Below, piece after piece: positions 1 to 64,000 of a stretch of DNA of 64,000 nucleotides. This DNA is from Chitinophagaceae bacterium IBVUCB1 (GTDB lineage Bacteria; Bacteroidota; Bacteroidia; Chitinophagales; Chitinophagaceae): assembly GCA_002127285.1 (NCBI GenBank), contig NFUW01000002.1, positions 159,683 through 223,682 on the forward strand, in the 5' to 3' direction. Position 1 is the stretch's first letter. Every line of letters begins with the position of its first letter. The translations under genes were made by a program, and so were the position numbers. Below the pieces are notes generated by a model, which saw only the letters and a list, made by a program, of their open reading frames with translations, had not been told where the DNA came from and did no database searches.

Positions 1-448
1 GACTTATCAATGGTTGCTGAACGAGAAAGTGATACCCGGTGCAACAGGTTCTGTTTATACGGCTAGCGGACTGAAAGACGGCGACCGAGTGTCAGTAGAA
101 GTAACGAGCAGCGCGATATGTGCAACACCGAAGACACAGACGAGCAATGCGTATACGGTAACAACAGGCATACAGCGAGTAGCAGGTAGTGATGTACAGA
201 TAACGACCTACCCGAACCCTGCGGATGCGGTGATACATGTACGCACCGACAAGACGATAAGCGGCAACAGTGAAGTAAGGATACTGGACAAGCTGGGACA
301 AGTGGTAGCCGTACAGAAGGTGAACAGCCTGAAAGCAGGCGAAGCCATCAGTGTGAGCACAGGGCATCTGGCAGCAGGTACTTACACCATACAAGTGGTG
401 AATACCGAACACAGCTTCATCTACAACGCAAGGTTTACAAAAATGTAA
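1..448 (+). CDS. C-terminal end of a T9SS-secreted giant surface protein (5' truncated by window)
   Basis: The reading frame is open from base 2 and ends at the TAA at 446-448, so this is the last 148 codons of a gene that starts before the window. A TTG at 14 could be mistaken for a start, but the frame before it matches the interior of the complete giant protein downstream. It encodes the end of an Ig-like module and then the type IX secretion C-terminal sorting domain, seen as a YPNPA motif, a G-Q-V-V strand and a final AGTYTIQV-type strand. Its protein and DNA are identical to the end of the next gene. It is inferred to be exported and anchored or released at the cell surface. Confidence 0.85.
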   Translation, partial: TYQWLLNEKVIPGATGSVYTASGLKDGDRVSVEVTSSAICATPKTQTSNAYTVTTGIQRVAGSDVQITTYPNPADAVIHVRTDKTISGNSEVRILDKLGQVVAVQKVNSLKAGEAISVSTGHLAAGTYTIQVVNTEHSFIYNARFTKM

Positions 449-464
449 ATATTAACTGATAGAA
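1..464 (+). repeat. 464-bp perfect direct repeat, copy 1
   Basis: Every base from 1 to 464 matches 11538-12001, including all silent positions and 16 bases after the stop codon. The copies diverge at 465 just before their different terminators. The left limit is unknown because the window starts inside the repeat. Confidence 0.95.
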
Positions 465-470
465 ACATTA

Positions 471-507
471 ACTCTGGCTAACCTAATGGTTAGCCAGAGT
501 TTTTTTT
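471..507 (+). terminator. Rho-independent terminator of the first giant gene
   Basis: A perfect 13-bp stem (ACTCTGGCTAACC and its complement) with a TAAT loop is followed by seven further T residues. It lies 23 bases after the stop codon. Confidence 0.9.
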
Positions 508-682
508 ATATATGTTTGGAAGGTTAAGTATGTTTTAAAAATAAAATAAATACCATTTTTAATATTTTTTTTAATTGAAAATTAATCCAGAAAAATAAGT
601 TACGACTATGGAGATTTGATATGTTTTTCTATATTAAGCCTCCGTTTTAACTTAAAATAAAATTTTTGTTAAAAAATTACTG

Positions 683-714
683 TCGTTCATTAACAGTTTT
701 AGCATAATGAACGA
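683..714 (+). promoter_or_regulatory. Inverted repeat upstream of the giant gene
   Basis: TCGTTCATTA at 683-692 is repeated in inverted form as TAATGAACGA at 705-714, with 12 bases between, 39 bases before the start codon at 754. It could be an operator or a leader hairpin; no T run follows, so it is not a terminator. The rest of 508-753 is very AT-rich and shows no gene; I could not fix a -7 box. Confidence 0.4.
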
Positions 715-753
715 TAGAGTTAAATAAATATTGAAAACTATTCTATCTTTTAT

Positions 754-3700
754 ATGTTTAAGTCGAATCAATTAAGAAAGATTGGAGGCACATTTGCGTT
801 AACGATTGCAGCAATATTAGCTGCAACAACGACAAAGGCTGTGTCTGGCGGAACTTACACTATTAACCCCGGTAGTGCCGCCACAGCCAGTAACTACCAA
901 AACATTACATCCGCTATATCCGATATGACGTCGGGTACACGTGGCGATGGTGGGCCATCCAATGGCAGTGGTGTTACAGGTGCAGTTATTTTTGAACTGG
1001 CTGTTGGTTATACCAGTGGCGGCGAAACATTTCCACTGACTATCGGCAACATTACCGGAAACAGTGCCACGAATACAATCACCTTCCGCCCGGCTGCAGG
1101 TGTGGGTTCTGCACTATCAATCACCAGTAGCAATACGACAGCTACTATAGACTTGAGTGGCGCAAACAATGTGATATTTGATGGTCGTCCAGGCGGTACC
1201 AGTACCAACAGGTATTTAACGATAGCCAATACCAGTACCCTTGGTATTGCCATCAGGTTCATAAACGATGCCAGTAATAATATTGTACGTTATTGTGGTG
1301 TAAACGGTGTGAACACAAGTACTACCAGTGGTGTAATCGTTTTCAGCACTACAACGGGTACTACCGGTAACGACAACAATACGATAGATAATTGCGACAT
1401 ATTGGATGGCAGCTCAACGCCTGTAAACAATATCTACTCTGCAGGTAGCTCATCTACAACAGAGAACAGCGGCAATACCATCAGCAACTGTAATATTGCC
1501 AACTACTTCAGTACTACTTTAGCTACAAACGGTATTTTGATAAATACCAACTCTACTACTTGGTCTATTACAGGTAACCGTTTTTATCAAACAGCAACCA
1601 GAACTTATACTACCGGCAATCAGCACAATGCTATTAATATACTGACAGGTAATGGTCATACAGTATCTAACAATACGATAGGCTATAACAGTTCTGCAGG
1701 TACAGGTACATATACTATGGCGGGCACTGTTAGTACATCTTTCAGGGCTATTAATATGTCGGTGGGTACTACCATAGCATCATCTGTACAAGGCAATACC
1801 ATAACAGCTATTAGCTTAACAACTACTGGTACAACGACTACCGGAGCAGGTGTGCTTTGCGGCATTGCAGTAACTGGCGGCAATGTAAACATAGGCACTA
1901 CATCGGGTAATACCATTGGTGCATCAACAGGTACAGGTGCTATAACATTAGCCCCAGGTAGTGGTGGTCTGTTAGTAGCTATTAACAGTGCCACAAGTGG
2001 TACAATCAACATTCAGAATAATACTATCGGTGCTTTAACCAATACATCGCCAACAGCAAGCACAACATTAAACCTGCATTGTATTACCGCCAGCGCTATA
2101 GCAACATCTCTCAATATCAGCAATAATACTTTTGGCAATACAACTGCCAATAATATAGTAGCCGGCACATCAGGCTTTACTACATCTGCTACAACTGTCA
2201 GCGGTATAAATCTGGCCTCAACTGCAACATCACTTACAGTATCCAATAACACCATACAAAATCTTACAGGTTGGGGAAGTGGTACTGGCTCTACAAGAGG
2301 CTTGTTTACGGCGGCAGCATCGGGCTCTTCTGCTACTGGTACTATCAGTAACAATACCATTAGAAATTTAACCACTAACGGTACCTTAACCGGTTACAGC
2401 AATGGACAATCTTGCCTTGTAGGTATTAATATAGGTACTGGCAATACATATCTGGTATCAAACAATACTATTCACACACTGTCAGCAATTAATACTGGTA
2501 CCGGCAATTATGCTGCAGCGGGTATTACATTAGGCAATAGTACAAGTATACGTGTACGTAACAATACAATATACGGCATTACCAATGCAGGTACAGGCAC
2601 TACTGTAGCATCACCACCTGTTATAGCAGGTATCATTGTACGTAGCGGTACTACTTCTGATACGCTTAGCAATAATATGATTGCCTTAGGTAATGGTGTA
2701 ACGACTAACACGTGTATAATAGGTATTTTCTGTAATCACGGTTCTACACCCGACCCAGTAAATGTTATATATAACAACACAATCAACATCACAGGTACTG
2801 CATCTTCAGGGTCATTGAATACATTTTGTTTTCACAGAGGCGACCTTTCTGCAACATCTAGAAACCAAACTGTAATAATCATTAACAATATATTTAACAA
2901 TGCACGTACTGGTGGTACAGGCAAACACTATGCTATTGCTAACAACTCAACAGCTACTTCTTCTGCAACAGGCTGGGGTACTAATGCTTCAAATTATAAT
3001 TTGCTAAATAGCGCCAGTAGCTCTACTGTTGGTTACTGGGGTGCAGACAGAGATTTCAGCGCTTGGAAAACAAACTCTGCAAGTGATGCCAACTCTTATT
3101 CAGGTTATCCGGTAACATTTACCAACCCAGCTAATGATCTGCACCTGAACATGGGTACAACTGCAACAGTTATTGAGTCTGGCGGTACAACATTAACAAA
3201 CTTTGCCACAGATATAGACGGACAAACACGCCCCGGCCCTGCAGGTTCAGTAAATGGTGGTGCTGTAGCGTATGACTTAGGTGCAGATGAGTTTGACGGA
3301 GTTGTATTGGATATCATGGCTCCAACCATTACATACACACCACTTACCAACACATCATCTACAGCCAACCGTACTACTACATCCTTTGCAACTATAACAG
3401 ATAACTATGCAGGCGTAAACACAACGTTGGGTACAAGGCCGCGCCTGTACTTTAAAAAGAGTACGGACAATAACGCCTTTGTAGGTAATACCAGTTCGGA
3501 TAACGGATGGAAATGGGTGGAGGCTACGGGTACTACTTCGCCATTCAATTTTACTATTAACTATGGAATCATTAATGGTGGTTCTGTTAGTACCGGAGAC
3601 GTGATACAGTACTTTGTTGTAGCGCAGGATTTGGCAACTACCCCCAATATTGCAGCTAATCCATCTACAGGCTTTGTGGGTACTACGGTAAGTAGCATAA

Positions 3701-6700
3701 CAACTGCACCTACTACACCCAATAGTTATACAATTGCTCCGGCACTATCTACTACTATCAATGTAGGTAGCGGGCAAACATATACATCACTAACCAATGC
3801 AGGTGGCTTGTTTGAAGCCATTAATAATGGTGTATTATCAGGCAATACCGTTGCCAGTGTAACAAGCGACCTGAGCGAGTCTGGCACTTTTGCATTGAAC
3901 AGTGCAGGTATGGGCGGCTTTACACTTACCATCCAACCAAGTACTACCACACTACGTACCATTAGTAATAGTGCCGACCTGGGTGTTACTATGATAAGAA
4001 TTGACGGTGCTGCGGGTGTAACATTTGATGGCCGTTCGGGTGGTAGTGGGCAATACTTCCGCATTGTGAATACTCATGCTACTGCTGCAAGCTGTCAACC
4101 TGCTATTCAGGTATTAGGTGGTGCAACAAGTGCCACTATACGTAACTGTATTATTGAAAGCAATGCCTCAGCTACTACCTTGGGTACAGTAATGATGGGT
4201 ACAGGTACGAATAGCCTGACACTGATAGCTAATGATATACGCGACGCGCAAGGCACACCGGGCACAACTGGTGTACCAACTGCATCTATATATAGCAATA
4301 ATACATCAAACAACATTACTGTAGGTGGCAGTACCGCAGCAGATGGCAACAACATCTATAATTTTACAAACGTCGGTGTGGGTCTTGTTGGTATTGCAGA
4401 TGGGGCGATTGTAAGGAATAATAATGTATATCAAACCGCGTCAAGAAGCACTGCTACATTTCCAATATACCTTAATACAGGAAACAATCATAATGTAAGC
4501 AACAACAATGTATTTCAAAGCAGTGGTACATTAACAGCACAATTTTTCGGTATAGTAGTGCAAGGTGGTGGTAACGGCCATACAATTAACAACAATAGTA
4601 TTGGCGGAAGCGATGCTACAAGGGGCGGTAATGCCTTCACTATTAATACTACCACAACATCAGGAGGCATCAACTGCTTAGCTGGCACTGGCGCATTTAC
4701 TAATATTCAGGGCAATACCATTTCCAACTTTGCAAACATAACAACTGGTGCAAGCGGCGTCGTAATTGGCATCAATGCTGCTGGTGGCAATGTAAATATT
4801 GGCACAACACAAGGTAACATATTAGGTGGTGGTGCTAACCCATCAGACACTATCATGAATACTTATGATAATGGCATTATTACTTATTCAGGTACTAATA
4901 CAGCCAATATCGAGAATAACATCATAGGTAATATTTCGTATTACAGAGGGCAGGGTGACAGGACAGCAGGTATTTCTATAACTGGCACAGGTAGCACTAT
5001 TAGTGTCAAAAAAAATATTATACGTGATATCAAAGCTAATAGTACAGGTACCACTACTACTTCATTTGGTGCATGGGGTATATTTATCAATGCTGCTATA
5101 TCAGGCACTTCTGTTATTGACTCAAATACCATTTACAACATTGAAAACACAAGTACCGGCACAAGTGCATATCCTACTGCTGGTATTCGTATCACAAATA
5201 ATCCTGTTGCAGGTACTACCATTTCAAGAAACAGGATATATAATATCAAAACCAATGGTACCGGTACAGGTACGTCTGCGCCTACTGCAGAGGGTATATC
5301 TATCATAACATCATCTAACAGCCTGAATATCTATAACAACCAAATAAATATTGGTGATGGTGCAGGTAATCAGACGATAGCTTATGGTATATATGACGCA
5401 GGTTCAGGTAGCAACAACTATTTCTATAATAGTGTAGCTGTAACGGGTACACTATCAAGCGGTTCTAACAAGTCGTTTTGCTATTTCAGAAACAGTACTA
5501 TACCTGTTCCGTCTATCCGCAACAATATATTCCACAATACCCGTACAGGTGGCACGGGCGGTCAATTTGGTATAGGTACTGCAAGCACCACCAACTGGAC
5601 TGCTGCTGTAAGTAACTATAACTATTTTACAGTACCCGATTTGAATAATACTTGCGAATGGGGTACAGGTACACCAAATACGCTGACTCAATGGCGAACG
5701 AACTCCGGTTCTGATGTCAACTCGGACGTTGCTTCCATACCATTACCGGGCTTCTTTACCAACCAAAGTACGGGCGATTTAAGTGTTGTAAGTGCTTACC
5801 ATGGTAATGTTGCTGCTAAAGCAACACCTGTTAGCGTTACTATAGACTTTACAGGTGCTACACGCGGGGCGCTAACACCTACGGTTGGCTCTGTAGAAGT
5901 ACCATTATCCAGCTTTACAACGCACCCATCTAACGTGAGTGTGTGTGATGGTGCAGCTACCAGCTTCACAGTAGTTGCCAACAACTCACCAACCAGCTAT
6001 GTCTGGCAGGTAAATAATGGTGGTGGGTTTACCAATATATCTAATGGTGGTATCTACAGCAATGCTACTACCCCTACATTGAATATCAGTAATGTAACAG
6101 GCCTTACTGGCTTTCAATATCGAGCCATTGCTAATAATATATCGGGTGCTTCTGCACCATCCAATGCAGCTACTATTACTGTATTGTTTGCTCCATCTAT
6201 TACTACAGACCCATCAGGTGTTACGGTATGTAGCGGCGTTGCTACCAGCTTTACGGCTGCAGGCAGCAACACGCCTACATCTTACACTTGGCAGGTAGAT
6301 AATGGTGGCGGGTATGCCAACATATCAAACGGTGGTGTTTACAGCAACGCAACAACAGGCACGCTCAATATCAGTTCATCGGCAGGCTTGGGCGGTTTAC
6401 TTTATCGTGCCATTGCCAATAATGGTTGCGGGTCGTCATTGCCATCTGCAGCTGCTACACTTACCGTTACGCCAAATGTTGGTACACCTGTATTTACTTT
6501 GGGTGCTACCTCATCTCGTTGTCAGGCAGCAGGTACGGTAACATACGGTGCAACAGCTACCAATAATACAGGCATCACATATAGCCTTGATGCAACAACT
6601 GCTGCATTCCCAGGCAACAGCATAAATACAAGTACGGGTGCAGTTACTTATGCTGCAGGCTGGGCTGGCCCCACTACAACCATTACAGCTACGGCTACAG

Positions 6701-9700
6701 GTTGTAGCGGTCCAACAACCGCCACACATACAGTAACGATACCGCCTGCTGTTGGCGCACCAACGTTTACATTAGGCTCTACATCTACGCGTTGTCAGGG
6801 TGCAGGTACTGTTACATATACAGCTACAGCATCAAACAGTAGTAGCCTTTCTTACAGCTTGGATGCTACCTCTGTAACAGGTGGTAATAGCATCAATGCT
6901 TCTACAGGTGCAGTTACATTTGTTGCCGGATGGACAGGCACATCTACAGTAACTGTTACTGCATCTGGTTGTGGCACACCTACTACAGCTACACATACTA
7001 TCACTACTACACCAACGGTAGGTACACCATTATTTACTTTGGGCACTAGCTCTACACGTTGTCAGGGTGCAGGCATTGTTACTTACGGTGCTACAGCATC
7101 TAATAATACTGGTATCACATATACTTTAGATGCGGCATCTGTAACAGGTGGTAATAGCATTAATGCATCAACCGGTGCTGTTACATATGTTGCAGGTTGG
7201 AGCGGTACTACTACTATTACAGCATCTGCAGCAGGTTGTAATGGCCCTTCTACTGCTACACATACTGTTACTGTTACACCAACAGTAGGCACACCTGTCT
7301 TTACTTTGGGAACTACATCTATCCGTTGTCAGGGTGCGGGTACTACTACGTATGGTGCTACAGCATCAAACAGTACAGGCATTACTTACAGCCTTGATGC
7401 AGCTTCTGTAACGGCGGGTAATACCATCAATGCCAGCACGGGTGCAGTTACATTTACTGCAGGATGGACAAGTACAAGCACTATTACAGCCACCGCTACC
7501 GGATGTAATGGACCTAGTATATCAACACATACCGTAACTACTACATTAATAATAGGTACTCCTGTATTCGCATTAGGTTCAAGTTCTACACGTTGTCAAG
7601 GTGCAAATACAGTTACATACAGTGCAACTTCAGCAGGCAGCACAGGTATATCTTACAGCCTTGATGCGACAACGCTTGCATTTGCAGGCAATAGCATCAA
7701 CGCCAGTACAGGCGCGGTTACTTTTGCTGCGGGATGGACGGGCACATCAACTGTTACCGCAACAGCTTCGGGTTGTGGCGGCCCTGTTTTAGCTACACAT
7801 ACTATCACTACTACACCAACGGTAGGTACACCATTATTTACTTTGGGCACTAGCTCTACACGTTGTCAGGGTGCAGGCATTGTTACTTACGGTGCTACAG
7901 CATCTAATAATACTGGTATCACATATACTTTAGATGCGGCATCTGTAACAGGTGGTAATAGCATTAATGCATCAACCGGTGCTGTTACATATGTTGCAGG
8001 TTGGAGCGGTACTACTACTATTACAGCATCTGCAGCAGGTTGTAATGGCCCTTCTACTGCTACACATACTGTTACTGTTACACCAACAGTAGGCACACCT
8101 GTCTTTACTTTGGGTACTACATCTATCCGTTGTCAGGGTGCGGGTACTACTACGTATGGTGCTACAGCATCAAACAGTACAGGCATTACTTACAGCCTTG
8201 ATGCAGCTTCTGTAACGGCGGGTAACTCAATCAATGCAACTACTGGCGCTGTTACTTTTGTAGCTGGTTGGACCAATACAACCACTGTAACTGCAACCGC
8301 TACAGGTTGTAATGGACCTTCTGCATCTAGTCATACTATTTCGATAACACCATTTGTTGGTACACCTGTATTTACATTAGGTGCTACTTCTACACGTTGC
8401 CAGGCAGGCACTAATGTTACATATGCTGCAACTGCATCTAATAGTACTGGAATCACTTACAGTCTTGACGCTACAACGCTTGCATTCGCAGGTAATAGCA
8501 TTAATGCTTTAACAGGAACTGTAACCTATGCTTCTGGTTGGACCGGTACTTCTACTATTACTGCAACTGCAGCAGGTTGTGGTACTTCTACAACTGCTAC
8601 GCATGTTGTTACTACAACTCCACAAAACATACCAGTTATTACAACGCATCCTCTATCACAAGGCGTATGCGTTGGTATTAACGGTCTTTTCTCAGTTGTG
8701 TCAACAGGGACTAATCTTACGTATCATTGGTACGAGAACCAAGGCAGCGGCTTCTTCCCGCTAAGTAATAGTTCTCAGTACAGCGGCGTATTCACTCCTA
8801 CACTTACTATTACATCCGTACATGCAGGCCTCAATGGTTTCCAGTATCAGTGCAGGGTGACGGCTTCTAATATTGCATGTCCTCCTACTATTGTTACCTC
8901 CAACAATGCAACATTAACAGCACTGACACCGCCATTGGCAATGGGTATCGCTTCCTCCACCATTGTATGTGCGGGTTCTAATACGAGCATCAGTGTAAGT
9001 GCGAGTGGCAGCGGACTGACTTATCAATGGCAGGAGAATGCAGGTAGTGGATATGTAAACCTGAGCAATACGGGTGTTTACAGTAATGTAACAACTGCTG
9101 CAATGGGTATAACCGGTGCATTGGCAAGCATGAATGGTTATCAGTATCGCTGCGTAGTGAGCGGTACCTGCAGCCCTTCAGTAACGACCAATGCGAGCCT
9201 GCTGACCGTGCATACCTTACCATCGGTAGGCACACAACCTGCTAATGTAACTACCTGCGCCGGCAGCAATATTACTTTCAGTGTAGGTGTCAGCGGCACA
9301 CTGCCCACCTACCAGTGGCAGGAGTTTAACGGAATATCCTGGAGCAACCTGAGCAATAACGCGACCTACCTGAACGTCTTTGGCCCTGTGCTGAGCATAT
9401 CGAATGTTCCCCCTGTGCTGAACGGTTATCAGTACCGCTGTGTGGTAAGCGGCGTGTGCAGCCCTACGGTTACTTCTAATGCAGGCACATTAACAGTCAA
9501 TACCTCACCGTCATATACAGCACAACCTGTTAATACGCAAGTATGTGCAGGCAGCAATACCGGCTTCAGCATCACGGCTACGGGCGCAGGGCTTACCTAC
9601 CAATGGCAACTGAGCACCAATGGCGGTGGTACATGGAGCAACCTGAGCAACGGTGGTGTGTACAGCAACGTAACGGCAGCATCTCTGACTATAACAGGAG

Positions 9701-11985
9701 CAACAGCCATACTGAATGGTTATCGCTACCGTTGTGTTACGAGCGGCACCTGCAGCCCTGCGGCTGTATCAAATGCCGCTACCCTGGCCGTTAACAACCT
9801 GCCTGCCATCAGCATCCAGCCTGCTAATGCGAGTGTCTGCGACAACGGCACAGCAACATTTACGGTGGCAGCAACAGGCAGCAGCATCAGCTACCAATGG
9901 CAGCAGAACACCGGCAGCGGCTTTACAGACCTGGTGAACGGCGGCACAGTGAGCGGAGCTACGTCTACTACACTGAATCTGAACTTTTTAACGACTGCAC
10001 TGAACGGTTACCAGTACCGTTGTATCGTCAACGGTATCTGCAGCCCTGCGGCAGTAAGTAATACGGTCACCCTGACGGTGAATCCGTTGCTGACACCATC
10101 CGTAATCATCGCACCGTCGGTTAACAATATCTGCTCGGGTACATCGGTAACGTTTACGGCAACGCCCGTCAACGGCGGCAGCAGCCCTGTTTACCAGTGG
10201 CGCCGCAACGGTACGAATACCGGCACGAACAGCCCTGTGCTGACGGCGAGCAACTTTGCCAACGGCGAGGTAGTAACTTGTGTGATAACAAGCAACGCGG
10301 TATGTGCTACCCCTGCAACAGCCACGAGCAATGCGGTAACGATGCTGGTAACCCCGACAGTTACCCCAGCTATCAGTATAGCCACCGCCAATAACCCTGT
10401 ATGTTCGGGCAGCACGGCCAATTTTACGAGCAATATCAGCAACGGGGGTACGGCTCCTGCCTACCAATGGCTGAAGAACGGCAACCCGATAACAGGCGCT
10501 ACAGGTGCTACCTACAGCGATAATACCCTGGTGGGCGGCGATGTGATACGCTGCGTACTGACCAGCAATGTGGTGTGCGCATCCGTAACAACGGCCAACA
10601 GCAATAATGTCACGATGACGGTGAACCCTGTAGTCACCCCTTCAGTAAGCATAACGACGGCGAGTACCACACGGTGCGCAGGACAGTCAACCACGTTCAC
10701 GGCATCTGTAACCAACGGCGGTACAGCACCTATCTACCAATGGTATATCAACTTTACCCCTGTAGGAACCAACAGCCCGAGTTTTACGACCACGGCACTG
10801 GCCAATGGCGATGTAGTACGCTGTGCGATGATCAGCAATGCACCTTGCCAAAGCACTACAGGGGCTGCTACCAGCAACCTGATAACGATGACGGTACTGC
10901 CATTGGTAACACCGACCATCAGTATTGTATCTAACTTCGGTACGCAGGCTTGTTTGAACACCCCTGTAACGTTTACGGCTACCATCAGCAATGGAGGTTC
11001 AGCCCCGTTGTACCAGTGGCGTCGCAACGGCTTGCCGGTAGGAGGCAACAGTGCAACATATATCCTGAACACCCCGAGTACGGGTGATGTGATAAACTGT
11101 GTGCTGACGAGTACGGAAGCCTGCCCTTCGCCTGCAAGTGTGACGAGCAACAGCATCACCCTGACGGTGAACCCGGTAGGACTGGCAACGGTAGGCGTAC
11201 TGGCCAGCCCCGATACGATTATGTGTATGCCAAGCAGCGGGGTCACCTTCTATTCTAACTTTACGAATGGTGGCACCAACCCTCAGTTCCAATGGATAGT
11301 AAATGGTGTGGATGTAATGGGTGCGAATGCAGCGAGCTACTTTACCAACAGCCTGAACAGCGGCGATACGGTAGCGGTGCGCATGACCAGCAATGCAACC
11401 TGCGTGTTCCCTGCTACCAGCCGTGCGGTGCGCATACTGCAATACCCCAAACTGGCGACGAGTGTAAGTATCACGATGCAGGAAGTAGGTGGTCAGAAAG
11501 AGTTTACAGCCAATGTAATAAACGGCGGCAGTACGCCGACTTATCAATGGTTGCTGAACGAGAAAGTGATACCCGGTGCAACAGGTTCTGTTTATACGGC
11601 TAGCGGACTGAAAGACGGCGACCGAGTGTCAGTAGAAGTAACGAGCAGCGCGATATGTGCAACACCGAAGACACAGACGAGCAATGCGTATACGGTAACA
11701 ACAGGCATACAGCGAGTAGCAGGTAGTGATGTACAGATAACGACCTACCCGAACCCTGCGGATGCGGTGATACATGTACGCACCGACAAGACGATAAGCG
11801 GCAACAGTGAAGTAAGGATACTGGACAAGCTGGGACAAGTGGTAGCCGTACAGAAGGTGAACAGCCTGAAAGCAGGCGAAGCCATCAGTGTGAGCACAGG
11901 GCATCTGGCAGCAGGTACTTACACCATACAAGTGGTGAATACCGAACACAGCTTCATCTACAACGCAAGGTTTACAAAAATGTAA
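754..11985 (+). CDS. Giant T9SS-secreted surface protein with beta-helix and Ig-like repeats (3,743 aa)
   Basis: Residues 1-30 form a Sec signal peptide with a basic start and Ala-rich core. Two regions of N-N-T-I-rich turns (about 80-850 and 1003-1700) look like right-handed beta-helices; the first closes with a DIDGQTRPG...GADEF motif typical of such domains. Two Ig-like modules follow (1722-1908), then eight units of about 89 residues starting with a VGTPVFTLG-type motif (1909-2624), then five Cys-pair Ig-like modules (2625-3110), six related TPS-type modules (3112-3645), and the T9SS type A sorting domain (about 3660-3743). Role is inferred: a surface adhesin or matrix protein; no catalytic domain was recognised. 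The last third is visibly richer in G and C codons than the first two thirds, and parts are duplicated inside the gene and in the gene before it. Confidence 0.9.
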   Translation: MFKSNQLRKIGGTFALTIAAILAATTTKAVSGGTYTINPGSAATASNYQNITSAISDMTSGTRGDGGPSNGSGVTGAVIFELAVGYTSGGETFPLTIGNITGNSATNTITFRPAAGVGSALSITSSNTTATIDLSGANNVIFDGRPGGTSTNRYLTIANTSTLGIAIRFINDASNNIVRYCGVNGVNTSTTSGVIVFSTTTGTTGNDNNTIDNCDILDGSSTPVNNIYSAGSSSTTENSGNTISNCNIANYFSTTLATNGILINTNSTTWSITGNRFYQTATRTYTTGNQHNAINILTGNGHTVSNNTIGYNSSAGTGTYTMAGTVSTSFRAINMSVGTTIASSVQGNTITAISLTTTGTTTTGAGVLCGIAVTGGNVNIGTTSGNTIGASTGTGAITLAPGSGGLLVAINSATSGTINIQNNTIGALTNTSPTASTTLNLHCITASAIATSLNISNNTFGNTTANNIVAGTSGFTTSATTVSGINLASTATSLTVSNNTIQNLTGWGSGTGSTRGLFTAAASGSSATGTISNNTIRNLTTNGTLTGYSNGQSCLVGINIGTGNTYLVSNNTIHTLSAINTGTGNYAAAGITLGNSTSIRVRNNTIYGITNAGTGTTVASPPVIAGIIVRSGTTSDTLSNNMIALGNGVTTNTCIIGIFCNHGSTPDPVNVIYNNTINITGTASSGSLNTFCFHRGDLSATSRNQTVIIINNIFNNARTGGTGKHYAIANNSTATSSATGWGTNASNYNLLNSASSSTVGYWGADRDFSAWKTNSASDANSYSGYPVTFTNPANDLHLNMGTTATVIESGGTTLTNFATDIDGQTRPGPAGSVNGGAVAYDLGADEFDGVVLDIMAPTITYTPLTNTSSTANRTTTSFATITDNYAGVNTTLGTRPRLYFKKSTDNNAFVGNTSSDNGWKWVEATGTTSPFNFTINYGIINGGSVSTGDVIQYFVVAQDLATTPNIAANPSTGFVGTTVSSITTAPTTPNSYTIAPALSTTINVGSGQTYTSLTNAGGLFEAINNGVLSGNTVASVTSDLSESGTFALNSAGMGGFTLTIQPSTTTLRTISNSADLGVTMIRIDGAAGVTFDGRSGGSGQYFRIVNTHATAASCQPAIQVLGGATSATIRNCIIESNASATTLGTVMMGTGTNSLTLIANDIRDAQGTPGTTGVPTASIYSNNTSNNITVGGSTAADGNNIYNFTNVGVGLVGIADGAIVRNNNVYQTASRSTATFPIYLNTGNNHNVSNNNVFQSSGTLTAQFFGIVVQGGGNGHTINNNSIGGSDATRGGNAFTINTTTTSGGINCLAGTGAFTNIQGNTISNFANITTGASGVVIGINAAGGNVNIGTTQGNILGGGANPSDTIMNTYDNGIITYSGTNTANIENNIIGNISYYRGQGDRTAGISITGTGSTISVKKNIIRDIKANSTGTTTTSFGAWGIFINAAISGTSVIDSNTIYNIENTSTGTSAYPTAGIRITNNPVAGTTISRNRIYNIKTNGTGTGTSAPTAEGISIITSSNSLNIYNNQINIGDGAGNQTIAYGIYDAGSGSNNYFYNSVAVTGTLSSGSNKSFCYFRNSTIPVPSIRNNIFHNTRTGGTGGQFGIGTASTTNWTAAVSNYNYFTVPDLNNTCEWGTGTPNTLTQWRTNSGSDVNSDVASIPLPGFFTNQSTGDLSVVSAYHGNVAAKATPVSVTIDFTGATRGALTPTVGSVEVPLSSFTTHPSNVSVCDGAATSFTVVANNSPTSYVWQVNNGGGFTNISNGGIYSNATTPTLNISNVTGLTGFQYRAIANNISGASAPSNAATITVLFAPSITTDPSGVTVCSGVATSFTAAGSNTPTSYTWQVDNGGGYANISNGGVYSNATTGTLNISSSAGLGGLLYRAIANNGCGSSLPSAAATLTVTPNVGTPVFTLGATSSRCQAAGTVTYGATATNNTGITYSLDATTAAFPGNSINTSTGAVTYAAGWAGPTTTITATATGCSGPTTATHTVTIPPAVGAPTFTLGSTSTRCQGAGTVTYTATASNSSSLSYSLDATSVTGGNSINASTGAVTFVAGWTGTSTVTVTASGCGTPTTATHTITTTPTVGTPLFTLGTSSTRCQGAGIVTYGATASNNTGITYTLDAASVTGGNSINASTGAVTYVAGWSGTTTITASAAGCNGPSTATHTVTVTPTVGTPVFTLGTTSIRCQGAGTTTYGATASNSTGITYSLDAASVTAGNTINASTGAVTFTAGWTSTSTITATATGCNGPSISTHTVTTTLIIGTPVFALGSSSTRCQGANTVTYSATSAGSTGISYSLDATTLAFAGNSINASTGAVTFAAGWTGTSTVTATASGCGGPVLATHTITTTPTVGTPLFTLGTSSTRCQGAGIVTYGATASNNTGITYTLDAASVTGGNSINASTGAVTYVAGWSGTTTITASAAGCNGPSTATHTVTVTPTVGTPVFTLGTTSIRCQGAGTTTYGATASNSTGITYSLDAASVTAGNSINATTGAVTFVAGWTNTTTVTATATGCNGPSASSHTISITPFVGTPVFTLGATSTRCQAGTNVTYAATASNSTGITYSLDATTLAFAGNSINALTGTVTYASGWTGTSTITATAAGCGTSTTATHVVTTTPQNIPVITTHPLSQGVCVGINGLFSVVSTGTNLTYHWYENQGSGFFPLSNSSQYSGVFTPTLTITSVHAGLNGFQYQCRVTASNIACPPTIVTSNNATLTALTPPLAMGIASSTIVCAGSNTSISVSASGSGLTYQWQENAGSGYVNLSNTGVYSNVTTAAMGITGALASMNGYQYRCVVSGTCSPSVTTNASLLTVHTLPSVGTQPANVTTCAGSNITFSVGVSGTLPTYQWQEFNGISWSNLSNNATYLNVFGPVLSISNVPPVLNGYQYRCVVSGVCSPTVTSNAGTLTVNTSPSYTAQPVNTQVCAGSNTGFSITATGAGLTYQWQLSTNGGGTWSNLSNGGVYSNVTAASLTITGATAILNGYRYRCVTSGTCSPAAVSNAATLAVNNLPAISIQPANASVCDNGTATFTVAATGSSISYQWQQNTGSGFTDLVNGGTVSGATSTTLNLNFLTTALNGYQYRCIVNGICSPAAVSNTVTLTVNPLLTPSVIIAPSVNNICSGTSVTFTATPVNGGSSPVYQWRRNGTNTGTNSPVLTASNFANGEVVTCVITSNAVCATPATATSNAVTMLVTPTVTPAISIATANNPVCSGSTANFTSNISNGGTAPAYQWLKNGNPITGATGATYSDNTLVGGDVIRCVLTSNVVCASVTTANSNNVTMTVNPVVTPSVSITTASTTRCAGQSTTFTASVTNGGTAPIYQWYINFTPVGTNSPSFTTTALANGDVVRCAMISNAPCQSTTGAATSNLITMTVLPLVTPTISIVSNFGTQACLNTPVTFTATISNGGSAPLYQWRRNGLPVGGNSATYILNTPSTGDVINCVLTSTEACPSPASVTSNSITLTVNPVGLATVGVLASPDTIMCMPSSGVTFYSNFTNGGTNPQFQWIVNGVDVMGANAASYFTNSLNSGDTVAVRMTSNATCVFPATSRAVRILQYPKLATSVSITMQEVGGQKEFTANVINGGSTPTYQWLLNEKVIPGATGSVYTASGLKDGDRVSVEVTSSAICATPKTQTSNAYTVTTGIQRVAGSDVQITTYPNPADAVIHVRTDKTISGNSEVRILDKLGQVVAVQKVNSLKAGEAISVSTGHLAAGTYTIQVVNTEHSFIYNARFTKM
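6987..7421 (+). repeat. Internal near-perfect repeat of the giant gene, copy 1
   Basis: This 435-base stretch matches 7791-8225 with a single mismatch (A at 7311, T at 8115). The offset of 804 bases is 268 codons, so the repeat is in frame and spans parts of three successive 89-residue units. Confidence 0.95.
7791..8225 (+). repeat. Internal near-perfect repeat of the giant gene, copy 2
   Basis: Second copy of the 435-base segment at 6987-7421. The DNA between the copies (7422-7790) encodes a related but clearly diverged unit, which points to local gene conversion or unequal exchange among units. Confidence 0.95.
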
Positions 11986-12001
11986 ATATTAACTGATAGA
12001 A
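11538..12001 (+). repeat. 464-bp perfect direct repeat, copy 2
   Basis: Identical to bases 1-464. It covers the last 149 codons of the giant gene plus 16 bases of 3' flank. Confidence 0.95.
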
Positions 12002-12042
12002 TAATAAAGTGGGCTTACTAAATGTAAGCCCACTTTATTATT
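12000..12042. terminator. Bidirectional terminator between convergent genes
   Basis: A perfect 19-bp stem (12000-12018 with 12024-12042) encloses a TAAAT loop. It sits between the giant gene on the plus strand and the acyl-CoA reductase on the minus strand, with A/T-rich tails usable in both directions. Confidence 0.8.
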
Positions 12043-12060
12043 AATAATGATGTGAGATTG

Positions 12061-13053
12061 CTACAAACCCGTCAGGAAAGCCATGGTATCTACCCCATCG
12101 GCATAGTCTGTAAGCGCGGGCGATTGCGAACTGCCGAATGGCGTATGCCCGTGCCCTACCATGCACTGTATATCTTCGCTGCCTGTTAATTCGCTAATCA
12201 GCGTATCCTTGTTTTCGTACCAGCGGTAGTGTAGTACGCTGACAGCCGAAAAGGGTATGGCGTTTTCTACCATCAGCAGTGTATCGTTGGTATAGTAGGG
12301 TACTTTATTGAGCAGATAGATGGCGAGGTAGTAATCGTAATTGTTCTTGTATTTGTGATGATGAATGATGTCGTCGTATTTTTTAGCAGCTTCCATCAGC
12401 AGGCTTATATCATAGCCTTGGGGCAGGCATACCTGCGTTACGTTGCGGCAACCAAGCCCAAAGTAAGTAAACACATCGTCCATCAGCAAGCTCAGTTCTT
12501 CGGTGGTTTCTGTACCATCCAGCACAGCAACCGAGGTGCGATTTTTTCGGATGATGTGCGGATATTTACCAAAGTACTCCTCAAAGTAGCGGGCTGTATT
12601 ATTGCTGCCTGTGGCTATGTAGGCATCGCAGCCCTTCAGGTTATCGGCAATGCTCATTTGCGCGGCTACTTGGGCTTTCCATTCAGTTAGTTTTTGCAAT
12701 ATATGGCGCAGCAGCACTTCGTCTTTAGATGATAGTTTCATAACCGTTTGCTGCCCCGACATGAAACCACACAGCGCATCGTGAAAGCCCACCAATGGTA
12801 TATTACCTGCCGCTACTATACCTACGCGCTTGGGCGTGGCAACGGGTGTGTAGGGCTGCATCCATGCCAGCAGTTTATCTGCATCCAGCATTCGGGTGCA
12901 GATGTTGCGCACAGCCAGTTCTATATTGCCCGTGGTGAACCATGCATTCATATTGGTGGCGCGTGCTATTATGTCTTGCCATTCTTCGCTATTGCTTTGC
13001 AAATAATCGCGCAGGCGAACCAAAAGCGATATTCTTTGTTCTGTACTCAACAT
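12061..13053 (-). CDS. LuxC-like acyl-CoA reductase
   Basis: The 330-residue protein belongs to the aldehyde dehydrogenase superfamily branch that includes LuxC, which reduces acyl-CoA or acyl thioesters with NADPH. A nucleotide-binding segment with an AAGNIPLVG motif lies at about 81-89, and the probable catalytic cysteine is Cys202 in GLGCRNV. It is shorter than LuxC of luminous bacteria (about 480), and no other lux gene is present, so a role in luminescence is not suggested. It is divergent from a ferredoxin gene 59 bases away, a pairing I recall from other Bacteroidota; a redox link between the two is an inference. Confidence 0.8.
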   Translation of the reverse strand: MLSTEQRISLLVRLRDYLQSNSEEWQDIIARATNMNAWFTTGNIELAVRNICTRMLDADKLLAWMQPYTPVATPKRVGIVAAGNIPLVGFHDALCGFMSGQQTVMKLSSKDEVLLRHILQKLTEWKAQVAAQMSIADNLKGCDAYIATGSNNTARYFEEYFGKYPHIIRKNRTSVAVLDGTETTEELSLLMDDVFTYFGLGCRNVTQVCLPQGYDISLLMEAAKKYDDIIHHHKYKNNYDYYLAIYLLNKVPYYTNDTLLMVENAIPFSAVSVLHYRWYENKDTLISELTGSEDIQCMVGHGHTPFGSSQSPALTDYADGVDTMAFLTGL

Positions 13054-13057
13054 ACCA

Positions 13058-13089
13058 TTGACAATTATGGGTGCGAAGTTGTAACTTTA
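13058..13089 (+). promoter_or_regulatory. Possible promoter of the ferredoxin gene
   Basis: TTG at 13058-13060 and TAACTTTA at 13082-13089 are 21 bases apart, close to the Bacteroidota -33/-7 pattern (TTTG and TAnnTTTG). The -7 box differs from consensus in its last base. The start codon is at 13113. Confidence 0.3.
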
Positions 13090-13112
13090 CCCTCAGAAAA
13101 ACCAAAAATATT

Positions 13113-13460
13113 ATGGCAATCAAGATAACAGATGAATGTATAAACTGCGGGGCATGCGAACCGGAATGCCCTAACAACGCGATATATGAAGGTGGGGTAG
13201 AGTGGGCTATAGCCGATGGTACATCTGTAAAAGGCAGCTATACGCTGATGGATGGCAGCAGTACCGATGCAGGTACCAAGCACGAGCCGATAGCGGTAGA
13301 TACCTATTACATAACGGCTAATAAATGTACCGAATGCCAAGGCTTTCATGACGAGCCGCAATGCGCTGCCGTATGCCCCGTAGATTGCTGCGTACCCGAT
13401 GAGATGTATAAAGAAACGGTGGACGAGCTATTGGCTAAGAAAGAAAAACTGCACCTGTAA
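13113..13460 (+). CDS. 2[4Fe-4S] ferredoxin (Alvin type)
   Basis: A 115-residue soluble electron carrier. Cluster I ligands are Cys9, 12, 15 and 19 in a CxxCxxCxxxCP motif. The second motif has Cys72 and 75, then an 8-residue insert before Cys84, Cys88 and Cys92, as in Alvin-type ferredoxins. Between the motifs is a longer linker than in clostridial ferredoxins. I chose the ATG at 13113, because the frame upstream to 13071 encodes 14 residues with no family likeness and overlaps the promoter region. It is divergent from the acyl-CoA reductase, which may share its control. Confidence 0.85.
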
Positions 13461-13488
13461 TAGAGGTTGCATGATATGATTATAAAAC

Positions 13489-13511
13489 AGAAGCCGCGCA
13501 TTGCGGCTTCT
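13489..13511 (+). terminator. Terminator-like hairpin after the ferredoxin gene
   Basis: GAAGCCGC at 13490-13497 pairs with GCGGCTTC at 13503-13510 around a GCATT loop. The following tract TATTGTTAATATT is T-rich but broken. Confidence 0.6.
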
Positions 13512-13678
13512 ATTGTTAATATTAGATTCATTAACTACTGTTTCTCTGCTTTCAAATGCTTCACACCCGCATCGCTATTTAGTATCAGTTAATAGATACC
13601 GACAACAATTTGTTTATATGCAAGAAGTAATTTTTGATATTATAAAACAAGAATAATCAGGATCTTATAATAACGCAA

Positions 13679-13702
13679 GAAAGGCGGTAGAAACCGCCTT
13701 TC
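13679..13702 (-). terminator. Hairpin terminator, better suited to the minus strand
   Basis: A perfect 10-bp stem (GAAAGGCGGT with its complement) has a 4-base AGAA loop. On the minus strand it lies 15 bases after the stop of the gene remnant at 13718-13849 and is followed by TTGCGTTATTAT; on the plus strand no T run follows. Confidence 0.55.
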
Positions 13703-13717
13703 GAAATCTAGAATTGA

Positions 13718-13849
13718 TTACCCATTACAAACTTTAGTATCGTAGAATACAGCCTTTTGAAAACTGTATGTATCGTCGCTGTTGTATAGTAAGACGTTGC
13801 CTGCGGCGTAAAGGTTGGAAAGCGGGGTAAAAAAATTGTCATGGAAATT
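13718..13849 (-). pseudogene. Probable 3' remnant of a decayed gene
   Basis: On the minus strand an open frame of 43 codons ends at a TAA (13718-13720) and begins directly after a TGA (13850-13852), with no ATG, GTG or TTG. Its residues (NLYAAGNVLLYN, then DDTYSFQKAVFYD) look like real protein, and a hairpin terminator lies just after it. The 503-base gap 13461-13963 otherwise holds the ferredoxin terminator and the sucD promoter region. I do not recognise the family. It could be chance, but the stop plus terminator pairing argues for a truncated gene. Confidence 0.35.
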
Positions 13850-13927
13850 TCATTAATATAAAAACCCGCTACAGGCAAGGCTCGCAGCCCACCTATAAGA
13901 TAATTACCTATTTACCCGATTATACCT

Positions 13928-13935
13928 TATTTTTG
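13928..13935 (+). promoter_or_regulatory. -7 box upstream of sucD
   Basis: TATTTTTG fits the Bacteroidota -7 consensus TAnnTTTG, 28 bases before the start codon. No good -33 TTTG is visible at the usual spacing. Confidence 0.35.
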
Positions 13936-13963
13936 CCACCGTTATAATAAAAACAATATTCCG

Positions 13964-14845
13964 ATGGCTGTTTTAGTCAATAAAAATTCTAAAGTAATCG
14001 TACAGGGCTTCACGGGTACAGAAGGTACTTTCCATGCTGGCCAAATGATAGAATACGGCACCAACGTAGTAGGTGGCATTACCCCCGGCAAGGGTGGTTC
14101 TACGCACCTCGACCGTCCCGTATTCAATACCGTGCAGGATGCGGTTAATACTACAGGTGCAGATGTGTCTATCATATTCGTACCACCGGCTTTTGCTGCC
14201 GATGCGGTGATGGAAGCTGCTGATGCAGGCATCAAAGTCATCATCTGCATTACAGAGGGCATACCCGTACAGGACATGGTAAAAGCGCGCGACTATCTGC
14301 GTGGTAAAGACTGCCGCCTGATAGGCCCCAACTGCCCCGGCGTTATTACTGCGGACGAGGCTAAAGTAGGCATCATGCCCGGCTTCATTTTCAAGAAAGG
14401 TAATATCGGTATCGTATCTAAAAGCGGTACGCTGACATACGAAGCAGCAGACCAGGTAGTGAAAGCAGGCTTTGGCATTACCACTGCCATTGGTATTGGT
14501 GGCGACCCCATCATTGGTACTACTACCAAAGAAGCGGTTGAAATGCTGATGAATGACCCTGAAACAGAGGGCATCATTATGATAGGCGAAATAGGCGGCG
14601 GTATGGAAGCAGAAGCTGCCCGCTGGCTGAAGGATAATATGCGTAAACCTGTGGTAGGTTTTATAGCAGGACAAACAGCGCCCCCCGGCCGCCGTATGGG
14701 TCATGCGGGTGCCATAGTAGGTGGTGCAGAAGATACGGCCGCCGCTAAAATGAAGATTATGGCAGAGTGCGGTATACACGTAGTCGCCAGTCCTGCCGAT
14801 ATTGGTAAAACAATGGCTGCCGCAATGAAGAAAGAAATGGCATAA
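13964..14845 (+). CDS. sucD: Succinate--CoA ligase (ADP-forming), alpha subunit
   Basis: A full-length 293-residue alpha subunit. It forms the CoA-binding half of succinyl-CoA synthetase, which makes ATP or GTP in the TCA cycle with the beta subunit SucC. The CoA-binding fold opens with [12 protein letters not shown], and the phosphorylated active-site histidine is His247 in RRMGHAGAI. sucC is not adjacent, so the two subunit genes are separated here. The gene stands alone between its own -7 box and a terminator. Confidence 0.95.
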
Positions 14846-14859
14846 GCCCACAGATATTA

Positions 14860-14878
14860 ACACACACACACACACACA
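14860..14878 (+). repeat. AC dinucleotide run
   Basis: Nine and a half AC units lie between the sucD stop codon and its terminator. They are in the 3' untranslated region, where slippage would not alter a protein. Confidence 0.9.
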
Positions 14879-14880
14879 TC

Positions 14881-14909
14881 AAAAAGGTTGCTGTAACGGC
14901 AGCCTTTTT
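14881..14909. terminator. Terminator after sucD
   Basis: A 13-bp stem with two G-U pairs (AAAAAGGTTGCTG with CGGCAGCCTTTTT) around a TAA loop, ending in a T run. The A-rich left arm makes it usable in either direction. Confidence 0.85.
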
Positions 14910-14959
14910 TGTTTATTCTTTTCAATTCCCCTCTCACTACTTTCTACTATTTTCGCAGC

Positions 14960-16051
14960 ATGGTTTATAAGGTTATCGGTTTGATGTCGGGCAGCTCGCT
15001 GGATGGTTTGGATATAGCGTTTGTGCAATTGGAAGAGGTGCGCGGGCAGTGGAGCTACCAGATACTTGCGGCAGATTGCATCGCCTATACCGATGAATGG
15101 GCGTATAACCTGAAACATGCGCAGCAATTATCCGTACCCGATTTTCTGCGTTTGCATACGGCTTATGGTCGTTGGATAGGTGGGGCAGTAAACCGTTTTA
15201 TTGCCGATAAAAACTTAGAACTGCAAGTACAGTTTATAGCCAGCCATGGGCATACCGTGCTGCACGAACCTGCCAACCATACAACCACACAAATAGGTTG
15301 TGGTGCAGCGATAGCTGCCATCACAGGGCTACCCGTCATCAGCGACTTGCGTGCGCTGGATGTGGCCCTCGGCGGACAAGGCGCACCCATTGTACCCATT
15401 GGCGATAAACTGCTGTTTGCTCAATACGATTACCACCTGAATATTGGCGGCATAGCCAATATAACCGTGCCACACAATGGTAAGCCATTGGCATTTGATG
15501 TATGTCCTGCCAACCAAGTGCTGAATACACTGGCTCAAAAAGAAGGCAAAACTTATGACGATAACGGCACACTTGCTGCAAGTGGCGCATTGCTGACGGA
15601 CATATTGCTGAACCTGAATAAGGATGCATACTATACAAGGCAAGCTCCAAAATCATTGAGCAACGAGGCGGCTATTAGTATGGCTTTCCCTGCATTGCTG
15701 CAAAGCGAACATGCTACGCAAGACCAGCTGCATACGATGGTGGTGCATATTGCAGAGCAGGTACGCGATGCAGTTAGTAAATATCCATGCGGTAAAGAAC
15801 AAGCCATGATGCTGGTAACAGGTGGCGGAGCGTTTAACGGTTTTTTGATAGAGAAGCTGCAGCAGGCTTTGGCCCCACTACACATACAAGTAATAGTGCC
15901 AGATACCGATACCGTGATGTATAAAGAAGCCATAGTAATGGCACTGATAGGTGCTCTGCGCTGGCGAGAAGAAACCAATGTACTAAGCAGTGTAACAGGT
16001 GCATCCAGAGATAGCATTAGTGGAGCATTGTGGATGGGGCATAGTTATTAG
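14960..16051 (+). CDS. anmK: Anhydro-N-acetylmuramic acid kinase
   Basis: The 363-residue kinase phosphorylates and opens 1,6-anhydro-MurNAc released during peptidoglycan turnover, giving MurNAc-6-phosphate for recycling. The family signature LMSGSSLDGLD is at the N-terminus, a GGQGAPIVP motif is in the middle and VTGGGAFN near the end. I use the ATG at 14960 because the signature normally begins within the first ten residues; the frame upstream to 14909 runs into the sucD terminator. The stop TAG lies inside the left end of an inverted-repeat element. Confidence 0.92.
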   Translation: MVYKVIGLMSGSSLDGLDIAFVQLEEVRGQWSYQILAADCIAYTDEWAYNLKHAQQLSVPDFLRLHTAYGRWIGGAVNRFIADKNLELQVQFIASHGHTVLHEPANHTTTQIGCGAAIAAITGLPVISDLRALDVALGGQGAPIVPIGDKLLFAQYDYHLNIGGIANITVPHNGKPLAFDVCPANQVLNTLAQKEGKTYDDNGTLAASGALLTDILLNLNKDAYYTRQAPKSLSNEAAISMAFPALLQSEHATQDQLHTMVVHIAEQVRDAVSKYPCGKEQAMMLVTGGGAFNGFLIEKLQQALAPLHIQVIVPDTDTVMYKEAIVMALIGALRWREETNVLSSVTGASRDSISGALWMGHSY

Positions 16052-16191
16052 CCCCACCCATCCTCCCCCAAGGGGAGGTGGTACTATAAAACTAATCCTC
16101 TTTATTAAAGTCCCAAAGAATGTACTCATTCTCAGTAAAAAGTAATACAACGCTAAATTCCTCCCCATGGGGGAGGTTAGGAGGGACTAAT
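16047..16191. mobile_element. 145-bp MITE/REP-like inverted-repeat element
   Basis: The ends are inverted copies: 16047-16078 reads ATTAGCCCCACCCATCC then TCCCCCAAGGGGAGG, and the complement of 16160-16191 matches at 27 of 32 positions. Each end also contains its own small palindrome (CCTCCCC...GGGGAGG). The middle is AT-rich and codes for nothing I can see. Both flanking genes (anmK and the CoA-binding protein) end with a TAG that is part of the element ends. It resembles non-autonomous intergenic repeats found in Bacteroidota; copy number cannot be judged from one window. Confidence 0.65.
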
Positions 16192-16546
16192 ACTGCCCTG
16201 TACTCAATAGCACCAGCGTACAGGCTTCCATCGCTTTACCACCTTGCGCTTCTACCATCTCTTCCAGTTCTTCGTTTTCAGTGCCGGGGTTGAAGATGAC
16301 ACGCTTGGGTTTCAGCGATAGTATATAGTCGTAGTAGGGTTTTTGGTTAGTGGGATTCAGGTACAGTGTTACGGTATCTACATCATCCATAGCAGGGTGT
16401 TCGTGTATGATGTTTACTTCACCAATTTTGCCCGCACGGTTGCCAATGGCTACCACTTCGTGTCCGTGTGCGGTAAGCCTTGCAGTAGCTATGTGGCTGT
16501 AGCGCGATGGATTTTCAGATGCTCCTAATACAACAGTCTTTTTCAT
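16187..16546 (-). CDS. CoA-binding domain protein (YccU-like)
   Basis: A 119-residue single Rossmann-type domain with the GASENPSRYSHIA nucleotide-binding loop near the start and the NPGTEN motif near residues 86-91. It matches the small bacterial CoA-binding family (E. coli YccU), whose physiological role is unknown. The protein covers the whole domain and has no signal or membrane segment, so it is cytoplasmic. It is convergent with anmK across the inverted-repeat element, which supplies its stop codon. Confidence 0.8.
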   Translation of the reverse strand: MKKTVVLGASENPSRYSHIATARLTAHGHEVVAIGNRAGKIGEVNIIHEHPAMDDVDTVTLYLNPTNQKPYYDYILSLKPKRVIFNPGTENEELEEMVEAQGGKAMEACTLVLLSTGQY

Positions 16547-16635
16547 GCTACAAAATTAATCCATTCCATAGCAATGTGCTTTATACATGTATCATTGCCG
16601 CCTATGGATAGTTTAACAATACATTGAATAGGATA

Positions 16636-16666
16636 TTTGGTAACTTTAAAACAGTTTTAGGTTTTG
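16636..16666 (+). promoter_or_regulatory. Possible promoter of the thiolase gene
   Basis: TTTG at 16636-16639 and TAGGTTTTG from 16658 are 18 bases apart, close to the Bacteroidota -33/-7 pattern. The start codon follows 22 bases later. Confidence 0.35.
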
Positions 16667-16687
16667 ACTTTTCAATTTTAAATTTCT

Positions 16688-17863
16688 ATGCAGGCAGCAT
16701 ACATTATAGCAGGTTATCGTACCGCAGTTACAAAATCTAAACGTGGTGCATTTCGCAACTATCGCTCCGATGATTTGGCCGTAGATGTGATACGTAGTTT
16801 GCTGGCAAGCGTACCGCAATTGGATATAAAACTGATAGACGATGTGATAGTGGGCAACGCCGTGCCAGAGGCAGAGCAGGGCTTACAGGTTGGGCGCATT
16901 ATTGCCAACCGTGCAGTAGGTGAACATGCACCGGGCGTAACGGTTAATCGTTATTGCGCATCGGGGTTAGAAACCATCGCCATCGCAACAGCCAAAATAC
17001 AAACAGGGCAAGCAGAGTGCATCATAGCAGGCGGCACGGAAAGCATGAGCCTTGTGCCTACTGCCGGCTGGCGCACCATGCCCAATTATGATATTGTAAA
17101 AGATAACGGAGATTATTACCTGAGTATGGGGCTGACGGCAGAGCAGGTAGCTAAAGACTACAATGTACCCCGCGATATGCAGGATGCATTTGCTTACTAC
17201 TCTCACCAAAAAGCCATAACGGCTATCAAAGAGGGTTATTTCAAAAAAGGCATTTTGCCACTTACGGTAAAAGAGGTCTTTCTGAATGAAAAGAATAAAC
17301 GTACGGAGCGAGATGTATTGGTAGATACAGATGAAGGGCCACGAGCCGATACCAGTATGGATGCATTGGCAAAGCTGCCTGCCGTATTTGCGCAGGGTGG
17401 TACGGTAACAGCGGGCAATTCTTCGCAGACATCAGACGGGGCTGCATTTGTAATTGTAATGGGCGAAAAACTGATGAACCAATTGGGCTTGCAGCCATGG
17501 GGCAGGTTGGTGGGGTGCGCAGTAGCAGGTGTTGAGCCACGCATTATGGGTATAGGCCCAGTAGCAGCAGTGCCCAAAGTATTAAAGCAAACGGGGCTGA
17601 ACATGGGGCAAATAGATTTGGTAGAACTGAACGAAGCATTTGCTTCTCAGTCGCTGGCAGTGATACGCGAACTGGAATTGAACCCTGATACAGTGAATAT
17701 AAATGGCGGTGCCATAGCATTGGGGCATCCATTAGGTTGTAGTGGTGCCAAGCTGACGATACAAATGCTGCATGATATGGACAGGCTGGGCAAAAAATAT
17801 GGTATCGTTACCGCATGTGTAGGCGGCGGGCAGGGCATAGCAGGCGTTATAGAAAAGCTATAA
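16688..17863 (+). CDS. Acetyl-CoA C-acyltransferase (thiolase)
   Basis: A full-length 391-residue thiolase II. It cleaves 3-ketoacyl-CoA with CoA in beta-oxidation, or condenses acetyl-CoA in reverse. The three catalytic residues are visible: Cys90 in NRYCASGLE, His347 in [11 protein letters not shown] and Cys377 in ACVGGGQG. No FadB-type partner lies next to it, so biosynthetic versus degradative use cannot be settled here. It overlaps the convergent DUF2490 gene by six bases at the 3' end. Confidence 0.9.
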
Positions 17864-18631
17864 AGTAATGTAGGCATTCACAATTATGCCCGTATTGTAT
17901 TGATACACTTGCTTGCCACCAACCAAAGCAGCTTGTTGCACTGTTTGGTTAAACGCCCCAATCTCTCCACGTAGCATTTTGTTATATTGATAACCTGCCA
18001 GCACACCGATGCGATTTTGGTCAAACACGTTTTGGTTCACATTCTTTCCGAAACCGATAAATACTTCATCAAACGCTGCGGCATACCATGTATTATCTAC
18101 CATTTTTTTGTGGTTGATGGGTACTGCTGCGCGTAGTTGATAACGCACACGGTTCAGGTACACCCAATCCGTAAGCGTATAGTTGGGTGCTGCTTGGTTT
18201 ATTTTCCCCACAAAGCGTTGCTCTAAGCGAAGGCGGTGGTTCAGCGTCACACGCCCTACATTGCCGTTCCACATCAGTTGTTGCCATATCCTATGCTCGG
18301 GTATATGATACCTGCCTGCTGGGTAGTCGCCATATGGGAAAGTAATGATGTAACCATAGCCAAGCACGGCACTCACCCCGTTTTTGAAATGGTATTGCAC
18401 ACCAACCCTTGTCAATGATTGTTGCCAGTTGGTTATTACATTATCCCTACGCCATTGGTATTCCAGCCATAATGATGTTTTGTGTTTTTTGTCAATATAT
18501 ACTGTGCCAAATGTATTGTACCAGCCAATGGTATTAGGGTCGCTCAGTCGTTGGGCATTTGCGGCTAAGTGTATGGCAAATAAGGCACATAGCAATGCTG
18601 TAGCTTTACTGAATGGTATCATAAACGGCAT
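17858..18631 (-). CDS. DUF2490 family outer-membrane-like protein
   Basis: A 257-residue protein with a signal peptide (MPFMIPFSK then a Leu/Ala core ending NAQ) followed by alternating aromatic beta-strands such as [13 protein letters not shown], the pattern of a small outer-membrane barrel and of DUF2490. Function of the family is unknown. I start at 18631; an ATG at 18622 is equally possible. The frame continues upstream to 18874, but that part is basic, lacks a signal peptide and overlaps the divergent His-rich gene. Confidence 0.75.
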
Positions 18632-18646
18632 AAAATTTAGATTGAC

Positions 18647-18654
18647 TATATTTG
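18647..18654 (+). promoter_or_regulatory. -7 box upstream of the metal-uptake genes
   Basis: TATATTTG is a perfect match to TAnnTTTG, 28 bases before the TTG start at 18682. No clear -33 box. Confidence 0.35.
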
Positions 18655-18681
18655 CCAGTCGGTTGCTACTGCTAATATACT

Positions 18682-19017
18682 TTGATAAAAAGAATAGGAC
18701 ATATAATTCTTGCTTCATGGCTTGCCATACTCTTGTTGTTTGGCAGCACGCCCAAGGAGTATATCCACGTCTTTGCCAACCACCACGATACGGTTCATAG
18801 CCACCATGAAGAAGATGGATTGGTAATAGAACCCGAACACCACCACTGTAGTTTCTTAAGCTACGCATTACCACTATTCATTAATGATGTACAGGTAATA
18901 AAGCTGCATACACCACGCTTGGTTTATCCTGTATTAAATACTTTTATCAAGATTACCTATGCGCATCATACACCTTTAACCGCTTATCTGCGTGGCCCGC
19001 CTGCCCATTTTTCCTGA
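18682..19017 (+). CDS. Small His-rich exported protein, putative metal binder
   Basis: A 111-residue protein with an N-terminal hydrophobic segment (residues 6-21), so it is exported or membrane-anchored. The next part is very rich in histidine (His29, 34, 35, 39, 41, 42 and 53-55, followed by Cys56), which suggests binding of zinc, copper or another transition metal. The only in-frame start is TTG at 18682, since a stop lies 7-9 bases before it. It sits 67 bases upstream of the TonB receptor gene and 50 bases after the divergent DUF2490 start. Family unknown to me; the role in metal handling is inferred from composition and context. Confidence 0.65.
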   Translation: MIKRIGHIILASWLAILLLFGSTPKEYIHVFANHHDTVHSHHEEDGLVIEPEHHHCSFLSYALPLFINDVQVIKLHTPRLVYPVLNTFIKITYAHHTPLTAYLRGPPAHFS

Positions 19018-19084
19018 GTAATGATGTGGTAAATACTTTGCCCATTCGGGCATAGTGTATCTTTTGTTTTTTTTTAAGCACGAT

Positions 19085-21418
19085 ATGTATCGTCTTTTGA
19101 TGGCTGTATATATATGGTTGGGCTTCTTTCAACCCATATATGCGCAGGATAGTTGTAACATAACTGTTGATTGCAGGGTGGTGGAAACACACAACGGACA
19201 ACCGTTGTATCCTGTATCAGTGTATATAGATGAAATGAAGCGCGAGTTTGAAACCGACGAAGACGGCAGGTTTCAGATAAGCAATGCCTGTGCAGGCAAG
19301 TATCATATTCATTTTCATGCAGCAGGTTACGAGCATCTGGTAAAAGAGCTAAACATCACTGCCAATGCATCGCTAAAGTTCAGCCTCTCGCATATTGACA
19401 ACGAACTGGACGAAGTTATAGTGGCAGACGACCATACCAAAACCATCATACAAAGCAAAAGCAACATGAACCGTATGGATATTGTTGCCAATAGTGGCAA
19501 AACGCTGGGCGATATGTTGCAACGTGTAAACGGGGTATCTGTATTGTCCAATGGAGCAACCATAGCTAAGCCAGTAATACATGGATTGTATGGCAACCGC
19601 ATCATTATTCTCAATAACGGCATCCGTCAGGAAGACCAGCAATGGGGCAGTGAACATGCACCTAATATAGACCCCTTTCTTGCCAATAATATCACTGTAT
19701 TAAAAGGCGCATCAGGCGTGCGATATGGTACAGATGCTATCGGCGGGGTGGTATTGGTAGAACCATCTGTTGTGCGTACCATGCAAGGGTGGGGAGGCGA
19801 GGTAAACTTTGCAGGCTTCAGCAATAATCGTATGGGAGTAGCTTCCGCAACAGTAGAGCATGGCTTTAAATATATTAAAGGTTTAGGCATCAGGCTGCAA
19901 GGTACTTTAAAGCAAGGTGGCAATTATCGTATTCCCGGCCATTGGGCAGCTAACACGGGTACTATGGAAAGCAACTATTCTGCTACACTTGCTTACAAGC
20001 GGGCACACTTTGGAGCAGAAGTGTTTTACAGTCATTTCAATACGCAGTTGGGTGTGTATCGCGGAGCGCATACTGGCAATGAAAAAGACCTGTTGTTTGC
20101 CATTAACAGCGATACGCCAACTATTTATACTGGTTTTACATACAATTTGGCACGCCCCATGCAGCACATAAGCCACGACTTGTGGAAACTGAAACTGAAT
20201 GCAGATAACAGAGCAGGTGCTTTCAGTTTGGTATATGCTTACCAGCACAACTACAGGCAGGAATATGATGTGATACGCGGCAATACCGATAAAGCACAAC
20301 TGAACCTGACACTTAATACCCAAACGCTGAACCTGAACTTTAACCACAAAGCCATTGGCGGCATTACAGGGCAAATAGGCATAGATGGTACTTATCAGGA
20401 AAACTATATGCAGGATGGTGACAGGTTATTTATTCCCAATTATCGCAGTCCGGCTGCTGCCGCGTATATAATAGAGCGATACAGGCTGCGCAAGCTGACA
20501 TTGGAAGCCGGTTTGCGCTATGACTATAAACATTACGAAGTGTATAATCCTGAAGGTAATAATCAGGCTGTAGTGCGCTACGATTTTGATTATAGCAATG
20601 CATCAGGCACCATCGGGCTGAAGTATAAGGTAAAGCCCAATTGGGAGTGGACTGCCACACTTGCCAACGCATGGCGCACACCGCAGGCTAATGAATTGTT
20701 TAGCGCGGGGCTGCATCATAGTGCAGCGCGTATAGAATTGGGCGATAAAAACCTGCTGCCTGAAAAAGCATACAGCCTGAATGTAGAAACCATCTACAAC
20801 CTGCCCGATAAATGGCATGCAGAAGTATCGCTCTACTCGCAATACATCAACGACTTTATCTACCTGAGCCCCGGCGCGGATATACTGACCATCAGAGGGT
20901 ATTTCAAAACCTTCAGTTATCGGCAAACCGATGCATGGTTGAATGGTGCTGACGTATCCGTCAGGTATCAAATCATGAAACCTTTAGAGGCGCATCTCAA
21001 GACGTCTTTTCTGTTTGCAAGGGATATCCAACAGCGAGATTGGCTGATATTGATGCCCGCAGACAGGGTATCGGCAGGATTGAAGCATAGATTCAACATC
21101 AGCAAAACAGTGCAGGATGTGTTTGTGGGTATAGATGCAAGGTATGTATTCAGGCAATGGCGCATACCTGCCAACTTTGATGCCATAGATAACCCACGAC
21201 CGCCTATGGACTACACCGTACTGGATGCGGAGGCTGGAGCATCCATTATGCTGAATGGACATCCTGTGTATTGCAGCATTACGGTGATGAACATGCTGAA
21301 CAAAGCATACAGAGATTATATGGATGCGTTCAGGTACTTTATTAATCAACAGGGAACAAACGCCGTATTAAGGCTGCGTATCCCTTTCAATTTTTACGAA
21401 AATAAATCTAAAATTTAA
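19085..21418 (+). CDS. TonB-dependent outer-membrane receptor
   Basis: A 777-residue receptor that imports a ligand across the outer membrane with energy from TonB-ExbBD. Residues 1-21 are a signal peptide ending PIYAQ. A carboxypeptidase-like beta-sandwich follows (about 24-105), then the plug with VIHGLYGNRIIILNNG and GASGVRYGTDAIGG motifs, then the 22-strand-type barrel. The plug wording and the His-rich neighbour fit metal or metal-chelate receptors better than the SusC nutrient type, and no SusD gene follows. I chose ATG 19085, because it puts the signal peptide at the very N-terminus; a GTG at 19055 would add ten residues. Confidence 0.88.
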   Translation: MYRLLMAVYIWLGFFQPIYAQDSCNITVDCRVVETHNGQPLYPVSVYIDEMKREFETDEDGRFQISNACAGKYHIHFHAAGYEHLVKELNITANASLKFSLSHIDNELDEVIVADDHTKTIIQSKSNMNRMDIVANSGKTLGDMLQRVNGVSVLSNGATIAKPVIHGLYGNRIIILNNGIRQEDQQWGSEHAPNIDPFLANNITVLKGASGVRYGTDAIGGVVLVEPSVVRTMQGWGGEVNFAGFSNNRMGVASATVEHGFKYIKGLGIRLQGTLKQGGNYRIPGHWAANTGTMESNYSATLAYKRAHFGAEVFYSHFNTQLGVYRGAHTGNEKDLLFAINSDTPTIYTGFTYNLARPMQHISHDLWKLKLNADNRAGAFSLVYAYQHNYRQEYDVIRGNTDKAQLNLTLNTQTLNLNFNHKAIGGITGQIGIDGTYQENYMQDGDRLFIPNYRSPAAAAYIIERYRLRKLTLEAGLRYDYKHYEVYNPEGNNQAVVRYDFDYSNASGTIGLKYKVKPNWEWTATLANAWRTPQANELFSAGLHHSAARIELGDKNLLPEKAYSLNVETIYNLPDKWHAEVSLYSQYINDFIYLSPGADILTIRGYFKTFSYRQTDAWLNGADVSVRYQIMKPLEAHLKTSFLFARDIQQRDWLILMPADRVSAGLKHRFNISKTVQDVFVGIDARYVFRQWRIPANFDAIDNPRPPMDYTVLDAEAGASIMLNGHPVYCSITVMNMLNKAYRDYMDAFRYFINQQGTNAVLRLRIPFNFYENKSKI

Positions 21419-21442
21419 AAAAACAATAAAACAACGTTTAGT

Positions 21443-22021
21443 ATGAAAAGCAATATTATCAAATTTTCTTTTGCAGCTGCATTAGCAACCGTATCATTTA
21501 CAGCATGTAAAAAAGACGAAGTAAAAACACCTGAACCGGTAGAGCAGGAATTAATAACTACCGTAAAGCTGAAAGTAACCCGTCTGGATGATATGAGTGT
21601 GAAGACATTTATGTATAAAGTAGAGAATGGTTTTGGAAGCACCACACAAGGCGCTGTAACTATAGACTCTGTAATACTTGCGGCTAACAAAGAGTATAAC
21701 GTAGAAGTAGAACTGCTGAATGAAAAAGAAAACCCTGCGGAAGATGTTACTAAAGAAGTAAAAGAAGAGAGCAACGAACACTTATTTATTTATCAGTCGA
21801 ACCCTGCAACAGGTAATGGTTCAATAGGTTTTGGTATGGGTAATAAAGATGGTAATGGTAACCCATTGAACCAAACCATCAAATTTATTACGGCAAGTGC
21901 AGGCAAGGGCGGATTGACAGTTACCCTGAAGCATGAACCTACTAACAAAGCAGCAACTACCCCCGACGCAGCAGGTGGTGAAACAGATGTGGAAGCTACG
22001 TTCCCTGTCAGGCTGCAATAG
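21443..22021 (+). CDS. Periplasmic lipoprotein linked to the TonB receptor
   Basis: A 192-residue lipoprotein with a clear lipobox (SFTAC, lipidated Cys22) after a hydrophobic signal. Lys-Lys-Asp follows the cysteine. The rest is beta-rich and ends in an Ala/Gly/Thr linker and a final strand. It lies 24 bases after the TonB receptor and before a strong terminator, so the His-rich protein, receptor and lipoprotein probably form one transcript. I do not recognise a named domain; a ligand-capture role is inferred from position. Confidence 0.7.
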   Translation: MKSNIIKFSFAAALATVSFTACKKDEVKTPEPVEQELITTVKLKVTRLDDMSVKTFMYKVENGFGSTTQGAVTIDSVILAANKEYNVEVELLNEKENPAEDVTKEVKEESNEHLFIYQSNPATGNGSIGFGMGNKDGNGNPLNQTIKFITASAGKGGLTVTLKHEPTNKAATTPDAAGGETDVEATFPVRLQ

Positions 22022-22053
22022 CTGAACAATCAATACAGGTATTGTTAAAATTT

Positions 22054-22083
22054 ATACCCGCGAAAAACTTTTTTCGCGGGTAT
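22054..22083 (+). terminator. Terminator of the TonB receptor operon
   Basis: ATACCCGCGAAAA pairs with TTTTCGCGGGTAT around a short loop, followed by TTGTTTTTA. Confidence 0.85.
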
Positions 22084-22128
22084 TTGTTTTTATAGTAAAT
22101 ATGTATATTTAAACAAAGATTAAAGTGT

Positions 22129-22395
22129 ATGATGGCAACGCTGATAGAAAAAGAAGAAGTATCTAATTACACCATTGTGCCTGCGTTTGTAGATAATACA
22201 GAGCATTGGCAGAAAGAATTGCAATATGCTACCCGTTTGGGCAACGAGTTTAAAGGCAAAACGAGTATTACTTTTGAAACCACACAAGGACCACGCAGTA
22301 TAAGTACTACGGTATGGTCTGTTACCGACAGGTTTTTACAGATAAAAGGCGGGCAGAATATACCCCTTAACAGCATTATAGAAGTACATTTTTGA
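22129..22395 (+). CDS. Uncharacterised small cytoplasmic protein
   Basis: An 88-residue protein with no signal peptide or membrane segment. It starts Met-Met, so translation may begin at 22129 or 22132. A charged N-terminal helix is followed by beta strands in the C-terminal half that include SITFETTQGPRSIST. It lies between the lipoprotein terminator and the acyl carrier protein promoter, apparently as its own unit. I do not recognise the family; short conserved proteins of this type occur in Chitinophagia. Confidence 0.6.
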   Translation: MMATLIEKEEVSNYTIVPAFVDNTEHWQKELQYATRLGNEFKGKTSITFETTQGPRSISTTVWSVTDRFLQIKGGQNIPLNSIIEVHF

Positions 22396-22433
22396 TAGTA
22401 AGTGTTTATTTCGGCTAATCCGAATAAGTTTAT

Positions 22434-22441
22434 TAAATTTG
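22434..22441 (+). promoter_or_regulatory. -7 box of the acyl carrier protein operon
   Basis: TAAATTTG matches TAnnTTTG; TTTCGG about 20 bases upstream could serve as a -33 variant. The start codon is 69 bases downstream, leaving a leader of about 60 bases. Confidence 0.4.
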
Positions 22442-22510
22442 CCTACTATTATTAGTGGCAGTTAAACTATTAATTTTAAACGTAGAACCCCACACGTTTT
22501 TTTATATATT

Positions 22511-22765
22511 ATGGATCAGCAGGAAATAATCAGCCGTATCAAGGCATTTATGGTAGAAGATTTTGAGGTAGATGAAGCTGCCATAGTCCCTCATGCCGAC
22601 CTGAAAAGCACGCTTGATCTGGATAGCCTTGATTACATAGACCTTGTAGTTGTTATTGAACAAAACTTCGGATTTAAGGTAAAACCTGAAGACTTTCAGA
22701 CCATGAGTACTATGCAGGATTTCTACGATTACGTTTCTAACAGATTGCATACAGCCAATGCCTGA
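22511..22765 (+). CDS. Acyl carrier protein (dedicated)
   Basis: An 84-residue four-helix acyl carrier protein. Ser39 in the DLDSLD motif is the 4'-phosphopantetheine attachment site. It carries growing acyl chains between the enzymes encoded next to it. The main fatty-acid acpP usually lies beside fabF, so this copy, which heads an operon of an acyltransferase, dehydratase, thioesterase and ketosynthase, is likely dedicated to a special lipid or pigment. It overlaps the next gene by eight bases. Confidence 0.9.
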   Translation: MDQQEIISRIKAFMVEDFEVDEAAIVPHADLKSTLDLDSLDYIDLVVVIEQNFGFKVKPEDFQTMSTMQDFYDYVSNRLHTANA

Positions 22766-23645
22766 TACGGCAACATGGCAAGGACGCTCACGAGGCACGC
22801 CTTTAGGTTACAGAATATTTGTATGGTTGCTGAAAACAGGCGGGCTTAAACCGGCCTACACACTGCTGCATTTCGTTACACTCTACTATCGTTTGTTTAT
22901 AAAATCGGCTACTGAGCCATTGCGTTATCTATACACCGTACGCATGGGCTTCAGCAAGTCGCAAGCATCGGCACTTATCAAAAAAAACCTGATGGTTTTC
23001 GGGCAAACGCTGATAGATAAAATAGCCGTGCTGGCTGGGCAGGGCAACGAGCTTAGTTTTGCACACGAGGGTATAGAGCATATAGAACAACTGGTAAAAG
23101 ACGGTAAAGGTGGTATATTGGTAAGTGCGCATCTTGGCAATTGGGAAACGGCAGGGCATTTATTGAAGCGGGTAGAAGCTGTCATCAATATCGTAATGTA
23201 TGACGGCGAGGGCGAACAAATGAAAGCCTACATGGAGCAGTTTGATAATAAACGCTCTTTCAATATAATTTACATTAGAGAAGACCAGTCGCATATATAT
23301 GAAATGTCGGCCGCGCTTAACAGGAACGAACTGATATGCCTGCATGCCGACCGCTACCGCCCCGGCAATCGTACCATGACGCATAGATTCCTTGGTGAAG
23401 AAGCCCTGTTTCCTGCAGGGCCGTTTATATTGGCATCAAAACTAAAAGCTCCTGTATGCTTTGTTTTTGCTTTTAAAGAGAGTAATTTTCATTATCATTT
23501 TTATGCCTTCAAAAGCAAGACTTATGAGGGAAGGGGTACAGCAGGTATGGAAAAGATGCTGGACGATTATGTAGCATTAGTTGAAAAAATGTTGCGACAA
23601 TACCCCGAACAATGGTTTAATTATTTTGACTTCTGGAAAAAATGA
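22758..23645 (+). CDS. LpxL/HtrB-like lysophospholipid acyltransferase
   Basis: A 295-residue enzyme of the lipid A biosynthesis acyltransferase family, with the His-X4-Glu catalytic motif at His125-Glu130 (HLGNWE). An N-terminal hydrophobic stretch suggests inner-membrane attachment. In lipid A assembly such enzymes move acyl chains from acyl carrier protein; here, between an acyl carrier protein and a dehydratase, it more likely transfers the product of this operon to a glycerol- or sugar-based acceptor. It overlaps the following gene by four bases (ATGA). Confidence 0.82.
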   Translation: MPDTATWQGRSRGTPLGYRIFVWLLKTGGLKPAYTLLHFVTLYYRLFIKSATEPLRYLYTVRMGFSKSQASALIKKNLMVFGQTLIDKIAVLAGQGNELSFAHEGIEHIEQLVKDGKGGILVSAHLGNWETAGHLLKRVEAVINIVMYDGEGEQMKAYMEQFDNKRSFNIIYIREDQSHIYEMSAALNRNELICLHADRYRPGNRTMTHRFLGEEALFPAGPFILASKLKAPVCFVFAFKESNFHYHFYAFKSKTYEGRGTAGMEKMLDDYVALVEKMLRQYPEQWFNYFDFWKK

Positions 23646-24058
23646 GCCAACAGGATATATTACAATACATACCCCAACGTCCGCCTTTTGTAATGATAGA
23701 CAGCATTGCAAAAGCAGATGGTATCGTGTCAGAAACTAACTTTACCATAAGAGAGGGCCATTTGTTTGTAGAAGATGGTACATTTACAGAGCCGGGACTG
23801 GTAGAAAATATGGCGCAAACTGCTGCTGCGGGTACTGGCTATAGCCTGATGCAACAAGGTAAGACCGTGCCGGTGGGTTTTATAGGTGCACTTAAGGGGC
23901 TGAATATTATGGATTTTCCCAAAGTAGGCGATACCATCACTACCGAGGTGAGTTTTAAAAACCAAGTGCTGAATGTGCATATAGTACAAGGCAGGGTTTT
24001 TAACAAAGGACAAGAAATAGCTAATTGCGAACTCAAGATATTTTTGCAAGAATCTTAA
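23642..24058 (+). CDS. FabZ-like 3-hydroxyacyl-ACP dehydratase
   Basis: A 138-residue hotdog protein. His40 and Glu55 match the catalytic His and Glu of FabZ (EGHLF and LVENMAQT), and PQRPPFVMID corresponds to the FabZ PHRYPF region with His replaced by Gln. It should remove water from 3-hydroxyacyl-ACP to make a trans-2-enoyl chain, as needed for polyenes. Housekeeping FabZ normally lies with lpx genes, so this is likely the pathway-specific copy. Confidence 0.78.
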   Translation: MSQQDILQYIPQRPPFVMIDSIAKADGIVSETNFTIREGHLFVEDGTFTEPGLVENMAQTAAAGTGYSLMQQGKTVPVGFIGALKGLNIMDFPKVGDTITTEVSFKNQVLNVHIVQGRVFNKGQEIANCELKIFLQES

Positions 24059-24070
24059 ATAGTAAACGTC

Positions 24071-24700
24071 ATGAAAAAACTAATCGTATTTGCAGCCATG
24101 CTGCTTTCGCTCAATGCCGTTGCACAAAATAAGGCAGATGTATTTAACGATAATAACCCCGTTACATGGTTGGGGTTAGATTTCTCTCAGTTGAAATTTA
24201 TAGGAGATGCATCACAATGGCAGGATGCTGGCGAAATAACGAATAGCCAGATGCGCGATAAGTATTTCCCTTCGTGGAACAGCCTGTTTGTAAACGAAAA
24301 AGACAGGTATAAAGTAGCAGATGCCATCAGGCGTACTGAGGTTAGTTATGCCATAGATGTAACAGAAAAAGCTAATAACAGCCTGAAAGGAAATTTCTTT
24401 GAGAGCGATGCGAATAAATACCAATTGCTGGACGAACAAAAGATTGCGGCACTTGTTAAAAAATACGATTTTAAAGGTAATGCTGGTATTGGTATGATGT
24501 TTTTTGTTGAAGGAATGAGCAAGGGCAGGGAGCAAGCATCTATGTGGGTTACGTTTGTAGATATGAAGTCAAAAACTGTATTATTGACCAAACGTGTAGA
24601 GGGAAAATCAGGTGGTTTTGGTTTTCGTAATTACTGGGCAAAGACTTTTGTGAATGTGTTGAAAGAAATAAAATCGGACTGGAAAAGCTGGAGTAAATAA
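24071..24700 (+). CDS. Secreted protein of unknown function in the acyl-chain operon
   Basis: A 209-residue protein with a typical signal peptide (MKKLIVF to NAVAQ, cleavage near residue 19) and no lipobox. The mature part is mixed alpha/beta with a FFVEGMSKGREQASMWVTF segment. It is 13 bases after the dehydratase gene and 8 before the thioesterase gene, so it is co-transcribed and probably acts in the periplasm on, or as a carrier for, the lipid made by its neighbours. It does not show the LolA pattern. Family unknown to me. Confidence 0.65.
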   Translation: MKKLIVFAAMLLSLNAVAQNKADVFNDNNPVTWLGLDFSQLKFIGDASQWQDAGEITNSQMRDKYFPSWNSLFVNEKDRYKVADAIRRTEVSYAIDVTEKANNSLKGNFFESDANKYQLLDEQKIAALVKKYDFKGNAGIGMMFFVEGMSKGREQASMWVTFVDMKSKTVLLTKRVEGKSGGFGFRNYWAKTFVNVLKEIKSDWKSWSK

Positions 24701-24708
24701 ATACCCAT

Positions 24709-25134
24709 TTGAAAAAAACACTTACACACACCACGGAACTTGAGGTGAAATTCAGCGAGGCAGACCCATTGGGTATTGTTTGGCACGGTCATTTTATCCG
24801 CTATTTTGAAGATGGCAGAGAGGCCTTTGGCAATGCCTATGGTATGAAGTATCTCGATTTTTATCGTAGTGATATAGTCGTACCTATCATTAAAATAGAT
24901 TGCAATTATAAACGCATACTCCGCTACGGCCATAAAATAAGGCTTGAGACGACTTATGAAGATTGTGCTGCTGCCAAACTGTTGTTTCACTACGCCATTT
25001 ACGATGCTAAGAATGATGAACAAGTAGCAACAGGTAGCTCTATGCAGGTGTTTATGCACCGCGAAAGTCTGGAGCTGATGTGGACACTGCCACAATTTAT
25101 GATTGACTGGAAGAAAAAATGGCTCGCAGAATAA
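24709..25134 (+). CDS. 4-hydroxybenzoyl-CoA-type acyl thioesterase
   Basis: A 141-residue hotdog thioesterase. Asp19 in the SEADPLGIVWHGHF segment matches the catalytic Asp of the 4HBT family. It should release or edit acyl chains held on acyl carrier protein or CoA. The only sensible start is TTG at 24709, eight bases after the previous stop; the next in-frame Met would remove the catalytic Asp. Its stop TAA shares a base with an ATG of the ketosynthase gene. Confidence 0.8.
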   Translation: MKKTLTHTTELEVKFSEADPLGIVWHGHFIRYFEDGREAFGNAYGMKYLDFYRSDIVVPIIKIDCNYKRILRYGHKIRLETTYEDCAAAKLLFHYAIYDAKNDEQVATGSSMQVFMHRESLELMWTLPQFMIDWKKKWLAE

Positions 25135-26267
25135 TGCTACCGGTTTACGCCATCGCTACAAATGCCACGTCTTCTTTAGGGCTCGATACGGAAGCACACT
25201 GGCATGCTGTGTTGCAAGCAAAAACGGGTATTCAACATCATGAAGATGATGCTTTGAGCAATATACCTTTCTGGGCTGCAAAACTCAACGCATCACAATG
25301 GCAATATATTCACACACATACTAAAACATCTGTTGCTTTATCTCCTTTTGAGCAACTGGCTTTATTTTCAGCAAAGCAGGCATTAGCAAGCTGTGAACAG
25401 GAATTAAGAGCAGAAGATACGCTTGTGGTACTGTCTACTACGAAAGGTAATATTGAATGGCTTGAAACGCACGATGATGACAGGCTGGCATTGCATACCA
25501 GCGCGCAACTGATTGCGGAACAGCTTGGTTTATCTCATCACAAACCAATAGTTATTTCTCACGCTTGTGTATCTGGTGTACTTGCTTTGGTGTATGCTAT
25601 GCGCAGGTTGCAGCAAGGTACACATAAACATGCCATTGTGATAGGTTGCGATAGGTTTACAAGGTTTGTATTGAATGGTTTTCAATCCTTTCAGGCTATT
25701 GCAGATGAGCCTTGTCGCCCTTTTGATGCAGATAGAAAAGGCATTAACCTCGGCGAGTGCGGGGCTGCCATTATTCTTACAACCCAACCAGAGGTCAATC
25801 TATTTGCAAGATTGTATGCGGGTGCCAGTTCAAATGATGCCAATCATATATCAGGTCCATCTCGTACTGGCGAGGAATTGGCATTGGCTATCAATACTGC
25901 CTTACAACAAGCAGGTATTACATCTACGCAAATTGATATGATTTCCGCACACGGTACGGCTACATTATACAACGATGAAATGGAAGCAAAGGCTTTCGAT
26001 CTATGTGGCTTATCACAAAAGGCGGTGCATAGCTTCAAGGGTTATACAGGACATACATTAGGTGCAGCAGGTGTTTTAGAAAGTGCTATGATTATTGAAA
26101 GCTTGCAACGTCAGATGTTGATACCATCTCTTGGTTTTCAATCATTGGGTGTACCTGTACCATTGCAAGTAACGACGGATGCAGCACAACATACAATCAA
26201 CTATGTACTGAAAACCGCATCAGGTTTTGGCGGTTGCAACGCTACTGCCGTGTGGGGTAGGGCGTAG
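25119..26267 (+). CDS. Beta-ketoacyl-ACP synthase (pathway-specific)
   Basis: A 382-residue condensing enzyme with the Cys-His-His triad: Cys150 in SHACVSG, His278 in SAHGTATLYND and His312 in GYTGHTLG. It extends acyl-ACP chains with malonyl-ACP. It is somewhat shorter than FabF (about 412) and resembles ketosynthases of aryl-polyene and flexirubin clusters. Two starts are possible: ATG 25119 (used here), overlapping the thioesterase by 16 bases, or ATG 25134 in a TAATG overlap, which would be typical of coupled translation. It ends two bases from the convergent amidohydrolase stop. Confidence 0.82.
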   Translation: MARRIMLPVYAIATNATSSLGLDTEAHWHAVLQAKTGIQHHEDDALSNIPFWAAKLNASQWQYIHTHTKTSVALSPFEQLALFSAKQALASCEQELRAEDTLVVLSTTKGNIEWLETHDDDRLALHTSAQLIAEQLGLSHHKPIVISHACVSGVLALVYAMRRLQQGTHKHAIVIGCDRFTRFVLNGFQSFQAIADEPCRPFDADRKGINLGECGAAIILTTQPEVNLFARLYAGASSNDANHISGPSRTGEELALAINTALQQAGITSTQIDMISAHGTATLYNDEMEAKAFDLCGLSQKAVHSFKGYTGHTLGAAGVLESAMIIESLQRQMLIPSLGFQSLGVPVPLQVTTDAAQHTINYVLKTASGFGGCNATAVWGRA

Positions 26268-26268
26268 C

Positions 26269-27453
26269 TTATTTCTTCAACGCATTAATGGCTATCCAGC
26301 TAAAAAGGCCAACACCTGTTTCCATAGCTTGTTCATGTATGTCAAACTTAGCATTGTGTACGGGTGCAGTGTATTGTTCATTATTCAGGTTAGTACCTAT
26401 ACGAAAGAAGCATCCCGGTGTGTGTAATGTATAAAAGCTGAAGTCTTCAGCAGCCATGCGCATATCTAATGTATGTATGTTCTCTGCACCTAAATAGTCT
26501 CTTGCCCAGTTTTCTGCGAATGTTGTAAGTGCAGGGTCATTATACAATGCGGGGTAGCCTTTGGGTATTTCTACGGTAGCTTTTGCACCATACGCTTCGC
26601 ATGTCTTGTGTATGGTGTCTTCAATCCATTTGTGCGCTTCGTATCGCCATTTTTCATTCATGGTGCGAAGTGTGCCGAGTATTTCTACCTTGTCAGGTAT
26701 TACATTAGTGGCGAAGCCCCCTGCTATTTTCCCGAAAGTAAGTACAGTAGGTATCAGCGGGTTGGCTTTGCGCGCTACTATTTGTTGCAGTGCAACGATT
26801 ACCTGCGCTGCGGTAGCAATGGGGTCTATTGTTTGGTGTGGTAGTGCGGCATGTCCGCCTTTCCCTTCTATGGTAATGTATATTTCATCGGCACTCGCCA
26901 TGTATTGACCTGCTCTGAAACCAGCAGTACCACTTGGCAGGTGCGGATACACATGCAACGCATAGATGGCTTCGGGCTTTGGGTTTTCTAACACACCTGC
27001 GGCTATCAGCAAACTGGCACCGCCAGGGTGTTTTTCTTCCCCTTGTTGAAATATCAGTTTTATAGTCCCTTCAAATTCGTCTTTTAACTCGTGTAATATT
27101 TTGGCTGCACCTAATAGACAACTGCTATGTACATCGTGCCCGCAAGCGTGCATAACACCATCATTTTGAGAGCGATATGCCGTATCGTTTGCTTCGTGTA
27201 TGGGCAAGGCATCCATATCTGCACGAAGCGCTATACAGCGTCTTGCAGGATTTTTTCCTTTTATAATGGCTACAACGCCTGTGCCCGCCACGCCTGTTTG
27301 GTGCTCTATACCCCATGTCGATAATTTTTCTGCAATGAAAGCAGATGTCTGATGCTCCTGAAACGATAATTCGGGATGCGAATGTATGTGATGGCGTATA
27401 GCCTGTACTTCAGGAAAATATTGTGCTGCCTTTTCGCGAATAAGATTAATCAT
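26269..27453 (-). CDS. M20-family amidohydrolase
   Basis: A 394-residue metal-dependent amidohydrolase of the HipO/AbgA/IAA-amino-acid hydrolase branch of peptidase family M20. Metal ligands are visible in MHACGHD (His102, Cys104, His106, Asp107) and in the QQGEEKHPGG and PVHNAKFD segments. It releases amino acids from N-acyl or similar conjugates; the exact substrate is not readable. No signal peptide, so cytoplasmic. Its start overlaps the end of the SPOR-domain gene by eight bases, suggesting one transcript. Confidence 0.85.
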   Translation of the reverse strand: MINLIREKAAQYFPEVQAIRHHIHSHPELSFQEHQTSAFIAEKLSTWGIEHQTGVAGTGVVAIIKGKNPARRCIALRADMDALPIHEANDTAYRSQNDGVMHACGHDVHSSCLLGAAKILHELKDEFEGTIKLIFQQGEEKHPGGASLLIAAGVLENPKPEAIYALHVYPHLPSGTAGFRAGQYMASADEIYITIEGKGGHAALPHQTIDPIATAAQVIVALQQIVARKANPLIPTVLTFGKIAGGFATNVIPDKVEILGTLRTMNEKWRYEAHKWIEDTIHKTCEAYGAKATVEIPKGYPALYNDPALTTFAENWARDYLGAENIHTLDMRMAAEDFSFYTLHTPGCFFRIGTNLNNEQYTAPVHNAKFDIHEQAMETGVGLFSWIAINALKK

Positions 27454-27904
27454 CGTTCATTGTATTAATAACAACAATATCAGGGACTATCATGCAAGGG
27501 GTGTAAACAGGAGTTACTTGTTCGTATAGTTGTTGCGCATCTGCACGGGTACGAAAGTCGCCCACTTTTACCCTGAACTGCGGCTGCACATATGTAAGGT
27601 AAGTACGCACGCCTGGGAAGCGACGGATGAAATCTACCCGAATATCATTTGCCTTTACTCGGTCGTTACCGTTGTATATCTGTACCCTGTAGCCTTGCCC
27701 CGAACGGATAACACCTAATTGCACATTGCGATATTTTTTCAGCAATACATCGAGGCGTGGGTCTGCGTGCAGGGTAACGCCTGTTGCAATTATTGTAGTA
27801 TCATCATCGTCTTGCGCGTCTTCATTCACAATTATCTGCGCATTTACGATGTTGTAGTTAGTGATGCATATCATCAACAGGATATAGTATATACAGGTTC
27901 TCAT
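27446..27904 (-). CDS. Exported SPOR-domain protein
   Basis: A 152-residue protein with a signal peptide (to about residue 22, NAQ) and a SPOR-like domain at about 68-145, with the YRVQIYNG first strand and the FRVKVGDFRTRADAQ second half. SPOR domains bind denuded peptidoglycan glycan strands at division sites. It probably stays in the periplasm. It is between deoC and the amidohydrolase, all on the minus strand, 13 bases after deoC. Confidence 0.78.
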   Translation of the reverse strand: MRTCIYYILLMICITNYNIVNAQIIVNEDAQDDDDTTIIATGVTLHADPRLDVLLKKYRNVQLGVIRSGQGYRVQIYNGNDRVKANDIRVDFIRRFPGVRTYLTYVQPQFRVKVGDFRTRADAQQLYEQVTPVYTPCMIVPDIVVINTMNDD

Positions 27905-27917
27905 TTCTGCTGCTAAT

Positions 27918-28580
27918 CTACGCAGGTTTATCTTCTTTTACTATAGCTATGCTGGCGGAGCAGCCCAATCTGGTAGCACCTGCAGCTATCAGTTCTCTGG
28001 CAAAGGCTGCTGTTTTGATGCCACCCGATGCTTTGATGCCCATTGAGGATGGTATATGCTGCCTTATAAGTTGCACGGCATGTACACTTGCTCCTTGTTC
28101 TGCATAGCCCGTTGAAGTTTTGATGAAATCTACGTTAAGTGGTGTGTATGCCTTGCAGCAAGCAATAATTTCCTCATCACTCAATACCCCGCTTTCAATT
28201 ATTATTTTAATAGCGCAACCTTTACTATGCACAAACTCTGCACACGCTTTTACTTCCGCAATGGCATATTCATAATGCTTGTTTTTGATAGCGGCCATAT
28301 TATGTACAAAGTCTATTTCGGTAGCACCATGCAGCATAGCATCTTGTATAGCAGCCAGTTTTGAAGGTATGCAGTCATAACCCAAAGGGAAGCCAATCAC
28401 TGTCGCAATTTTTATAGGTGTATCAGCCAATAGCCTGCGTGCTACATCTGCATACACAGGCGGCACGCATACTGCTGCAAAGCCGTAAGCAATAGCCTCG
28501 TTACACAAAACCACTACGTCCTGTTGGGTTGTAGTGGCTTTTAGTATGGTGTGGTCAATGTATTTAGCTAAATCTCTCAT
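27918..28580 (-). CDS. deoC: Deoxyribose-phosphate aldolase
   Basis: A 220-residue class I aldolase that splits 2-deoxyribose-5-phosphate into glyceraldehyde-3-phosphate and acetaldehyde in deoxynucleoside catabolism. The Schiff-base lysine is Lys154 in DFIKTSTGY; Asp90 in EIDFVHN and Lys183 in GIKASGGIK complete the active site. Its ATG overlaps the stop of the isocitrate dehydrogenase gene upstream by one base, so the two are translationally coupled, an unusual pairing of functions. Confidence 0.93.
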   Translation of the reverse strand: MRDLAKYIDHTILKATTTQQDVVVLCNEAIAYGFAAVCVPPVYADVARRLLADTPIKIATVIGFPLGYDCIPSKLAAIQDAMLHGATEIDFVHNMAAIKNKHYEYAIAEVKACAEFVHSKGCAIKIIIESGVLSDEEIIACCKAYTPLNVDFIKTSTGYAEQGASVHAVQLIRQHIPSSMGIKASGGIKTAAFARELIAAGATRLGCSASIAIVKEDKPA

Positions 28581-29851
28581 CAGAGGTTTTTAATTATTTC
28601 CAATGCAAATTCGTCTGTTTTCAGCAAAGTAGCATCGTGCATCAGGTTGTAGAAGTCTATGGTTACACGTTTACGTTTGATGGTATCGCCCAATGCTTTG
28701 GTAATGCTGTCTGCTGCCTCTTTCCAACCCATGTATTCAAGCATCATCACGCCACTTAGCAGCAGCGACGATGGGTTCATGGTATTGGTATTGGCAAAAC
28801 GTGGTGCGGTGCCGTGCGTAGCTTCAAACACTGCGTGGCCTGTCAGGTAGTTGATGTTGGCCCCCGGCGCTATACCTATGCCGCCTACAGCAGCAGCAGT
28901 AGCGTCTGATATATAATCCCCATTCAGGTTCAGCGTAGCCACAACCGAATAGTCTTGCGGAGCAAGCAGTATCTGTTGCAGGAAGTTGTCAGCAATCACA
29001 TCTTTGATGATGATTTTGCTATTGGCTTGTGCCAGCTTTATTTCATTATTCGCAGCTTCCTCGCCTTGTTCTTTTTTAGTTTGCTCCCATTGCTCCCATG
29101 TATATACTTTGTCGCCAAACTCGCGTGTGGCAAGTTCGTAGCCCCACATCTTGAAGCCCCCTTCGGTAAACTTCATGATATTGCCTTTATGTACCAACGA
29201 TACAGATGGTAGTCGTTTTTCTATCGCGTATTTGATGGCTGCACGTACTAGGCGTTCGCTGCCGTCTTTAGATACAGGCTTTATGCCAAATGAGGTGGTT
29301 TCTGGAAAACGTATTTTTTTGCTTACCCCCATTTCATTTGTCAGGAAGTTGAGCATTTTTTCTGCTTCGGGTGTGCCCGTTTTAAACTCGATGCCCGCAT
29401 AGATATCTTCCGTATTTTCGCGAAAGATGACCATATCTACTTTTTCAGGATGCCGTACGGGTGATGGTACACCCTGAAACCACCTGACAGGGCGAAGGCA
29501 TACATAAAGGTCTAGCTCTTGGCGCATGGCTACGTTCAGTGAGCGAATACCGCCGCCAACAGGTGTAGTTAGTGGCCCCTTGATAGATACGATGTATTCT
29601 TTAGCAATCTCAAGGGTTTCGGCAGGTAGCCATTCACCTGTTTGGTTGAATGCTTTTTCACCTGCCAGCATTTCTTTCCATTCAATTTTTCGCTTTCCGT
29701 TGTACGATTTTTCTATCGCTGCATCCAGTACCATTTTGCTGGCAGTCCAAACGTCGGGGCCTATGCCATCGCCCTCTATGAAAGGTATAATCGGATTGTC
29801 GGGCACCTGCAATTTGCCATCAGCACCCATGCTTATCTTCTGCGGAGTCAT
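28580..29851 (-). CDS. icd: Isocitrate dehydrogenase, E. coli type
   Basis: A 423-residue homodimer-type isocitrate dehydrogenase converting isocitrate to 2-oxoglutarate and CO2. The substrate-binding motif [21 protein letters not shown] matches the E. coli segment containing the regulatory serine (Ser113 there). At the cofactor pocket, positions matching E. coli Lys344, Tyr345, Val351, Tyr391 and Arg395 read Arg, Phe, Met, Ile and Asn. The Arg would still suit the NADP phosphate, but the others differ from both known sets, so cofactor choice is uncertain. A second, unrelated type of isocitrate dehydrogenase lies at 52453. Confidence 0.92.
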
Positions 29852-29872
29852 TATGTAATACGTTTAAGAGAT

Positions 29873-29884
29873 TTCGCGCGCGAA
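29873..29884. promoter_or_regulatory. 12-bp perfect palindrome in the icd upstream region
   Basis: TTCGCGCGCGAA is self-complementary and lies 22 bases before the icd start on the minus strand. A TATCTTCG box (complement of 29881-29888) overlaps it, so it could be an operator over the -7 site. The match could be chance. Confidence 0.3.
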
Positions 29885-29943
29885 GATAACGCAAAACAGC
29901 CGTACACCCACCTTTACATAAGCTATAAAAGGAATAGATATTA

Positions 29944-31002
29944 TTACTCCTTGCCCTTTTCTAAAGAAAAGCCGAATGACGAGCCAACGCCCAATGTGCT
30001 ACGCACAGTAACAGACTGCCCGTGTGCCTCTATGATGTGCTTAACGATGGCAAGCCCCAAGCCTGTACCGCCAATCTCGCGGCTACGGCTGCGGTCAGCT
30101 CTGTAAAAACGCTCAAAGATACGTGGCAGGTGCTCCTCGCTGATGCCCGGCCCGTCGTCAGATATTTCGGTATATATATGGCTACCGTCAACTTCATAAA
30201 ACCCTGCTGTTATGGTGCCGCCTTCATTGCCGTATTTTATCGCATTTTCAATCAGGTTGGCTAATACTTGTTTTATTTTCGGCTTATCGGCATATACTTC
30301 AAGCGGGCGTTCCGTACCTTTTTTTATTTGCAGGTCTATGTTCTTTTTCTTCGCTTTCAGTGATAACTCCTCGTACGCATCTTTCACTAAGTCTTGTATC
30401 ACAAACGATTCTTGTATGATGGGTATGCGTCCTGATTCCAGTTTTGATATTTCGTCCAAATCATCCAGCAACTGTACCAGTCGGTCTATTCCTTTATTTG
30501 CATTGGCTAAAAACTTTCGGTTTACGGTGGTATCATCCAACGCGCCATTCAGCAGTGTATCTACATAACCTTGTATTGTAAAGACAGGCGTACGCAATTC
30601 ATGTGCAAGGTTCATCAGAAACTCTTTGCGAAATTGCTCATTGGCCCGCAGCACTTCTACTTCATCACGTTTTTGAATAGCCCAGCGTTCCACATCATCG
30701 CGTACTTCTTCAATAGACTTCTGAGGTAAGATGTTGTTATAAAAGAACTCCTCTTTTTTAGTGGCTTTTGTTTGGAAGATGAGTTTGTAAATCAGTTTGA
30801 TTTTCCGGTAAATGAAACGTTGGAGTGTATAGTAGTATATCCAATAAGTAATGACGAATGTAATGCCGAATACGATGAGTGCTGCATGCCAGTCGAACAG
30901 CAGAAAAAGGCTTAACAAAGCATTGATGGTAGATAATACCACCGCCGAAATGATTGATAACAGCCTTGGAGTGAGATTTTTGGTATTCAGTACCGACGAC
31001 AT
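29944..31002 (-). CDS. Membrane sensor histidine kinase (PhoR-like)
   Basis: A 352-residue kinase with two N-terminal membrane helices (about 13-35 and 40-60) separated by almost no loop, so it has hardly any periplasmic sensor. The phosphoacceptor is His134 in NLAHELRTP; the ATPase domain has the N box (ENAIKYG), DDGPGIS and GGTGLGLAI. It phosphorylates the response regulator encoded directly upstream. The missing sensor loop suggests detection within the membrane or through a partner protein, as proposed for PhoR with the Pst transporter. Confidence 0.9.
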   Translation of the reverse strand: MSSVLNTKNLTPRLLSIISAVVLSTINALLSLFLLFDWHAALIVFGITFVITYWIYYYTLQRFIYRKIKLIYKLIFQTKATKKEEFFYNNILPQKSIEEVRDDVERWAIQKRDEVEVLRANEQFRKEFLMNLAHELRTPVFTIQGYVDTLLNGALDDTTVNRKFLANANKGIDRLVQLLDDLDEISKLESGRIPIIQESFVIQDLVKDAYEELSLKAKKKNIDLQIKKGTERPLEVYADKPKIKQVLANLIENAIKYGNEGGTITAGFYEVDGSHIYTEISDDGPGISEEHLPRIFERFYRADRSRSREIGGTGLGLAIVKHIIEAHGQSVTVRSTLGVGSSFGFSLEKGKE

Positions 31003-31012
31003 AGGTACTAAT

Positions 31013-31720
31013 CTACACCATTTCGAACTTATAACCTACGCCTTTCACGGTGGTTATCAAGTCTATACCTATCTTTTGTCGTATTTTACGGATGTGTACA
31101 TCTATAGTACGGTCGCCTACAATTACGTCTGTTCCCCATACACGCTGCAATATCTCATTGCGCAGAAACACACGTCCGGGCTTAGATGCTAATAATGAAA
31201 GCAATTCAAATTCTTTCTTAGCCAGTATTATTTCGTTGCCTTTATAGGTAACGGTAAATTTGGTTTTGTTGATTTCCAGTTCGCCGAATGTCAGTTTCTG
31301 GTCCTGGTCATCATCTTTGCGGAAACGGCGCAGCGCGGTGCGGATGCGTGTAGCCAACAGCTCAGGTTTGATGGGTTTGGCAATATAATCGTCAGCACCT
31401 ATTTTCAAGCCTTCTATTTCCGATTTTTCATCACTCAGTGCTGTCAGGAATATGATGGCAGTTTCTTCAAACTCAGGCATCACACGCAGTTCCTTGATGG
31501 TTTGTATGCCATCTTTGTTTGGCATCATGATGTCGAGCAGTATCAGGTCGGGGCGGAAGTCTTTGGCTTTTCGGATAGCTTCTACACCATCCCTTGCAGT
31601 AGAGATGAGGTAACCCTTCCCTTTCAGGTTGTAGCTGATAAACTCAACTATATCCGGTTCGTCATCTACAATGAGTATTTTGCCTGGTAGCACTTCCATA
31701 TGTTCTTCTAAATCAGGCAC
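31013..31720 (-). CDS. OmpR/PhoB-family response regulator
   Basis: A 235-residue regulator with a receiver domain (acid pocket Asp19-Asp20, phosphoacceptor Asp63 in LLDIMMP, Lys in the IAKP motif) and a C-terminal winged helix (about 140-232) for DNA binding. It sits 10 bases before its kinase gene, forming a two-component pair. An internal ATG at 31699 would remove seven residues and place VLPGKILIVDD near the start, which is equally plausible. Target genes cannot be read from the sequence. Confidence 0.9.
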   Translation of the reverse strand: MPDLEEHMEVLPGKILIVDDEPDIVEFISYNLKGKGYLISTARDGVEAIRKAKDFRPDLILLDIMMPNKDGIQTIKELRVMPEFEETAIIFLTALSDEKSEIEGLKIGADDYIAKPIKPELLATRIRTALRRFRKDDDQDQKLTFGELEINKTKFTVTYKGNEIILAKKEFELLSLLASKPGRVFLRNEILQRVWGTDVIVGDRTIDVHIRKIRQKIGIDLITTVKGVGYKFEMV

Positions 31721-31751
31721 AATATTATATCAGCTTATGTGAACAAAAAAC

Positions 31752-31800
31752 AACTGCTGCATTATCAAATTGTTACCAAAAACAAGACAATGCAGCAGTT
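31752..31800 (-). terminator. Inverted repeat after the coiled-coil gene
   Basis: AACTGCTGCATT at 31752-31763 pairs with AATGCAGCAGTT at 31789-31800 over a 25-base loop. It lies 33 bases after the minus-strand stop at 31833; on that strand GTTTTTTGTT follows the hairpin, so it may terminate transcription. Confidence 0.5.
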
Positions 31801-31832
31801 AGTTGAAATAACACGAATGGTTGTATAGAAGC

Positions 31833-32795
31833 CTATTTCAGCGTTACAGAACCCCCGCCTATTTTATATCCATCGTTATACAGTTCTATGTTGTATGTAC
31901 CTTTTTGGTAATCGCTGTCTTGTTTCCAGTCTGCGCTTACATCTTTTACCGGTTTATTGGTTTCCAGTGCTATTTGTTTCAGCAGTGTATAGTTAATATC
32001 AGTACCTTCTGCATCTGTCATAACACCAGAGCCATATGCGGCATTGCTCAACAGGTTGCCGCTCGGGTCTGTAATGCGTATATAGATATCTTTCGTACCG
32101 CTTTCTGCAATTCGGTTTTCATCTATATCAAAGGTTATACGCATTACATCTACACGCCCTGCTTTGCCTGTTTCTTTTTCTTTCTTTCCACCCCTGCGCA
32201 GATCTATTGGTGTCAGCCTGATGTTAGATGCATGCAATACAGCTCCTAATCGTGCCTTTTGCTGTAGCCCTACGTTTTCGGTTACTGCCTGGTCTCGTTC
32301 TACCGTCAGTACGGTATTTTGGTCTGTCAGGTCGGCATTCTGTTTTTCCAACTCGGCAATACGTTCCTGATAAGTCCTCACCCTGCTATTAAGCTGCGCT
32401 ATGAGTTTCTTTGCTTTGCCCAGTTCTGCTTTCGTAGCGTTGCCGTTGCGTACAATGGCGTTAATCTGGCTTTTCAGCTTAGCTATTTCACTATTCTGGT
32501 CGTTGATGAGGCTATCCATCATCGTATTTTTTGACACCAATTCATCAAGCCGTACCAATGCTGCCTGATAATCGGCTTCTACAGCGCGGCGAGATGAGTC
32601 GGCTTCATTGAATTGATATTGTGCAGCTGCTAATCTGTCTGATAGTTTGTTGTTATTTACAAATAAATAGATGACAACAGCTAATAGCGCAACGATGATG
32701 CCTATGAAAAGCATATTGTTATTTTTCTTTGGCTGCTCCTGTTGCATAGGCTGCAATGGAGACGAAGAGGTCGGATTGTTCAATTCCTGGCTCAT
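31833..32795 (-). CDS. Single-pass membrane protein with long coiled coil
   Basis: A 320-residue protein. A Pro/Gln-rich cytoplasmic tail (1-27) is followed by one membrane helix (28-46), then a heptad-rich coiled coil (about 50-185) and a C-terminal beta-rich domain (about 190-320) containing RITFDIDENRIAESG. The layout suggests a periplasmic scaffold or envelope-tethering protein. I recognise the type as conserved in Bacteroidota but know no assigned function. It has its own -7 box and terminator-like repeat, so it is probably monocistronic. Confidence 0.65.
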   Translation of the reverse strand: MSQELNNPTSSSPLQPMQQEQPKKNNNMLFIGIIVALLAVVIYLFVNNNKLSDRLAAAQYQFNEADSSRRAVEADYQAALVRLDELVSKNTMMDSLINDQNSEIAKLKSQINAIVRNGNATKAELGKAKKLIAQLNSRVRTYQERIAELEKQNADLTDQNTVLTVERDQAVTENVGLQQKARLGAVLHASNIRLTPIDLRRGGKKEKETGKAGRVDVMRITFDIDENRIAESGTKDIYIRITDPSGNLLSNAAYGSGVMTDAEGTDINYTLLKQIALETNKPVKDVSADWKQDSDYQKGTYNIELYNDGYKIGGGSVTLK

Positions 32796-32833
32796 AAATT
32801 ATTGGTTTAATTATTACTTTAGATAATCGCTTA

Positions 32834-32841
32834 CAAATATA
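32834..32841 (-). promoter_or_regulatory. -7 box of the coiled-coil gene
   Basis: On the minus strand TATATTTG matches TAnnTTTG, 38 bases before the start codon at 32795. No -33 TTTG at usual spacing. Confidence 0.4.
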
Positions 32842-32853
32842 ATAACCCTTTGC

Positions 32854-33579
32854 ATGGAGTTTTTAAAACAAATATTATTTCTTGATATTGAGACAGTGCC
32901 CTTAGTGCCCGACTATTCAGCTTTAACGCAAGTGATGCAGGCAGAGTGGGCAAAAAAAGCCGCATATCTGAAGAGTAATATAGCTGAAAATCCTGAACCT
33001 TCTATGCTTTTTACGGAAAAAGCAGGGGTTTATTCAGAGTTTGCAAAAGTAGTGTGCATAGTTGCTGGCAGTTTGCAGCAACAGGGTAGTCAGTGGAGCA
33101 TCAGGCTGAAAGCAATAGCCAACGATGATGAAAAACAATTGCTGCTCGATTTTAAAGACCTCGTACAACGCTTTGCCGGCTACTATCCAAATTTGCAATT
33201 TTGTGGGCATAATATTAAAGAATTTGACGTGCCTTTTCTTTGCAGGCGTATGCTGATAAATGGTATAACACTACCCGACAGCATGAACCTGAGTGGTAAA
33301 AAACCTTGGGAAGTAACGCACTACGATACGATGGAAATGTGGAAATTCGGAGACTATAAGCATTTCACTTCTTTGGCTTTGCTTGCCGAAATTTTAGGAA
33401 TACCTTCGCCCAAAGATGATATGGACGGCAGCATGGTAGGTCAGGTATATTGGCAGGATAAAGACCTGCCAAGAATATCCAAATACTGTATGCAGGATGT
33501 GGTAACAAGTGCAAAGGTATTTTTACGCCTCAAAGGCATAACGGACATTCACCCAGAGCCAATATATGTGAACGAATAG
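32854..33579 (+). CDS. DEDDy 3'-5' exonuclease, PolB-like
   Basis: A 241-residue stand-alone exonuclease with the RNase H-like fold. The DEDDy residues are visible: Asp11 and Glu13 (LFLDIETVP), Asp125 (HNIKEFD), and Tyr211/Asp215 (YCMQDV). It matches the predicted 3'-5' exonuclease family related to the proofreading domain of DNA polymerase B and has no polymerase domain. It lies one base before holA, so a role in DNA replication or repair is suggested. Confidence 0.82.
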   Translation: MEFLKQILFLDIETVPLVPDYSALTQVMQAEWAKKAAYLKSNIAENPEPSMLFTEKAGVYSEFAKVVCIVAGSLQQQGSQWSIRLKAIANDDEKQLLLDFKDLVQRFAGYYPNLQFCGHNIKEFDVPFLCRRMLINGITLPDSMNLSGKKPWEVTHYDTMEMWKFGDYKHFTSLALLAEILGIPSPKDDMDGSMVGQVYWQDKDLPRISKYCMQDVVTSAKVFLRLKGITDIHPEPIYVNE

Positions 33580-33580
33580 T

Positions 33581-34594
33581 ATGACGGCTGAATTTAAGAA
33601 ACTGATAAAATCGCTTCAAGGCAAAGAATATGCACCTGTCTATTTGGTAGATGGCGAAGAGCCTTATTATATAGACATCATCACCAATCATTTTGAAGAA
33701 AAAATACTTGAGCCACACGAGCGCGACTTCAACCTGATGGTGCTGTATGGCAAAGATGTGGAGTGGGCAGATGTAGTGAATGCCTGTCGCAGATTTCCAA
33801 TGTTTGCAGAGCGGCAGGTAGTAATATTGAAAGACGCGGCACAAATGCGCACACTGGGAGAATTGGCATCGTACCTTGAAAATCCTGCGCCTACCACCAT
33901 ATTCCTCATAGAGCACCGCTTTAAAAAAGCAGACGGGCGCAGCAAGTTGGTGAAGTATGCCAAAGAAAAAGGCATCCACTTCACATCCGACAAAATTAAG
34001 GACGATTTAGTACCTACTTGGATACAGAACTACGGCATGGAAATCGGTTTTCATGTAGGTGAGCGAGAGTCGCAGATACTGGCTACATATCTCGGCAACG
34101 ATTTGCAAAAAATAGCCAATGAGATAGAGAAAGTACGCATCAACGTGCCTGATGAAAAACATCTGACAGCCGAACTGATACAGAAATACATCGGCATCAG
34201 TAGAGAGTATAATGTATTTGAGTTTCCCGAAGCACTTACATCGGGCGATAAGGATAAACTGTACAGGATGCTGGCATATTTTATTGCTAATCCCAAAGTA
34301 GCTCCGATGGTATTGATTGTAGGCTCTTTTTACAATCAATTCAACCGATTGTATCAGGCTCATTTCCTGCATGGCAGGTCCGAAAAAGAAATAGCAGGCG
34401 CATTGGGTACATGGCCATCGAAAGTAAGGGAGATAATGGGTATGGCTGCCAGGTGGCAGTTGCCTAAAGTAGAACACGCACTGATGCTACTGGGAGAATA
34501 CAGTAACAAAGCGGTGGGTATTGATAGCAATACGGACGGTACGGAATTGCTGAAAGAAATGGTAGGCAGGCTCGAAGCACTACAATACAGCTAA
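33581..34594 (+). CDS. holA: DNA polymerase III subunit delta
   Basis: A 337-residue clamp-loader subunit that opens the beta sliding clamp. It has the N-terminal segment APVYLVDGEEPYYID, the AAA+-like core without a Walker A motif, and the C-terminal helical collar starting near residue 215 (FPEALTSGDKDKLY). It is read directly after the exonuclease gene and overlaps the convergent ribF gene by 15 bases at the 3' ends. Confidence 0.88.
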   Translation: MTAEFKKLIKSLQGKEYAPVYLVDGEEPYYIDIITNHFEEKILEPHERDFNLMVLYGKDVEWADVVNACRRFPMFAERQVVILKDAAQMRTLGELASYLENPAPTTIFLIEHRFKKADGRSKLVKYAKEKGIHFTSDKIKDDLVPTWIQNYGMEIGFHVGERESQILATYLGNDLQKIANEIEKVRINVPDEKHLTAELIQKYIGISREYNVFEFPEALTSGDKDKLYRMLAYFIANPKVAPMVLIVGSFYNQFNRLYQAHFLHGRSEKEIAGALGTWPSKVREIMGMAARWQLPKVEHALMLLGEYSNKAVGIDSNTDGTELLKEMVGRLEALQYS

Positions 34595-35512
34595 AACTCT
34601 CTTAGCATTTTCCGCATCTTTATTTAGCTGTTCTTTCAATGCATCTAATGATGGGAAGCGCTGCTCGTCTCGCAGTCGCTGTACAAATTGTATTTCAACC
34701 TCTTGTTTGTATATATCACTGTTGAAGCCAAACAGGTGCGCTTCTATATGCAGGCTCAATTCATTGCTTACTGTAGGGCGTATGCCAATATTCATCATGC
34801 CATCGCATATCTTGCCTTCAACTACTACCTTAATAACATATACACCGTTGTTAGGTATTATCTGTTCGGCATCTGTTGGTTGTATATTGGCGGTAGGGTA
34901 GCCCAGTTGCCTGCCAAGTTTTGCACCCTCTATTACACGTCCTTTCAGGCAATAGTGTCGTCCCAGCATTTGTGCTGCATCGGTTACTTGCCCTGCTGCC
35001 AGTGCATGGCGTATTTTGGTAGAGCTGATGGCAGCATCTTCTATTTGTTTGGCTGGTATTTCAAATACTGTATAGCCTGCCTCTTGCTCAAACGATTGCA
35101 GCAGTGCTATATTGCCGGCCCTGTCGTGCCCGAACTGGTGGTCGTAACCAATGACGATGCCTTTGGGGTGCAGGTGTTTTACAAGGAAGTCTTTGATATA
35201 TGCCTCTGCAGACAGCGCAGCGAACTCTTTAGTAAATGGCACAACAAATACATGGTCTATACCTGCATCTGTCAATAGTTTAATCTTCTCTTGCAGTGGG
35301 GTGATGATATGAATGGGTTGCTGCGGGAATAACAATTTGCGTGGGTGTGGTTCAAACGTCAATACAATACTTTCTCCGGCTGACGCCTTCGCCTGCGCTA
35401 CTACCTGTTGAAGAATAGTGAGATGCCCCAAATGCACCCCATCAAAAGTACCGATTGTAATAACCGCATTGTCGAAATCCTTAAGCTCGTCTGTGTTATA
35501 AAATACTGCCAT
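34580..35512 (-). CDS. ribF: Bifunctional riboflavin kinase / FAD synthetase
   Basis: A 310-residue enzyme that makes FMN and then FAD. The N-terminal nucleotidylyltransferase half has TFDGVHLGH and the ISSTKIR motif; the C-terminal kinase half (about 185-310) has GYPTANI and the SLHIEAHLFGF segment with the catalytic Glu. It is the usual full-length bacterial form. It lies 21 bases downstream of kynU on the same strand. Confidence 0.93.
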   Translation of the reverse strand: MAVFYNTDELKDFDNAVITIGTFDGVHLGHLTILQQVVAQAKASAGESIVLTFEPHPRKLLFPQQPIHIITPLQEKIKLLTDAGIDHVFVVPFTKEFAALSAEAYIKDFLVKHLHPKGIVIGYDHQFGHDRAGNIALLQSFEQEAGYTVFEIPAKQIEDAAISSTKIRHALAAGQVTDAAQMLGRHYCLKGRVIEGAKLGRQLGYPTANIQPTDAEQIIPNNGVYVIKVVVEGKICDGMMNIGIRPTVSNELSLHIEAHLFGFNSDIYKQEVEIQFVQRLRDEQRFPSLDALKEQLNKDAENAKRVLAVL

Positions 35513-35533
35513 GCTGTACTGTAATGTAGCGCA

Positions 35534-36796
35534 TTATTTAATCCCCATCAAAATCTCATAAAAACGGTAGCAATCTTCGTATGTATTGTAAAGCGGTACG
35601 GGTGCAATGCGTATCACGTTCGGCTCTCGCCAGTCGGCTACTACGCCGTTCGCAGTTAGTGTATCAAATACTTCTCTGCCTCTCTCTTTAAACAGTAAAG
35701 ACAACTGGCAGCCCCTGCGTGTAGGGTGCGATGGTGTAATGATAACAAAAGGCAGGTGCGTTACTTGCTTTAGCAGCCATTCAAGATAACCTGTCATGTT
35801 CAGGCTTTTTTCACGTAGAGCCACTACACCTGCTTTGTCAAATATATCGAGCGACGCATTGTGAGCTACCATGTTGAATACAGGCGCATTGCTCATCTGC
35901 CAGCTACCTGCATTGTTTTGTGGCACAAAGCCTTTCTTCATCAGGAAACGCTCTTTTTCGTCGTTGCCCCACCAGCCACCTAAGCGGAATATCTTAGGAT
36001 TGCCATAATGATGCTCATGTACGAATAAACCGCCTACGCCACCCGGCCCCGAATTGAGGTATTTGTAAGAACACCAGCAGGCAAAATCTACCGCCCAATC
36101 GTGCAGGTTCATGGGTACATTACCAACAGCATGTGCCAGATCGAAGCCAGCGTATGCACCCACCTTATGTGCAGCGTCTGTTATACGCTTCATATCAAAT
36201 AGCTGGCCTGTGTAATAATTCACACCACCCATCATCACCAATGCCAGCGTATCACCTGCATCTGCTATGGCTTTAATGATGTCGTCTTCTTCTATAATAT
36301 GTGCGCCATCTTTAGGGGCCATTTCTATAATGGCATCTGCAGGGTCGTAGCCATACATACGCACCTGTGTTTCCACGGCATATTGGTCAGACGGGAAAGC
36401 ACCTGCTTCCATCAGTATCTTATATCGTTTCCCTTCAGGACGGTAAAAAGAGAGCATCAGCAAATGCAGGTTCACCGTCAGGGTATTAGTAGCTACTACC
36501 TCATCCTTTTTAGCACCAACTATTTTTGCAAGCCTTTCGCTAAAAAGGTGGTGGTACGAAAACCAAGGATTGCGAGCCTGAAAATGCCCCTCAACACCGT
36601 GGCGTGCCCAGTCTTCCAATTCCTGCTGCATCAGGTAGCTCACGCTTTTGGGTTGTAATCCCAATGAATTGCCGCAGAAATAGTGTACATCTTTATCATT
36701 ATGTTGCGGAAACCTGAAGCGCTCGCGGTAAGAAAAAAGTGTATCTGTATTATCCAATCCTTGGGCAAACTCCAACGTGGCTTCGTATGATTGCAT
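35534..36796 (-). CDS. kynU: Kynureninase
   Basis: A 420-residue PLP enzyme that cleaves kynurenine or 3-hydroxykynurenine to anthranilate or 3-hydroxyanthranilate plus alanine, in tryptophan breakdown or NAD synthesis. The PLP lysine is Lys245 in CSYKYLNSGPGG, and FYFCGNSLG-type and FPSDQYA motifs are typical. No other kyn gene is near; ribF follows on the same strand. Cytoplasmic. Confidence 0.93.
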   Translation of the reverse strand: MQSYEATLEFAQGLDNTDTLFSYRERFRFPQHNDKDVHYFCGNSLGLQPKSVSYLMQQELEDWARHGVEGHFQARNPWFSYHHLFSERLAKIVGAKKDEVVATNTLTVNLHLLMLSFYRPEGKRYKILMEAGAFPSDQYAVETQVRMYGYDPADAIIEMAPKDGAHIIEEDDIIKAIADAGDTLALVMMGGVNYYTGQLFDMKRITDAAHKVGAYAGFDLAHAVGNVPMNLHDWAVDFACWCSYKYLNSGPGGVGGLFVHEHHYGNPKIFRLGGWWGNDEKERFLMKKGFVPQNNAGSWQMSNAPVFNMVAHNASLDIFDKAGVVALREKSLNMTGYLEWLLKQVTHLPFVIITPSHPTRRGCQLSLLFKERGREVFDTLTANGVVADWREPNVIRIAPVPLYNTYEDCYRFYEILMGIK

Positions 36797-36947
36797 CCTT
36801 GCTTATTTTGTGCGCAAAAATAGTGTAACAACTTGTAGATTACATAGATTAATTATACGCCATATTTAACGACCTCTACTTTTTCTCCGTTCACCTACCA
36901 TATTGATATGTTAACCGAAAGGGTAGTTATTATTTACCGCGAAACTG

Positions 36948-36955
36948 TACTTTTG
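36948..36955 (+). promoter_or_regulatory. -7 box of the LemA operon
   Basis: TACTTTTG matches TAnnTTTG 17 bases before the lemA start codon. The rest of the 176-base gap is AT-rich. Confidence 0.4.
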
Positions 36956-36972
36956 GTTAAAATTCGTAAACA

Positions 36973-37563
36973 ATGAAAAAAGGTTCACTTCTATTAGTCG
37001 TTTTACTTGGTTTGCTGCTTATCGGCGGTTGTATGACTTGCAACGTGCAGAAATCATTGGTAACACTGGATGAAAATGCCAAAAGCAAATGGGCAGAAGT
37101 ACAAAACCAATATCAACGCCGTGCCGACTTGGTGCCAAATCTGGTAAACACGGTAAAAGGCGCAGCTAATTTTGAACAAAAGACGCTGACGGATGTGATT
37201 AATGCGCGTGCCAAAGCAACATCTATACAAGTAAACCCCGAAAACCTGACATCCGAAAAGCTGCGTGAATTCCAAAGCGCGCAGGGCGAATTGAGCCAAG
37301 CGCTCGGCAGGCTGATGGTAGTATCTGAAGCATATCCCGAACTGAAAGCAAACCAAAACTTCCTTGCACTGCAAGACCAGTTGGAAGGAACAGAGAACCG
37401 CATCACAGTTGCTCGTAAAAACTTTAATGATGCAGTGCAGGAATACAATACCAAGCTCCGCATTTTCCCCAACAATATTTTTGCAGGTATGATGGGCTTT
37501 AGCACCAAAGGTATGTTTGAGGCAGATGCTGCCGCACAAAAAGCACCTACGGTACAATTCTAA
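36973..37563 (+). CDS. LemA family protein
   Basis: A 196-residue membrane-anchored protein. The N-terminal hydrophobic segment ends in GGCMTC, so it may be a lipoprotein. The LemA signature follows: NVQKSLVTLDE, AEVQNQYQRRADLVPNLV and the helical bundle to about residue 160, then NIFAGMMGF. Function of the family is not settled; LemA genes are often beside TPM-domain genes, as here (6 bases to the next). An envelope-stress role is speculation. Confidence 0.85.
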   Translation: MKKGSLLLVVLLGLLLIGGCMTCNVQKSLVTLDENAKSKWAEVQNQYQRRADLVPNLVNTVKGAANFEQKTLTDVINARAKATSIQVNPENLTSEKLREFQSAQGELSQALGRLMVVSEAYPELKANQNFLALQDQLEGTENRITVARKNFNDAVQEYNTKLRIFPNNIFAGMMGFSTKGMFEADAAAQKAPTVQF

Positions 37564-37568
37564 TCAGG

Positions 37569-38027
37569 ATGTTTCCTTTCAATAACATGAAGCCACTACT
37601 TACTGCTGAAGAACAGCAGCAGGTAGTGGCTTGTATAAGAGAGGCAGAGGCTAATACTACGGGCGAGTTACGTGTGTTTGTAGAGAGCCGTTGCAGTTAT
37701 ATGGATGCCATAGACAGGGCTTGGGAACTGTTTCACAAACTAGCAATGGACGCAACTGAAAGGCGCAATGCCGTATTGGTGTACCTTGCTATAGACGACC
37801 ATCAGTATGCCATTGTGGGCGATAAAGAGATATATGAGAGAGCCGGCGGTGCTATGTTTTGGGAAAGTGCGGCTGTTAAATTGCGCCAACACTTGAAGAA
37901 AGGAGAGATAGGAACGGGACTGGCAAATTGTGTGCAGGAATTAGGTACAGCTATGGCTACCCACTTTCCGTACGACCCCAGTATTACAAAGAATGAATTG
38001 CCCGACGAAATAGTATTTGGTAAATAA
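37569..38027 (+). CDS. TPM-domain protein, soluble
   Basis: A 152-residue TPM (YgcG/TLP18.3/Psb32/MOLO-1) domain without a signal peptide, with ANTTGELRVFVESR and the GDKEIYERAG motif. It lacks the membrane and Gly-rich parts of the next protein. The stop shares a base with the following ATG (TAATG), so the pair is translationally coupled. TPM domains have been linked to phosphatase or chaperone-like activity in other systems; function here is unknown. Confidence 0.78.
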   Translation: MFPFNNMKPLLTAEEQQQVVACIREAEANTTGELRVFVESRCSYMDAIDRAWELFHKLAMDATERRNAVLVYLAIDDHQYAIVGDKEIYERAGGAMFWESAAVKLRQHLKKGEIGTGLANCVQELGTAMATHFPYDPSITKNELPDEIVFGK

Positions 38028-38827
38028 TGAGCCGATTCAAATCATCTGTCCGAATAGTTTTTACGCTGTTGCTAAGTGTATTGTCTTTTACATACACATG
38101 GGCAGGCGATGGCGATTTTCCGCCAAAGCCCAACCCACCCAAGCTGGTAAATGACTTGGCAGGTATGATGAGCGCTGCAGATGCTGCTCAACTGGAAGCG
38201 AAATTGCTGGAATACGAACAGACATCATCTACCCAAATCACCATCGTAACCGTCAAGAGCATTGGTATGTACGATGTGGCAGAATATGCTATAGAACTGG
38301 GCAACAGATGGGGTGTAGGGCAGAAGGGGAAAAATAACGGCGTACTGATACTGGCATCCAAAGACGACAGAAAAATAAATATATCGGTAGGTTATGGGCT
38401 GGAAGGTGCGCTGACAGATGCCATGAGCGGGCGCATCATCCGCAACGAGATAGTGCCTTATTTCAAATCCGAAGACTATTATGGCGGTTTTGTAAAAGCG
38501 GCAGATGCCATCATACTTGCCACAAAAGGAGAATATACTGCCGATGATAAACCCGCTAAGAGCGGTAGGCCAGGTACACTTACCATCATCATATTGATAT
38601 TGGTGGTGTATGTAATACTCTGGATACTAAGCAAAATAGGCGGTGGTGGTGGTGGTTCTTACATGAGCGGACGTGGTTATCGTGGTTGGGGCAATAGCGG
38701 ATGGGGTGGTTTTACGGGTGGTGGCCTCGGCGGTGGTAGTTGGGGTGGTGGGCGCAGCAGTGGTGGCGGTTTCGGTGGCTTTGGTGGGGGTAGTTTTGGT
38801 GGTGGCGGCGCCAGTGGTAGCTGGTAA
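38027..38827 (+). CDS. TPM-domain membrane protein with Gly-rich tail (YgcG-like)
   Basis: A 266-residue protein with a signal peptide (1-26), a TPM domain (about 38-170; SSTQITIVTVKS and the GYGLEGALTDA motif), a transmembrane helix (about 184-202) and a tail of Gly/Ser/Trp/Phe repeats to the end. The domain faces the periplasm. It is the third gene of the LemA operon; LemA plus TPM proteins probably form one membrane complex, inferred from this recurring gene order. Confidence 0.85.
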   Translation: MSRFKSSVRIVFTLLLSVLSFTYTWAGDGDFPPKPNPPKLVNDLAGMMSAADAAQLEAKLLEYEQTSSTQITIVTVKSIGMYDVAEYAIELGNRWGVGQKGKNNGVLILASKDDRKINISVGYGLEGALTDAMSGRIIRNEIVPYFKSEDYYGGFVKAADAIILATKGEYTADDKPAKSGRPGTLTIIILILVVYVILWILSKIGGGGGGSYMSGRGYRGWGNSGWGGFTGGGLGGGSWGGGRSSGGGFGGFGGGSFGGGGASGSW

Positions 38828-38858
38828 TATCAGGCAAATAATAATGTGGCTAAATATC

Positions 38859-38888
38859 AAAGCATCAGTGTACGCATTGATGCTTTTT
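38859..38888 (+). terminator. Terminator of the LemA operon
   Basis: AAAGCATCA pairs with TGATGCTTT around a 10-base loop and is followed by more T residues. Confidence 0.7.
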
Positions 38889-38892
38889 GCAT

Positions 38893-38900
38893 TACCTTTG
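38893..38900 (+). promoter_or_regulatory. -7 box of the cytochrome oxidase operon
   Basis: TACCTTTG matches TAnnTTTG, 37 bases before the ctaB start and just after the previous terminator. Confidence 0.35.
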
Positions 38901-38937
38901 CGCTACTTTTTTTTCATTAAGCCACTGTTAAATTTTA

Positions 38938-39837
38938 ATGTTGCAGGAAGCGCCTATAAAGGCTAAAAAGCAAATGTTGCTGGGCGGTAAGTTCAAAGAC
39001 TACAGCCAGCTATTGAAGCCCAACCTCAGCTTCATGGTGGTTTTTTCCAGTGTTATCGGTTATTTGCTTGCCCCGAACATCAGCTTCGAGTGGGATAAGG
39101 TATTGATGCTGTTTGCAGGGGGCATACTTGTAACGGGTGGTGCCAACACCATTAATCAGATATTGGAGCGCGAAGGCGATGCGCAAATGAAACGTACCAT
39201 GATACGCCCCTTGCCGGATGGGCGCATGGGCACTACCGAAGCATGGATTGTGGCTGCAATTGCAGGGCTTGGCGGTGCTTTTTTATTAGGTTATACATTC
39301 AATCCGCTTACCGGTTTCCTCAGTTTTACATCATTAATACTTTATGGTTTTGCCTACACACCTATGAAGCGCGTACACCCTGTGGCCGTGCTGATTGGAG
39401 CTTTCCCCGGTGCGTTGCCACCCCTGTTGGGCTGGGTAGCTGCTACGGGCAGTTTGGGCATAGGTGGTTGGGTATTGTTTCTGATACAGTTTTTCTGGCA
39501 GTTTCCGCATTATTGGGCTATTGGCTGGGTTGGCTACGACGAGTACCTGAAAGCAGGTATCAGTATGTTGCCGTCGCAAGAGCGCAGTTCTCGTTTCACG
39601 GCTTTGCAATGTATGTTTTACAGCATAGTGCTGGTGCCGTTGGCGGTTATACCAAGGCTGGTAGGCATGACGGGCAATATTGGTATGTGGGTATGCATAT
39701 TAGCAGGTGTGTTCTACTTTATCGCATCTGTCAGGTTCTATATCAAAAACGATTATAAAAGGGCAAAGGGCGTTATGTTTGCCTCATTTATATACCTGCC
39801 AACCGTATTGCTTGCTTTGTTGTTTGATAAGATGTAA
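38938..39837 (+). CDS. ctaB: Protoheme IX farnesyltransferase (heme O synthase)
   Basis: A 299-residue polytopic UbiA-family prenyltransferase that adds a farnesyl group to heme B to give heme O for terminal oxidases. The Asp-rich motif is NQILEREGDAQMKRT and the second site is the YTPMKRVHP loop. About eight to nine membrane helices. First gene of an oxidase operon, 15 bases before the first subunit III gene. Confidence 0.92.
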   Translation: MLQEAPIKAKKQMLLGGKFKDYSQLLKPNLSFMVVFSSVIGYLLAPNISFEWDKVLMLFAGGILVTGGANTINQILEREGDAQMKRTMIRPLPDGRMGTTEAWIVAAIAGLGGAFLLGYTFNPLTGFLSFTSLILYGFAYTPMKRVHPVAVLIGAFPGALPPLLGWVAATGSLGIGGWVLFLIQFFWQFPHYWAIGWVGYDEYLKAGISMLPSQERSSRFTALQCMFYSIVLVPLAVIPRLVGMTGNIGMWVCILAGVFYFIASVRFYIKNDYKRAKGVMFASFIYLPTVLLALLFDKM

Positions 39838-39852
39838 AAAACTGAGAAAAAG

Positions 39853-40425
39853 ATGGAAAGGGCTATGCAGCAAAAAGCAGAAAGAAAGAAAATACACCCA
39901 CATAAGTTTGCCTTGTGGGTAGCCATGAGCAGCATCATCATGATGTTTGCAGGGCTTACCAGTGCCTATATAGTACGCAAATCGCAAGGCAATTGGGTAG
40001 ATTATCACTTGCCGCCTGTATTCTGGGTATCTACCATTGCCATATTATTAAGTAGCGTAACGATGATTTTGGCTATTCGTGCATTTAAAAACCGTGCTAT
40101 GGCGGGTTTTAAAATGATGATGTGGCTGACGATAGCATTGGGTGTTACATTTGCTGTATTACAATACATTGGTTTTCAGACACTATATGCTCAAAACATA
40201 AGGGTAGATGGTAACCCGAGTGAGTCTTTCCTGTTCATTATAGCAGGTTTGCATCTTTTGCATATTTTGGGTGGGATAATTGCATTATTGATTGTATTTT
40301 TCAGGGCTACAAGAACAAGGGTAAAAGTTTACAATGCCGTGGGTTTGGAAATAGCGGGTGCTTATTGGCACTTTGTAGATGTATTGTGGATTTATTTATT
40401 TGTGTTCTTTCTGGCAAATCAATAA
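39853..40425 (+). CDS. Cytochrome c oxidase subunit III, short paralogue
   Basis: A 190-residue five-helix membrane protein of the heme-copper oxidase subunit III family. It ends with the conserved AYWHFVDVLWIYLF segment, as does the next gene. It is shorter than its neighbour and lacks the extra loop there. Subunit III supports proton uptake and stability of subunit I. A downstream Met (39865) is a possible alternative start. Confidence 0.85.
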   Translation: MERAMQQKAERKKIHPHKFALWVAMSSIIMMFAGLTSAYIVRKSQGNWVDYHLPPVFWVSTIAILLSSVTMILAIRAFKNRAMAGFKMMMWLTIALGVTFAVLQYIGFQTLYAQNIRVDGNPSESFLFIIAGLHLLHILGGIIALLIVFFRATRTRVKVYNAVGLEIAGAYWHFVDVLWIYLFVFFLANQ

Positions 40426-40491
40426 AATTGTTTCGAAATTTGCGCACGATTCACAACTAACCGATTAAAAAAATAGTAATTCAATCAATTT

Positions 40492-41229
40492 ATGTCACAA
40501 GCTACAACAGCAGAAACAAAAGTATGGGGCGGCGGACGGTCTCCGTTCAACGTGAGCTACGGAAAAATGATGATGTGGTTCTTCCTGCTTTCCGATGCTT
40601 TCACGTTCAGCGCGTTCCTTATTTCTTATGGCACTAAACGCTTCTTTAGCGAGGTGTGGCCCGATGCCAACAGCGTATTCCACGCTTTCCCGTTCATGGG
40701 GCATGCAAACCTGCCATTGTTGTTTGTGAGCTTGATGACTTTTATACTTATCATGAGTTCGGTAACCATGGTATTGGCGGTACACTGCGGCCACTATGGC
40801 GACCGTCAGGGCGTTATCAAATGGTTGTTGTGGACTATTGTGGGTGGTATATGCTTCCTTAGCTGTCAGGCTTGGGAGTGGACGCACCTTGCACACCAAA
40901 CAGGTGGCTTGTGGGGCACGTTTGTAGATCCTGCTACTCCGCTCGATAAGTTTGAACACTTCTTCAAGCATGGTGTAGTAACAGCTGCCAACAGTAGTGC
41001 AGCGTTAGAAGCATCGCATAGTTTCTATAATTACTTCTTTACCATTACAGGCTTCCACGGCGGGCACGTTGCCAGTGGTGTGGTGCTGCTGATAATGGCA
41101 TTGATAAATACAGTAAACGGTACTTACGACAAACGCGGCCACTACGAGATGATTGAAAAAGTAGGTCTTTACTGGCACTTTGTAGATTTGGTATGGGTAT
41201 TCGTATTCACCTGCTTCTACCTGCTGTAA
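40492..41229 (+). CDS. Cytochrome c oxidase subunit III, long paralogue
   Basis: A 245-residue subunit III with conserved LLSDAFTFSAF near the N-terminus and ITGFHGGHVASG plus LYWHFVDLVWVF in the C-terminal half. A soluble insert of about 30 residues (WGTFVDPATPLDKFEHFF) separates the helix groups and is absent from the upstream paralogue. Two different subunit III genes in tandem are common in Bacteroidota oxidase loci. Second of the oxidase subunit genes in this operon. Confidence 0.88.
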   Translation: MSQATTAETKVWGGGRSPFNVSYGKMMMWFFLLSDAFTFSAFLISYGTKRFFSEVWPDANSVFHAFPFMGHANLPLLFVSLMTFILIMSSVTMVLAVHCGHYGDRQGVIKWLLWTIVGGICFLSCQAWEWTHLAHQTGGLWGTFVDPATPLDKFEHFFKHGVVTAANSSAALEASHSFYNYFFTITGFHGGHVASGVVLLIMALINTVNGTYDKRGHYEMIEKVGLYWHFVDLVWVFVFTCFYLL

Positions 41230-41276
41230 TCGTAATTTCAAAAAACTAACATCACAACCTTAAAAATATTATAATA

Positions 41277-41693
41277 ATGTCAGCGCATCATACAAACGAT
41301 AGTATTCAACACCTGTACGAAGGAGATCAGTCGAAACTGTATTCGGGTGTTATGGCTCATCATACAGACATCAACTCTGCAGATAGCAAAAAACAAGTAG
41401 GCCGTATCTGGAAAGTGTTTTGGATACTGTTGGTTATTACCGTAGTAGAGGTAGTAGTAGGTATGTTCTTCAGCCACACGATGCCACGCGCATTGGTAAA
41501 TTTCTTCTTTCTGGCACTTACTATTTTGAAAGCTGGTTATATCGTATCTGTTTTCATGCACTTGGGCGATGAGGTAAAGAGTTTTATGATAACCGTACTG
41601 ATACCATTGGTATTGTTTATTTGGTTCATCATTGCATTCTTATTTGATGGTGGTTTCTGGTTGGAAATGAACACGACAGTTCCCATCAGATAA
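41277..41693 (+). CDS. Cytochrome c oxidase subunit IV
   Basis: A 138-residue protein of the prokaryotic COX4 family: a His-rich soluble N-terminus (1-45), then three membrane helices with LTILKAGYIVSVFMHLGDE between the second and third. It helps stabilise the oxidase. It follows subunit III by 47 bases. Confidence 0.85.
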   Translation: MSAHHTNDSIQHLYEGDQSKLYSGVMAHHTDINSADSKKQVGRIWKVFWILLVITVVEVVVGMFFSHTMPRALVNFFFLALTILKAGYIVSVFMHLGDEVKSFMITVLIPLVLFIWFIIAFLFDGGFWLEMNTTVPIR

Positions 41694-41727
41694 ACAATCA
41701 ACCTGAAACGGTGTTTTAGATTAGTAG

Positions 41728-42441
41728 ATGAAAAAGAAAAAAACAGGTACAAAGTTTATTATAGGTATAGCGGTAGCATTATTGTTACCGCTATCTTTTT
41801 TGCTTGTCGTCAGAATACTGTCGAAAGACAAGATGCCCAAACTACCTAAGTATTATATAGCTACAGGTGTTGATAACCAAACGGGCGATAGCCTGTATCA
41901 TCAGGTAAGCGAACTGACACTTACTAATCAGTTTGGAGAGCAGGTGTCGCTCAACGACGGTCTGAAAGGCAAGATGGTATTGATAAATTTTTTCTTTACC
42001 AATTGCCCCACCATCTGCCCGCAGATGAGCAGTAATATAGAAATGCTGCAAGACGCTTTTAGAAAAGACCCGAAGAAGAAAACGACTTTAGATACCGCCA
42101 TCCATTTCGTGTCTATATCTGTTGACCCCGAGCGCGACTCTTTTCCTGTATTGCGCGCTTATGCCGATAGATACAAAGCAAACCCTGACCATTGGTGGTT
42201 TTTGACCGGCGATAGGCAAACTATCTACAATTATGCCCGCAAGCAATTGTTTGTAAATATGCAAGAGGGCACTGGTGGCGTGGATGACTTTTTACATTCT
42301 GAAAAATTGGTGCTGCTTGATAGTAATAGATATATACGAGGTTACTACAATGGCAGAGATACAGCCGACATTATACGCTGCGCAGATGATATAGTAATAC
42401 TGACCAGACAAAAGAAAAAAAGAATAAGTAACAAACCATAA
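41728..42441 (+). CDS. SCO1/SenC copper chaperone for cytochrome oxidase
   Basis: A 237-residue thioredoxin-fold protein anchored by one N-terminal helix (9-30). Copper ligands Cys93 and Cys97 (CPTIC) and His190 (DFLHSEK) are present. It delivers copper to, or keeps reduced, the CuA site of oxidase subunit II in the periplasm. Placed after subunit IV in the same operon. Confidence 0.92.
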   Translation: MKKKKTGTKFIIGIAVALLLPLSFLLVVRILSKDKMPKLPKYYIATGVDNQTGDSLYHQVSELTLTNQFGEQVSLNDGLKGKMVLINFFFTNCPTICPQMSSNIEMLQDAFRKDPKKKTTLDTAIHFVSISVDPERDSFPVLRAYADRYKANPDHWWFLTGDRQTIYNYARKQLFVNMQEGTGGVDDFLHSEKLVLLDSNRYIRGYYNGRDTADIIRCADDIVILTRQKKKRISNKP

Positions 42442-42445
42442 GGAT

Positions 42446-42988
42446 ATGCTGACACCCATACTCAAAAAAAATGACAAGCAGGCAAGGTTGCTGATACTCA
42501 CCGTTTCATTCGTGGTTTTTGCAGTCGTGGTATTATTGAATTATATTAAGGTTGATGTAAACCTTGGTTTTGACGTACACATTTTTGCCTTCATCAATGC
42601 TATTATTAATTCAGCAGTATCGGTATTATTAATTGCAGGTTTGATTGCCGTTAAGCAAAAGAAATTTGTGCAGCATAAAAACATCATGCTGGCTGCTATT
42701 GTATTGTCGGTTTTGTTTTTAGTGTCTTACATAGCACACCACATGCTGGCAGGCGATACCAAGTTTGGCGGAGAGGGTGCAATTAAGTTGATTTATTTAA
42801 TCATCCTGATATCGCATATATTTCTCGCTGCGGTTATACTGCCGTTTATACTGTTTACCGCCTACCGCGCGCTGACAGGAGAATATGATAAACACAAGAA
42901 GTTGGCTAAATACACTTGGCCATTGTGGTTGTATGTAAGCATTACTGGTGTGGTGGTTTATCTGATGATTTCACCCTACTACAGTTAA
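42446..42988 (+). CDS. DUF420 membrane protein (CtaM-like)
   Basis: A 180-residue protein with five membrane helices and conserved histidines in the YIAHHML and ILISHIFLA segments. DUF420 proteins such as CtaM are needed for maturation of heme-copper oxidases in Firmicutes, and the genes recur in Bacteroidota oxidase operons. It begins 5 bases after the SCO gene. Confidence 0.85.
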   Translation: MLTPILKKNDKQARLLILTVSFVVFAVVVLLNYIKVDVNLGFDVHIFAFINAIINSAVSVLLIAGLIAVKQKKFVQHKNIMLAAIVLSVLFLVSYIAHHMLAGDTKFGGEGAIKLIYLIILISHIFLAAVILPFILFTAYRALTGEYDKHKKLAKYTWPLWLYVSITGVVVYLMISPYYS

Positions 42989-43022
42989 TGAATGATATTA
43001 TAAAAAGCACTAACTTTAGGAT

Positions 43023-43238
43023 ATGAAAAAGTGGTTGTTGATAGTAGTGTTGATGTTTGCTGTTGCAGAAGCGGCAAATGCACAAGGCTGCGCTATGTGT
43101 ACAAAAACCGCCGCAGGGCTTGATGATAAGAGTGCGCGCGGCCTGAATGGGGGCATACTCTATCTTGCCATGTTGCCATTGGGCATCTTAGGCACTGTAG
43201 GCTTCATCTGGTGGAAGCACAACAAGACGCAGATATAA
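43023..43238 (+). CDS. Small exported Cys-X2-Cys membrane protein of the oxidase operon
   Basis: A 71-residue protein: signal-like segment (1-20, ending NAQ), a Cys23-Ala-Met-Cys26 motif, a short soluble stretch (TAAGLDDKSARGLNGG), one membrane helix (about 46-63) and a basic tail. It follows the DUF420 gene by 34 bases. The Cys pair with Met between is compatible with copper or heme binding on the outer face, inferred only from the motif and its place after SCO and DUF420. Family name unknown to me. Confidence 0.7.
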   Translation: MKKWLLIVVLMFAVAEAANAQGCAMCTKTAAGLDDKSARGLNGGILYLAMLPLGILGTVGFIWWKHNKTQI

Positions 43239-43263
43239 TTTCATCTTCAAAATAACTCCTTTT

Positions 43264-43980
43264 ATGAGGTATATGTGCCTGCTGCTATTATCGGTAGCGT
43301 TATTTTCTTGCAAAACAAATAATGAGAAAGGGAGCGATAAAGTAATAACTAAAAATTACTCCGTTACTTCTTTTACTGCTATTGATGTCAATGCACCAAT
43401 TGACGTAAATATTAAAATTGCCAACGTAGCGGCGCCTAGCGTTACTATAAAAGGTGAAGAAGGCGTAGTCAAACAAATTACCTGTGTAGTAAACAACGGC
43501 GTGCTTGAAATATCTAAAGAGCGCATTATCTCTTTCAATATGGATAAAGACCTCGTTGCAGATATCACTATGCCTTCCATTACCGCACTAACGATAAAAG
43601 GCGTAGCAGATACTAAAATAAGTGGCAAGATAACAGGTGCATCGTTTGCCCTCAACGTAAAAGGTGCAGGCGATGTAGAGATAGATGATTTGGCAACCGG
43701 CAATTTCCAAAGTGCCGTATCAGGAGCGGGTGATGTACTGGTGAAGTCGGGCTCGGTAGATTCTGCTGATATAAAGGTAGCTGGTGCAGGTGATGTGGAT
43801 GCTTATGGTTTGCAAGTGAAAAAAATGAATGCCTCTATATCAGGTACAGGAGATATGGATATTACAGTCAGCGAAACCCTTAATGCTTCAATCAACGGTG
43901 CGGGCTCTATTCATTATAAAGGCAACCCCTCTGTTACGTCAGACATTAACGGTATTGGCTCCATCAAAAAAGCCAACTAA
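43264..43980 (+). CDS. DUF2807 (head GIN domain) lipoprotein
   Basis: A 238-residue lipoprotein with lipobox LFSC (Cys16). The rest is a beta-solenoid-like domain with repeating G-A-G-D-V/M motifs (GAGDVEID, GAGDVLVK, GAGDVDAY, GTGDMDIT, GAGSIHYK), characteristic of DUF2807. Function unknown; such proteins are common putative adhesins in Bacteroidota. It starts 25 bases after the oxidase operon and may be read with it. Confidence 0.85.
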   Translation: MRYMCLLLLSVALFSCKTNNEKGSDKVITKNYSVTSFTAIDVNAPIDVNIKIANVAAPSVTIKGEEGVVKQITCVVNNGVLEISKERIISFNMDKDLVADITMPSITALTIKGVADTKISGKITGASFALNVKGAGDVEIDDLATGNFQSAVSGAGDVLVKSGSVDSADIKVAGAGDVDAYGLQVKKMNASISGTGDMDITVSETLNASINGAGSIHYKGNPSVTSDINGIGSIKKAN

Positions 43981-44022
43981 TTGAAATAATAAGTATATTA
44001 GATAAACAAAAATTTGCCTGTT

Positions 44023-44469
44023 ATGCTTAAATATTTTTCTTCAAAATTATTACTGCTTACCATTTTATTTTTGGGTATCAACAAGGTTGCCGAGGCACAA
44101 ACCGACCCGATTGAAAAAGTATGGTACAATCAGGAAAAAACAGCCAAAATACAAGTGTACAAAGCCAAAGACGGTAGGTTCTATGGAAAGATGGTATGGC
44201 TGAAAGAGCCGTTAGAAAACGGTAAGCCCAAAGTAGATAAAGAAAATCCGGACGAAAAAAAGAGGAATACACCACTTCTTGGACTCATCTTACTTAGAGG
44301 GTTGGAAAAAGACGGTGATAAAGAATACGACGGTGGCAAAATTTACGACCCCAAGAATGGCAAAACCTACTCTTGCAAAATAACACACAACGGCAATACG
44401 CTCGATTTACGGGGCTTTGTAGGTATATCCCTAATCGGCAGAACATCAACTTGGACGTTGGCAGAATAG
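44023..44469 (+). CDS. DUF2147 exported protein
   Basis: A 148-residue protein with a signal peptide ending AEAQ and a DUF2147 domain: the opening VWYNQEKTAKIQVYK strand pair, the GKIYDPKNGKTYSCK motif and a final TSTWTL strand. Function of the family is unknown. The frame could start three codons earlier at a TTG (44014), but the ATG at 44023 places the signal peptide normally. It ends just before a terminator. Confidence 0.82.
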   Translation: MLKYFSSKLLLLTILFLGINKVAEAQTDPIEKVWYNQEKTAKIQVYKAKDGRFYGKMVWLKEPLENGKPKVDKENPDEKKRNTPLLGLILLRGLEKDGDKEYDGGKIYDPKNGKTYSCKITHNGNTLDLRGFVGISLIGRTSTWTLAE

Positions 44470-44488
44470 TAAGCGAATAACTATATTT

Positions 44489-44514
44489 ATCGGGGTAGCA
44501 TTTGCTACCCCGAT
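44489..44514 (+). terminator. Terminator after the DUF2147 gene
   Basis: A perfect 11-bp stem (ATCGGGGTAGC with its complement) around ATTT, followed by TTCATTT. Confidence 0.85.
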
Positions 44515-44533
44515 TTCATTTAATACCATTTGT

Positions 44534-45214
44534 ATGGAAAAAATAATAAACGGTTTCCCTTTTGTCGAATACACGAAAGAAAGTTATGACGAGAAGGAAA
44601 TGCTTGAAAAATCAGCAGCATTTTTATCCTACATGGATAAGAGGCGGTCTGTCAGAGCATTTTCAACCAAGCCGGTGCCAAAACAAGTAATAGAGAACCT
44701 GATACGCACAGCTTCTACAGCCCCATCTGGCGCACATAAGCAACCGTGGACATTTTGTGCTGTAAGCAATAGCAGCATCAAAACAGCTATCAGAGAAGCA
44801 GCAGAAAAAGAAGAGTATGAAAGCTATAATGGCAGAATGGCCCCCGAGTGGATGGAAGATTTATTGCCCTTGCAAACCGATTGGCACAAAGAGTTTTTGG
44901 AAGATGCACCTTGGCTCATCATTGTCTTTAGGCGCTCTTACGAATATGGTGCAGGCAATACAAAGAAGAATAATTATTATGTGCAGGAAAGTGTAGGCCT
45001 TGCAACAGGTATGTTGCTGACCGCCATTCATCATGCAGGTTTGGTAGCCCTTACACATACACCAAGCCCTATGGGTTTCTTATCGGGCATATTAAACCGT
45101 CCCGAAAACGAGAAACCTTTTTTACTGATACCCGTCGGTTATCCTGCAGATGATTGTTATGTGCCAAAACTGCATAGAAAACCAATAGAAAGTATAGCTG
45201 CTTTTTACGAATGA
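44534..45214 (+). CDS. Nitroreductase-family flavoprotein, iodotyrosine deiodinase-like
   Basis: A 226-residue FMN enzyme. FMN-contact motifs are KRRSVRAFS (37-45), TAPSGAHKQPWTF and ALTHTPSPMGFL. The sequence pattern, including the lid segment EEYESYNGRMAPEWMEDL, is closer to bacterial iodotyrosine deiodinases than to NfsB-type nitroreductases; substrate is therefore a halogenated or other phenol by inference. It is monocistronic, after a terminator. Confidence 0.8.
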   Translation: MEKIINGFPFVEYTKESYDEKEMLEKSAAFLSYMDKRRSVRAFSTKPVPKQVIENLIRTASTAPSGAHKQPWTFCAVSNSSIKTAIREAAEKEEYESYNGRMAPEWMEDLLPLQTDWHKEFLEDAPWLIIVFRRSYEYGAGNTKKNNYYVQESVGLATGMLLTAIHHAGLVALTHTPSPMGFLSGILNRPENEKPFLLIPVGYPADDCYVPKLHRKPIESIAAFYE

Positions 45215-45298
45215 TGTGATATCCGAAAGTTATTCACATTTGCAAGTTCAGGATTTCATATAGAGGTATTTATTCCGCAAAAATTCGTGTCAAATTGT

Positions 45299-45306
45299 TA
45301 GCTTTG
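45299..45306 (+). promoter_or_regulatory. -7 box of carA
   Basis: TAGCTTTG matches TAnnTTTG, 17 bases before the start codon. No -33 match at normal spacing. Confidence 0.45.
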
Positions 45307-45323
45307 CACAATTTGTTTTTTTT

Positions 45324-46445
45324 ATGCCTGCAACACAAGCTGTTATTACTCCCGCGTATTTATTGTTAGAAGATGGCACTTTCCTGAAAGGGAAGGCATT
45401 TGGCGCAAAGGGCACAAGTGGTGGAGAATTATGTTTTAATACGGGAATGACGGGTTATCAGGAAGTATTTACAGACCCATCATATACAGGGCAAACCCTG
45501 ATAATGAACACCGTTTATATAGGCAACTATGGTGTGAAAGCAGAAGATGTAGAGAGCGACTCTGTAAAAGTAAAAGGCGTTATCTGCAAAAACATTTCGC
45601 ACCGATACAGCCGTATGACGGCAGATGACAGCCTTGAAAATTATTTCGTAAAGAATAATATCGTTGCCATATACGATGTAGATACCCGTGCCCTTGTGCA
45701 GCATGTACGCAATAAGGGTGCTATGAATTGCATCATCAGTACAGAAATAAGTGAGCCTGAAGCACTGAAAGCCGAACTGGCAAAAGTCCCCGATATGGCC
45801 GGCTTGGAGTTATCATCCATTATCAGCACCAAAGAGCCTTACACATTTGGCAACCCCGATGCCGCCATGCGCATTGCCGTTATGGATTTTGGGGTGAAAC
45901 GCCACATACTGCAATGTATGGCAGACAGGGGCGCATATCTTAAAGTATTTCCTGCCAAGACACCTTATGAAGCAGTAAAGGAATTTCAGCCACATGGTGT
46001 TTTCATCAGCAATGGCCCCGGCGACCCCGCATCTATGGACTATGCAGTGAAAACTGTAAAAGAAGCAGTAGAAGATAATAAGCCATTATTCGGCATTTGC
46101 CTCGGGCATCAGTTGCTGGCAAGGGCAAATGATATTCCTACTTTCAAAATGCACCACGGGCACAGGGGATTGAACCATCCTGTAAAAAACCTGATAACAG
46201 GCCGAAGCGAGATAACAACACAAAACCATGGTTTTGGTGTAGTACCCGAAGCGGCTCAAAGTTCGGATAAAATAGAGGTAACGCATGTGAACCTGAACGA
46301 TGGCTCTATTGAGGGAATACGCATGAAAAATAAGCCTGCATTCTCTGTGCAATACCACCCGGAAAGTACCCCGGGCCCGCACGATTCCCGCTATCTCTTT
46401 GATGATTTTATTGCACTCATAAAGAAAGAGAACAAGCTAAACTAA
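45324..46445 (+). CDS. carA: Carbamoyl-phosphate synthase small subunit
   Basis: A full-length 373-residue glutaminase subunit that feeds ammonia to CarB for pyrimidine and arginine synthesis. The N-terminal CPSase domain (8-140) is followed by a class I glutamine amidotransferase with Cys259 (GICLGHQ), His345 and Glu347 (YHPE). carB is not adjacent. The next gene starts 42 bases later. Confidence 0.95.
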   Translation: MPATQAVITPAYLLLEDGTFLKGKAFGAKGTSGGELCFNTGMTGYQEVFTDPSYTGQTLIMNTVYIGNYGVKAEDVESDSVKVKGVICKNISHRYSRMTADDSLENYFVKNNIVAIYDVDTRALVQHVRNKGAMNCIISTEISEPEALKAELAKVPDMAGLELSSIISTKEPYTFGNPDAAMRIAVMDFGVKRHILQCMADRGAYLKVFPAKTPYEAVKEFQPHGVFISNGPGDPASMDYAVKTVKEAVEDNKPLFGICLGHQLLARANDIPTFKMHHGHRGLNHPVKNLITGRSEITTQNHGFGVVPEAAQSSDKIEVTHVNLNDGSIEGIRMKNKPAFSVQYHPESTPGPHDSRYLFDDFIALIKKENKLN

Positions 46446-46487
46446 AAGCGATAAACAGTATATTGTAGCTAATAACGAAGCCTCTTG

Positions 46488-47432
46488 ATGAAACAGGAAA
46501 AAGTACTGATAATGGGTGCCGGCGGGCAGATAGGTGTAGAACTGACAATGGCACTGCGCGCCCTATATGGCGAAGCCAATGTAATAGCCAGCGATATACG
46601 TGAGGCGCACCCGTTATTGGCAGGCAAGGGGCCGTATGTATTGCTGAATGCAATGGATGCGAACGCTACATTGGAATTGGTAAAAAAGGAAGGCATCACA
46701 CAAATATACTTGCTTGCAGCACTGTTATCTGCTACGGGCGAAAAAGACCCTAAACGTGCATGGGATATTAATATGCAAAGCCTGCTGCAAGTATTGGATA
46801 TAGCCGTGCAGGAAAAACTAACAAAAGTATATTGGCCCAGTTCTATAGCCGTATTCGGTACTACAACACCCAAACAAGACACACCTCAAAAAACCATCGT
46901 AGAACCGCGCACCGTATATGGCATCAGCAAATATGCCGGTGAATTATGGTGCCAGTATTATTATCAACGTTGGGGGCTCGATGTGCGGAGCATCCGCTAC
47001 CCCGGTCTTATCAGTTGGAAGTCTGAACCTGGTGGTGGTACTACAGACTATGCGGTAGAGATATATCATGAAGCACTGAAACATAGTAAATACACCAGTT
47101 TCCTGTCGGCAGATACGTACCTGCCTATGATGTACATGGACGATGCTATTCGTGGTACAATAGAATTGATGGAAGCACCCGCTGAAAAAATAAAATCGCG
47201 CGTGGCATACAACCTGAGTGCTATGAGTTTTTCACCCAAAGAAATAGCCGCCTCTATACAGCAGCATATACCCTCGTTTGAAATAAGTTATGCACCCGAC
47301 TTTCGCCAACAGATAGCGGATGGATGGCCGCAAAGCATAGATGATAGTGCGGCACGTGCCGATTGGGGATGGCAGCACCACTTCGATTTAGATAAAATGA
47401 CCGCAGATATGCTGCATCATCTCAAAGGCTGA
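46488..47432 (+). CDS. tdh: SDR-type L-threonine 3-dehydrogenase
   Basis: A 314-residue short-chain dehydrogenase with the NAD-binding motif GAGGQIG and the catalytic YGISK (Tyr-X3-Lys). Motifs such as VYWPSSIAVFG, RYPGLISWK and MMYMDDAIRGT are typical of the epimerase-like threonine dehydrogenases, which oxidise threonine to 2-amino-3-ketobutyrate. I use ATG 46488; a TTG lies one codon before it. Substrate is assigned by family likeness. Confidence 0.82.
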   Translation: MKQEKVLIMGAGGQIGVELTMALRALYGEANVIASDIREAHPLLAGKGPYVLLNAMDANATLELVKKEGITQIYLLAALLSATGEKDPKRAWDINMQSLLQVLDIAVQEKLTKVYWPSSIAVFGTTTPKQDTPQKTIVEPRTVYGISKYAGELWCQYYYQRWGLDVRSIRYPGLISWKSEPGGGTTDYAVEIYHEALKHSKYTSFLSADTYLPMMYMDDAIRGTIELMEAPAEKIKSRVAYNLSAMSFSPKEIAASIQQHIPSFEISYAPDFRQQIADGWPQSIDDSAARADWGWQHHFDLDKMTADMLHHLKG

Positions 47433-47453
47433 AATATATCGTTATCATACGGG

Positions 47454-47479
47454 AAGCAAGCTCATTGCCTGCTTTTTTT
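47454..47479 (+). terminator. Terminator after tdh
   Basis: AAGCAAGC pairs with GCCTGCTT (one mismatch) around TCATT, followed by a run of T. Confidence 0.6.
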
Positions 47480-47544
47480 GTTAAACAGAGGTTAATCGTT
47501 AACCATAATTTGTTTAACGATATACCGGATTGCATTTTTATAGC

Positions 47545-47697
47545 GTGAAACAAAGCAAGTTTAAATCAGCAAGGCAGCGCAGGCTCGATAAACACCACAG
47601 TTCTCTGAGGCGCAAGAAGCTGCATAAATATGTAGCCATATTCGCTTCATTGCTGATTTTGGCCATTCCATTCTATATAAAATACTTCGCCGAATAA
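47545..47697 (+). CDS. 50-residue basic membrane micro-protein
   Basis: A GTG-start frame encodes 50 residues: a strongly basic N-terminus (KQSKFKSARQRRL, then RRKKLHKY) and one hydrophobic helix (VAIFASLLILAIPFYI), ending KYFAE. The positive-inside pattern predicts a single-pass inner-membrane protein with its N-terminus in the cytoplasm. It stands between the tdh terminator and cobB, 35 bases before the latter. Function unknown; the composition bias supports a real gene despite its length. Confidence 0.55.
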   Translation: MKQSKFKSARQRRLDKHHSSLRRKKLHKYVAIFASLLILAIPFYIKYFAE

Positions 47698-47710
47698 TAC
47701 AGTTGGCATA

Positions 47711-47732
47711 ACTTAGTATTGAACAACTAAGT
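47711..47732 (+). promoter_or_regulatory. Inverted repeat abutting the cobB start codon
   Basis: ACTTAGT at 47711-47717 and ACTAAGT at 47726-47732 flank eight bases and end at the ATG. It could be an operator or a small hairpin that limits ribosome access; short enough to be chance. Confidence 0.25.
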
Positions 47733-48428
47733 ATGCAAAAACCTCGTTTAGTAGTGCTCACGGGTGCTGGCATCAGTGCAGAGAGCGACATCAAAACTTT
47801 TCGCGATAGTGATGGCTTGTGGGAAGGGCATAATATTGAAGATGTGGCAACACCCCGAGCTTGGCGAAAAAATCCTCAATTAGTTTTAGACTTTTACAAT
47901 ATGCGCCGAAGGGCGGTGATAGAAGCACAACCCAATGCAGCACATATAGCATTGGCATCACTCGAAGCCGACTTTGATGTGCACATCGTTACCCAAAATA
48001 TAGACGATTTACACGAGCGTGCTGGTAGCACAAAGGTATTCCACCTGCATGGCGAAATACTGAAAATGCGGAGTGAGCGCGATGAACATTTAATATACGA
48101 CATCAGAGCAGATATAAACCTAGGCGATATGGCTGAAGACGGTGCACAATTGCGCCCGCATATTGTATGGTTTGAAGAACCCGTACCTATGATAGAACAA
48201 GCAGTACCCATTATGTACGACGCAGATGTATTTCTGCTGATAGGTACGTCATTAGTTGTGTATCCTGCTGCGGGGTTGGTAGATTATGTGCCAGATGGTG
48301 TAACAAAATATGTGATTGATAAGAACATACCCCCCGTCAGCAGGTATAGCAATGTAGTACGTATAGAAAAAGCAGCTACAGAGGGTGTTAAGGATTTGAT
48401 GCAAATGCTGTACGAAAGCGGAAGTTAA
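47733..48428 (+). CDS. cobB: Class III sirtuin, NAD-dependent protein deacylase
   Basis: A 231-residue sirtuin with GAGISAESDI, the TQNIDDLHERAG segment and the catalytic His in VFHLHGE. Tyr55 and Arg58 in FYNMRRR form the Tyr-X2-Arg pair that in E. coli CobB and SIRT5 binds succinyl or malonyl groups. The four zinc-binding cysteines of most sirtuins are absent from the small domain, as in some Bacteroidota members. It removes acyl groups from lysine using NAD. Its end overlaps the convergent membrane gene by 41 bases. Confidence 0.9.
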   Translation: MQKPRLVVLTGAGISAESDIKTFRDSDGLWEGHNIEDVATPRAWRKNPQLVLDFYNMRRRAVIEAQPNAAHIALASLEADFDVHIVTQNIDDLHERAGSTKVFHLHGEILKMRSERDEHLIYDIRADINLGDMAEDGAQLRPHIVWFEEPVPMIEQAVPIMYDADVFLLIGTSLVVYPAAGLVDYVPDGVTKYVIDKNIPPVSRYSNVVRIEKAATEGVKDLMQMLYESGS

Positions 48429-49602
48429 TCGTATCTGCATACACCATTATCAGCGCATAAGTGGTGGCTGGTATCAGTTGGTGCAGCAGCCTGTTTTGCG
48501 ATGTAAATAAATGCCAATTAAGGTCTTGGGGGGTAATAACATATACTATGCAATAGCAAGCACACAATGCCAATACAAACAGCACACGCTTATCGGGCAT
48601 TCGTTTGGTTATTATGCGTATAAGTAAATGCAATGCAACAAGGCAGATAAGTGTATAGTAATTATCAAGCACCAATTTCTTTAATGCGGTAAATACGATG
48701 TCATATCGTTGCAAGGATAGTAGCTTGTGCAATGTATCACTGCTTTGTCCTGCTACTATGTCGTTATTGGGTGCGTAGCATATCTTGAATACCAATAAAG
48801 TAATAAGTGGCAATCCAATACCTGCAATGCTGTATCTGATATGTTCTTTTTGCAGCAAAGGTTTGTAGTAAAACAATACAAACAAAGCAGCAATCAATAT
48901 CCCCTCGTTCTTCGTCCACATACATAAGCCAAGTATGGCAGTAGCGAATATGATGTATCGTTTGTCAGTAGCTACATTATCCATACACACCATAGCGCAT
49001 AGCAGCAAAAAACCTGTAAGGTTGTCGGCAAGCTGATAAGCTGCGATACCTAAAAAATAATCATTGGTGCTAAGCCAAAACAATCCGATAGCTGCAAAGA
49101 GTATGTTATTACTTTGTGTTTGCACAAATATCAATACAGGTATCAGTATGGTAATGATAAGATGAAAAGCATACGAACTGATAACCATATTGCCACTCAA
49201 TTTGCTGAAGAAACCAATATTGGCAGGCAGTAGCAAAGGGTAGTCTGTATGTGCAGCTTCTGTATTTTTAAACAATACAGACCAATTATCACCATCCATC
49301 AGGTATTTAGCGTGCATATTCCACATTGCCCAAGTGTCCCACACGCCATGTTTTTCAGAGAGTAAAATCATTTTTTGCCCCATTAGGCTGATGGCTAACA
49401 ATACAAGCGAAAAGGTGAGTAAGGATAATGGCTTATCGTCAGTGTTTATAGCTTTGAGTGTATAATAAGGCCATATAAAAATGACGGCTAAGATGGGCAC
49501 GCTAATAAATGGCAACCCGAATATCAACGCATAGAAATACACGATGCCGATAACGCCTATCAACAATGGCCAGTATAATATGTATAGCGTTGTCTTTTGC
49601 AT
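48388..49602 (-). CDS. Polytopic membrane protein, GT-C glycosyltransferase-like
   Basis: A 404-residue protein with about ten hydrophobic helices. A first large loop with KHGVWDTWAMWNMHAKY carries acidic and aromatic residues as in GT-C lipid-sugar transferases (ArnT/PMT type), and WTKNEG and LNWHLFTSQ motifs follow. I infer transfer of a sugar from a lipid carrier on the periplasmic side, but no exact family is certain. Its ATG overlaps the stop of the small gene upstream (TAATG). Confidence 0.6.
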   Translation of the reverse strand: MQKTTLYILYWPLLIGVIGIVYFYALIFGLPFISVPILAVIFIWPYYTLKAINTDDKPLSLLTFSLVLLAISLMGQKMILLSEKHGVWDTWAMWNMHAKYLMDGDNWSVLFKNTEAAHTDYPLLLPANIGFFSKLSGNMVISSYAFHLIITILIPVLIFVQTQSNNILFAAIGLFWLSTNDYFLGIAAYQLADNLTGFLLLCAMVCMDNVATDKRYIIFATAILGLCMWTKNEGILIAALFVLFYYKPLLQKEHIRYSIAGIGLPLITLLVFKICYAPNNDIVAGQSSDTLHKLLSLQRYDIVFTALKKLVLDNYYTLICLVALHLLIRIITKRMPDKRVLFVLALCACYCIVYVITPQDLNWHLFTSQNRLLHQLIPATTYALIMVYADTINFRFRTAFASNP

Positions 49603-49979
49603 TATCTCGTTACGCTAAGGGTATAAGTATAGAGGCTATCATTTGTCTGCCATATTATTTGCCTGCTTGTTGTCAAGGTATTAACTAAGCTATCGTTTTG
49701 TTCCTTTTTTTGAATGGCTAACAAAGTATCACTACCTGTTGTATATGGCTTGATGAGAGCGGGTGCAAGCGCATAGCGTGCAATAGAAAATAATTGCACC
49801 ATGTCTTTTTGCCCTGCAAACTCTATGGTACTATTAGCATGTATAAAAGCTGACGTACCCGCGAGGCTGCGCTCTATTACATCAATTTCATCTGTTTGTG
49901 TACTTATACGTTTATCGAAGTAGTAAGCTGATACACCAACCGTAACAGCTATGAATAATATGATAACAACTGGCTTCAT
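49602..49979 (-). CDS. Uncharacterised membrane-anchored protein
   Basis: A 125-residue protein with one N-terminal helix (about 3-20) and a periplasmic part with no Cys. It is translationally coupled to the GT-C-like gene, so the two products may act together. Family not recognised. Confidence 0.55.
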   Translation of the reverse strand: MKPVVIILFIAVTVGVSAYYFDKRISTQTDEIDVIERSLAGTSAFIHANSTIEFAGQKDMVQLFSIARYALAPALIKPYTTGSDTLLAIQKKEQNDSLVNTLTTSRQIIWQTNDSLYTYTLSVTR

Positions 49980-50028
49980 TAATGTTATAAAGTAACATTA
50001 ATTTTTCTTGCCGCAAAAGGGCAGGGTA

Positions 50029-51006
50029 TTATGCTTCAAGGCTGAAGAGGCTATCTACAAATTCGGTTTTGTTGAAAATCTGCAGGTCTTCCATTCGTTC
50101 GCCTACACCTATATACTTTACAGGTATCTTAAACTGGTTGGCAATAGCCAACACTACACCACCTTTGGCAGTGCCATCCAGTTTGGTAATGGCGAGCGAT
50201 GTAACGTCTGTAGCAGCGGTAAACTGTTTGGCTTGTTCCAACGCATTTTGCCCAGTGCTGCCATCCAGTACTAGCAGTACTTCATGAGGTGCATCTGCCA
50301 TCTTCTTACTTACCACACGGCGTATTTTGCCCAGTTCGTCCATCAGGTAGGCTTTGTTGTGCAACCTGCCTGCCGTGTCTATGATGATAACGTCTGCGTC
50401 TTTAGCCAGCCCGCTTTGTACAGTATCAAAAGCTACGGAACCGGGGTCGCTGCCCATTTCTTTTTTCACAATATCCACACCCACACGTTCGCTCCAAATA
50501 GTCAGTTGGTCAACGGCAGCAGCCCTGAAGGTATCTGCCGCGCCAAGTACCACGTTCTTACCGTTCTTTTTAAAATTGTATGCCAGTTTGCCTATCGTGG
50601 TTGTTTTACCCACACCGTTTACGCCAACTACCAGTATTACATAGGGTTTTTTGCCTGCGGGTATGTCAAATGTTTCAAACTCATTGCCGGGGGCAGCCGT
50701 CAGCATACCCATTATTTCTTCTTGCAGTATTCTGTTCAATTCAGAAGTGCCTAAGAATTTATCCTTAGCCACACGCTCCTCTATACGGTTGATGATGGCA
50801 ACGGTAGTATCAATACCTACATCTGCGCCTACCAATGCTTCTTCAAGCTGGTCCAGCACTTCTTCGTCAACCTTATCCTTGCCTGCTATAGCTTTGGTGA
50901 TGCGCGAAAAGAAGCCTTCTTTGGTTTTTTTCAAACCCTCATCTAATGCTTCTTTCTGCTCCTGTTGTTCTTTATTGCGTTTAAAGAGTTTGTCGAATAA
51001 ACCCAT
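50029..51006 (-). CDS. ftsY: Signal recognition particle receptor
   Basis: A 325-residue SRP GTPase that docks ribosome-SRP complexes at the membrane. The NG domain motifs are GVNGVGKTTTIGKLA, DTFRAAA, DTAGR and TKLDG; the N-terminal A region is only about 30 residues, shorter and less acidic than in E. coli. It is followed by a short gap to the next minus-strand gene. Confidence 0.95.
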   Translation of the reverse strand: MGLFDKLFKRNKEQQEQKEALDEGLKKTKEGFFSRITKAIAGKDKVDEEVLDQLEEALVGADVGIDTTVAIINRIEERVAKDKFLGTSELNRILQEEIMGMLTAAPGNEFETFDIPAGKKPYVILVVGVNGVGKTTTIGKLAYNFKKNGKNVVLGAADTFRAAAVDQLTIWSERVGVDIVKKEMGSDPGSVAFDTVQSGLAKDADVIIIDTAGRLHNKAYLMDELGKIRRVVSKKMADAPHEVLLVLDGSTGQNALEQAKQFTAATDVTSLAITKLDGTAKGGVVLAIANQFKIPVKYIGVGERMEDLQIFNKTEFVDSLFSLEA

Positions 51007-51077
51007 AATTCTGTTCTAAATGTAAAAGGTAAAACAAGCCGTTGCGAAGTTAGCGTTTTATAGGCATCTATAGGGTG

Positions 51078-51110
51078 TTAAAAAACAACGGGACACTTTC
51101 GTGCCCCGTT
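51078..51110 (-). terminator. Terminator of the SDR reductase gene
   Basis: AACGGG/CCCGTT and CAC/GTG form a stem around TTTC (51087-51110). On the minus strand it is followed by TTGTTTTTT, 16 bases after the stop at 51127. Confidence 0.85.
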
Positions 51111-51126
51111 ATATCTTATACTTTCT

Positions 51127-52287
51127 CTACGGGTCTATTGCCCCTTCCAGTATATCTATCTTCTCTACAAAGTTCATAGATTTTGCCATGTACTCATCAG
51201 CAGGTTCAGAGTTGGCTATGCCTACATCTTGCAGCAGGCGAGTGTTATCAAACACATGCCCCAGTTCCATAAAATCGAGATAAGGGTCTAAGCCTGAGAA
51301 TAATACACGCAGCTTGCTTTTATCTTCAAATGTTTCTTTCCAGTAGTCAAGGTATTTGCGGTAGGCATACAATTCGCTATCGGGCTGCAACCTGCCTTTT
51401 GTCCAGTGCTTCACTTGGTTTAGCATCGTTTTGCTGATGAAGTTGAACGGCGGCATCTCATCAAAATAAGACTCTAAGGTTTTTGATAATCGCAACGCGG
51501 TAGTAGAGCCTGCCTCGCCTGCTGATATGTGATATACTCGGTGCTTGCGCTTGGCAAACAACAGTTGCACAATTGCATTGGCAGCATAGTCAACTGGTAT
51601 AATGTCTAACTGTGCATGTTCGTTCACTGGTATCAGGCGCAGGTGGTTGATTGTAGCCATTGCCCATAATATAACAGGCGAGCGTGGCATGATGGGCCTG
51701 CTATCGCCCATGATGATGGATGGGCGGGCTATCAGTATTTTATCTTCAGGCAAGTGTTCGCGTATCAGCAACTCGCCTTTCATTTTTGTGTAGGTATATT
51801 TTACAAGGTGTGTAGCATCCAGATTGGGCGATTCATCCTCATGCACCACACGGTCTTTCACATCTTTGCCGCATATCGTAGCCGTGCCTATGTACAGAAA
51901 GGTGCTGAGGTGCGGCAGCCCCTTTGCCCAGAGCAATATTTTGGTAAGCCCGCCGATATTGGCTTTTTCTACCAAGTCGTCGTTAAAGCGCGAAAAGGAA
52001 GTATTGGCAGCAGAGTGGAGTATTACATCCACATCTCGCAGCATGGGGTTGTTTTGCAGGTTTTCGGTCAGGTTATCGTCAAAGAGGTTTCCCAATACGG
52101 GTACTATCTTGTTTTCATCGTACTGGTCGTCGTGCAGGCAAAACACTTTTTGCAGCCTTGCAACGGCTTCAGCTTCTGTTTGCGAACGCAGCAGGCAGTA
52201 TATCTTGCTCACCTCGCTGCGCTTAGATAGCGTTACCAGCAGTTCGCCCCCTACAAGCCCCGTAGCCCCTGTTAGAAATACTTGCAT
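51127..52287 (-). CDS. SDR reductase of the thioester-reductase/male-sterility type
   Basis: A 386-residue extended SDR protein with the NAD(P) motif GATGLVGG, a Tyr-X3-Lys active site (YTKMK) and the ARPSIIMGD segment of NAD_binding_4 proteins (fatty acyl-CoA reductases, carboxylic acid reductase R domains). It lacks a carrier-protein domain, so it likely acts on acyl-CoA or acyl-ACP thioesters. Substrate unknown. Monocistronic between two terminators. Confidence 0.78.
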   Translation of the reverse strand: MQVFLTGATGLVGGELLVTLSKRSEVSKIYCLLRSQTEAEAVARLQKVFCLHDDQYDENKIVPVLGNLFDDNLTENLQNNPMLRDVDVILHSAANTSFSRFNDDLVEKANIGGLTKILLWAKGLPHLSTFLYIGTATICGKDVKDRVVHEDESPNLDATHLVKYTYTKMKGELLIREHLPEDKILIARPSIIMGDSRPIMPRSPVILWAMATINHLRLIPVNEHAQLDIIPVDYAANAIVQLLFAKRKHRVYHISAGEAGSTTALRLSKTLESYFDEMPPFNFISKTMLNQVKHWTKGRLQPDSELYAYRKYLDYWKETFEDKSKLRVLFSGLDPYLDFMELGHVFDNTRLLQDVGIANSEPADEYMAKSMNFVEKIDILEGAIDP

Positions 52288-52411
52288 AAAATGGTATCAA
52301 CTATCATAATACAGCCTTGTTAGCATGTATTATGTCATATATTATTTTTGGTGTAATGAGCGGCAAAGTTAGTCTTTTATACCGATTTTCTTAAACAGAT
52401 ACATACAAATA

Positions 52412-52432
52412 AGGGCTGGAAATACCAGCCCT
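52412..52432 (-). terminator. Terminator of the second isocitrate dehydrogenase gene
   Basis: AGGGCTGG pairs with CCAGCCCT around AAATA; on the minus strand TTATTTGT follows. Confidence 0.75.
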
Positions 52433-52452
52433 CACATATCATAGATGTATAA

Positions 52453-53682
52453 TTACTTGGCCAGTTTTGCCTTCAGGTTTTGGTCTAGTGCATCCAAAAA
52501 TTCTTCGGTGTACAGATAGTGTTCGCCATGTTTCACCTTATTGCCATGTACGCATACTGCTAAGTCTTTAGTCATTTTGCCGCTTTCTACCGTTTCAATA
52601 CATACAGCTTCCAGCGCGTTGCAAAAATCTATCAACTCTTGGTTACCATCCAGTTTGCCACGGAAGGCTAGCCCGCGCGTCCATGCAAAGATGGATGCAA
52701 TGGGGTTGGTAGATGTCGGGTTACCTTTCTGATGCTCGCGGTAGTGGCGTGTTACTGTACCATGTGCTGCCTCGGCTTCCATTGTTTTGCCATCGGGGGT
52801 TATCAGTACAGATGTCATGAGGCCCAGCGAGCCAAAGCCTTGTGCTACCGTATCGCTCTGCACATCGCCATCATAGTTTTTACACGCCCATACAAAATTG
52901 CCGTTCCACTTTAGTGCGCTGGCTACCATATCGTCTATCAGGCGGTGCTCGTACACCAATCTGTTGGCATCAAATTGTGCTTTGAATTCGTTTTGATAAA
53001 TCTCTTCAAAAATATCTTTGAAGCGGCCATCGTATTTTTTCAGGATGGTATTTTTGGAAGACAGGTATAGCGGCCATTTCTTTTGCAATGCCATGTTGAA
53101 ACAGGCACGGGCAAAGCCTTTGATAGATTCGTCCGTATTGTACATAGCCATTGCCACGCCATCGCCTTTGAAGTTGAACACTTCATGCTCTATCACTTCG
53201 CCGTTTTCACCTTCAAATTTGATAGTCAGTTTGCCTTTGCCTTTCGTTACAAAGTCGGTAGCACGATACTGATCGCCAAAAGCATGGCGGCCAACTATGA
53301 TGGGAGCATCCCATGTAGTAACTAAGCGAGGTATGTTCTTAATTACAATCGGCTCGCGAAATACAGTGCCGTCCAGTATATTACGGATAGTGCCGTTGGG
53401 GCTCTTCCACATTTGTTTCAGGTTGAATTCCGAAACACGTGCCTCGTCGGGTGTGATGGTAGCACATTTGATACCTACACCATATTCTCTGATGGCATTG
53501 GCTGCATCAATAGTTACCTGGTCGTTTGTCTGGTCGCGATATTCAACCCCAAGGTCGTAGTATTTGATGTCAACATCCAAATAAGGGGTAATCAGCTTGT
53601 CTTTGATAAATTTCCAGATGATGCGTGTCATTTCATCACCATCCAGTTCCACAACGGGATTAGCAACTTTGATTTTATTCAT
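52453..53682 (-). CDS. NADP-dependent isocitrate dehydrogenase, eukaryote type
   Basis: A 409-residue enzyme of the eukaryote-like (subfamily II) isocitrate dehydrogenases. Motifs: [13 protein letters not shown] at the N-terminus, [20 protein letters not shown], and [18 protein letters not shown] for isocitrate. I use ATG 53682, because the family begins with NKIKV-type residues and the frame upstream to 53778 overlaps the promoter. It is not homologous over its cofactor loop to the E. coli-type enzyme at 28580, so the genome has two independent forms. Confidence 0.92.
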
Positions 53683-53706
53683 ATTAAATTTTTGTCTGAG
53701 GGTTCG

Positions 53707-53736
53707 CAAAAATAGCGAATTAGGGGGTAAAACAAA
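53707..53736 (-). promoter_or_regulatory. Bacteroidota promoter of the second isocitrate dehydrogenase
   Basis: On the minus strand TTTG (53736-53733), an 18-base spacer and TATTTTTG (53714-53707) give a full consensus -33/-7 promoter, 24 bases before the start codon. Confidence 0.7.
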
Positions 53737-53770
53737 GTGGTGATATTGACAATAAGATATATAAAGATAA

Positions 53771-53794
53771 ACAGCCACCTGTTGAGGTGGCTGT
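53771..53794 (-). terminator. Terminator of the nuclease-like gene
   Basis: A perfect 10-bp stem ACAGCCACCT with its complement around GTTG; on the minus strand TTATCTTTATAT follows, 77 bases after the stop at 53872. Confidence 0.7.
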
Positions 53795-53871
53795 CAGTAG
53801 CCCCGACAGGACAAATATCGCACCAATTAATGGAAATTTTAAAGCGATTATGTTTGATAATGCTTACAAAA

Positions 53872-55209
53872 TTATAAAATCAACAATTTATCATCTGGAG
53901 GAAAGTGTCCACTTAATACAAAAGCACGTTGGTCTTTGAAGGGTTGCATGACACTATGAGCAAAAACACCCGAAGCTAATTTATATACATTTCCTGTTAT
54001 AGTACCATCTGGATGTTCTTCTTGTTGAACATAATGATTCCCCTTTTGATACAAATATCGGGTGTTTAAATCAATCGTTCTTTTTCCTTCGTTATCTTCA
54101 AATGTCATTATGTTTATTGCTGGATCCATGCTAACTTTTCCAACTAACGGAGTGAAATTTATATTATGTGCATTTACATTCCATCTTGAAAATTTATCAT
54201 CTCTCACAATTATTTGGAAGCAATGGTTAATGAAATTCTGATCGGTGTCTAAATCAGTAGCGATGGTGGGTTGATATAATATAACACAGGTTAACGGCTT
54301 TTCAGGATATTGTTTAAAATAGCTATTGACCCAATCTTTGCAGGATATAATTGATGCTGTTTCAGGTAAGTGGATGAAAGCAGAATTGATTATATTATCA
54401 TTTTCGGGTGAATGCTTAGTTAGATTGTAACACGCTTCATCCAGTTTATCAAATAGATTTTTTTCTTCGTTTTGTTTATAGACAGAAGAAAGCAAAAGGG
54501 TGTAAGAGTTGAAATCTTCGTGAAAGCTATCCTTTGTGTCATGTAATCCAGTGAGTATAATGCCCCATTTCTCAGGTATTCCCATGAGTTTCAAATCTCC
54601 TGTAAAATTCTGAAGTATATCTGGTAGCCCATCATTTAGAATTTTCCAGTCATCCTTAGTGGGAAATTTCTTGAAAGAATCAATTAATAGTTGAATTTTG
54701 CTAATCCTTTTTTCTTTAAGTACGGCAATTAAATTTTGCTCAAACTGGTAGCTATAACTGTTAAACTCTAAATGGGCAGCGGATAAGCCATAATTCTTAA
54801 TAGAAATACGCATTGTTTTTTCTGGTTCAACGGTTAGAATACCGTCATATCCTGGATTATTACCTTTGGCAGGTTCAATCTTCTGCTTGGCATTAATCAG
54901 CATCCCCAAAGCACATATCTCAAAAAAAGCACCTTGTTGATTATTTCTATGATCCGATTTGATATGCTTTACCTGTTCTTTTACCCACTTGGCATTAAGC
55001 GAATTAAGATTGTGTAAGTATGTTCCAAAAGAAAATAATTCATTCGTTGAAAGAACATCTTTTCTATTCCATAATTTTTGTAACGGATGAAATTTAAGCG
55101 ATATAAGCCACTTAATATTAAAATGTTCAACTATTGTTTGAAAAGCTAATTCCTTTTCTTCTACGGTAAATTCTTTTAAAACATCCTGTCTGTTACCAAA
55201 ATATTTCAT
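53872..55209 (-). CDS. Uncharacterised protein with possible PD-(D/E)XK nuclease core
   Basis: A 445-residue protein without signal or membrane segments. Residues about 90-140 hold a pattern like the restriction-endonuclease core: Glu97 in a helix (GAFFEICALG), Asp122 in NPGYDGIL, and Ser136-Ile-Lys138 in a following strand (RISIKNYG). Ser in place of the usual Asp/Glu before X-Lys is known from some restriction enzymes. The rest is alpha/beta and unassigned. The gene is AT-rich compared with its neighbours and has its own terminator. It could be a defence or cargo gene of the adjoining phage-like DNA; that is inference from motif and place. Confidence 0.5.
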   Translation of the reverse strand: MKYFGNRQDVLKEFTVEEKELAFQTIVEHFNIKWLISLKFHPLQKLWNRKDVLSTNELFSFGTYLHNLNSLNAKWVKEQVKHIKSDHRNNQQGAFFEICALGMLINAKQKIEPAKGNNPGYDGILTVEPEKTMRISIKNYGLSAAHLEFNSYSYQFEQNLIAVLKEKRISKIQLLIDSFKKFPTKDDWKILNDGLPDILQNFTGDLKLMGIPEKWGIILTGLHDTKDSFHEDFNSYTLLLSSVYKQNEEKNLFDKLDEACYNLTKHSPENDNIINSAFIHLPETASIISCKDWVNSYFKQYPEKPLTCVILYQPTIATDLDTDQNFINHCFQIIVRDDKFSRWNVNAHNINFTPLVGKVSMDPAINIMTFEDNEGKRTIDLNTRYLYQKGNHYVQQEEHPDGTITGNVYKLASGVFAHSVMQPFKDQRAFVLSGHFPPDDKLLIL

Positions 55210-55232
55210 ATCCTAACATTAATAAAAATTAA

Positions 55233-55256
55233 AGCTGACCTGTTCGCAGGTCAGCT
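55233..55256 (-). terminator. Terminator of the helicase-ATPase unit
   Basis: A perfect 10-bp stem AGCTGACCTG with its complement around a TTCG tetraloop; on the minus strand TTAATTTTTATT follows. Confidence 0.85.
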
Positions 55257-55291
55257 ACTGTAAAATTATGAAATCTATATTGAGCTAAAAA

Positions 55292-56785
55292 TTATGCTGC
55301 AAAGGAATAGGTATTGGAGAATATATTTATCTCGCCACCCTGATTAAATCTCCCAAACTGCACAGCTCTGCCACGCTCCGGCACTTCAATCACGCAATCC
55401 ACATCATGCTGGAAAGTATTTGCACCCCTGAACGCCCCATCTTTTGTGGTCTGGAATACATAGATGAACGATTTATCAGGATTATTGGCTTTAATACGGT
55501 TCAGGTCTTCCGGCTTCAGCCCCAGTTTATTCACACTGTCCAGAAAGATAAAATCATACATAAATAGATTAGCCGGTAGTTCAGATGCCACATAAAGGTT
55601 AGGATGCTTCACATCTTTATCGTTCAGCTTATCCTGCAAAGTTTTGTCCAAACCTTCCTCTTTCGCTACATATAGCACCTTTCCATGATTACGAGCCAGG
55701 TATCCGGCAAAATCAACGCAAAGGAATGATTTACCCATTTTAGGCTTACCAAATACCATAGCAGTAAAGTTGGTGGATGGGTCGCCGATCAAATCCAGCC
55801 ACTTACCTTTCATACCAAGCGTTTTGAACCGCAGCTTTGCAAAATCCATACTATTCATAAGGGTAGGTCGTAGGGTTGGCAGGTTGCCTAATCCATTTAC
55901 TGGTTGGCAGGCACAACCCAATATGCCCTCTAACCCATTCAGTGTATTTGGCTCAATCTCCAGTGTTTTACTACTCTTATCGCTTATGAATACCTCAAGG
56001 TTCTTTTTGATTTCGTGCATTTCAGTGATATAAGGGTCGCTATCATTTATTTTACCTTTTTCGTAAGCCCTGTTGATCTGGCTTAGAAAATCTTTGGCTT
56101 TCTGCTTCATGCCCGGCTTGCCGTTCATATTGATATAGCGTTTTATAAAGATGACAGAGGAAAGTATTTTTTCACCACCTGCAATTTTCTTCAATGCTTC
56201 ATAAGTGTCTTGCTTCAGGTCAATCCTTATTTTAGCTCCCATGCTGTTATAGGTATCTATCAGACGTTGCTGGATAAACCTTATATGCTCTGCCTGTGCC
56301 GAGGTCTTTCTGATTTTCTTTTCAAGAATAGCTTTTTGTAGGGTATTGATAAACCGCAATAGTTCTTCTTTGGTCTTTACCTTACCGTTCAAGTTCACAA
56401 AACGCCTGATGAGTTTTAACTCCTCCGGGATACGTTCTACCAGTAAAGGTTCTTCATTACCTGATTTGCTTTTGGCAGCCTCCTTTACAGGTTTTTTGCC
56501 TTGCTTGGGTAAGGCTGTTTTGACGATTTTCTTATCGGGCTGTTGCTTTGCCTGCTTTCCGGTTTTAGCTTTCTGAGCTTTATTATCCGTTCTGTGATAT
56601 TCAGCCAGCTTTTCAAAATAGGTATCAATTACTTTCTTTATAGTATCGCTGCTATCGTAGATGCTCCAGTTAGTACCCTTGTTGGTTACTTTCTCTACAT
56701 AGCTATGACCTTTACGCAATGCCTCCGGCAAGCTATGAAAATCTATGCTTCCTGTCTTTGTGTAGTAATTATTCTTCGTGTACAT
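55292..56785 (-). CDS. RecA/RadA-like P-loop ATPase of the phage-like region
   Basis: A 497-residue protein. Residues 1-55 form a small N-terminal domain (KTGSIDFHSLPEALRKG), 60-110 a Lys/Gln/Pro-rich linker, 110-275 helical repeats (two related units beginning LKLIRRFVNLNGKVK and VIFIKRYINMNGKPG), and 325-497 a RecA-like ATPase with Walker A GKPKMGKS and Walker B FIFLDS. The TTKDGAFRGANTFQHDVD segment resembles RadA/DnaB-type ATPases. It follows the methylase-helicase gene by 10 bases and should work with it on DNA; the exact role is unknown. Confidence 0.65.
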   Translation of the reverse strand: MYTKNNYYTKTGSIDFHSLPEALRKGHSYVEKVTNKGTNWSIYDSSDTIKKVIDTYFEKLAEYHRTDNKAQKAKTGKQAKQQPDKKIVKTALPKQGKKPVKEAAKSKSGNEEPLLVERIPEELKLIRRFVNLNGKVKTKEELLRFINTLQKAILEKKIRKTSAQAEHIRFIQQRLIDTYNSMGAKIRIDLKQDTYEALKKIAGGEKILSSVIFIKRYINMNGKPGMKQKAKDFLSQINRAYEKGKINDSDPYITEMHEIKKNLEVFISDKSSKTLEIEPNTLNGLEGILGCACQPVNGLGNLPTLRPTLMNSMDFAKLRFKTLGMKGKWLDLIGDPSTNFTAMVFGKPKMGKSFLCVDFAGYLARNHGKVLYVAKEEGLDKTLQDKLNDKDVKHPNLYVASELPANLFMYDFIFLDSVNKLGLKPEDLNRIKANNPDKSFIYVFQTTKDGAFRGANTFQHDVDCVIEVPERGRAVQFGRFNQGGEINIFSNTYSFAA

Positions 56786-56795
56786 GCGTTGTTTT

Positions 56796-59700
56796 TTATG
56801 CTGCGAGTAAATCTAATTCTAATGCGAGTGCTTCCGCTTCCAGTTCTAACAAGGAGATTGTATTATCGGGTTTATCTTCCTCGTATGGTGGAATGTCTAT
56901 TTTTTTCCGGCTGCTGTAACGCTGGCTGCTTTTCTCAATTTCCATGAACTGTGCTGAGTTAATGGTAATAGCGCAACTATGGTTAGCCTGTAAAACCTCA
57001 ACAAACTGGCTGATAAGGTTATCCGGTAAACGGGCAACCATTTTATCGGACACTTTTTCAAAGTTGTTGTTCTCTACCAGCTCTAATAATTGCTTGTCCA
57101 GATACACATCACCGCCTTTCACTCTTGAACCTGGTACGATGATCTTGTAATAGCCGGATTGCCTGAAAAACGATATGCCCGTATTAGTTATGATATGATG
57201 CCCATGTACCAATGATTTAAGCAACGGTAAAGCCTTTATAATCGGCACTACTACTTTATCCTGTACTTGTTCACCCGGATTCCAGTTTTCAGGCATAAGA
57301 ATACCTTTCACGGTTTTTTGGTTTATAGTAGTATAACTTACCAGCTTCCCTTTAAAATCGCTGAATGCTTGTAGCAGGTTTCCGGTTATGATATGACGTA
57401 CCTTCCGGTCAACATTGTTTTGCTTTGTATAACCTTCCCATTGATCTAAAAGCGTTTCTTTTTCCGGCTGGCTAATATCAGCGCTTGCCCCTATAATTGC
57501 CATAACATCCTCGGAATACGATGCAGGTATCGCAAAATACTTACTACTGTTCGCTATGGCATATCGTAGTTTAATAAGCGAAGGCGCATACGGGTTCTTT
57601 TTCTTCTTATCAATATTGTAACCTAAGAATACTGCCGGAACCAGCTCATTACCGCCTGTAAAAGTCTCGATGGGATAATGCAGGCTTCTGCCAACATGAA
57701 AGAACTTAAAAATCTTCTCTAAATATTGCCTGCGGTTATTGGCTTTATTGACGATTACATTTAGTTGTCCTTGTTTCGCCGCTTCCACCTCCTTTTCTCT
57801 TTCCTTCACAGCTTCCAGCCATTCGGTAGAATGGGTTTCCAGTTTCTTTATTTTTTTATCATCGGGAATGTTCTTTTTAATATCCTCCCATTTGGCTATT
57901 GCTTCCTGCTGTTCCTCAAATAACCTGCGCTTCCATTCTACGGTATATTCTTCCTGTAATTCTTTTTGCAGTTCGGTCGCATCTTTTCCTCTCAAAGCCT
58001 CGTTCAACAGGTTACTAAGCTCTGATTTTGTAAAAGGCTTTTTCAGCACGTTTGCTTTCACTATTTCCAAAATGCTGTCATCACCAAAAGCACTATCAGA
58101 ACCTTTGCCCATTTTTACCACCTTAGCGGACAACGTTTCCGCATCAAGGTTCATCGCCTCCACCTCAAGGTCATATTCCCCGACCTGCCGCAAATAGGCT
58201 TCGTAATCATTATAACGTTCAGCAATTTCGTTATAAAAGTCCTGCTGCATTTTTGTGGAAAGTACCGCTACACGCCCTGACACTTTATGTGCCGCATCTT
58301 CTATCACGTTGGTTTCCCCTGATCCATCTGATTTGCTGTCTTTAAGGTGCAAAGGGTCATCCAGTAAATCGTTGATGTCCTGATTTTCCCCTAAATATTC
58401 CTTTACAATCTTATCGCCGTACTTATTCAGAAAATCAGGCACGTTCAGTATCTTGGTTGACTGCTTTTGGTTGGAAGTGGTATTAGCATCTAAAGACTTT
58501 AGTTTTTTCTGAAGCATCATCATCAGCCTCTTTTCAGCAGGTATGGCAGATGTGACGTAATCATAAATGGGCTTTAGTATTTGTCCTGTCCGGTTAATAC
58601 GCCCACGCTTTTGTACTTCGGTATTAATATCCAGTTCCGCCTGTAATACAATCATTACCCTTTGACGGATCTCCGAAGCAGGAACTTTTGCAGTAGGTAT
58701 GGCATGTGCTGAAGCCCCGGTACTGCCGGATTGATTGATCATCAATACATCCACTTCGTTGTTGTTGAACTGGCGGAAGGCATCATTGGTATTGATGCGC
58801 TTCCGGGTCATCACCAAGCCTTTCCCTGTCTTTGTATTAAGCTGTAATCCATACTTGCGCCCAGTTACCTCTGCAACAGTATAGCCTGCATCTGTGAGTT
58901 TTTTGATAATTACGTCAATGGGGGATATGGTAATGCCTGTGGAAGCAGTCTTAATTTTATCATAGATGCGGTGATATTCCATTTGCGCATCGGCAGGTAG
59001 TTCGTTCAGTTCAAATTTTTTATAAACAGGATTGCCGTCCACATCTTTTTCCGTGTAGCGTAGGATGCCATCAAGTCCCCGCTTTAATACTTCTGTAAAA
59101 TCCGCATTAATGATGTCTCCATCAGAAACAGGCAACCCTTTTTCATTCTCAATGGTCTCAATAAAACTGCCCATTGTGGATGCAAAAGCGATAACAGGCT
59201 TTTTACCTTCCTGTAAACGCATAATTGCCCGTTCTGCCACTGATTCCGCTTTCAGGCTGAAGAGCATCTGGTTGATGACCTGAAATACTTTTGAGAAATA
59301 GGGGATATTGTCCACGCCTGCCTGAGATGTACCTTCTCTTATGACAATTTCTTTACCTTCTGCAACAGCTATTTTATCAAGTTCCTCTACCTGTTCATTG
59401 ACAAATTTGTTCTGGAAAGCAATTACATCTCTTAAAATATCTGTGATGTTGTCTGCAATAGCCCTGTGTTCTTCCGCTTTTTCGTCTAATGAGATATAAT
59501 TCACTTCCACGCCTTCAAAGCTCCGTTCCCTGCGCAGCATCTGACCTTCTGCCACTAATTGCGAAGACAATACTTCCTGCAACGCAACACCGCCTCTTGT
59601 GATAGCTTCTACCAGTTCATCCTTGCTCATATTGCAGTCTGCAATTGCTGTTTTCATGGCATAGATGGGCATATTGTCTGGTCTTTTTGCAAAAGTTGCA

Positions 59701-61460
59701 GACAGGAATATGACACCCTTCGTATGGCTTGCCACCCTTTGCAGAAATTCCCCTGTATTGGACGAGCCGGAACTGTTATGTGCCTCGTCCAGGATAAAAA
59801 TATTACCGGCTGCTATAGCTTGCAGGAACATAGGTTTTTCCGGCTTCTTTTCCGGGCTGTTGAATTGGGAATAGGTAGCCACCACGAAATCATATTTTGC
59901 AGGTATTTCCCTTGAGGCAAATACGGATTGTTGTTCGCTAACCGGGGGTGCGGAATACACCACGTTTCCGTCTTCGTCTTTAATATCCGTTTTAGGTTCA
60001 CGCCCGTTTACGATGAATGGCTTTAAATGTCCCGAACCGATAGCAGACAAATCACGGTAAATATCTGAGAACAGGTTAGCCTTTTCCGTAAGGAATACAG
60101 GCTTTAATCCCTGACAAACCGCATAGCGGATAATAGATGCTGCGATACGTCCTTTACCAATGCCTGTCTGGTCGCCGATAATCATTCCCTGACCCCTTGC
60201 CTCGATGTTATAGATTGCCATTGCAACGGCATCTATCTGTTCGGCAGATAACGCTTTGCAGAGCGCAGCTCTGGAAGGAAATTGCAACCTGTGCTTCACA
60301 AAATTATCTATATCCCCACCGACTTCTTCTTTAATCTGGCTGATAGCAGATTGTGTTTCAAAAGCCATGCTATCCGGCACTTGTGTATTTAGTACAATGC
60401 AACCGTCCGATGCAGGCAGGTAAGGTGCGCCAAGCCCGTTTAACCCGAACATATCCTGTAACTCCAATGCTTCTTTTTCCAGTTCACTTAATTTATTCAT
60501 ACTATCTATTGTAACAGGTTTTTCCATTGCACCAATGACCCTTTCAAACAAATCATCAAAGCTGCTAATCACTTTATCGCTTTCTTTATCATACACAGGC
60601 GCTGCGCCCTTTGGCTCAAACTTTCTGCCGTCTATCAATATCAGGCGCACATCAAATGAAGTACCCTGTCTTGAATAGAGCTTTGCCCCGTCTATTTGCA
60701 ATACATCAGCTATGTTATAACGGCTGTACAGGTAATTGAAGAATATGCGGTTTCTGCCAGCCTGTATCCTGCCTTTTTCATCCCATCTGGTATGTCCCCC
60801 GATGATAATAGCGGCTTTCCCATCATTGGTCATAGTTTCCAACGCCCGTAAAGCCATCAGGTGATCCAGTGTGTCAATTTTGAACGTATCGAACAATACA
60901 AGATTATCCAATTTGCCAAAGGGCGGATTGGTTGTCACTGCAATGAAATGGCGTTCCACATCAAAGAAAGATTTAGTGGCATCCCGCTTCCAAACGTTGG
61001 CATAACCCTGTTTTTGCAGGTTGCTGTTGCGTAAGTCATCCAGCTCATTTACATAGATCCGTGCAGGGTCTCCGGCAATGGTGAGCAATCCGTTACCAGC
61101 CGAAGGCTCAAATCCATAGCCTCCGTTCTGTTCCAGTTTATTTAAACCGCAAAAGACACCCGCCAGAAAGCCGATAGGGGCTGGTGTGGAGTATTGCTGC
61201 AATAAGATGCTCTGGCTTGTCCTGTGAGACAGGTTAAGCTGACTGTGATACAACTCTACTATTTGTTCATACCGCTCCCTTAATGTGCCATTGCTTCTTG
61301 CTATTTTTCTTGCCTGTTTTACGATAGCCAGCTCTGTAAACTCCTTGACCGTAGTTTTATCCGTTATTCCGTAAGAAGCTGCCAGCTTCTCCATAGAAGT
61401 CTTGTTATGCTTCCTTTTCAGCATCAATTCAGCCTCAACCGCAAATACAAATGCACTCAT
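56796..61460 (-). CDS. Methyltransferase-Strawberry notch helicase fusion (DarB-like)
   Basis: A 1,554-residue protein. After a helical N-terminus comes a methyltransferase-type domain (about 80-275) with FEPSAGNGLL for S-adenosylmethionine and TNPPFG, the NPPF signature of N6-adenine methylases. A superfamily 2 helicase follows: Walker A GDQTGIGKGR, DEAH box ILDEAHNSSG, LSATFAKRP motif III, and motif VI-like QKRGRINRTGQ, the pattern of Strawberry-notch-type helicases. A long coiled region and a C-terminal domain complete it. Phage P1 DarB, an anti-restriction protein packed in the virion, has the same methylase-plus-helicase plan. Start chosen at the Met giving the full helical N-terminus; a terminator lies just upstream. 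Confidence 0.75.
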   Translation of the reverse strand: MSAFVFAVEAELMLKRKHNKTSMEKLAASYGITDKTTVKEFTELAIVKQARKIARSNGTLRERYEQIVELYHSQLNLSHRTSQSILLQQYSTPAPIGFLAGVFCGLNKLEQNGGYGFEPSAGNGLLTIAGDPARIYVNELDDLRNSNLQKQGYANVWKRDATKSFFDVERHFIAVTTNPPFGKLDNLVLFDTFKIDTLDHLMALRALETMTNDGKAAIIIGGHTRWDEKGRIQAGRNRIFFNYLYSRYNIADVLQIDGAKLYSRQGTSFDVRLILIDGRKFEPKGAAPVYDKESDKVISSFDDLFERVIGAMEKPVTIDSMNKLSELEKEALELQDMFGLNGLGAPYLPASDGCIVLNTQVPDSMAFETQSAISQIKEEVGGDIDNFVKHRLQFPSRAALCKALSAEQIDAVAMAIYNIEARGQGMIIGDQTGIGKGRIAASIIRYAVCQGLKPVFLTEKANLFSDIYRDLSAIGSGHLKPFIVNGREPKTDIKDEDGNVVYSAPPVSEQQSVFASREIPAKYDFVVATYSQFNSPEKKPEKPMFLQAIAAGNIFILDEAHNSSGSSNTGEFLQRVASHTKGVIFLSATFAKRPDNMPIYAMKTAIADCNMSKDELVEAITRGGVALQEVLSSQLVAEGQMLRRERSFEGVEVNYISLDEKAEEHRAIADNITDILRDVIAFQNKFVNEQVEELDKIAVAEGKEIVIREGTSQAGVDNIPYFSKVFQVINQMLFSLKAESVAERAIMRLQEGKKPVIAFASTMGSFIETIENEKGLPVSDGDIINADFTEVLKRGLDGILRYTEKDVDGNPVYKKFELNELPADAQMEYHRIYDKIKTASTGITISPIDVIIKKLTDAGYTVAEVTGRKYGLQLNTKTGKGLVMTRKRINTNDAFRQFNNNEVDVLMINQSGSTGASAHAIPTAKVPASEIRQRVMIVLQAELDINTEVQKRGRINRTGQILKPIYDYVTSAIPAEKRLMMMLQKKLKSLDANTTSNQKQSTKILNVPDFLNKYGDKIVKEYLGENQDINDLLDDPLHLKDSKSDGSGETNVIEDAAHKVSGRVAVLSTKMQQDFYNEIAERYNDYEAYLRQVGEYDLEVEAMNLDAETLSAKVVKMGKGSDSAFGDDSILEIVKANVLKKPFTKSELSNLLNEALRGKDATELQKELQEEYTVEWKRRLFEEQQEAIAKWEDIKKNIPDDKKIKKLETHSTEWLEAVKEREKEVEAAKQGQLNVIVNKANNRRQYLEKIFKFFHVGRSLHYPIETFTGGNELVPAVFLGYNIDKKKKNPYAPSLIKLRYAIANSSKYFAIPASYSEDVMAIIGASADISQPEKETLLDQWEGYTKQNNVDRKVRHIITGNLLQAFSDFKGKLVSYTTINQKTVKGILMPENWNPGEQVQDKVVVPIIKALPLLKSLVHGHHIITNTGISFFRQSGYYKIIVPGSRVKGGDVYLDKQLLELVENNNFEKVSDKMVARLPDNLISQFVEVLQANHSCAITINSAQFMEIEKSSQRYSSRKKIDIPPYEEDKPDNTISLLELEAEALALELDLLAA

Positions 61461-61472
61461 CGCTATAATTTA

Positions 61473-61502
61473 AAGAAGGCATGGGTTAAACCATGCCTTC
61501 TT
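61473..61502 (-). terminator. Terminator of the fibre-like gene
   Basis: A perfect 12-bp stem AAGAAGGCATGG with its complement around a 6-base loop; on the minus strand TTTAAATT follows, 17 bases after the stop at 61519. Confidence 0.85.
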
Positions 61503-61518
61503 GTTCTAACTAACTGGA

Positions 61519-62454
61519 TTATCCATGTAGCGGCAGGTATTGTAATTCCTGACGGTTGTTCCAGATATTATCGAATAGCTGGTTGCCATCTGCCCATTCC
61601 GTTACAAATTCATCCCCAAAACGTCTGATACGTTTGATTGCCCAAACAGCAATATGTGGTTCCGCTCCGGCTGCTGAATATCCATTATAAACCATTTCGG
61701 GTTCGGATTCATCAATCCTTGTCGGGTCTCCGAAGGATGAGTTGCCATTGGCTGCGCTCATGGTCGTATTGAGCTGTGTCAGCAAATCAATCATATCCAG
61801 CAAATAGCCTTGTTCCGTATTATTCTGGTTCTGGATATTCACAATCCCGTCCCGCACATTGGTAAGCAAGGTCGAATGCGTGTCCTGAGCATTTTTAATA
61901 TTGTTCAGGTGCGCATTCTCTGTAACCTGCCCGGTCTTCAAATCATTGAGCAAGGTGGAGTGCGTGTCCTGAGCATTTTTGATATTGTTCAGGTGTGTAA
62001 TTTCCGTTACCTGCCCGGTTTTAATATCATTCAGCAAGGTGTTGGTAGCATCCTGTGTATTTTTTATTCCATCCAGCTTTCCATTCTGTGTTGCCTGTCC
62101 GGTTTTAATATCAGTAAGTAAGCCCGTATCTCTAATAACCTCTGTTTTGATGTCGGTTAACAGGTTTACTTCGGTTATCTGGTTAGCGAGGGTCGGGTCT
62201 AATGTGCCATCATCCGCATCCAACATTGCTTTAATAGCATCCCTTAAAGCAAAAATACTGGGAAGCCCTGCCGGAACGGTAACATCATTCAGGTTAACGA
62301 AGACATGCTTTAAATGCCCCTCGCCAATATCAATACGAACCGTGTCGTTGCGTATCGCATCAATCGTTTTGATCTGTTTTTTGTGGATGAATAGCACATC
62401 ACCGTTATTCACCACTTTAATACACGAAAGATCGTCTGTAATCTGTATCGCCAT
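61519..62454 (-). CDS. Fibre-like structural protein with 28-residue repeats
   Basis: A 311-residue protein without signal peptide. The N-terminal domain (1-95) is beta-rich. Residues 112-195 are three 28-residue repeats (LLxDIKTGQxTxxxxLxxIKN...), exactly four heptads each, predicting a trimeric coiled-coil shaft. The C-terminal domain (about 235-311) has AEPHIAVWAIKRIRR. This head-shaft-tip layout is typical of phage fibres or needle-like structural proteins. It is 2 bases after a small membrane gene in the lysis-like cassette. Family not recognised; role inferred. Confidence 0.55.
   Translation of the reverse strand: MAIQITDDLSCIKVVNNGDVLFIHKKQIKTIDAIRNDTVRIDIGEGHLKHVFVNLNDVTVPAGLPSIFALRDAIKAMLDADDGTLDPTLANQITEVNLLTDIKTEVIRDTGLLTDIKTGQATQNGKLDGIKNTQDATNTLLNDIKTGQVTEITHLNNIKNAQDTHSTLLNDLKTGQVTENAHLNNIKNAQDTHSTLLTNVRDGIVNIQNQNNTEQGYLLDMIDLLTQLNTTMSAANGNSSFGDPTRIDESEPEMVYNGYSAAGAEPHIAVWAIKRIRRFGDEFVTEWADGNQLFDNIWNNRQELQYLPLHG
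61870..62121 (-). repeat. Three 84-bp in-frame repeats in the fibre-like gene
   Basis: Three successive units of 84 bases encode the 28-residue coiled-coil repeat; the second and third are nearly identical in protein sequence. There are no spacers, so it is not a CRISPR array. Confidence 0.85.
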
Positions 62455-62456
62455 AT

Positions 62457-62663
62457 TTAGTTGTTTTTATTGATCTTATTTACTTTCTCTGCTATTGCTT
62501 CCCCGATAAGCGAACCCACAAAACCGCCAATCATTACCAAAGGGGCCGCATCCTTTTCTGCTGCCTTAGCGTACCAGTAGGTAACCAAAGAAGAAAGTAA
62601 GGTCATCGTTGAAATAATCGCTTTCTCTGTATTGCGCATCTGTTGTATATTTTCGGAAATCAT
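62457..62663 (-). CDS. Small two-helix membrane protein, holin-like
   Basis: A 68-residue protein with two hydrophobic helices (about 14-32 and 41-59) and a Lys/Asn-rich tail. The start ATG at 62663 is one base after the upstream stop; a frame extending to 62687 overlaps that gene. Size, topology and position in the cassette suggest a phage holin or accessory membrane protein, but no family is recognised. Confidence 0.5.
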   Translation of the reverse strand: MISENIQQMRNTEKAIISTMTLLSSLVTYWYAKAAEKDAAPLVMIGGFVGSLIGEAIAEKVNKINKNN

Positions 62664-62664
62664 G

Positions 62665-63309
62665 TTATCGTAGTAACCCGTAGGCAATAATGCCGCTTAG
62701 TACCAGTCCGCCTGCTGAAAGCAGCCCGTTCTTAATTTTCTGCCGCCTGAAGGTTTTCTTATACTGTTTGTTCTCTTCCAGCAATAAGGTTTGCTGGCTG
62801 ATACTTTCATCGAATGATAATTGAAGGGATTGGATTTGTTCCTGCTGCATCAAAAGGGTTGTGTCCTTATTTATTAGTTGCTTTTCCATTCCGGTTATTA
62901 CCCGATCATACAAACTGTCCTTTTGAGTGTTGTTAGCCATTAGTACCTGAATCGTTTGCTCCAGCGTGTCGCAATTTTCCAGCATTTGAGCAGTGTCTGA
63001 CAGCTCATTCCCATAAGCTATAAGCTCATTTACCTTTTCTTCCAGTTGTGCATTCGTTCGCTTGGCTTTGCTCAATGCTGATCCTGATTTAGAAACCTGT
63101 ATTTTCAGAGCTGCGTTTTCAGTGTTAACAGCATCTATTCGTTCCTGCAATCCCTGTTGTATTGAGATGGTTTCTTTTTGCAGCTTATCAGGGCTTTCCA
63201 TCTTATTTGTGCTAACCGGCACAGCTCCTGTGCCATTGAGAAAGGTGCTGGCATTATATCCTATCATGCTGCCTAATAGTAGATATACAATATTGATTAA
63301 TCGTGTCAT
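62665..63309 (-). CDS. Coiled-coil protein with membrane segments at both ends
   Basis: A 214-residue protein with an N-terminal helix or signal anchor (5-22), a long heptad coiled coil (about 40-185) and a C-terminal hydrophobic segment (LLSAGGLVLSGIIAYGLLR). It resembles in layout, not in sequence, the spanins that link the two membranes during phage lysis. It lies between the two small membrane genes of the cassette. Confidence 0.5.
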   Translation of the reverse strand: MTRLINIVYLLLGSMIGYNASTFLNGTGAVPVSTNKMESPDKLQKETISIQQGLQERIDAVNTENAALKIQVSKSGSALSKAKRTNAQLEEKVNELIAYGNELSDTAQMLENCDTLEQTIQVLMANNTQKDSLYDRVITGMEKQLINKDTTLLMQQEQIQSLQLSFDESISQQTLLLEENKQYKKTFRRQKIKNGLLSAGGLVLSGIIAYGLLR

Positions 63310-63359
63310 CGTTGATTTCTTATTAGTTTAATTGTGATTGAAAATGACTGAACCTTATG

Positions 63360-63572
63360 CTACTCGATATTTTTCTTTTCAAAGGAGTAACCGAAACAAC
63401 CTGCCGCTATCAAAGAAGCGAAACTGTAAAACATAAACTCCGGTATATCTTTATTGAAAAATTGCTGCGCTATCCAGCTTATAATAATAGCTACTATGAG
63501 TAAGCCTATGACTACTTCCCGTAAGCTGTAGCACCCATCCTTGTCCTTAAATAACTGTTTGAGAAAATCCAT
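63360..63572 (-). CDS. Small membrane protein, holin-like
   Basis: A 70-residue protein: soluble start MDFLKQLFKDKDGCYSLRE, then two hydrophobic helices (about 19-36 and 45-63) and a charged end EKKNIE. The start at 63572 lies 4 bases after the stop of the cell-wall enzyme gene; the longer frame to 63704 overlaps that gene and lacks likeness to a protein. Holin function is inferred from size, topology and the enzyme next to it. Confidence 0.55.
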   Translation of the reverse strand: MDFLKQLFKDKDGCYSLREVVIGLLIVAIIISWIAQQFFNKDIPEFMFYSFASLIAAGCFGYSFEKKNIE

Positions 63573-63576
63573 TGTT

Positions 63577-64000
63577 TCAGGCTGCCATTGCAGCATTATG
63601 GGTTTGAGAAAACACATCCGTAAGCAGTGTGTAGGTAAAGCTGTTTCCATATCGCTCCTTATGGGCTTTACAAAGCCGCATGAATGTGGCAAAATCATCG
63701 GCATTAGCGAATACCTGGCAGCCTGCCGAATGCTTATCTACATTGCTGGTAGTTCCCGATGGCAATGCACGGTGGATATTGATACCGAACATGCCTGTTT
63801 CCTGCCTTGCACCTGAAAAGTCAAAGTCCCCATTCCTGTCAAAATCCCTGAAAACGGTAACAGGTTTTCGTTGTACCAGTGCCTGATACTTGCCCCTGTG
63901 CAATCCAATCTGGTATGCACCTATATACTGTCCGGGCTTTAAAATAGCTGTACCATTCACGTTCATGGGATTTTGTAGCCAATGCGTTCCCGGATCAGTA
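63577..64000 (-). CDS. YkuD-like cell-wall enzyme (5' truncated by window)
   Basis: The frame is open to the window edge; the Met at 63966 is preceded in frame by TDPGTHWLQNP, so it is internal. Counting from that Met, His65 (INIHRA) and Cys83 with His79 (KHSAGCQ) match the His...HxxGC catalytic pattern of L,D-transpeptidases, used by some phages as lysis enzymes. A DFDRNGDFDF loop at 41-50 resembles a calcium-binding DxDxNGDxD loop. It should cut or link peptidoglycan. Followed by holin-like genes. Confidence 0.65.
   Translation of the reverse strand, partial: TDPGTHWLQNPMNVNGTAILKPGQYIGAYQIGLHRGKYQALVQRKPVTVFRDFDRNGDFDFSGARQETGMFGINIHRALPSGTTSNVDKHSAGCQVFANADDFATFMRLCKAHKERYGNSFTYTLLTDVFSQTHNAAMAA

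Follow-up and report, generated by a model that had tools for sequence, protein, structure and literature searches.

A packaging ATPase of the FtsK/HerA type is a defining feature of vertical single jelly-roll viruses. The packaging ATPases of viruses are treated in parts of PMC4958249 and PMC5894146. Among the described viruses close to the locus studied here is Salisaeta icosahedral phage 1 (SSIP-1; NC_017983, 43.8 kb), which passages of PMC5332951, PMC6356626, PMC4958249 and PMC6260650 present as an icosahedral phage that contains a membrane and has capsid proteins of two types. As for anti-restriction proteins, a part of PMC9024508 places DarB in the head of phage P1, and parts of PMC5512222 connect DarA/DarB as well as ArdC with the protection of transferred DNA from restriction.

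Below we report the analysis of a window, i.e. the whole stretch of 64,000 nucleotides from Chitinophagaceae bacterium IBVUCB1 (C2:159683-223682, where C2 is the source contig), together with its continuation to the right on C2. Our preferred reading, to which we give a probability of about two in three, is that the locus belongs to a temperate, tailless, SSIP-1-like provirus with an anti-restriction protein that is probably in the virion, the particle itself being deduced from the genes. The observations on which this reading is built are an insertion relative to the genome G004, the gene content, the conservation of a module, two homologues of SSIP-1 proteins annotated as structural, the intact motifs of a methylase-helicase and the exchange of genes in one slot. 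The methylase-helicase, denoted as cluster c6, is probably one exchangeable part of this integrated, tailless virus related to SSIP-1.

The inserted element and its methylase-helicase

The insertion is called against one comparison genome, G004, which has no insertion at this place: its genes for isocitrate dehydrogenase (97% identical to that of the window's genome), tRNA-Arg and AIR carboxylase lie together. The window's genome shares a stretch of 100 identical bases at the tRNA-Arg with G004, but there this stretch is found 42 kb from the dehydrogenase of the window's genome. With the left junction judged against the G004 site and the right junction, the element measures about 42.2 kb, from window position 53797 to about C2:255658, inserted at the 3' end of the tRNA-Arg in comparison with G004. 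Its defining features are listed here.

Window 53797..53812, no strand: left junction, where the host homology ends at a degenerate repeat of the tRNA-Arg 3' end that agrees with it in 12 of 15 bases
Window 56796..61460, minus strand: methylase-helicase (c6), 1554 aa, supported by the ORF, Pfam helicase models, intact motifs and near-full-length relatives
C2:254143-255696: serine recombinase, 517 aa, overlapping the tRNA end, by Pfam and phrog_95 (integrase, E 5.6e-85)
C2:255658: right junction

With word lengths of 12 and 15 bases, the left-junction copy scores best within 50-57 kb, and with a length of 18 bases it ties with two others. A phage-type HTH-IrrE regulator (phrog_2439, E 6.7e-77) adjoins the serine recombinase. 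Between the conserved module and this regulator there are about 18 kb encoding cytochrome c peroxidases, MbnP, a Rieske protein, an RND efflux pump and a P-type ATPase, possibly as cargo of the same element or as a second insertion. The right flank also differs from G004, with about 7 kb extra between the tRNA-Arg and the AIR carboxylase-like gene. Because of this metal/cytochrome stretch and the extra sequence beyond the tRNA, more than one insertion event is possible.

Among 12 related elements examined, L100, L111 and L125 being left out, the recombinase ORF overlaps a tRNA gene (Arg, Val, Leu or Ser) in eight, namely G000 (the window's genome, both copies), G002, G007, G009, G018, L054 and L056, and no tRNA was found at the recombinase in the other four (G004, G006, L078 and L177). 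In G018 the tRNA lies well within the called recombinase ORF. The window's genome carries a second element on C1, starting from the tRNA-Val at C1:263550; its right boundary was looked for and not found. An Rfam scan of 40 kb gave no match.

The first-pass annotation had described c6 as an NPPF methylase joined to a Strawberry-notch-type helicase, and this is borne out by the ORF, the Pfam helicase matches and the motifs. Residues 390-1101 match Helicase_C_4 (E 1.9e-21) and AAA_34 (E 6.5e-21), i.e. the Strawberry-notch helicase in Pfam, with the helicase motifs intact (Walker A at residue 429, DEAH at 558, SAT at 586 and GR..R.GQ at 953). No methylase model is matched in Pfam at E 0.1; the N-terminal third holds FEPSAGNG, methylase motif I, at residue 117 and NPPF at residue 178. 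All six patterns are kept in 12 of the 12 unique members of the family above 1300 aa, the length at or below which copies were excluded from the count. Two other genomes carry relatives that are nearly full length, with 78% and 73% identity, and therefore c6 is not a chance ORF. It is confirmed as a real ORF with N6-methylase motifs and a Strawberry-notch helicase.

The conserved module and its capsid candidates

The module consists of about 20 conserved genes, which at the window end run, from right to left, as c33, c58, c24, c23, c22, c6, c4 and a 445-aa gene. Besides c6, its features are as follows.

Window 53872..55209, minus strand: 445-aa accessory gene at the element end, no Pfam match at E<=0.1, no PADLOC match at E<=0.01, one PHROG at E 0.097
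Window 55292..56785, minus strand: c4, RecA/KaiC-type ATPase, 497 aa, P-loop domain at about 313-481, phrog_6891 (E 9.7e-20), AAA_24/AAA_25 weak and below cut-off
Window 61519..62454, minus strand: c22, 311 aa, repeated LLxDIKTGQ/LNNIKNAQ units, possible fibre, recurring at this position in relatives
Window 62457..62687, minus strand: c23, 76 aa, small hydrophobic, possibly membrane-bound, TauE membrane-transporter model at E 5.4e-5, below its cut-off
Window 62665..63309, minus strand: c24, 214 aa, coiled coil and C-terminal hydrophobic segment, spanin-like by shape only
Window 63360..63572, minus strand: holin-like hydrophobic ORF, 70 aa, starting inside the longer listed ORF 63360-63704
Window 63577..64000, on to C2:223864 (C2:223259-223864), minus strand: c33, 201-aa cell-wall enzyme candidate, phrog_3000 (E 5e-35) and phrog_33083 (endolysin, E 8.7e-14)
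C2:223897-224349: c44, amidase-type
C2:224355-225437: c1, peptidoglycan-binding-like
C2:225444-226145: c25
C2:226158-226667: c34, small methylase, with c35 next in order toward c26
C2:226844-227665: c26
C2:227668-227985: c27
C2:227982-228443: c45
C2:228448-228825: c0, possible second jelly roll
C2:228841-229398: c36, endolysin-type, lysozyme-like
C2:229447-230163: c3, capsid candidate
C2:230211-230867: c16
C2:230903-232735: c2, transglutaminase-like
C2:232738-233220: c5, with c37 between c5 and c38
C2:233539-233769: c38, HTH-like
C2:233773-234360: c28

On the whole, Pfam and PHROGs recognise in the module lysis-type enzymes, methylases, an ATPase and an annexin-like repeat. The 70-aa holin-like ORF has no Pfam match and one PHROG of unknown function (E 0.0096), and we infer it to be the counterpart of c58 in the relatives. 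The hydropathy of c23 does not reach the threshold of the scan, and by the same kind of crude scan membrane proteins are not enriched in the module, where they number 4 of 23, while 15 were counted among 47 mechanically called host ORFs.

The capsid candidate c3 has no match in Pfam or PHROGs. Its AlphaFold2 model, built from an alignment of 52 c3 proteins of loci L044-L124, has a pLDDT of 77 and a pTM of 0.69, and is composed of N-terminal helices followed by eight strands. When it is compared with the PDB by Foldseek, it gives six hits at E<=0.001, and every one is a viral capsid or penton protein (two from EhV-201, one from SGIV, two from PBCV-1 and one penton from FLiP), with low TM-scores of 0.25-0.37 by query. 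The seventh rank is taken by BcsB, a non-capsid protein (E 1.3e-3), the eighth by SPV1 (E 2e-3), and furin chains also appear lower in the list. In BFVD there are 26 hits at E<=0.001, being a mix of capsid, movement and unnamed proteins; the top match, I1ZBH9, is 211 aa long, as are SSIP-1 gp46 and gp35. Judging from the model, c3 is likely a vertical jelly-roll capsid protein, as a candidate. The model of c0 also has eight strands, with a pLDDT of 94; it finds nothing in the PDB at E<=0.001, and the non-viral TasA leads its weak hits, which include several viral coat proteins. Profiles of c3 and c0 each gave one chance-level match in a sequence search of solved structures. We take here gp45 and gp46, which are paralogues (hhalign 95%), as the capsid proteins of SSIP-1, and the sequence similarity of c3 to them is not significant, as shuffles score as high in 9 of 60 cases for gp45 and in 18 of 60 for gp46.

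Two other genes of the module have homologues in SSIP-1. In a search of the cluster profiles against 33 of the 57 SSIP-1 proteins, c2 matches gp34 (E 1.7e-16; hhalign 97%), which is annotated as structural and transglutaminase-like, and c4 matches gp40 (E 2.7e-21; hhalign 98%), annotated as a structural ATPase. Actually, Cys108, His140 and Asp156 of c2, presumably its catalytic residues, are invariant in eight of the eight aligned sequences. The profile of c6 has no hmmsearch hit to gp43 (E 0.93), and in hhalign the methylase domain alone is aligned, at 90% versus 79% for P1 DarB; since the former is little above the latter, the match points to a shared methylase type and not to close kinship. 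In addition, gp43 is matched by the small methylase c34 (E 8.8e-9) and, at E 1.4e-33, by a Persicobacter protein in the slot equivalent to that of c6. As gp43, with its weakly aligned methylase domain, is annotated as structural, c6 would also be packed into the virion.

An exchangeable slot, its distribution and the competing readings

The slot is defined as the position between c22 and c4, and its content was classified in 81 loci (L044-L124). With near-identical loci not collapsed, flanks of at most 10 kb and D12 scored within these loci, the methylase-helicase occupies 39 of 81 and a D12 adenine methylase 24, none has both, and neither is seen in 18, of which c4 is reached in two (L100 and L102) and not reached in 16. 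That the two are never seen together may in part be due to common descent of the loci and to flanks ending at 10 kb. A Dcm-type protein accompanies D12 in 9 of the 24 loci, the one tested (L105) carrying a RadC domain, and the Dcm-type motif also occurs in one methylase-helicase locus. The slot of G045 holds a different SNF2 helicase, and that of Persicobacter, a distant relative on a circular replicon, holds an ArdC N-terminal domain with a polyvalent-protein zincin. We propose an anti-restriction function mainly because several different enzymes of anti-restriction or DNA modification occur in this slot. The methylase-helicase most likely protects viral DNA against restriction enzymes upon entry, and such a role is our best guess for c6.

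In the proposed course of events, the element would enter at the 3' end of the tRNA-Arg through the large serine recombinase, and the conserved module would supply the jelly-roll capsid candidate, the transglutaminase-like protein, the RecA-type ATPase and the cell-wall enzymes. The methylase-helicase may be packed into the particle, or else synthesised immediately upon entry; it would then translocate along the incoming DNA and modify or cover it, and DNA so modified or covered would be closed to host restriction. We infer in this way the formation of a particle, the packaging of c6 and its biochemical action.

Related elements recur in Bacteroidota. Among 59 genomes, the window's own included, c2 is present in nine and the methylase-helicase in eight, and in genome contigs a relative of c3 was confirmed in 184 of 216 candidate stretches. 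From these 184 the 80 best were retained and, with the first viral locus, form the set of 81 loci, several of which are cut by contig ends; in them c3 occurs in 80 (the 80 proteins being 70 distinct sequences), c26 in 80, c2 and c0 in 78 each, c16, c45 and c27 in 75 each, and c25 in 71. The carriers include Chitinophaga, Niastella, Flavisolibacter, Sediminibacterium, Puia and many Bacteroidota MAGs, and two loci come from a MAG titled 'bacterium'. Cultivated carriers are, for example, Chitinophaga eiseniae Ak56 (L057) and Flavisolibacter nicotianae X7X (L067). In a draw spread evenly over the phylum, 3 of 395 genomes are positive (again with the window's own), so the family is wide but patchy. 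Among 50,697 phage records, in a collection that may omit records near the window's genome, tblastn finds none for c3 (E<=1) or c2 (E<=0.01); SSIP-1, which is present there, is also missed, so that this search has a low sensitivity. Among the matches listed, no report of such proviruses was found by title in the open-licence literature.

These data also bear on a reading that we consider unlikely, although it survives best besides the preferred one, i.e. that the locus is a virus-derived integrative element or satellite, which has kept capsid genes without an independent infectious cycle and whose methylase-helicase guards either the element within its host or the host itself. The metal-efflux and cytochrome cargo would suit such an element, and so would the defence genes found beside the ATPase in two relatives: just past it, one element of G007 has ThsB-type genes (E 1.3e-120, 4.1e-82 and 4.5e-49) and a weak ThsA match (E 1.3e-4), and the same end of its other element has CARF- and PRTase-type defence matches. 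It would also agree with the enzymes that we miss, as no replication gene is recognised in the element and no FtsK/HerA-type packaging ATPase either, the sole ATPase recognised in the module matching AAA_24/AAA_25 weakly; a very divergent one could escape. Contigs in IMG/VR, at least six from three pattern-based scans, are few as a lower bound; in the last scan c2 is present in six of six loci, and c3 and the methylase-helicase family in five of six, the sixth being 5.9 kb long. However, the module is conserved across genera, and the 42.2-kb insertion is near the SSIP-1 genome in size. Moreover, c2 has matches in five Persicobacter replicons, three of which are extrachromosomal with 47.6-53.2 kb, and one of these is recorded as circular, which argues against a satellite. 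In the window, the 445-aa gene occupies the place that the defence genes have in the two relatives.

It is rather improbable that the methylase-helicase is a host defence gene carried as cargo, which would mark self DNA and block foreign DNA in a BREX- or RM-like manner. Type I and III restriction systems do hold methylase-helicase pairs, as stated in a part of PMC5512222, and the relatives just described carry defence cargo. Against this, c6 has no PADLOC match at E<=0.01, and no nuclease or specificity partner is recognised beside it, its 445-aa neighbour being without a family match. It is also embedded in the conserved module, with lysis-type genes on one side and the ATPase on the other, and not placed at the variable end; in other loci this slot is taken by D12, Dcm or ArdC.

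The first-pass annotation had pictured a P1-type DarB beside a phage lysis cassette, and the corresponding reading, a remnant of a tailed phage, is very improbable. A phage-type element with a lysis-type gene set is indeed seen: PHROGs support the cell-wall enzymes, c36 matching a 'tail fiber protein/lysozyme' entry (E 5.4e-27) and c1 an endolysin filed under head and packaging (E 2.4e-4). The holin, spanin and fibre labels of the neighbours, with no family model in Pfam or PHROGs, are plausible by shape only. The tailed-phage side of the picture finds less agreement, since no portal, terminase, HK97 capsid or tail-tube/sheath protein is recognised in the module by Pfam or PHROGs, and the tape-measure (E 0.015) and scaffold (E 0.013) models give weak coiled-coil matches. 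Capsid, portal and terminase genes had been suggested as the thing to look for on the right; no portal, terminase or HK97 capsid is recognised there, and the genes found resemble those of a tailless jelly-roll virus. We thus disfavour the tailed-phage reading. Related methylase-helicases do occur in 3 of the 50,697 phage records at E 1e-5, including Bacteroides phage BS-TP4 with an annotated portal gene, but P1 is not among the three. In fact, c6 has no significant BLASTP match to P1 DarB (best E 0.059), the methylase domains alone are aligned by hhalign, and an NPP[FYW] motif was not found in P1 DarB. The helicase families differ as well, being AAA_34/Helicase_C_4 in c6 versus SNF2-rel_dom (PF00176) and Helicase_C (PF00271), beside the methylase domains, in P1 DarB. 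With BLASTP not significant and the methylase domains alone related, c6 is, as far as the sequences tell, DarB-like in architecture and outside the P1 DarB family, so that of the proposed likeness the architecture stands and the sequence similarity and helicase family do not. A conjugative element is rejected, as no relaxase or transfer gene has a Pfam match among the module and cargo proteins scanned, which cover part of the cargo ORFs; the conjugation genes that the first-pass annotation had named as a sign against its reading are not seen among them.

We return to the preferred reading, a tailless SSIP-1-like provirus. Its wider form is about evenly balanced in our view: a family of temperate tailless viruses with jelly-roll capsids may extend across Bacteroidota, little seen in phage databases, integrating at tRNA genes with serine recombinases and delivering from one exchangeable slot differing anti-restriction enzymes with the virion, either a methylase-helicase, paired adenine and cytosine methylases, or ArdC. 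If this is true, a large set of integrated relatives is available, some of them in bacteria that have names and can be cultivated, and tests of the capsid, of the mechanism of packaging and of the enzymes in the virion become possible. Anti-restriction proteins of the DarB type would then also occur in tailless viruses, where one slot offers a natural series of replacements.

Comparison with known systems

The element shares with SSIP-1 the homologues of gp34 and gp40, a large methylase protein annotated there as structural (gp43), a similar size (43.8 against 42.2 kb) and, as would be expected, two jelly-roll capsid proteins, which here are candidates. It differs in that gp43 has a ParB domain and no Strawberry-notch helicase, that SSIP-1 has its own annotated integrase and primase, and that the gene order is not the same and no homology of the capsid proteins can be recognised from their sequences.

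The vertical single jelly-roll viruses of the kingdom Helvetiavirae (realm Singelaviria), as treated in part of PMC12714852, resemble the element by a small jelly-roll capsid candidate, tailless-type genes and integrating or circular relatives, and differ from it by the packaging ATPase, which is not recognised here, by the second major capsid protein, here a candidate, and by the hosts, here Bacteroidota. Since no FtsK/HerA-type ATPase is recognised and the jelly-roll capsids are candidates, membership in Helvetiavirae is not claimed.

With P1 DarB, the methylase-helicase has in common an N-terminal N6-methylase domain followed by an SF2/SNF2-class helicase, whereas the helicase belongs to another family, the BLASTP match is not significant and P1 is a tailed phage. 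Finally, the polyvalent anti-restriction proteins described in parts of PMC5512222 show the same kinds of enzymes that are found here in one gene position, i.e. a methylase-helicase, ArdC with a zincin, and RadC-Dcm; here, however, they are in a jelly-roll-type provirus and not in a tailed phage or a conjugative element.

Gene block and second element in the genome of IBVUCB1

The genome of Chitinophagaceae bacterium IBVUCB1 (G000) has, within the 42-kb insertion, an about 18-kb block of genes outside the conserved module, and also holds a second, divergent element on another contig, C1 (loci L009, L007 and L008).

G000:C2:234.7-252.4 kb (loci L005, L006), non-module gene block within the insertion
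G000:C1:263550 to at least 289 kb, second element, with its left start at a tRNA-Val 3' end

The block encodes di-haem peroxidases, MbnP, a Rieske protein and a P-type ATPase, together with an RND efflux pump fused with an outer-membrane domain. The methylase-helicase of the second element is longer, about 2025 aa; the right boundary of this element was looked for and not found.

Module, slot and end cargo of the elements

Four loci are listed below.

L010:7445-8146, c25, conserved module protein with an annexin-like repeat match (PF00191)
L105:17727-19553, RadC domain-cytosine methylase fusion, adjoining a D12 methylase
L028:6238-9307 (G007 C7), three genes of ThsB type, with a weak ThsA-like match, adjoining the element's ATPase
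L043:9480-13605 (G007 C9), CARF6 and PRTase-type defence matches

The PF00191 match in c25 has an E-value of 5.1e-6, with a score above the cut-off of the model. The fusion in L105 lies at the exchangeable slot between c22 and the ATPase, and a RadC-like region, as judged by reading, is also present in the consensus of the longer methylase-helicases. In genome G007, the ThsB-type genes and the ThsA-like match are the end cargo of the related element on C7, and the CARF6 and PRTase-type matches lie at the end of the second element of that genome.

Replicons of Persicobacter

A related module is borne by the Persicobacter plasmid CP012854.1 (locus L125), circular and 48.8 kb, in which ArdC occupies the slot and a ParA-like gene is assigned by reading. 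CP012856.1 (47.6 kb) is a further such replicon, known here from a database match only. Replicons of this kind could represent viral genomes that were recorded as plasmids.
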